Positions 1 to 21,855 of a DNA stretch of 21,855 bases are shown here, in pieces; position 1 is the first letter of the stretch; the number at the start of each line of letters is the position of its first letter. Both the position numbers and the translations under genes were made by a program. The notes beneath the pieces are model-generated. The model saw nothing but the letters and a program-made list of their open reading frames with translations. It ran no database searches and was not told where the DNA came from. This DNA is from a virus. The DNA lies in IMG/VR virus record IMGVR_UViG_3300046012_000059, positions 1-21,855 of that record; one strand, given 5' to 3'.

Positions 1-1
1 G

Positions 2-106
2 GTGAGAGGGGAGGAGGGGAGGGCGTTGTGGGCCGCCGTTCGCACCGAGATCAAAATAGAGGGCCCCCCTTTCCGAATTGAACAGGGCGGGTATCGCCGC
101 CCATGA
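2..106 (+). CDS. Possible C-terminal end of an upstream gene (partial)
   Basis: This reading frame is open from the left window edge to a TGA at 104-106. That stop overlaps the ATG of the small terminase as ATGA, the same coupling seen at many junctions downstream, which is the only argument that it is the tail of a real gene. The visible 34 residues are Arg/Glu-rich and match nothing I recognise. In HK97-type phages an HNH endonuclease gene often precedes the small terminase, but no HNH motif is visible here. The frame could equally be non-coding leader. Confidence 0.25.
   Translation: MRGEEGRALWAAVRTEIKIEGPPFRIEQGGYRRP
85..102 (+). promoter_or_regulatory. Hairpin covering the ribosome-binding region of the small terminase gene
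   Basis: GGGCGG (85-90) pairs perfectly with CCGCCC (97-102) around a 6-base loop. The 3' arm ends one base before the ATG at 103. The only Shine-Dalgarno-like sequence available (AGGGCGGG, 84-91) lies in the 5' arm, so folding would hide it. Translation may need a ribosome arriving from upstream, or the hairpin may limit small terminase yield. No experimental support. Confidence 0.35.
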
Positions 107-621
107 AGGGCCGAAAACCGAATCCCGCTCCCGTTGTCGTGCCTGGTCCGTGGACCGGGGCATCGAAGAATGCAGAGTCGCCGAAGATCGATGGGCCGGA
201 TTGGCTGCTTGAATTCGACGGCAGCGCGGACGAATGGGGCAAGCGCCGCGCCGAGATCGCCAAGGTGCGTTTTGCCGTGCTGATCAAGAGCATGACCGAG
301 CGCGGCACGCTCGACACCGACAACAATGCGCTCGTCGAGATGGCCGCCGGCGCCTATGCCGACTGGAAACTCGCCGAGGCGCACGTCACCAAATTCGGGC
401 CGATCGTTCCGGCGCCGAAAACCAATGTTCCGATGCACAACCCGTTCAAAGCGCTGGCCGACGCGGCGTTCAAGCGGCTCGTGATCGCCGAGGATCGCCT
501 TGGCATTCCTCCGGTCGAGCGCGGCCGCGCGACGAAGGCCGGCGGCAAGGTGAAGAAAAAGAATGCCGCGGAAGCCTACATCGGCAAAGTCCCGGCCTGG
601 GCCCCGAGCGCGAAAAAGTAG
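103..621 (+). CDS. Phage terminase small subunit, P27 family
   Basis: This is the DNA-recognition subunit of the packaging motor: it binds the pac/cos region of concatemeric phage DNA and hands it to the large subunit. At 172 residues it has the usual length. It starts with the family-typical basic MKGRKPNP, has a helical middle (about 35-95) and a conserved-looking NPFKALADAAFKRL segment (about 108-121), where P27 members carry a similar Asn-Pro-x4-Ala pattern. The C-terminus is Lys-rich (KVKKKNA). It lies directly before the large terminase, as expected. The ATG at 103 overlaps a possible upstream stop, and the last 59 bases overlap the large terminase. Family assignment is by motif and context. 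Confidence 0.88.
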   Translation: MKGRKPNPAPVVVPGPWTGASKNAESPKIDGPDWLLEFDGSADEWGKRRAEIAKVRFAVLIKSMTERGTLDTDNNALVEMAAGAYADWKLAEAHVTKFGPIVPAPKTNVPMHNPFKALADAAFKRLVIAEDRLGIPPVERGRATKAGGKVKKKNAAEAYIGKVPAWAPSAKK

Positions 622-2605
622 CGGCGCGCGCAAGCGCAAGCTCGATCCGGTTACGCAATGGGCGCGCGACGCCGTCGACGGCACGATCGTCGTCGGTGAG
701 ATCGTCCGACACGCGGCCGAGCGTCATCTTCGAGACCTGAAGGACGGCCCCAAGCGCGGACTGCACTGGCGGCCTGAGATTGCCGCTCATGTTCTCGGCT
801 TTTTACCGGCGGTCCTGCCAATCACGGCAGGAGCGATGGTGGGGCAGCCGTTCCATCCCTTGCCGTGGCATGTTTTCGCCGCCGGCTCGCTGTTCGGCTG
901 GCGCAAGGACAGCGGCCGGATGCGGTTCCGGTCGGCGTGGCTGGAGACCGGCAAGGGTCAGGCGAAGTCGCCGCTGATGGCGGCCATCGGGCTCTACCTG
1001 ATGGGCTACTACGGCATCCGCCGCGCCGAGATATTCTCGATCGGCCAGGACAGGGCGACGGCGAACGTGCTGTTCAAGGACGCCGTGGCGATGTGCCGGG
1101 CGCCCATGCCGGGGCAGGACGACGAGCCCGAGGAGCTGCGCGAGACGCTGTTGAGCCGCGGCGAGGTGGTGATCCGCGGCGAGCTCGACAACGCGTGGAA
1201 GATCGAGCATCCGGCGACGGGCTCAAAGTTTCAGTCGCTCGCCAACGGCGAGGCGATTTCAGGACCAAGACCCGCCGCTGTGCTGGCCGACGAGATCCAC
1301 GAGTTCAAGAGCGCCGGCTCCATCGAGACATGGAAGCGCGCCATTGCGAAGATGCCCGGCGATGCCTTGATGCTGCTCGGCACCAATACGCCGGCAACGA
1401 CGCAGATCGTCGGAACGGACTACTCGGAGTTTTACCAGAAGGTCGCCAGGAGCGAGATACCGGACGACGAGGCGTTCGCCTTCATCGCCCGCGTCGACAA
1501 GGCGGATCGCGAGACCGTTTTCGAAAACGAGAAGGTCTGGGTCAAGGCGCTGCCGGCGCTGGGCATTACCTTCCCGATCGAGAACATCCGCGGCGAGGTC
1601 AACACCGCCAAGACGCTCCTCTCGACCGCGATGTCGGTCAAGCGCCTCTACTTCGGAATCCCGGTCGGCTCGGTCGACTTCTGGATCGCCGAAGAGGCGT
1701 GGGCCGCGGTGCAGGGGCCGGTCGACCCCGAGGATATGCGGGGCTGCAAGTGCTGGCTCTCGCTCGACCTGTCGCAGAAGAACGATTTGACGGCGCTCTC
1801 TTGCGTTTGGCTCGACGATGCCGGGCATCTGTGGGCCAAGACTTGGTATTGGACGACAAAAGTTGGCCTCGCGGACCGAGCGAAGGCCGACAACGCGCCC
1901 TATCCGCTGTGGGTTGAACAAGGATACCTCACCGCCGTTGATGGCGCAGTGATCGACAAGACATTCGTCGCCGAACAGGTGGCGCGGCTTCTCGCCGAGC
2001 ACGATGTTCAATATCTCGCATTCGATCCCGCCGGCATCGCAGATTTTATCGCCGCGTGCGAGACGGTCGGGCTCGCGGTGTGGAAGTGGGACGGGCCGGA
2101 CAAGCCCGAAGGGCAGGGGCTCAAGCTTGTGAGCCACGCTCAGGGCACGAAGGTCCGTTTCGAGGAAAAGCAGCTCTGCATGCCGCGCTCGATCGAGCGG
2201 CTTGAGGACCGCATCCTCGAGGAAACCATCACGATCGATGTGTCGCCCGTCACCTATTCCTGCGCTGCAAATGCGGCCGTGATCTCCGACGGGCAGAAGA
2301 ACCGGGCCTTCGACAAGAAGCGTTCCCGCGGGCGCATCGACGGCATGGTGACGATCGCCATGGCGGTGGGTGCCGCGACCGCGACTGAGGAAGCGTCCGA
2401 ATCTGTGTATGACGCACTCGCGCGCGAAGAGGCAAACGGTGCCCCGGCACCGAAAGCATCGCCGGGCGAGGCCGGCTCGGCTTACGACGGCGCCGAAGAG
2501 CCGATCGACTACGCGATCCTGAACGACCCGCGGCACCCGCGCTTCGCGGAGATGGCCCGCCGCTTCGAGGAGTGGCAGGAACTCCACGGCGACGACGAGG
2601 ATTAG
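563..2605 (+). CDS. Phage terminase large subunit (ATPase plus nuclease)
   Basis: This is the packaging motor: its N-terminal ATPase pumps DNA through the portal and its C-terminal RNase H-fold nuclease cuts the concatemer. In 680 residues I see a degenerate Walker A (TGKGQAKS, 129-136), a Walker B with catalytic acid (AAVLADEIHEF, 238-248, Asp243-Glu244), a coupling motif near LLGTNT (271-276), and nuclease acids Asp402 (LSLDLSQ), Asp488 (LAFDPAG) and Asp593 (RIDGMV). The N-terminus is very basic (about 1-27). The ATG at 563 has a possible AAGGTGAAG ribosome site upstream inside the small subunit gene. No good in-frame start follows the small subunit stop, so I keep the 59-base overlap. The stop abuts the portal ATG. 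Confidence 0.95.
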   Translation: MPRKPTSAKSRPGPRARKSSGARKRKLDPVTQWARDAVDGTIVVGEIVRHAAERHLRDLKDGPKRGLHWRPEIAAHVLGFLPAVLPITAGAMVGQPFHPLPWHVFAAGSLFGWRKDSGRMRFRSAWLETGKGQAKSPLMAAIGLYLMGYYGIRRAEIFSIGQDRATANVLFKDAVAMCRAPMPGQDDEPEELRETLLSRGEVVIRGELDNAWKIEHPATGSKFQSLANGEAISGPRPAAVLADEIHEFKSAGSIETWKRAIAKMPGDALMLLGTNTPATTQIVGTDYSEFYQKVARSEIPDDEAFAFIARVDKADRETVFENEKVWVKALPALGITFPIENIRGEVNTAKTLLSTAMSVKRLYFGIPVGSVDFWIAEEAWAAVQGPVDPEDMRGCKCWLSLDLSQKNDLTALSCVWLDDAGHLWAKTWYWTTKVGLADRAKADNAPYPLWVEQGYLTAVDGAVIDKTFVAEQVARLLAEHDVQYLAFDPAGIADFIAACETVGLAVWKWDGPDKPEGQGLKLVSHAQGTKVRFEEKQLCMPRSIERLEDRILEETITIDVSPVTYSCAANAAVISDGQKNRAFDKKRSRGRIDGMVTIAMAVGAATATEEASESVYDALAREEANGAPAPKASPGEAGSAYDGAEEPIDYAILNDPRHPRFAEMARRFEEWQELHGDDED

Positions 2606-3997
2606 ATGGCATTCTTTGGCCGCATCATCGAAACGATCCTCGCGCGCCGGGTAACGTCGGAACCGGCGTATCCGGTGTCCCATCGTGTTCCCTACAGTCA
2701 GCGCACGCTGGCGGGACCGGCGATGACCCCGGACACGGCCGTCACCGTCTCGGCGGTGTGGGCGTGCCTGCGCTACCTGTCGCAAACCGTGGCGGTGCTG
2801 CCATGGCACGTGATGAAGCTGGATTCGGCGACCGGCAAGAAGATCGCGGCTGCGACGCATCCGGTCGACTGGCTGCTCTATAAGCGGCCGAACCCCGAAT
2901 GGTCGTCGTTTCAGTTCCGCGAAACGCTCACCCATTGGGCGCTGCGGTGGGGCAACGGTTACGCTGAGATCGAGCGCGACAATCTGCGGCGCCCGATTGC
3001 ACTGTGGCCGATCCATCCCGATCGGGTGTGCCCCGAGCGCGACCCCGAGAGCGGCGCGCTGATCTACAAGGTTTCGCGCGGCACCGGCGGCGGCACCGGC
3101 GATGCAGTCACGCTCCAGGCCGATGAGATGTTCCACATCCGCGGCTTCGGCGAGGGGCCGATCGGCGTCAACGTCATTGCCTATGCTGCCGAGAGCTTGG
3201 GTTGGGCGAAGGCCGTTCAATTGTTCGGCGCCGCCTTCTTCGGCAACGGCATGAACATGGGCGGCTTCATCGAGGTCAAGAGCGGCCTCAAGCCCGCTGG
3301 ACTGAAGGCGCTCAAGGCCGAGCTGGCGGCGCTGTTCAAGGGCCCCCGCAAGGCACAGCAATGGCCGGTTCTCGACAACGGCATGACCGCAAAGCCCTTC
3401 GCCATCGAGCCCGACAAGGCGCAATTCATCGAAACCAACAAGCACCTCGTCGATGAGGTATGCCGCTGGTTCGGCGTCCCGCCGCACAAGGTCATGCACC
3501 TTGACCGAGCGACGTTCTCCAACATCGAGCATCAGGCGATCGAGGTCGTCGTCGACAGCATTCATCCGTGGGTGAAGCGGTTCGAGGACGAAGCCGATTT
3601 CAAGCTGTTCGGGCAGAATCGCCTGGGCTTCTACACGAAGATGAACATGCGCGCCCTCCTGCGCGGCGATTTCAAGACGCAGCAGGAAGGCTTCGAGGTC
3701 ATGCGCCGCAACGGCACCCTGAATGCGAACGAGTGGCGCGAACTCGTCGACATGGACCCGATGGACGACGAGGACGGCGGAAGCAAATACGTCATGCAGT
3801 CCAACAACACGACGCTCGAGATGATCGGCGAGCCGCCGGCGTTGCCCGGCGCGGGGGCTTCCGCCCCCGAAGAAGCGGAGGCTGCCCCCGGCGATCCCGG
3901 CGATCCGGCAGATCCCGATCAGCCCGCCCCCGAAGAAGCGGAGGCGATGGAGCGGCTGCAAATTCTCGCCGAGGCGTTGGTGCCGGAACATGTCTGA
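2606..3997 (+). CDS. Portal protein, HK97 family
   Basis: This forms the dodecameric ring at one capsid vertex through which DNA enters and to which the neck attaches. The 463 residues show family landmarks: [20 protein letters not shown] (48-67), [15 protein letters not shown] (85-99), [10 protein letters not shown] (116-125) and a wing/stem region ending near residue 400. The C-terminal 50 residues are Ala/Glu/Pro/Asp-rich and low in complexity, with APEEAEA written twice by a 22-base direct repeat. The start follows the terminase TAG without a gap and has CGAGG five bases upstream (2596-2600). The end overlaps the next gene by 8 bases. Confidence 0.95.
3861..3945 (+). repeat. 22-base in-frame direct repeat in the portal gene
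   Basis: Bases 3861-3882 and 3924-3945 are identical (core CCCCCGAAGAAGCGGAGG) and start 63 bases apart, exactly 21 codons. Both copies encode APEEAEA in the acidic, Pro-rich C-terminal tail of the portal. The spacer is itself repetitive (GATCCCGG / GATCCGGC units). The arrangement fits a recent in-frame slippage duplication that could change copy number without breaking the gene. Confidence 0.8.
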
Positions 3998-4829
3998 GCC
4001 CAAGATCATGGCGCGCGCGACCGCGCCGCGGCCGAAAAAGGAAGGCCCGTGGACTGCCGTCGAGCGGCTTTTCGGCGGCCTTTTCGCGCGAACCGATGCG
4101 CATGATGTGCGGATCGCCGCGATCGAGGCGCTCGCGCCGGTGCCCGGCCCGCAGGGTGCCCAGGGCGTGCCTGGTCCGCAGGGTATTGCCGGCGAGATCG
4201 GCCCCGCCGGTGCGCCCGGCATCGCTGGCCGTCAGGGTTTGCCCGGAGATCCGGGCCCACAGGGCGAGCGTGGCGAGATCGGCCCGCGCGGCGAAGTCGG
4301 CCCCCAGGGCAGCGACGGTCGTGAGGGGCCTGTGGGACCGCGCGGCGAACACGGCCTGCGGGGGGAGCGCGGGGAGCCTGGCCGCGACGGCCGCGACGGC
4401 GTGGGCCTCGCCCGCGCGTGGGTTGCCGACGGCATCCTCCACATCGAATTGACGAACGGCGTCACCGCGACGCTCGGCAACGTCGTCGGCCCGCAGGGGC
4501 TTCAAGGCGATCGAGGGCCGCAGGGTGCGCCGGGCGAGACTGGCCCCTCGGGGCCGATGGGGCCGCAGGGTGACGTCGGCCCGCAGGGGCCGATGGGCGA
4601 GATTGGTCCGCAGGGCGTCCGCGGCCCGAAAGGCGCCCCCGGAGTGCGCGGCGAAAAGGGCGATCCCGGAGATGTCGGGCCGCTGGGGCCGCGGGGTCCA
4701 CAGGGCGACGCGGCGATCGAGGTTCTCAGCGAATACGGCGCAAGCCTGACCGCCGAGACGCTGGACAACATCAGGATCTTCGAACTATCGATCGCGGGTG
4801 AGCGTATCCGCGTTCTGGCGCTCGATTGA
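3990..4829 (+). CDS. Collagen-like virion protein
   Basis: The 279-residue protein has a 50-residue N-terminal head (basic, then amphipathic, likely the virion anchor). An uninterrupted Gly-X-Y tract follows with glycine at every third position from 53 to 137. A 27-residue interruption (140-166, with a beta-rich pattern like [14 protein letters not shown]) comes next, then a second tract with 25 glycines from 167 to 239. The last 39 residues are non-collagenous ([10 protein letters not shown] to VLALD). X-Y positions favour PQ, PR, ER and DR, typical of bacterial and phage collagen-like stalks that form a trimeric triple helix. It sits between portal and prohead protease, overlapping the portal by 8 bases, so a head or neck fibre is more likely than a tail fibre. 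The exact role is unknown. Confidence 0.85.
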
Positions 4830-4839
4830 GGAACGCGAC

Positions 4840-5523
4840 ATGGCTGTGAAAATCGCAACGTCCAAGCCGCCGTCCGGCTACCGCATGGCCGCCAAGGGCG
4901 ATCGCGGGGAGATTTATCTCTACGGTGCCATCGGCGGCGACTTCTTCGGCGGTGGCGTGTCGGCAAAGCAGTTCGCCGACGACCTCAAGGCGATGAAGTC
5001 CGTCAAGACGATCGACCTCCGCATCAACTCCGAGGGCGGCGACGTCTTCGACGGCAAGACGATGTATTCGCTGCTCCGCGATCATGGGGCCAAGATCGTC
5101 GTTCATGTCGATGGCCTCGCTGCCTCCGCTGCCTCGTTCGTGGCGATGGCCGGCGATGAAATCATGATCGCCGAGGGCGCGTTCATCATGATCCACAACC
5201 CGTGGACCGTCGCCGTCGGCAATGCCGCCGACCTGCGCCAGACCGCCGATCTCCTCGACACCGTCGGTCAGACGATTGCCGACGTTTACGCCGCGCGCAC
5301 CAAGCAGCCGATGGCGAAGATCACGCAGTGGCTCGCCGACGAGACGTGGATGACCGCCGACGAATCCGTGAAGAACGGTTTTGCCGACACGATGGTCGCG
5401 AACCTGAAAGTCGCCGCCAGCGTGCGCGAGCCGTCGCGCTACAAGCATTTGCCGTCGGCGCTCTTCCCGAAGCGCGCCGCCGCCCTCGCCAAGATCGAGG
5501 ACATGAAAGCCGCTCGCGGCTAG
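4840..5523 (+). CDS. Prohead maturation protease, ClpP-like (peptidase S14)
   Basis: This serine protease is expected to cleave the scaffold/delta domain of the capsid protein during head maturation. The 227-residue protein keeps the ClpP core: [10 protein letters not shown] (63-72), the catalytic Ser loop [14 protein letters not shown] (Ser96 by alignment to the ClpP GxAAS motif) and His119 in MIHNPW. A third catalytic acid is probably within the helix after 130. I chose ATG 4840 because TGAGGAA (4827-4833) lies six bases upstream. A GTG at 4798 would extend the protein by 14 residues into the collagen-like gene and has no ribosome site. Location just before the major capsid gene supports the role. 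Confidence 0.93.
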
Positions 5524-5524
5524 A

Positions 5525-5669
5525 CCCAAACCGCCCTTGGGCAAGGTGACCGCTCGCGTCTGATGACGCCGGCAATCCTTCGGGAGCCCGATATCCCCGC
5601 CTCGGCGGGGTGCCAAATCCGCCCTTTGGCAAGGCACTGAAGCCCCGTCGCGATGACGCGGCATTTCCC
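5525..5669 (+). promoter_or_regulatory. Duplicated hairpin leader upstream of the major capsid gene
   Basis: The 162-base gap between protease and capsid genes holds three hairpins. H1: CCCAA (5525-5529) with TTGGG (5537-5541). H2: CCCCGC (5595-5600) with GCGGGG (5605-5610), loop CTCG. H3: TGCCAAA (5611-5617) with TTTGGCA (5625-5631). H1 and H3 share the loop core CCGCCC and a following CAAGG, and each is followed by GATGACGC (5562-5569 and 5652-5659), so the region is a diverged tandem duplication of about 88 bases. The outer stem pairs differ but remain paired (C-G in one copy, G-C in the other), which hints at selection on RNA structure. There is no T-run, so a simple terminator is unlikely. 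It may tune capsid translation or protect or process the mRNA. Confidence 0.55.
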
Positions 5670-5685
5670 ATAGACGGAGATACCC

Positions 5686-7092
5686 ATGAAGGCCAACAGC
5701 ATGTTGGCTGCCGCGCTGTTCGCCGGCAGCTTTCTCACGACGGGCAGCCTGCCGCGCATCCGCATGGATGCCGGCAATGTCGACGAGGCCATCACCCGCC
5801 TCCAGGCGCAGGTGGAGGAACTGAGCGATGCATCCGCGGCGCTCGTCGCCGCCGCCGATGCCGAAGGCCGCGATCTCACCGACGAGGAGGTCGCCACGAT
5901 CGAGGCGAACGCCGAGAAGGTGACGGGCCTCGACAAGCAGATCAAGGCCCGCTCGGCCCTCAAGCGTCCGGCCGCCGGGACGAACCGCAAGGTCGTGGAC
6001 GCCGTCGACGCCGACGGCAAGCCGCGCATCTCCGGCGGCGCCCGCCGCGAAGATCCCCGTGGCGGCTTTCGCAGCTTCGGCGAGTTCGCCGCGACCGTGC
6101 GGAATGGCTCCATCCGGCCGAGCGATCTCGACACCCGCCTGCGCAACTCCGCGACCACCTACGGCAACGAGGGCACCGGCACCGACGGCGGGTTCCTGAT
6201 CCCGCCGGAGTTCAGCCGCGAGATCATGACCAAGGTGATGGCGGAGGAGAACCTTCTCAACCGCTGCACGCCCCTGGTCGTGAGCGGCAACTCCATGACC
6301 ATCCCGAAGGACGAGACGACCCCGTGGCAGACCTCGGGCGGCATTCTGACCTACTGGGAAGGCGAGGGCGCGCCGACGCCGGCGAGCAAGCCCGCGATGG
6401 AGATGTCGACCCTCCGTCTCGCCAAGCTCACGGCCCTGGTGCCGATCTCCGACGAGCTCCTGGAGGATGCGACCGGCTTGGAGTCGTGGCTTCGCGCCAA
6501 GGCTCCGGCGAAGATGGCGGCGAAGATCAACACCGCCATCGTCAACGGCACGGGCGTCGGGCAGCCGCTCGGCATCCTGCGGTCGCCGAGCGTGGTTTCG
6601 GTCGCCAAGGAGACCAGCCAGGCGGCCGACTCGATCTACTTCGCCAACATCAACAAGATGTGGTCGCGGATGTACGCCTCCTGGCGCCGCAACGCGGTGT
6701 GGCTCATCAACCAGGACATCGAGCCGCAACTCGACGCGATGGCCTTCGATCCGGCGGCAACGAGCAAGGTGCCGGTCTATCTCCCGCCCGGCGGCGTCTC
6801 CAACACCCCCTACGCGACCCTCAAGGGACGCCCGGTGGTGCCGGTGGAAGCCTGCTCCACGCTCGGCGATCAGGGCGACATCATCCTCGTCGACCTGTCG
6901 CAGTATTGGGGGCTCACCAAGGCGGGCGGGGTCCGGACCGATACCTCAATCCACCTCTACTTCGACCAGTCTCTCACGACCTTCCGCTTCGTCTTCCGGA
7001 TGAACGGCATGCCGGCCTGGTCGAGCGCGATCACGCCCGAGAACGGGACTAACACCCGTTCCTGGGCCGTCACCCTCGACGATCGCGCCTAG
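5686..7092 (+). CDS. Major capsid protein, HK97 fold
   Basis: This builds the icosahedral head. The 468 residues start with a hydrophobic leader (1-23), followed by an Ala/Glu-rich coiled-coil delta domain acting as internal scaffold (about 30-95) and a charged linker (100-150). The mature domain probably begins near ATTYGNEGTGTDGGFLIP (156-173), where HK97-family proteins start after proteolysis. Later landmarks include YWEGEG, KLTALVPISDELLED and NGTGVGQPLGIL, all family-typical. ATG 5686 has GGAGA (5676-5680) five bases upstream. A start at Met27 (5764) would give a canonical delta-domain N-terminus but lacks a ribosome site. The flanking hairpins fit separate tuning of this most abundant product. 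Confidence 0.95.
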   Translation: MKANSMLAAALFAGSFLTTGSLPRIRMDAGNVDEAITRLQAQVEELSDASAALVAAADAEGRDLTDEEVATIEANAEKVTGLDKQIKARSALKRPAAGTNRKVVDAVDADGKPRISGGARREDPRGGFRSFGEFAATVRNGSIRPSDLDTRLRNSATTYGNEGTGTDGGFLIPPEFSREIMTKVMAEENLLNRCTPLVVSGNSMTIPKDETTPWQTSGGILTYWEGEGAPTPASKPAMEMSTLRLAKLTALVPISDELLEDATGLESWLRAKAPAKMAAKINTAIVNGTGVGQPLGILRSPSVVSVAKETSQAADSIYFANINKMWSRMYASWRRNAVWLINQDIEPQLDAMAFDPAATSKVPVYLPPGGVSNTPYATLKGRPVVPVEACSTLGDQGDIILVDLSQYWGLTKAGGVRTDTSIHLYFDQSLTTFRFVFRMNGMPAWSSAITPENGTNTRSWAVTLDDRA

Positions 7093-7098
7093 CCGATC

Positions 7099-7126
7099 GC
7101 GGCCCCGCGCACGCGTGCGGGGCCGC
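7099..7126 (+). terminator. Strong GC hairpin after the capsid gene (partial terminator or mRNA stabiliser)
   Basis: GCGGCCCCGC (7099-7108) pairs perfectly with GCGGGGCCGC (7117-7126) around an 8-base loop, starting six bases after the capsid stop. The following sequence (TCCTCTCTCGTTCC) is pyrimidine-rich but has no proper T-run, so full intrinsic termination is doubtful. A 3'-end barrier that stabilises capsid mRNA is equally possible. The rest of the gap to 7208 holds only the next ribosome site. Confidence 0.5.
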
Positions 7127-7191
7127 TCCTCTCTCGTTCCGCTTCCCAGCCTTCCCGGCGGCGCCGTTATGGCGAGGCGTCGCTCCTCATG

Positions 7192-7204
7192 CGATCGGAG
7201 ATCG
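7192..7204 (+). promoter_or_regulatory. Ribosome-binding site presented in a small hairpin
   Basis: CGATC (7192-7196) and GATCG (7200-7204) flank GGA, so the Shine-Dalgarno GGAGA (7197-7201) lies in the loop and 3' arm of a short stem. It sits seven bases before the ATG at 7209. CTCC at 7183-7186 could pair with the GGAG instead. A modest on/off switch is conceivable but unproven. Confidence 0.3.
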
Positions 7205-7208
7205 TGCG

Positions 7209-7709
7209 ATGAACAAGCACATTCTGGAGTTCCTCAACCCGTCGATCGGCTTCGGTCCGGTCAACATGGCCACCGGCGCCAACAGCGGCGACTACATCGA
7301 CCTCAAGGAGTACGAGGGCTGCCTCGTGCTGTTCGTGAAGGGCGTCGGCACCGCCGGCGAAGATCCCACCATCACGCTGCTGCAGGCGACGGACGTGGCG
7401 GCCGGCACCACCAAGGCGCTCAACTTCACCCGCGTCGACAAGAAGCAGGCGACCGCGCTTACCTCCGTCGGCACGTTCACCACCGTCACGCAGGCGGCGG
7501 CCAACACCTACACCAACGACACGCTGGGCGAACTGCAGGCGATCATCGCGATCGACGTCAAGGCCGAGAACCTCGACGTCGACGGCGGTTATACCTGCCT
7601 GCATGCCTCGGTGGCGGACGTCGGCACCACCAGTCAGCTCGGCATCGTGGTCATGATCCCCTACGGCCCGAAGTATGCGAAGGCGACGCTCGATTCGGCG
7701 ATCGTCTAA
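7209..7709 (+). CDS. Probable virion surface (decoration-like) protein
   Basis: This 166-residue protein has no signal peptide or membrane segment. It is rich in Thr, Ala, Gly and Val and looks all-beta, with Asn/Asp-Gly turns and patterns such as DYIDLKEYEGCLVLFVKGVG (28-47) and QLGIVVMIPYGPKYAKA near the end. Position directly after the major capsid gene, an individual ribosome site (GGAGA) and flanking strong hairpins suggest an abundant structural product such as a head decoration protein. I do not recognise a named family, so the assignment rests on context. An alternative is a minor capsid or head-fibre base protein. Confidence 0.6.
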   Translation: MNKHILEFLNPSIGFGPVNMATGANSGDYIDLKEYEGCLVLFVKGVGTAGEDPTITLLQATDVAAGTTKALNFTRVDKKQATALTSVGTFTTVTQAAANTYTNDTLGELQAIIAIDVKAENLDVDGGYTCLHASVADVGTTSQLGIVVMIPYGPKYAKATLDSAIV

Positions 7710-7724
7710 GCCGCGTTCCGTGAA

Positions 7725-7751
7725 TGGGCCGCCGGTCCACCCGGCGGCCCA
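7725..7751 (+). terminator. Perfect 11-bp GC hairpin after the surface-protein gene
   Basis: TGGGCCGCCGG (7725-7735) pairs perfectly with CCGGCGGCCCA (7741-7751) around the loop TCCAC. It starts 16 bases after the stop at 7707-7709. No T-run follows (CCCTCTGCAATT), so it is either a weak terminator that lowers downstream transcription or an mRNA 3' stabiliser. With the hairpin at 7099-7126 it brackets the surface-protein gene. Confidence 0.5.
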
Positions 7752-7784
7752 CCCTCTGCAATTCCGACGATGAGGAGTCCGACT

Positions 7785-8141
7785 GTGCCGAAATTCCTTT
7801 TTACGGAGACCCGCCATGTCAAGGGGGCGGCTCCGCTAGTCTACGAAAAGGGCAGCGTTCACGAGCTGCGCCCCGATCAGATCACCCGCTGGCTGTCGCG
7901 CGGCGCCGGGACAACCGATCCGCTCGAGATCGCCAAGGCGGCCGGCGCCGAGACTGCGACCGCCGGTCCCGCCGACATCCAGACCGGGGAGACCGGGGAG
8001 CCCGTCGAGCCGCGCATGGAAGAAACCGCGACCGGCTTCGATGTCTACAATTCCGCCGGCGTGAAGGTGAACGACCGTCCGCTGCGCAAGAAGGTCGCTG
8101 AGACCATGCTCGCCGGGCTGATCAAGGCCGCCGCGGAATGA
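7785..8141 (+). CDS. Small head-region protein of unknown function
   Basis: The 118-residue protein begins with a compact domain (PKFLFTETRHVKG, then YEKGSVHELRPDQITRWLSRGA), the pattern of small proteins found next to capsid genes in many phages. A Gly/Glu/Thr-rich linker (about 55-85) and a basic helical C-terminus follow. I chose GTG 7785 because AGGAG (7773-7777) is seven bases upstream. An ATG at 7770 would add MRSPT but has no ribosome site. Its stop overlaps the acyltransferase start as ATGA. No family is recognised with confidence; head assembly is inferred from position. Confidence 0.65.
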   Translation: MPKFLFTETRHVKGAAPLVYEKGSVHELRPDQITRWLSRGAGTTDPLEIAKAAGAETATAGPADIQTGETGEPVEPRMEETATGFDVYNSAGVKVNDRPLRKKVAETMLAGLIKAAAE

Positions 8142-8758
8142 TTTCGGCGCATGCCGTCGTCGACCCGCGGGTGCGCCTCGGCCCCGGCGTCGCGGTGGAC
8201 GCCTTCGCGGTCGTCGGCCGTGTCCCTGGTTTCATCGCCGCTCTGGCGCGGCGGCCGACGCTACGCGGCTGGCTGACCGTCGGGGAGAACACTCTCATCG
8301 GCCCGCACGCGATCCTCTACATGGGCTGCGAGATCGGCGCGGATTGTCTGATCGGCGACGGCGCCAGCATCCGCGAGGACGTGGTGATCGGCGACGGCTG
8401 CCTCGTCGGCCGCTATGTGACCGTCAATTATGAGACGTCGATCGGCTCGCGGGTTCGTATCATGGACGGCGCGCACATCACCGGCCGCTGCACGATTGAG
8501 GATGACGTGTTCATCGGAATGAACGTCACCACCTCCAACGACCGGCGCATCGACCCGCTCGATTATCGCTTCGATGATGCATCAGTTCGAGGCCCGGTCA
8601 TCCGCCGAGGCGCGTTCATCGGCTCGGGGGCGAACATCCTCCCAGGCGTCGAGATTGGCGAAGGCGCGGTCGTCGCCGCCGGCGCAATCGTCACGAAGAA
8701 CGTCCCGGCCCACGCTCGCGCATGTTCGCCCGCCGCCAGCATTCGGTTGCCGGGATGA
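8138..8758 (+). CDS. Hexapeptide-repeat acyltransferase (left-handed beta-helix)
   Basis: The 206-residue protein is built of repeated [I/V/L]-G-x4 turns from about residue 45 to 190 (VGENTLIGPHAIL, IGADCLIGDGA, VVIGDGCLVGR, CTIEDDVFIGMNV, IRRGAFIGSGANILPGVEIG). It ends in GAVVAAGAIVTKNVP, the hallmark end of sugar-nucleotide N-acetyltransferases of the WbpD/WlbB type. TTSNDRR (131-137) also matches the ND segment of that group. His113 in DGAHITG is a candidate catalytic base. Expected reaction: transfer of an acetyl or acyl group from CoA to an amino sugar. It is an accessory enzyme inside the head operon, coupled by ATGA on both sides with the small head protein and the glycosyltransferase. 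The real acceptor is unknown. Confidence 0.85.
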   Translation: MISAHAVVDPRVRLGPGVAVDAFAVVGRVPGFIAALARRPTLRGWLTVGENTLIGPHAILYMGCEIGADCLIGDGASIREDVVIGDGCLVGRYVTVNYETSIGSRVRIMDGAHITGRCTIEDDVFIGMNVTTSNDRRIDPLDYRFDDASVRGPVIRRGAFIGSGANILPGVEIGEGAVVAAGAIVTKNVPAHARACSPAASIRLPG

Positions 8759-9420
8759 ACGTCGTTTCGTTTCTCTCTCCGCGACCGCGCGACCCCCATT
8801 GGTCGCCGCATTACGACCAGTGCGTCGCAGCGCAGAAGATATCCTGCACGAAATTCGGTCTGCGGCAGATCGTCATCACCGACCCTGGCATCTCGTTCGG
8901 AGCGGCGGTTGAGACGTTCGAAGTGGATTTGCCTGCGGCTCTGATGCCGGCCCTCCTTGCCGGCCAGTTTGCCTATCTCAATAGTGCCGCCTTCGACGCC
9001 GACACCATCCTCACCGGCGTCGACTGCCTGATCGGGAAAGATCCGCGAGCCGTGTTCGATGGCGGCTCCGAAGATTGGGATGTGGCGGTCACCATTGGTC
9101 CGTTCTCCGATTGCCCACTTAATACCGGCGCGATTTTCTGCCGGCACGGCACCGGACCCGCCTTGGCCGAGATCTGGCGCGTCGCGCTGGCGGGCATGGG
9201 CAGCCGCTGGGGCGACGATCAGCGTGCGCTGGCGGGCGAATTGGGCTCTGCCCTCGACCCCGTCCGGACGCTCCGCAACGGCCTTCGCGTCGGCTATCTC
9301 CGCTGCGAGGAACACAATTGGGCGCCGGAGCATGAACGCGATCGGGTCGAGGCGACCGTCGTCCACTTCCGCGGCGCCCGCAAGGAATACATCGGCCGCT
9401 GGTGCGCGAGGTTCCTGTGA
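8755..9420 (+). CDS. Putative glycosyltransferase, GT-A fold (GT8-like)
   Basis: The 221-residue protein shows the sequential signature of small nucleotide-sugar transferases: FDADTIL with a D-x-D metal site (Asp81, Asp83), PLNTGAIF (121-128), a W...GDDQRAL segment (Trp152, Asp154-Gln156) and a late VVHFRGARK (202-210) resembling the His-x2-Gly-x2-Lys end of GT8/GT32 enzymes. It would transfer a sugar from a nucleotide donor; donor and acceptor cannot be read from sequence. ATG 8755 overlaps the acyltransferase stop as ATGA; an upstream in-frame ATG (8722) lies inside that gene and is less likely. It is cytoplasmic, with no membrane segment. Confidence 0.75.
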   Translation: MNVVSFLSPRPRDPHWSPHYDQCVAAQKISCTKFGLRQIVITDPGISFGAAVETFEVDLPAALMPALLAGQFAYLNSAAFDADTILTGVDCLIGKDPRAVFDGGSEDWDVAVTIGPFSDCPLNTGAIFCRHGTGPALAEIWRVALAGMGSRWGDDQRALAGELGSALDPVRTLRNGLRVGYLRCEEHNWAPEHERDRVEATVVHFRGARKEYIGRWCARFL

Positions 9421-10064
9421 ACGAATCGCGTGAGCGCGAGTTCTGGACACCGGAGCCGATCTGGCTCGGCCGGACATGCTTCCTCCTCGGCGGTGGGCCG
9501 AGCTTGACGCAAGCGGACTGCGATCGGCTCGAGGGCCTTCCGGCGATGGCGATCAACTCGTCGCACCTCAAGGCACCCTGGGCGCCGGTGCTGTTCTTCA
9601 CCGACAGCGGCTGGTATGAGCGGCACCGCGAGGTGGTCCGCGATTGGCCAGGGATCGTCGTTTCGGTGTCGCGCACCGCCAAGCGAGAACTGCCCGACAC
9701 GGTCAAGCGCGTCGAAGGCATCCACAGCCCCGATGGCTTCCCGCCGGTGGGGACGCCGGCGATCCGCCAGGGCCGGTCCTCCGGTCATACCGGCGTCAGC
9801 CTCGCAGCGGCGCTGGGGGCCAATCGCATCGTGCTTCTCGGCTACGACATGCGCGCCGTCGACGGCCGCACGCACCACCACGACGACTACGTCCACAACG
9901 GCAACGATGCCGAGGTCTACGCCCGCGAGTTCGTGCCGATGTTCGCCGGCTGGAACGCCGCCGCGCTGAAATCCGGGATCGAGATCGTCAATGCGACCCC
10001 CGGCTCGGCCCTGACCGAGTTCCCATTCGTCACCCTGGACGAGATTCTATGCGAAGCATCCTGA
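9417..10064 (+). CDS. GGGPSL-motif protein, DUF115/MAF/GT42-like putative glycosyltransferase
   Basis: The 215-residue protein carries FLLGGGPSL (22-30), a Rossmann-like nucleotide-binding start shared with DUF115 (motility accessory factor) and GT42 sialyltransferase-type proteins. Further landmarks are FFTDSGWY (60-67), SGHTGVSLAAALGANRIVLLGYDM (122-145), a His triplet (153-155) and VNATPGSAL (191-199). Similar GGGPSL proteins recur in alphaproteobacterial prophages with uncertain function. I chose GTG 9417: it overlaps the upstream stop as GTGA and has GAGG (9408-9411) five bases before it; GTG 9402 is an alternative. Being third in the cassette, it may act on the same glycan. Transferase activity is inference. 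Confidence 0.7.
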   Translation: MNESREREFWTPEPIWLGRTCFLLGGGPSLTQADCDRLEGLPAMAINSSHLKAPWAPVLFFTDSGWYERHREVVRDWPGIVVSVSRTAKRELPDTVKRVEGIHSPDGFPPVGTPAIRQGRSSGHTGVSLAAALGANRIVLLGYDMRAVDGRTHHHDDYVHNGNDAEVYAREFVPMFAGWNAAALKSGIEIVNATPGSALTEFPFVTLDEILCEAS

Positions 10065-10690
10065 CCGTTACGTCGGCCGCGACGGATCATGCCCTGACGA
10101 CGCTGGAACGGTTCAAGACCGACCTCGCGATCACCGGCACGAACGCAGACCGCGACACCGCGATCGAGGATCTGATCGACGACATCTCCGATGCGGTCGA
10201 TTCCTATCTCGGCCGCACCCTGGCGAAGGAAACCGTCAGCGAGTCCTTCCGTCTCGATCCCTACGAAGTGCCGGAAGCCTTGCCCCTTACGCGCTGGCCT
10301 GTGGCTTCCATCACCTCCGTCACGGTCGATGGGACTTTGGTCGATGCGTCGGAGTATGAGATCGACGCGGAAACCGGCCAGCTTTATCGGCTCAACGCGA
10401 GCGGATATCGCTGGGCCTGGGTCTCCTGCAAGGCGACCGTCGTCGTCTATGTCGCGGGCTACGTCCTGCCGGCAGAGTCGAACCGAACCCTGCCGAAGGA
10501 TATCGAGCTCGGCGCGCTGGCATGGACCCGCAGCGTGTGGTTCGCGCGCTCCCGCGACCCGCTGGTCAAGGTCGAGGACATACCGGGCGTCGAGCGGCTT
10601 GAGTATTGGGTCGGAGGCTTGGGCGGGGACGCCGGGCCGCCGCCAGACGTTGTGGCGCTGATCGCGCCCTATCGCCGGATCGCGCTGTGA
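10049..10690 (+). CDS. Head-tail connector protein, phiE125 gp8 / HK97 gp6-like
   Basis: This neck protein docks beneath the portal. The 213 residues match the longer phiE125 gp8-type pattern: an N-terminal four-helix part (LERFKTDLAI, then AIEDLIDDISDAVDSYLGRTL at about 44-64), a LPLTRWPVASITSVTVDG segment (about 81-98) and a beta-rich part with VVVYVAGYVLPAE, followed by a helix (PKDIELGALAWTRSVWF). The frame is open upstream, but ATG 10049 gives the family N-terminus and a 16-base overlap with the previous gene. A weak GGACGAGA lies upstream. The next gene starts within its stop. Confidence 0.85.
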   Translation: MRSILTVTSAATDHALTTLERFKTDLAITGTNADRDTAIEDLIDDISDAVDSYLGRTLAKETVSESFRLDPYEVPEALPLTRWPVASITSVTVDGTLVDASEYEIDAETGQLYRLNASGYRWAWVSCKATVVVYVAGYVLPAESNRTLPKDIELGALAWTRSVWFARSRDPLVKVEDIPGVERLEYWVGGLGGDAGPPPDVVALIAPYRRIAL

Positions 10691-11043
10691 ACTCCGCCTC
10701 GGCTGCCGCCAGTTACGCGCGCCTCATCAGCCAGAACGGCGAGACCGTCACCCTGCGGCGTTACTCGGGGTCTGGCGACAGCCGGACGGCGACCGATTAC
10801 ACCCCCATCGCCGCGCGCGTTGTGGGTTATCAGCCGAGCGAGCTGGTCGACGACGTTCAGCAGGGCGACCGCAAGGTCATCCTGCTCGCCGAGGACGTGA
10901 CCGCTCTGAGTTTCCCCGCGCCGGTTCTCATTACGGACAAGATCGTCGTGCGCAGCAAGGAGATGGCCATCCAGGCGATCGACGACAGCAGCAGGCGCGT
11001 CGGCGAGACGCTGATCGCCTACGAAATCCGGGTGCGCGGATGA
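10687..11043 (+). CDS. Head closure / head-tail joining protein
   Basis: The 118-residue, mostly beta protein has the head-tail adaptor pattern: an N-terminal helix (YARLISQNGETVTLRRY, about 10-26), a beta core with ARVVGYQPSEL and GDRKVILLAEDV (about 61-72), and a C-terminal strand (TLIAYEIRVRG). Such proteins plug the connector and meet the tail terminator. The GTG start at 10687 is inside the previous stop (GTGA), and its stop overlaps the next ATG (ATGA). Position between connector and gp10-like gene supports the call. Confidence 0.75.
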   Translation: MNSASAAASYARLISQNGETVTLRRYSGSGDSRTATDYTPIAARVVGYQPSELVDDVQQGDRKVILLAEDVTALSFPAPVLITDKIVVRSKEMAIQAIDDSSRRVGETLIAYEIRVRG

Positions 11044-11759
11044 CCCGCGCCTCGCTCCAGGCATTGCGCAGGACCATCACTGTCGAGTGGCCGAAGGCGA
11101 CGGAGGAGGCTGCGAGAGCATTGCTTCTCAAGGTCGCCACCGAGGGCAATACCCGCACTCTTGACGAGCAGACACAACGGTCGGGGATCACTCCATCTGT
11201 CGAGGCCTACGCCAACACGCCCGGCAACAAGAATCTGGCTTCGGTCAAATTGCCGGGGCCGATCGTCTACCGCTATCAGTATCTCGGGGAAATCGTGCAG
11301 GTCGCGCTGAAGGCGCTTGAGGACGCGAGCCCGGCCCGGAGCGGCCGATACAAGAGCAGCCATACCGTGTTCCTCAATGGAATCCAGATGCGCTCCCTGC
11401 CGCCGACGTTGCTGGCTTCCGACGAAATCATCATCTCCAACATCGTGCCGTATGCCCGGCGTCTCGAAATCGGCAAGACCAAAGCCGGTCGCGATTTCGT
11501 CATTCAGGTTCCAAATCGGATTTATGAGCGCGTGGCGAAATCCGCGCTGATCCCGAAATACCGCAACGTCGCCAAGATCGCCTTCAATTACGTCAGCCTG
11601 CCGAACGCCTATGTGACGAAGGGCGGTCTCTCTCCGTCCTATCTCGTCGAGGCCCGGCGGGTCGGCATGGGACCGCATCCGGGAATCGCCCGCAAGCGCC
11701 GGCAGAAGCCCGGTGAAGCCATCCGCTATCCGGGCCTGATCATCACGGCGCTCCGATGA
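11040..11759 (+). CDS. Neck/tail completion protein, HK97 gp10-like
   Basis: At 239 residues this is longer than the usual gp10-type protein (about 130-170). An Arg/Ala-rich helix starts it (EEAARALLLKVATEG, about 21-35). The most family-like section is SNIVPYARRLEIGKTKAGRDF (about 136-156), where gp10 proteins have P-Y-A-x2-x-E-x-G. The C-terminus is basic (ARKRRQKPG). It is coupled on both sides by ATGA. Order (connector, closure, gp10-like, terminator) is standard for siphovirus necks. The middle insertion of about 60 residues is unexplained. Confidence 0.7.
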   Translation: MTRASLQALRRTITVEWPKATEEAARALLLKVATEGNTRTLDEQTQRSGITPSVEAYANTPGNKNLASVKLPGPIVYRYQYLGEIVQVALKALEDASPARSGRYKSSHTVFLNGIQMRSLPPTLLASDEIIISNIVPYARRLEIGKTKAGRDFVIQVPNRIYERVAKSALIPKYRNVAKIAFNYVSLPNAYVTKGGLSPSYLVEARRVGMGPHPGIARKRRQKPGEAIRYPGLIITALR

Positions 11760-12160
11760 CAACAACCGATGCCTTCAATGCCGTGAAAGATCGCATCGTC
11801 GCGGCGATCACGGATGTATCGCTGGCGTGGCAGAACGAGGATTTCACCGTCCCGGATCTGCCCGCCTCATTCATCCGCATCGATATGAGCGTCGACAATC
11901 AGTTCGCGGCCTCGTTCGGTGGCGGGCTGGGAAGCAATCGCTGGCGCAATACGGGCTTTATCGAGGCCCATGCATTCGTTCCTGTCGGCCAGGGCTTCGC
12001 TGTCGCATCCGACCTTGCCGAACGTGTTGCAACTCTGTTCCGCGGCTACCGCGACGGGACGATCTCATGCTTCTCGGCCAGGATCGAGCCGGGTGCCGCT
12101 GACGGGAATTACTGGCGGGCAACCGCCGTCATCGATCTTCAGTTCGATCTCATCGGCTAA
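11756..12160 (+). CDS. Tail terminator protein (DUF4128-like)
   Basis: The 134-residue protein has the layout of tail terminators that cap the tube and fix its length: an N-terminal helix (DAFNAVKDRIVAAI), a strand with DLPASFIRIDMSVDNQ (about 40-55), a glycine loop and RNTGFIEAHAFVP (about 64-76), then a helix (ASDLAERVATLF) and a final beta strand (TAVIDLQFDLIG). It lies immediately before the tube gene. ATG 11756 overlaps the upstream stop (ATGA). Confidence 0.8.
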   Translation: MTTTDAFNAVKDRIVAAITDVSLAWQNEDFTVPDLPASFIRIDMSVDNQFAASFGGGLGSNRWRNTGFIEAHAFVPVGQGFAVASDLAERVATLFRGYRDGTISCFSARIEPGAADGNYWRATAVIDLQFDLIG

Positions 12161-12162
12161 CC

Positions 12163-12176
12163 GCGTCGCGAGACGC
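12163..12176 (+). promoter_or_regulatory. GNRA-capped hairpin before the tail tube gene
   Basis: GCGTC (12163-12167) pairs with GACGC (12172-12176) with a GCGA tetraloop of the GNRA class. It fills the 39-base gap between the terminator stop and the tube ribosome site AGGAGAA (12187-12193). It may stabilise the 5' end of tube mRNA or mark a processing site. Confidence 0.4.
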
Positions 12177-12199
12177 CCAATCCCATAGGAGAACCTGCC

Positions 12200-13444
12200 A
12201 TGTCGCTCGCGGAAGGCGTTCAAGCCCGTATTGCCTACAAGGCCCATTCGACCGGCGTTATCACGCCAGGAACCTCGCCCGATCTCTCGACCGATCCGGG
12301 CGCCACCGGCGCTCAGACGCTCCGCCGCGTCTCGTCCTCGCTCAACCTCACCAAGACGACCTACCAGTCCGGCGAAATCCGCTCGGACCGCCAGATCGCA
12401 GACTATCGCCACGGTCCGCGCAAGGTCGAGGGCTCGGTCTCCGGCGAGTTGTCGGCCTTGACCTATCAGGATTTCTTCGAGGCCTCGACGCGTGGAACGT
12501 GGGCCGCGGCTATCACCGCGAGCGAAAGCGATTTCACCTCCGCGGCGTTCGACGCTGACGCCTCCACCGTCACCTTCGCCAGCGGCAACCCGGTGACGAA
12601 GGGCTTTCGCATCGGCGACTTGATGCGCTTCGCCAATCTCGCGACGGCCGGGAACAATGCGACGAATTTCCTGATCACCGGCTTCGGCGGAACGACAAAC
12701 GAGACCGTATCGATCTATCCGGCCCCGACGACCGAGACGGCCGACACGGCCTTCACAGTGACGGCGTTCAAGAGCCTCGAAATCCCGTCGTCCGGTTTCG
12801 TCTCGCGGCTGTTCGCCATCGAGGAATATTCCTCGGATGTCGACATCGCCCGCGTGTTCAGCGAATGCCGGATCGGCGGGTTCAATCTCAAAATCCCGGC
12901 TACGGGGATGGCCACCATCGAGTTTCCGCTGATGGGCCGGGATATGACGAGCTACGAGTCCGGCAGCGCGCCATTCTTCACCTCGCCTACCGACGTGACG
13001 ACTACGAATGTCATGGCGTCGGTCAACGGACTCCTGCGCGTTGGCGGAACAAACGTCGCCGTCGTTACCGGCCTCGACATGAGCCTCAATCTCTCACCGT
13101 CGAGTGACCCGGTAGCAGGATCTAATTTGGTGCCGGAAATCTTCCTCGGCCGCGCCAACCTCACCGGCAACATCACGGCCTTCTTCGAGAATTTGACGCT
13201 CGTGAACGATTTCACCGACGAGACTGAAATCGATCTCCTTGTCTATCTCACGGGGTCGAGCGACGCCGGTGCACAGGCGATGACGTTCTATCTCCCGCGC
13301 CTCAAGTTCGGCGCTGCGGATCTCCCCCTCCAGGGCGAGGCCGGCCAGACCATCACCCTGCCGTTCCAGGCGCTTCTCTATCAGGGCTCGGCCGCAGGCG
13401 TTCCGCTCACCACTCTGCGCATTGTTGATACAGAGGCCACCTGA
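12200..13444 (+). CDS. Major tail tube protein
   Basis: This forms stacked rings of the tail tube. The 414 residues are beta-rich. The family-typical section is SGEIRSDRQIADYRHGPRKVEGSVSGELS (about 57-85), followed by LTYQDFFEAST. A long central part (about 110-200, rich in Thr/Ala and with GFRIGDLMRF) and a C-terminal part (VNDFTDETEIDLLVYL, then LPFQALLYQG) follow. It has its own strong ribosome site (AGGAGAA, 12187-12193), fitting high demand, and ends in two consecutive stops (TGA TAA). It is larger than a minimal tube protein (about 150-250), so an added surface domain is likely. Confidence 0.85.
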   Translation: MSLAEGVQARIAYKAHSTGVITPGTSPDLSTDPGATGAQTLRRVSSSLNLTKTTYQSGEIRSDRQIADYRHGPRKVEGSVSGELSALTYQDFFEASTRGTWAAAITASESDFTSAAFDADASTVTFASGNPVTKGFRIGDLMRFANLATAGNNATNFLITGFGGTTNETVSIYPAPTTETADTAFTVTAFKSLEIPSSGFVSRLFAIEEYSSDVDIARVFSECRIGGFNLKIPATGMATIEFPLMGRDMTSYESGSAPFFTSPTDVTTTNVMASVNGLLRVGGTNVAVVTGLDMSLNLSPSSDPVAGSNLVPEIFLGRANLTGNITAFFENLTLVNDFTDETEIDLLVYLTGSSDAGAQAMTFYLPRLKFGAADLPLQGEAGQTITLPFQALLYQGSAAGVPLTTLRIVDTEAT

Positions 13445-13452
13445 TAACCGAT

Positions 13453-13545
13453 CCCGCGTTCCGACCGCGGGCAAGCCGCACCGAAAGGTGCTTCGCGTGA
13501 TCCTCGACGCGAACGGGGAGCGATTGTGTCGGACAGTCGCTCCCC
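13453..13545 (+). promoter_or_regulatory. Cluster of four consecutive hairpins between tail tube and chaperone genes
   Basis: The 138-base gap carries four non-overlapping stems. A: CCCGCG (13453-13458) with CGCGGG (13466-13471). B: GCACC (13478-13482) with GGTGC (13487-13491), GAAA tetraloop. C: TTCGCG (13492-13497) with CGCGAA (13508-13513). D: GGGGAGCGA (13515-13523) with TCGCTCCCC (13537-13545), extended inward by four more pairs (one G-T) to a 5-base loop. No T-run follows, so it is more likely an mRNA stabiliser or transcript attenuator separating the abundant tube from low-level chaperones. Confidence 0.55.
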
Positions 13546-13582
13546 ACCGCGTCTCCGACAATCCGACAAAGGAACTCCGACC

Positions 13583-14005
13583 ATGAGCAAGTTTGACGCG
13601 CTCGCGCTGGCGGTCGATTCGCCCTCGCGCATGCCGATCTACCATCCGACCTCCCAGCAGCCACTGCGCGACACTGACGGCAACGAGGGCTATCTCGATC
13701 TCCTCTCGGCCGACAGCACGGCAGCCAAGAAATACGAGCGGTCCGTCACGGATCGCCGGTTGGCCGTTCGTGGCCGGTCGAAGCTGACCGCCGCGGAACT
13801 GGAGGCCGAGGCCATCGAGCAGCTTGTCGCGCTGACGAAGGGCTGGCACCTGATCGGCCTCGACGGCAGCCCCATCGCCGTCGATTTCACGCCGACCAAT
13901 GCCCGAGAGCTTTATTCCAGTCCGGCAATGGCGTGGCTTCGTGATCAGGCGCAGGCGTGGATCGCCGACCGCGCAAATTTCTCCAAGGCCTCGTCGACGA
14001 TGTAG
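13583..14005 (+). CDS. Tail assembly chaperone, short form (lambda gpG-like)
   Basis: The 140-residue protein lies between tube and tape measure genes, the fixed place of tail assembly chaperones, which coat the tape measure while the tube polymerises around it. Sequence landmarks: MPIYHPTSQQPLRDTDG (about 13-29), AKKYERSVTDRRLAV and a helical AELEAEAIEQLVALTKGW (about 70-87). ATG 13583 has AAAGGAA about nine bases upstream (13568-13574); an earlier in-frame start falls in the hairpin region and is unlikely. Near its 3' end A AAT TTC (13975-13981) would shift a fraction of ribosomes into the next frame. Confidence 0.85.
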   Translation: MSKFDALALAVDSPSRMPIYHPTSQQPLRDTDGNEGYLDLLSADSTAAKKYERSVTDRRLAVRGRSKLTAAELEAEAIEQLVALTKGWHLIGLDGSPIAVDFTPTNARELYSSPAMAWLRDQAQAWIADRANFSKASSTM

Positions 14006-14361
14006 TCGCGTTTGCGGAGCACGTCTTTCGGCTTGATATGTTTCAGGCCGATGGATCGCGGCTCCGCGATCACCTCGAATCCGTCGAGAGGCAGACGGGT
14101 AAGCGTCCGGCACAACTCGACGGCCCCGATCTCCCCGACCAGGGCGCGCACCTGTGGGGATGGTTCGCGGATTTGTCACGCGGCCGCCAAATGGGTGGCA
14201 TGGGGCCGTCCCGCCTGACCTACGCCGATATGCAGGCCTGGATTGCCCTGATGGGCGTCGCCGTCGAGCCGTGGGAAATCCGGGCGCTCCTGCGCATCGA
14301 TTCGGCGTGGCTCGTCTGTCAGGCCGAAAACAAGCCAAAAGGAAATGGGGGGGCGGCATAG
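13957..14361 (+). CDS. Tail assembly chaperone, frameshift extension (lambda gpGT-like)
   Basis: This frame is -1 relative to the preceding chaperone gene and lacks a convincing start of its own (GTG 13957 or ATG 14038, neither with a ribosome site). It is probably entered by -1 slippage at 13975-13981, giving a 259-residue fusion: 133 codons of the upstream gene plus 126 from here. Its second half shows the chaperone pattern LWGWFADLSRGRQMGGMGPSRLTYADMQAWI, then PWEIRALLRID. Stop TAG 14359-14361 lies three bases before the tape measure start. Confidence 0.85.
   Translation: MDRRPRKFLQGLVDDVVAFAEHVFRLDMFQADGSRLRDHLESVERQTGKRPAQLDGPDLPDQGAHLWGWFADLSRGRQMGGMGPSRLTYADMQAWIALMGVAVEPWEIRALLRIDSAWLVCQAENKPKGNGGAA
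13975..13981 (+). other. Programmed -1 ribosomal frameshift site (A AAT TTC)
   Basis: In the frame of the upstream chaperone the codons read GCA AAT TTC. The heptamer A AAT TTC fits X XXY YYZ, and slipping back one base gives AAA TTT and continues in the open frame up to 14361. It lies 24 bases before the zero-frame stop (TAG 14003-14005), just where tail chaperone frameshifts occur in siphoviruses. No strong stem lies 5-9 bases downstream; a perfect 7-bp hairpin with GCTC loop (14054-14071) is about 72 bases away, probably too far to stimulate. Confidence 0.8.
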
Positions 14362-14364
14362 CCG

Positions 14365-17300
14365 ATGGCAAACGAAGCAGTCCTTCAGGCCATATATGGG
14401 ATGGGGTTAGACGCCTCGGTCTACACCGCGGCGACGGCGAAGGTTGCGCAGGCCAACGAGCAGATGCTTGTCGGCATGGAGAATGTCGTCGTCGCCGAGG
14501 AGAAGGTAACCCGCGCCACGGCCAACAGCGCCAGCGGTCTCGACAAGCTGTTGGCCAAGAACAACTTGGCGATCAAGGCCCAGCAGGAGTACCAGCGGTC
14601 GCTCGATCAGGTAACACGCTACGAGCAGGAGGGCATTGGCTCGGTCCAGCAACGGGCTATGGCAATCTCCGATGCGACGCGAGTCTACGAAAACAATATC
14701 CTGCGTCTGAACGCCGCGAACGCGAATGCCGCTGGCGTCACCGCTCGCGGACTGACGACGATCTCCAACGGCCTCTCCATCAACCGCATCGGCATGATGG
14801 AGTTGCAAGCCGCCGGCATCAACTCGTTCCAAGCACTCGCCGCTGGCATGGACCCGTTCCGCGTCGCCACGATGGAAGGCGCCCAGGTCATGGGCGCGTT
14901 CGTCCAGGGCGGGTTGCTCACGGGGCGCACGCTGCTTGGGCTTGCGGGGCCAGTCGGTTCGGCGGTGGCGCTGGTGGGAACGCTTGTGCTCGCGTTTATG
15001 AACCTCGGCGACGCGCAGAAGGATGCCGAGACAGTGGCGGCGCAGTTCGCCAAGACACAGGAAGATGTCAACAAAGTTCTGATGACGACTGCGGAAGCAG
15101 CGCAGGCGGCCACGCAGGCGCTACACGGCAAGACAGTCCAGGAAGTCACCGACGATATCAAGCTGATCGAAACTCAGGTTTCCAGGCTCCAGGCGCAAAA
15201 GAAGTTGATCGCCTCGGGCGAGCTTGGGATCAACACGGCGACCGGCCAGCAGGAGGACCAGTCCGGCGCGTTGGCCCAACTGCGCGGTCAGATCGCCGCC
15301 GCCGAAGCCGATGCCGACAACCTCCGCGAAACACTTGAACGCCTGAACGACCCGACGCAGACCGGCAAGTTTCGCGACGATGCGGCAAAAGCCGCTGAGA
15401 AGGCACAAAAGGACGCCCTCAAGGCGGCCGAGGATCGCGCTCGGTTCGTGCAGAAGATCAACAACGATTTGGACGCTCAGGAAAAGCGCACCCAGGACTC
15501 AGCCGACAAGCGCAACACGTCTGTCGAAAAATACATTTCCAGTCTTGAGAATGTCGCTGATACCGAGGGCCTGTCGACCGAGCAGAAGGAAATTCAGCGC
15601 GCCACCATCGAGGCGCAAAACAAGCTGATCGACGACCAGGGTAATAAGCTCCGCGACCTCACCGAGACAGAGAAGCAGCGGATCGCCAACGCCGTTCAAC
15701 TCAAGGAACAAATCGACGCGCAGACGAAGGCGAACGACAAATTCCAGAAAGACGTTGAGCAAACGTCGAAGCGTGTCCTCAGCAACGTCTCCCAGGCAGC
15801 GGGCGATATCCTGTTCGATTACCTGAGCGGCAAGACGAGCAATTTCTGGCAGACGTTTGAGGATTTGGGAAAGCGCGCCTTCGCCAACATCCTTGCCGAT
15901 TCCATCACACAGACTTTCCTAAAGGGCCCGATCAACTCGCTCGTTTCCAGCGTGCCCGGCCTATTCGGCATCACCGTGCCGGGCGCCACCGGATCGCCCG
16001 CCGCGGGGAGCGCCAGCGGCGTGTCCGCCTCCTCGCTGCTCAACTTCATGCCGAACCCGACCTCGCTGCGCAGCATCGGCAGCGGCATCGCCAACGCGTT
16101 CAGCGGCAGCGGCCCGGCCAACGCGCTCGGCGGCCTCGGCGGCGACGAGGGCGTCGACATGGGCTTCGCGGCCGGCGAATCGGCGGGCAGCTCGGGCGGC
16201 ATGCTCAGCGGCCTGTCGAGCGCCTTCTCGGCGGTCCCGGTGTGGGGCTGGATCACGCTGGCGGCGACGATCGCCAAGCAATTCACCAGCGGCGCCAGCC
16301 CGAACACGCCGCTCGGCGTCGCCAACACGCTGCTGCTGCCGTCGCTCGACGAATGGATGGCCAATCCGGGCCGCTCGGCCGCCAACGTGCTCGACCCGAC
16401 CGGCCTGGCGATCTCGGACGTCCTCGGCGGCAAAGGCTCTTTCGCGAGCTATCTGACGCCGGGCGGCCTGCTCAACAACATCCTTGGCGGCTCGCCCTCG
16501 GTCGGCCCGAACGGCGTGACGGAGATCACCGGCGCCACCAGCGGCCGGCTGTCGGTCGGCGCCACCGGGGCCGACAACGGCGCCGACGGCAGCGTGACGG
16601 CGACGCTGGCGCAGCAGACGGTCGACGCCATCAACAAGCTGGCCGATGCCTTCGGTCTCAACGTCTATTCGCCGGGCGGCGATGTCGGCATCTTCCAGGG
16701 CGCCGCCAATGCCGGCAAGACGATGAGCGGCGGCGACTTCATCAATTCGCTGATCGGCATCGGTGATATCCGCTCGACCGATCCGCACATTCAGGACGCC
16801 ATCAATTCCTCCGATGCGACAAATCTTGAGGCCAACCTTCAGTCGGTAACGACGCTGATCGCGCTTATGAAAAACATCAGCGACACGGGGACCATCGATC
16901 CCAAGCCGCTGACGCAATCCGAGCAAGTCCTGAAGGCCATCAACGACCAGTTCGATACCTTCGCGACGAAGGCTGCCGATTTCGGCTATTCGCTGGCCGA
17001 GATCGAACAGGCCCGGCAAAAGGCGCTTCAACAGGTCACGCAGGGTTTCAACGATTCGATCCAGAGCCAGATTCTTGGCTTCACCAATCCCATGCAGCAA
17101 GCCCTCGATGCGCTCGATAAGGCGCAGGCCACGCGGCTCGACGAGGCCAAGGCGGCGGGGGCCGATCTCGTCGCGGTCGAGAAGCTTTCTGGATTGGAGC
17201 GCGAGAAGGTCGTCGAGCAATACGGCGCCGATATCAACCAGTATCTGAAGAGCCTGAAGCTGGGCGATCTCTCCACATTGTCGCCGGCTGACAAACTCAA

Positions 17301-17727
17301 GGAAGCGCAGGGCCAGTTCGGCGCAGCCATTGCATCGCAGAATGCGGCGGATGCGACCGCCGCCGCGACCAATCTCCTCAATGCCGCCAAGGCGTTCTAT
17401 GCGTCGAGTTCGGGGTTTGCAGCAACCGAAAGCTTTGTCACGTCCAGCCTGACGAACCTGGGGCACCAGTTTGGGTTGCCGGGCTTTGCCGATGGGACAA
17501 CTTCGGCGCCTGCGGGATACGCGATCGTCGGCGAGCGCGGGCCGGAGATCGTGCGGTTCCGCGGTGGTGAAAGCGTTACACCCAACAATGCCATTACCAA
17601 CGACAACAGCGACGTTGTCTCGGCGCTTGAGGTAGTGAGCGGGCAGCTTGCCGAAGCCAATCTGAGACTTGCTGATCAGTCACGCGAGATGCAGATGCTG
17701 CGTCATCAGATGAAGGTGCGCGCATGA
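14365..17727 (+). CDS. Tail tape measure protein
   Basis: This sets tail length and is ejected with DNA. At 1120 residues, and about 1.5 angstrom per residue, it predicts a tail near 170 nm. Order: helical N-terminus (about 10-150), a hydrophobic segment LLGLAGPVGSAVALVGTLVLAFM (190-212) that may insert in the host membrane, long charged helices (about 220-475), a lambda-type FWQTFEDLGKRAFANILADSI region (about 495-515), a Gly/Ser/Ala-rich low-complexity part (about 530-790), another helical block (820-1020), and the widespread tape-measure end motif YAIVGERGPEIVRFRGGESV (about 1052-1071). The ribosome site is GGGGGGGCGG (14347-14356). Bases 15950-16750 differ in composition from the flanks. 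Confidence 0.95.
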   Translation: MANEAVLQAIYGMGLDASVYTAATAKVAQANEQMLVGMENVVVAEEKVTRATANSASGLDKLLAKNNLAIKAQQEYQRSLDQVTRYEQEGIGSVQQRAMAISDATRVYENNILRLNAANANAAGVTARGLTTISNGLSINRIGMMELQAAGINSFQALAAGMDPFRVATMEGAQVMGAFVQGGLLTGRTLLGLAGPVGSAVALVGTLVLAFMNLGDAQKDAETVAAQFAKTQEDVNKVLMTTAEAAQAATQALHGKTVQEVTDDIKLIETQVSRLQAQKKLIASGELGINTATGQQEDQSGALAQLRGQIAAAEADADNLRETLERLNDPTQTGKFRDDAAKAAEKAQKDALKAAEDRARFVQKINNDLDAQEKRTQDSADKRNTSVEKYISSLENVADTEGLSTEQKEIQRATIEAQNKLIDDQGNKLRDLTETEKQRIANAVQLKEQIDAQTKANDKFQKDVEQTSKRVLSNVSQAAGDILFDYLSGKTSNFWQTFEDLGKRAFANILADSITQTFLKGPINSLVSSVPGLFGITVPGATGSPAAGSASGVSASSLLNFMPNPTSLRSIGSGIANAFSGSGPANALGGLGGDEGVDMGFAAGESAGSSGGMLSGLSSAFSAVPVWGWITLAATIAKQFTSGASPNTPLGVANTLLLPSLDEWMANPGRSAANVLDPTGLAISDVLGGKGSFASYLTPGGLLNNILGGSPSVGPNGVTEITGATSGRLSVGATGADNGADGSVTATLAQQTVDAINKLADAFGLNVYSPGGDVGIFQGAANAGKTMSGGDFINSLIGIGDIRSTDPHIQDAINSSDATNLEANLQSVTTLIALMKNISDTGTIDPKPLTQSEQVLKAINDQFDTFATKAADFGYSLAEIEQARQKALQQVTQGFNDSIQSQILGFTNPMQQALDALDKAQATRLDEAKAAGADLVAVEKLSGLEREKVVEQYGADINQYLKSLKLGDLSTLSPADKLKEAQGQFGAAIASQNAADATAAATNLLNAAKAFYASSSGFAATESFVTSSLTNLGHQFGLPGFADGTTSAPAGYAIVGERGPEIVRFRGGESVTPNNAITNDNSDVVSALEVVSGQLAEANLRLADQSREMQMLRHQMKVRA

Positions 17728-19562
17728 TTCCGGGAGCACTTCCCGTAGCCGTAGCGGCACTCGCGTCATGGCCGGCGTTGCTGGGCAGCCTCGCAGGTGC
17801 TTTCCCTGTGGCCGTCAGTGCCCATGCTCCCGCACCGATCGCAGCGCATCCGATCGGCTCGGCACCAATTGCGGGGTGGCCGAGTCTGGCCGACCTCCGG
17901 GCACCCTCTGTCAAAGAAGAATCTCTTGTCGACGACGCGACATGCCTTGTCGAGATCGATGTATTCGAGGGCGGCGGGACGACGATCCTAAAGCCTCAGC
18001 CGATCGCCTACGGTCCCATTGCATCCTTCCCTTACGGCTCGGTGATCCCGGTTGGCGATACGACGCTCAAATATTCGGATACCAACTGGCTCGGCGAGCC
18101 CACGGACCCGGACAGGCCGAATGCGGTCTATCTCGGGCGCGCCGTGACGCCTATCCAGTTCGAGCGCGACGCACCCATTCTCCCCGAGCAGCAAAGCCGG
18201 CTCCAGGCGCAGTTCGGTCAGATTGTTATTGCTGCGGGCGATGGCGTGCTCGATTCGGCAATCAAGAACTTTGCCGTGGCTGGGCGAAGCGTTCGCGTTT
18301 ATCGCGGCCCACGGTCAACCCCAACGACGGCGAATTTCTCCAGCTTCAGTCAAATCCTGTCGGCCCTTGCTACCGGGTGGACGCAGGACGAAAACCAAGT
18401 GACGATCGATCTCAGGGACACCGGGTTCCGGCTCGATCAGCCGCTACAGTCCAATCTCTACGCCGGGACCGGAGGAGCCGAGGGCGATTCGCAATGGCTC
18501 GGCAAGCCGAAGCCGTGCCTCTTCGGTTTCCGCCGGAACATCACCCCCGATCTGATCGATACCGGGAATCTGGTCTACCGCGTTCACTTCCGGGCGATGC
18601 AGGAGGTGACGGCCGTGCGCGATCTCGGCGCCGCCCTCACGTTCAGCGACGATTACGATACCTACGCCGATCTCATCGCCGCCAGTCTTTCGGGCGGTGA
18701 TTACGCGACCTGCCTTGCCGATGGGCTTCTGCGGATCGAGACATCTGCCACACAACTCACGGTCGATGCCAAGGGGGATAACACCGGGGGCTATGTCGAT
18801 ACCCACGCAGGGATAGCGCGACGCGTTCTCTCCGATATGGCGGCTCTTAATCCATCGGATTACATCGCCTCCTCGTTTGGTGGGTGGCCGGGTGGAACTG
18901 CGGGCCTGTTCTACTCCTCCTCCGATGCTCCGACATGCGCCGACGCCCTGGATCGTCTTTCAGCCTCAATCGCCGGGTGGTGGGGGCCGCAGCGGGACGG
19001 CCGCATTGTCGGCGGTGCCCTGTTCGATCCATCGGCGTTCGGGGCCGATCTCTTCCTCGCGCTTGAGGATTTCATAACGCTGTCCGATATCCGCGGGTCG
19101 GTGCAGCTCCTGACGCTGCCGACCGTGGGATCGGGGACGGCCCTGCCGCGCTATAGGCAACGCGTCGGCTACCAGCAGATTGAGACGGTGCAGTCGGGCT
19201 CCGACCTTGCCGGGACCGTTTCGGCTTCGGACCGGGCCTATTACAGCCAGGAATCCCGCTCGGTCACGGCAATCGATACGACGGTGCAAACCCGCTATCC
19301 GCTGGCCGCCGATTATCCCGTTCTGATCTCGCTGTTCGACGCCTCGGCCAATGCGCAAACCCTGGCTGACACGGTGCTTGGTTTGCACAAGCACGAGCGC
19401 CGCATGTTCCGCGTGCCGTCGGGTGGACGTGGTTTTCTGGTCGATCTCGGCAAGGTGGTGAACCTCGCCTATCCCCGCTACGGGATCGAGAACGGGCAGA
19501 ACTTCGTCGTCGTTGGCACGATCGAGGACGCGAATGATTGCGAGCTAATCCTATGGGGTTAA
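17724..19562 (+). CDS. Tail tip / baseplate hub protein
   Basis: The 612-residue protein follows the tape measure directly (ATGA overlap; ribosome site GAAGG 17712-17716). The first 55 residues are Ala/Pro-rich with short x-P-I-G/A units (AAHPIGSAPIAGWP), a feature of tail tip proteins in alphaproteobacterial prophages. A beta-rich body follows, with repeated aromatic-Gly patterns, and the end EDANDCELILWG resembles the final strand of phage tail hub domains. No peptidase or lysozyme motif is seen. It could combine distal-tail and hub roles, as no separate Dit or Tal gene is visible; this is inference from order. Confidence 0.7.
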   Translation: MIPGALPVAVAALASWPALLGSLAGAFPVAVSAHAPAPIAAHPIGSAPIAGWPSLADLRAPSVKEESLVDDATCLVEIDVFEGGGTTILKPQPIAYGPIASFPYGSVIPVGDTTLKYSDTNWLGEPTDPDRPNAVYLGRAVTPIQFERDAPILPEQQSRLQAQFGQIVIAAGDGVLDSAIKNFAVAGRSVRVYRGPRSTPTTANFSSFSQILSALATGWTQDENQVTIDLRDTGFRLDQPLQSNLYAGTGGAEGDSQWLGKPKPCLFGFRRNITPDLIDTGNLVYRVHFRAMQEVTAVRDLGAALTFSDDYDTYADLIAASLSGGDYATCLADGLLRIETSATQLTVDAKGDNTGGYVDTHAGIARRVLSDMAALNPSDYIASSFGGWPGGTAGLFYSSSDAPTCADALDRLSASIAGWWGPQRDGRIVGGALFDPSAFGADLFLALEDFITLSDIRGSVQLLTLPTVGSGTALPRYRQRVGYQQIETVQSGSDLAGTVSASDRAYYSQESRSVTAIDTTVQTRYPLAADYPVLISLFDASANAQTLADTVLGLHKHERRMFRVPSGGRGFLVDLGKVVNLAYPRYGIENGQNFVVVGTIEDANDCELILWG

Positions 19563-20092
19563 ATGTGGCCACGCAGTTCATCTGCCGCCAGTGCGAGCGG
19601 CCATTCGTGTCTCCATCCAGAGCAAAGCGAGCCCTCTTTTGCTCGCGTAAATGTTGGAGCGAGCAAATGAAGACGCGGACCACCAGTGTGTGTTTGGCCT
19701 GCGGTAATCGGTTTAGAAGCAGGAATCATGACCGAGTTTGTTGCTCCAGAAAATGCGGGCAGGCGCACCGACGTGCGAAATACGACAAGCACGCTGCGGC
19801 CATTGCGCGGTTCTGGTCCAATGTAAAAACGGGCGAAGGCGGCGATGCATGCTGGATATGGCAAGGAGCAGTTAGCGGAGACGGTTACGGAACGCTGTGG
19901 AACGGCAAATGCCAAGTCGGCGCTCATCGGTTTTCTTATGAATTGAACATCGGCCAACTGACGGATGGGAGATGGGCACTCCATAGATGCGACGTTCCGC
20001 TCTGTGTGCGTCCTGGACACCTATATGCCGGCACGCAAAGCGATAACCAGCGTGATCGCTGGGATCGTACCGGCTTTCGCAGGGTGGCGTAG
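19553..20092 (+). CDS. HNH homing endonuclease with two zinc fingers
   Basis: The 179-residue protein starts with two similar zinc-binding units: Cys11/14...Cys30/34 and Cys47/50...Cys64/68, each ending CSRKC, likely for DNA binding. The HNH nuclease follows: WIWQGAVSGDGYGTL (101-115), GAHRFSYE (His125), LHRCDVPLCVRPGHL (143-157, His144 and His156) and GTQSDNQRD with Asn165. This is the arrangement of free-standing phage homing nucleases that cut sequence lacking the gene and spread by repair. Base composition is visibly more AT-rich than the neighbours, and it interrupts the tail tip gene run, both signs of acquisition. ATG 19553 overlaps the previous gene by 10 bases; GTG 19565 is an alternative. 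No clear ribosome site. Confidence 0.88.
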   Translation: MGLNVATQFICRQCERPFVSPSRAKRALFCSRKCWSEQMKTRTTSVCLACGNRFRSRNHDRVCCSRKCGQAHRRAKYDKHAAAIARFWSNVKTGEGGDACWIWQGAVSGDGYGTLWNGKCQVGAHRFSYELNIGQLTDGRWALHRCDVPLCVRPGHLYAGTQSDNQRDRWDRTGFRRVA

Positions 20093-20863
20093 ATGACGAA
20101 CGCGATCCTGTCGTTCACCAACTACATCGATCAAACCGGCGCATCGCTTACGGCCTCCTCGGAGGCGCTGGCGGTGGCGAATCTCGCATCGCCGATCATT
20201 CAGCTTCCATGGCGGACGGAAACCGGCACCGAATGGTGCCAAGCCGATCTTGGCGCGGTGCAATCGGTCGGCGTCGTGTGCTTTCAAATCCCCCGCTCCG
20301 GCGTGATGCTCGGCCCCACCGATACCGTGCGCCTTCGGCTGGACGCATCAACCCCAGGCGGTGGGACGGCCTATGATTCCGGTGCGGTGGCCTCGGGCAT
20401 CGTCTCGGGCATCGGAACGTGGCTTAAATTCTTCTCGGTCCCGGTCTCCGCCCGGTATGTCCGCCTCGATTTCTCGGCCCCGGCGCTTTCCTACATGCAG
20501 ATCGGACGGTTGTGGGTCGGCAGCTATTTCCAGCCGACGCGCAACTTCGATTTCGGCTGGGGGCGCGAATGGTCGGACATGTCGGCCATCACCAAGGGCC
20601 CCAAATCGGGACTCCGCTTCCGCAATATCGGCCCGAAATTCAGGACGCTCACCGTGGCGTTCAACAGCCTGAGCGATACCGACGCCGACACGATGGAGGA
20701 TGGCGACATTCTCACCGGCCTGTCGTCTCAGATGCTGGCTTGCACCAATCCCGATAGCCCGCTCAGGACTTCGATCATCGGCACACCGGCCCGCACCTCG
20801 CCGATTGCGCAGGCGAACTTCGTCCAGTTCCAGAAACAGATCACCCTCGAAGAGGACCTCTGA
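20093..20863 (+). CDS. Minor tail / tail tip protein, possible carbohydrate-binding fold
   Basis: The 256-residue protein abuts the HNH stop (TAG ATG) and has AGGGTGG (20081-20087) five bases upstream. Residues about 45-145 (EWCQADLGAVQSVGVVCFQI, then DTVRLRLDAS and SARYVRLDFS) have the strand pattern of discoidin/F5-8-type-C jelly rolls, where a domain begins with a W...DLG strand and ends with a YVRLxF strand. The second half (GRLWVGSYFQPTRNFDFGWG) continues as a virion domain, ending QFQKQITLEEDL. Sugar binding at the tail tip would fit host recognition but is inferred by pattern only. Confidence 0.65.
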   Translation: MTNAILSFTNYIDQTGASLTASSEALAVANLASPIIQLPWRTETGTEWCQADLGAVQSVGVVCFQIPRSGVMLGPTDTVRLRLDASTPGGGTAYDSGAVASGIVSGIGTWLKFFSVPVSARYVRLDFSAPALSYMQIGRLWVGSYFQPTRNFDFGWGREWSDMSAITKGPKSGLRFRNIGPKFRTLTVAFNSLSDTDADTMEDGDILTGLSSQMLACTNPDSPLRTSIIGTPARTSPIAQANFVQFQKQITLEEDL

Positions 20864-21855
20864 TGGCCAACCCGAAATATTTCAACCGCGTGCTGGTGGC
20901 CACCACCACCATCGGCACCGGCACCTTGAGCTTGGGCGCCGCTCCGACCGGCTATCAGGATTTCAGCGATGGCGGGGCATCGTCCGGCGATACGGTCGGC
21001 TTCACCATCGTCGACGATCTCACCAATCCGACGCAGTGGGAAATTGCCGAGGGAGATTGGACGGCGGGAAGCCCGGCGACGTTGACCCGCGCCTCAATCC
21101 TTGAAAGCACCAACGGCGGGCTGGCGGTGAATTGGGGCACCGGCACGAAATACATTTTCAGCGTCGACCCGGCACAACGCAGGATCGCCGGACCGAACGC
21201 GGCCGTTACGGACGGCAATATGGCGGTGTGGGACGGCACCGATGGGAATCACATCAAGGACGGAGGCCCCGTTTCGTCGGCGTGGTCGACTGGCGACGGC
21301 AAGATCACGCTTCGGACAACGGCCGATACCGGATGGGTCAAGGCCGATGACGGGACGATCGGCAGCGCCTCGTCCTCTGCAACGACCCGCGCCAACGCCG
21401 ATTGCGAGGATTTGTTCACCCTTCTGTGGACCAATATCGCCGACGCCGACGCGCCAGTCACCGGCGGCCGTGGCGTATCGGCAGCCGCCGATTGGTCGGC
21501 GAACAAGCCCATTGCACTGACAAAGCAGCTCGGCCGCGCACTGGCAATCTCGGGTGCTGGATCGGGGTTGACATCGCGGACGCTCGGTCATGCGCTCGGT
21601 GCTGAAACCAAGACAATCGCGCAGGCCAACCTGCCGAATTACAACCTGACGGTCACGGATGGTGGCCATAGCCATGTGACCTATGGCCCGAACCAGGATG
21701 CGACCGGCATCGCCGCTGGTGCCACGATCATCACAAACGGTGCCACACCCGGGACGACGCAATCGGCAACGACGGGCATCACGGTTGCCAGCGGCGGCAG
21801 CGGCACGGCGCTCGACATCATGCAGCCGGCGTCGTTCTGGAACGTGATGATCAAA
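20863..21855 (+). CDS. Tail fibre with collar-type tip domain (3' end cut by window)
   Basis: The frame is open for 331 codons to the window edge. Residues 8-100 form the common phage fibre N-terminal domain (NRVLVATTTIGTGTLSLGAA, then VDDLTNPTQWEIAEGDW, LTRASILESTNGG and GTKYIFS), which attaches to the tail. The end has a collar-like domain: GWVKADDGTIG (157-167), LGRALAISG (223-231), GAETKTIAQANLP (246-258), GGHSH (267-271, possible metal-binding His) and MQPASFWNVMIK (320-331), the usual near-terminal motif, so only a few residues should be missing. ATG 20863 overlaps the previous stop by one base (TGATG). Likely the receptor-binding protein. Confidence 0.88.
   Translation, partial: MANPKYFNRVLVATTTIGTGTLSLGAAPTGYQDFSDGGASSGDTVGFTIVDDLTNPTQWEIAEGDWTAGSPATLTRASILESTNGGLAVNWGTGTKYIFSVDPAQRRIAGPNAAVTDGNMAVWDGTDGNHIKDGGPVSSAWSTGDGKITLRTTADTGWVKADDGTIGSASSSATTRANADCEDLFTLLWTNIADADAPVTGGRGVSAAADWSANKPIALTKQLGRALAISGAGSGLTSRTLGHALGAETKTIAQANLPNYNLTVTDGGHSHVTYGPNQDATGIAAGATIITNGATPGTTQSATTGITVASGGSGTALDIMQPASFWNVMIK

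Follow-up and report, generated by a model that had tools for sequence, protein, structure and literature searches.

Why would a virus keep three genes resembling sugar-modifying enzymes in the middle of the operon that builds its head? The question is raised by the window analysed here, an entire virus record of 21,855 bases, whose + strand carries a siphovirus-like head-tail operon of terminase, portal, collagen-like gene, ClpP-type protease, HK97 capsid, post-capsid protein, the small head-operon protein gp8, the three genes in question (the trio), connector and tail genes. The collagen-like protein (3990..4829, Pfam Collagen) is encoded between portal and protease, and the HK97-type major capsid protein (MCP, 5686..7092, Pfam Phage_capsid at 171.5 bits) is directly followed by the post-capsid protein (7209..7709), for which position and family alignment suggest a decoration-like function. 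The trio is bounded on the left by gp8 (7770..8141) and on the right by the head-tail connector (10049..10690; PF05135 at 24.0 bits, phrog_442 at 1.4e-28), and consists of a hexapeptide (left-handed beta-helix) acyltransferase of 206 aa resembling sugar N-/O-acetyltransferases (hexapep, 8138..8758), a GT-A-fold glycosyltransferase of 221 aa (GT8l, 8755..9420) and a single-domain Maf/GT42-like glycosyltransferase of 215 aa with a GTG start (the GGGPSL protein, 9417..10064), all on the + strand. A sequence-only reading had described three ORFs coupled by ATGA and GTGA overlaps between capsid and connector genes, and every overlap is indeed present: the gp8 stop with the hexapep ATG (ATGA, 8138-8141), the hexapep stop with the GT8l start (ATGA, 8755-8758) and the GT8l stop with the GGGPSL GTG (GTGA, 9417-9420), while the connector ATG at 10049 overlaps the end of the GGGPSL gene by 16 b. 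An alternative in-frame GTG start for the GGGPSL gene lies at 9402. This arrangement leaves the trio no space for a promoter of its own, and translational coupling inside the head operon supports the earlier statement that the trio is made together with the head genes.

The acyltransferase assignment rests on repeats and structural matches. The hexapeptide repeats match PF00132 at 110.6 bits against a Pfam cut-off of 27, and the closest solved chains (E 1e-20 to 1e-15) are the N-acetyltransferases 7s43, WxcM-like 4mzu, the LPS acetyltransferase 3mqg (WbpD/WlbB-like) and QdtC 3fs8; a WbpD/WlbB-like chain, the kind suggested from sequence, is one of several similar matches, and the enzyme is a putative sugar N-acetyltransferase.

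The glycosyltransferase is GT8-like only, and by predicted fold: no Pfam family, GT8 included, was matched at E 0.1, no PHROG was matched, tblastn against an annotated phage collection found nothing, and a sequence search of the PDB returned a chance match only. Structure prediction and fold search, proposed earlier as a check on the transferases, were more informative. In Foldseek the AF2 model of GT8l (pLDDT 87.6) matched the PBCV-1 capsid glycosyltransferase 2p6w best (E 3.5e-8), followed by LgtC (6.7e-8) and glycogenin, and in VIA it matched glycogenin (Z 14.8), the collagen glycosyltransferase domain of LH3 (14.8), the PBCV-1 enzyme (14.7), these three level at Z 14.6-14.8, and mimivirus R699 (14.2); the best fold matches include the protein-glycosylating enzymes glycogenin, LH3 and the Skp1 glycosyltransferases. 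The sequence-only reading had assigned D-x-D, NTG and HF-G-K motifs to this protein. The GT-A fold stands, as do two of the motifs, since NTG, W-G-x-D-Q (GDDQ-type) and HFRGxRK are invariant in an alignment of 8 homologues, the last being the C-terminal H-x-x-G-x-x-K motif of GT8. The D-x-D does not: its canonical position is occupied by G-x-D throughout the 8-homologue alignment (GVDC for the window protein, GADC for its homologues), and a nearby DAD in the window protein is not conserved. Judged from sequence, this substitution could mean altered or lost activity; loss is disfavoured by the purifying selection described below, and since 4ayj, a GT-A enzyme titled metal-independent in the PDB, is also on the Foldseek list, a G-x-D enzyme need not be dead. 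Two subfamilies can be distinguished, A (GT8l, that of the window) and the distant B (GT8B, phrog_1962), which an hhalign probability of 93.7% suggests are distant relatives.

For the GGGPSL protein, the earlier DUF115/MAF/GT42-like assignment is borne out at the level of fold. Its AF2 model (pLDDT 94.4) matched the Maf glycosyltransferase 5mu5 in VIA at Z 15.4 over 192 of 215 residues, some 4 units ahead of the family ranked second, with the GT42 sialyltransferases CstII/CstI (Z 10-11) and the HPPK MptE pyrophosphokinase (Z 10.8) among the lower matches. The gene also matches phrog_4603, 'alpha-2,3-sialyltransferase', at 2e-45. Of 57 homologues, 48 match the Maf family PF01973 at E 0.01; the protein of the window scores 24.3 bits, under the curated cut-off of 34.6, and a homologue in the fusion protein of relative L172 passes the cut-off at 54.5 bits. 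Furthermore, the core residues of the donor-site motifs GxGPS, SG and LxGxD, aligned to those of CstII, are invariant or nearly so in 57 GGGPSL sequences. Matches of the profile to ferritin are dismissed as chance because ferritin is not listed in the fold comparison.

Whether the three genes belong together was addressed by survey. Searches with GGGPSL, the GT and the HK97-type MCP supplied the relatives (the MCP of L007, whose translation holds a stop, being left out), and co-occurrence was scored in 60 distinct relatives with sequence spanning post-capsid protein to connector. All three genes are present in 17 of the 60, a GT8-type gene with GGGPSL in 4, GGGPSL alone of the trio in 10 and none by these profiles in 29; hexapep without the other two was never seen in this set. 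Gene order varies (hex-GT-GGG or GGG-hex-GT) and the three genes stay together. A separate search with subfamily A returned 22 distinct GT8l domains, 21 of them with hexapep on the same fragment (within 18 b in 14); for the single domain without it, the fragment continues for just 215 b in the relevant direction. GT8l is lengthened at its C-terminus in 7 distinct phages, and the long added part is MptE/Maf-like by PF01973 in both cases scanned (L172, 1.6e-14; L190, 3.9e-12) and is matched by the GGGPSL profile in L172, L183 and L190. At 12 loci of this fusion lineage hexapep and GT8l directly follow a different MCP (phrog_9953) and a virion structural protein (phrog_29386), and by alignment the post-capsid proteins of the two capsid lineages look unrelated. 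Because of the fusion and the near-strict adjacency in two capsid lineages, there is strong evidence that the three gene products act together. Pairwise dN/dS of the cassette genes is 0.07-0.49, indicating purifying selection, and since the trio recurs with values well below 1, chance ORFs are unlikely. Random gain and loss of the genes independently of each other, the outcome against which the trio was to be checked, is contradicted by the acyltransferase, which never occurs without its partners; GGGPSL, for its part, also occurs by itself or beside different enzymes. The set as a whole is gained and lost largely as a unit.

The site itself is variable. In three relatives (L070, L081, L148) it is empty, the connector starting ~10-13 b after gp8, and L065 and L066 also have no enzymes there. 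The window's sister on the capsid tree (L143; support 92/93, not starred) is without the trio and has at the site one 126-aa ORF with no enzyme-like match by eye. Elsewhere the site holds FkbM or other methyltransferases (L145, L157, L064, L111, L094, L115, L125), sulfotransferases (L113, L145), GT2 and GT1-type enzymes (L125), a Stealth_CR2-like protein (L122) or pyruvyltransferase-like genes (L098-L100, L105, L110, by profile match to the protein of L005, which itself matches PF04230 just under the cut-off). Some islands contain long repetitive or non-enzymatic proteins (L115, L124, L116, L083), perhaps head fibres. A broader proposal, which is plausible and held tentatively, as somewhat short of an even chance, is that the interval from post-capsid protein to connector is a 'glyco-hotspot' of the head operon, widespread in tailed phages, at which sets of sugar-transferring, acylating, sulfating, methylating and pyruvylating enzymes would be swapped to give a strain-specific, protein-bound glycan coat on the virion, with the trio as a stable module crossing capsid lineages and P1 pmgO, pmgP and pmgQ as an unrecognised relative.

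The narrower reading, that the trio is a late-expressed, horizontally exchanged cassette modifying a virion protein, is the one we favour and consider reasonably probable. A movable set of this kind lies beside the capsid genes of numerous tailed phages, chiefly phages of bacteria from soil and water, and probably gives the particle a coat of modified sugar. As we infer it, in a proposal that extends to enzyme activity, acceptor, succession of steps, sugar donors and late timing, the GT-A and Maf-like enzymes would draw on host nucleotide sugars in the cytosol towards the end of infection and glycosylate a head protein at Ser/Thr (or a comparable side chain), one transferase adding the first sugar and the other extending or capping it. 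The hexapeptide enzyme would acylate the sugar, either on the nucleotide sugar before transfer or afterwards, with host-made donors. The coat would vary between phages through swapping of enzyme sets, because the post-capsid/connector site behaves as a hotspot for such swapping, and the benefit might be evasion of receptors or antibodies, particle stability or changed adsorption. No TM segments were found in the trio proteins, as expected for cytosolic protein glycosylation. A search for CTP_transf_3, a mark of phage-encoded CMP-sugar synthesis, found none in 11 records with the control search positive, so the donor would come from the host. NeuB is present in 4 of 7 host genomes and was not found in that of Mesorhizobium loti DSM 2626, a lysogen whose prophage bears the cassette; nonulosonic acid was accordingly rejected as a universal donor. 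As there is no phage CMP-sugar synthetase in those records and no NeuB in this lysogen, CMP-Kdo or some other donor may serve the Maf-like enzyme.

On which protein would the sugar sit? Decoration of a virion protein by the enzyme set, as first suggested, remains the best reading given the folds, the coupling to head genes and the unit behaviour of the trio, but the collagen-like fibre put forward as its specific target is not supported. The idea that the trio acts on the collagen-like protein (3990-4829) in particular, in the way LH3-type enzymes glycosylate collagen, has some appeal, as most members of the close clade have a collagen-like gene and LH3 and mimivirus R699 are among the top VIA matches of GT8l. 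LH3 is, however, tied with glycogenin and the PBCV-1 enzyme within 0.2 Z, and the distribution of collagen genes, the co-occurrence that was to be examined, does not track the cassette: they occur in the cassette-free L065, L081, L148 and L143, and two trio phages have records with no collagen match (L022, 75.7 kb; L131, 48.5 kb), albeit records that may be fragments. Collagen as the specific acceptor is discarded as a generally valid rule and is considered quite unlikely. The post-capsid protein offers a different lead, since in all 10 distinct phages whose trio contains GT8B it has an S/T/N-rich insertion of 10-12 residues (e.g. STSDSPASNDTFNTTNGTWTN) that no phage with a GT8A trio or an empty site possesses. 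The insertion is also found in L157 (two GT8B genes) and L015 (GGGPSL only), and is absent from L145, where GT8B is present. Insertion and GT8B are combined outside the main clade of the capsid tree in L067, but the association amounts to ~2 independent agreeing pairs on the tree (sign test p 0.5), an underpowered comparison with too few independent contrasts. These data are suggestive only of the post-capsid protein or the capsid being a likelier acceptor than the collagen-like protein; in the mechanism proposed above, the most likely acceptor would be the decoration-like post-capsid protein or the capsid protein itself.

The main rival is modification of the host surface, in which an LPS or receptor sugar would be altered late in infection or in lysogens, blocking superinfection or the loss of progeny on debris. 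Seroconversion is classically the work of glycosyltransferases and O-acetyltransferases, the related phage D3, with its GGGPSL gene, is seroconverting (PMC12373910), and several cassette carriers are apparent prophages in bacterial genomes (L144 in M. loti DSM 2626, L146, and L147 in Bradyrhizobium sp. YR681). Against this, the flippase GtrA (PF04138) is absent from 20 virus records, some of them fragments, in a search with a positive control, and the trio is without TM segments; a gtr-type lysogenic conversion cluster, for which there is neither GtrA nor a membrane glycosyltransferase in these sequences, was rejected. With its genes coupled inside the head operon, the trio has no scope for being expressed on its own in a lysogen, it lies behind capsid genes in two unrelated capsid lineages, and the best fold match, Maf, is a protein glycosyltransferase. 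Host-surface modification is thus judged unlikely, though it carries more weight than the other alternatives.

Some phages are known to join glycosyltransferases with other sugar-tailoring enzymes in clusters that modify DNA, and the trio could in principle decorate phage DNA bases or nucleotides, as in T4-like or TET-phage systems. Pentose-bearing DNA has been described for Shewanella phage Thanatos (PMC12838424). The genes are placed with head and not replication genes, however, and there was no Tet_JBP match in 31 virus records, a weak negative as the control search was silent too; DNA hypermodification is considered very improbable indeed. It is nearly as hard to credit that the GGGPSL protein, perhaps with its partners, serves chiefly in head assembly or as packaged protein, reusing an enzyme fold. 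Database entries call PAJU2 ORF010 and a gene of Klebsiella phage Eowyn 'structural protein' and P7 hdmA-D 'head morphogenesis', but these labels come with no experiment in the record, the donor-site motifs are conserved, and the gene is missing from many relatives. Moreover, pmgO, pmgP and pmgQ of P1 are non-essential by CRISPRi and deletion (PMC10695390), which is as expected of a decorating function, but of many others too.

Glycosylation of virion proteins by phage enzymes is already known, and it is the enzyme set and the insertion hotspot that appear to be undescribed: no publication on either was found in the literature searched, outside which most subscription papers lie. If decoration of the virion by the trio is correct, a variable, chemically tailored glycan coat would be common in many proteobacterial phages, beyond the mycobacteriophages, with a bearing on receptor binding, recognition by antibodies and predators, and particle stability. 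It would also provide a testable function for P1 pmgO, pmgP and pmgQ, listed merely as 'putative morphogenetic functions', and for the phrog_4603 'sialyltransferase' family of D3-like phages, and homologues in D3 (orf7) and P1 ease testing in the laboratory. The mycobacteriophages Che8, Corndog and Myrna are described as glycosylating virion proteins (capsid, tail tube) with phage-encoded glycosyltransferases (Freeman et al. 2023, via PMC12363180 and PMC11256854). The likeness lies in the phage-encoded enzymes, here with two predicted glycosyltransferase folds; those descriptions mention neither an acyltransferase/Maf-like trio nor a post-capsid hotspot, and the glycosyltransferases of the F1 phage Maravista are near the genome 3' end.

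Relatives by sequence are found in P1 and P7. The GGGPSL family also occurs outside head operons, in Caulobacter jumbo phages and P1, a point against the favoured reading. In the P1/P7 gene run pmgO-pmgP-ppp-pmgQ (hdmB-hdmC-ppp-hdmD), pmgO (1.6e-40) and pmgP (8e-13) match the GGGPSL profile and pmgQ matches GT8B (6e-36). The run differs in having no hexapeptide enzyme, in the protein phosphatase in between and in belonging to a C1-controlled operon away from the capsid gene, and pmgQ keeps the DxD where the window GT8l has GxD. In the Pseudomonas phages D3 (orf7) and PAJU2 (ORF010) a GGGPSL-family gene adjoins the head-tail adaptor, but GT8l and hexapep are absent, and in PAJU2 ORF011 and then ORF012 (a methyltransferase) come next. 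Of the solved enzymes, Maf shares fold and PF01973 family with the GGGPSL protein, which is a single domain without the flanking Maf domains. The capsid glycosyltransferase of PBCV-1 (2p6w/2p72/2p73), a eukaryotic virus, has only the fold in common with GT8l, at 13% identity, yet it too is a small single-domain GT-A enzyme, and PBCV-1 glycosylates its own capsid.

The phage P7 genes hdmB, hdmC and hdmD (L169:3944-6502; pmgO, pmgP and pmgQ in P1), which are labelled 'putative morphogenetic', encode two transferase-like proteins of the Maf/GT42-like GGGPSL family and one GT8-like glycosyltransferase. DLD is intact in the glycosyltransferase, and a protein phosphatase gene separates it from the GGGPSL-family genes. 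A third arrangement, running terminase, hexapeptide acyltransferase, two GT8-like glycosyltransferases, a protein of the distant GT8B subfamily and then portal, is present at three loci (L193:4976-8506, L195:5123-8149 and L197:4647-10363), none of which yielded a GGGPSL gene.

In some relatives, the insertion site ahead of the head-tail connector holds long, repetitive or non-enzymatic proteins that replace or accompany the enzymes and are possibly head fibres (L115:14986-16626, L124:8655-10799, L116:7485-9326 and L083:13844-15499). Sulfotransferase-family genes also lie in this head-operon island, at L113:8125-8781 (PF03567, 69 bits) and at L145:13355-13972 (PF13469, just below the cut-off). 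Endonuclease-like genes, namely an HNH-type gene in the tail region of the window (19538-20092) and one within the L002 island (L002:6259-7050, GIY-YIG-like by eye only), could aid in moving such modules.

The collagen-like gene of the window (3990-4829) lies between the portal and head protease genes, a position conserved across most close relatives. In L007, an otherwise intact-looking phage, the capsid reading frame (L007:4320-5624) is interrupted by an in-frame stop codon that lies upstream of 4575; this stop may be a genuine lesion, a site of recoding or an error of assembly.
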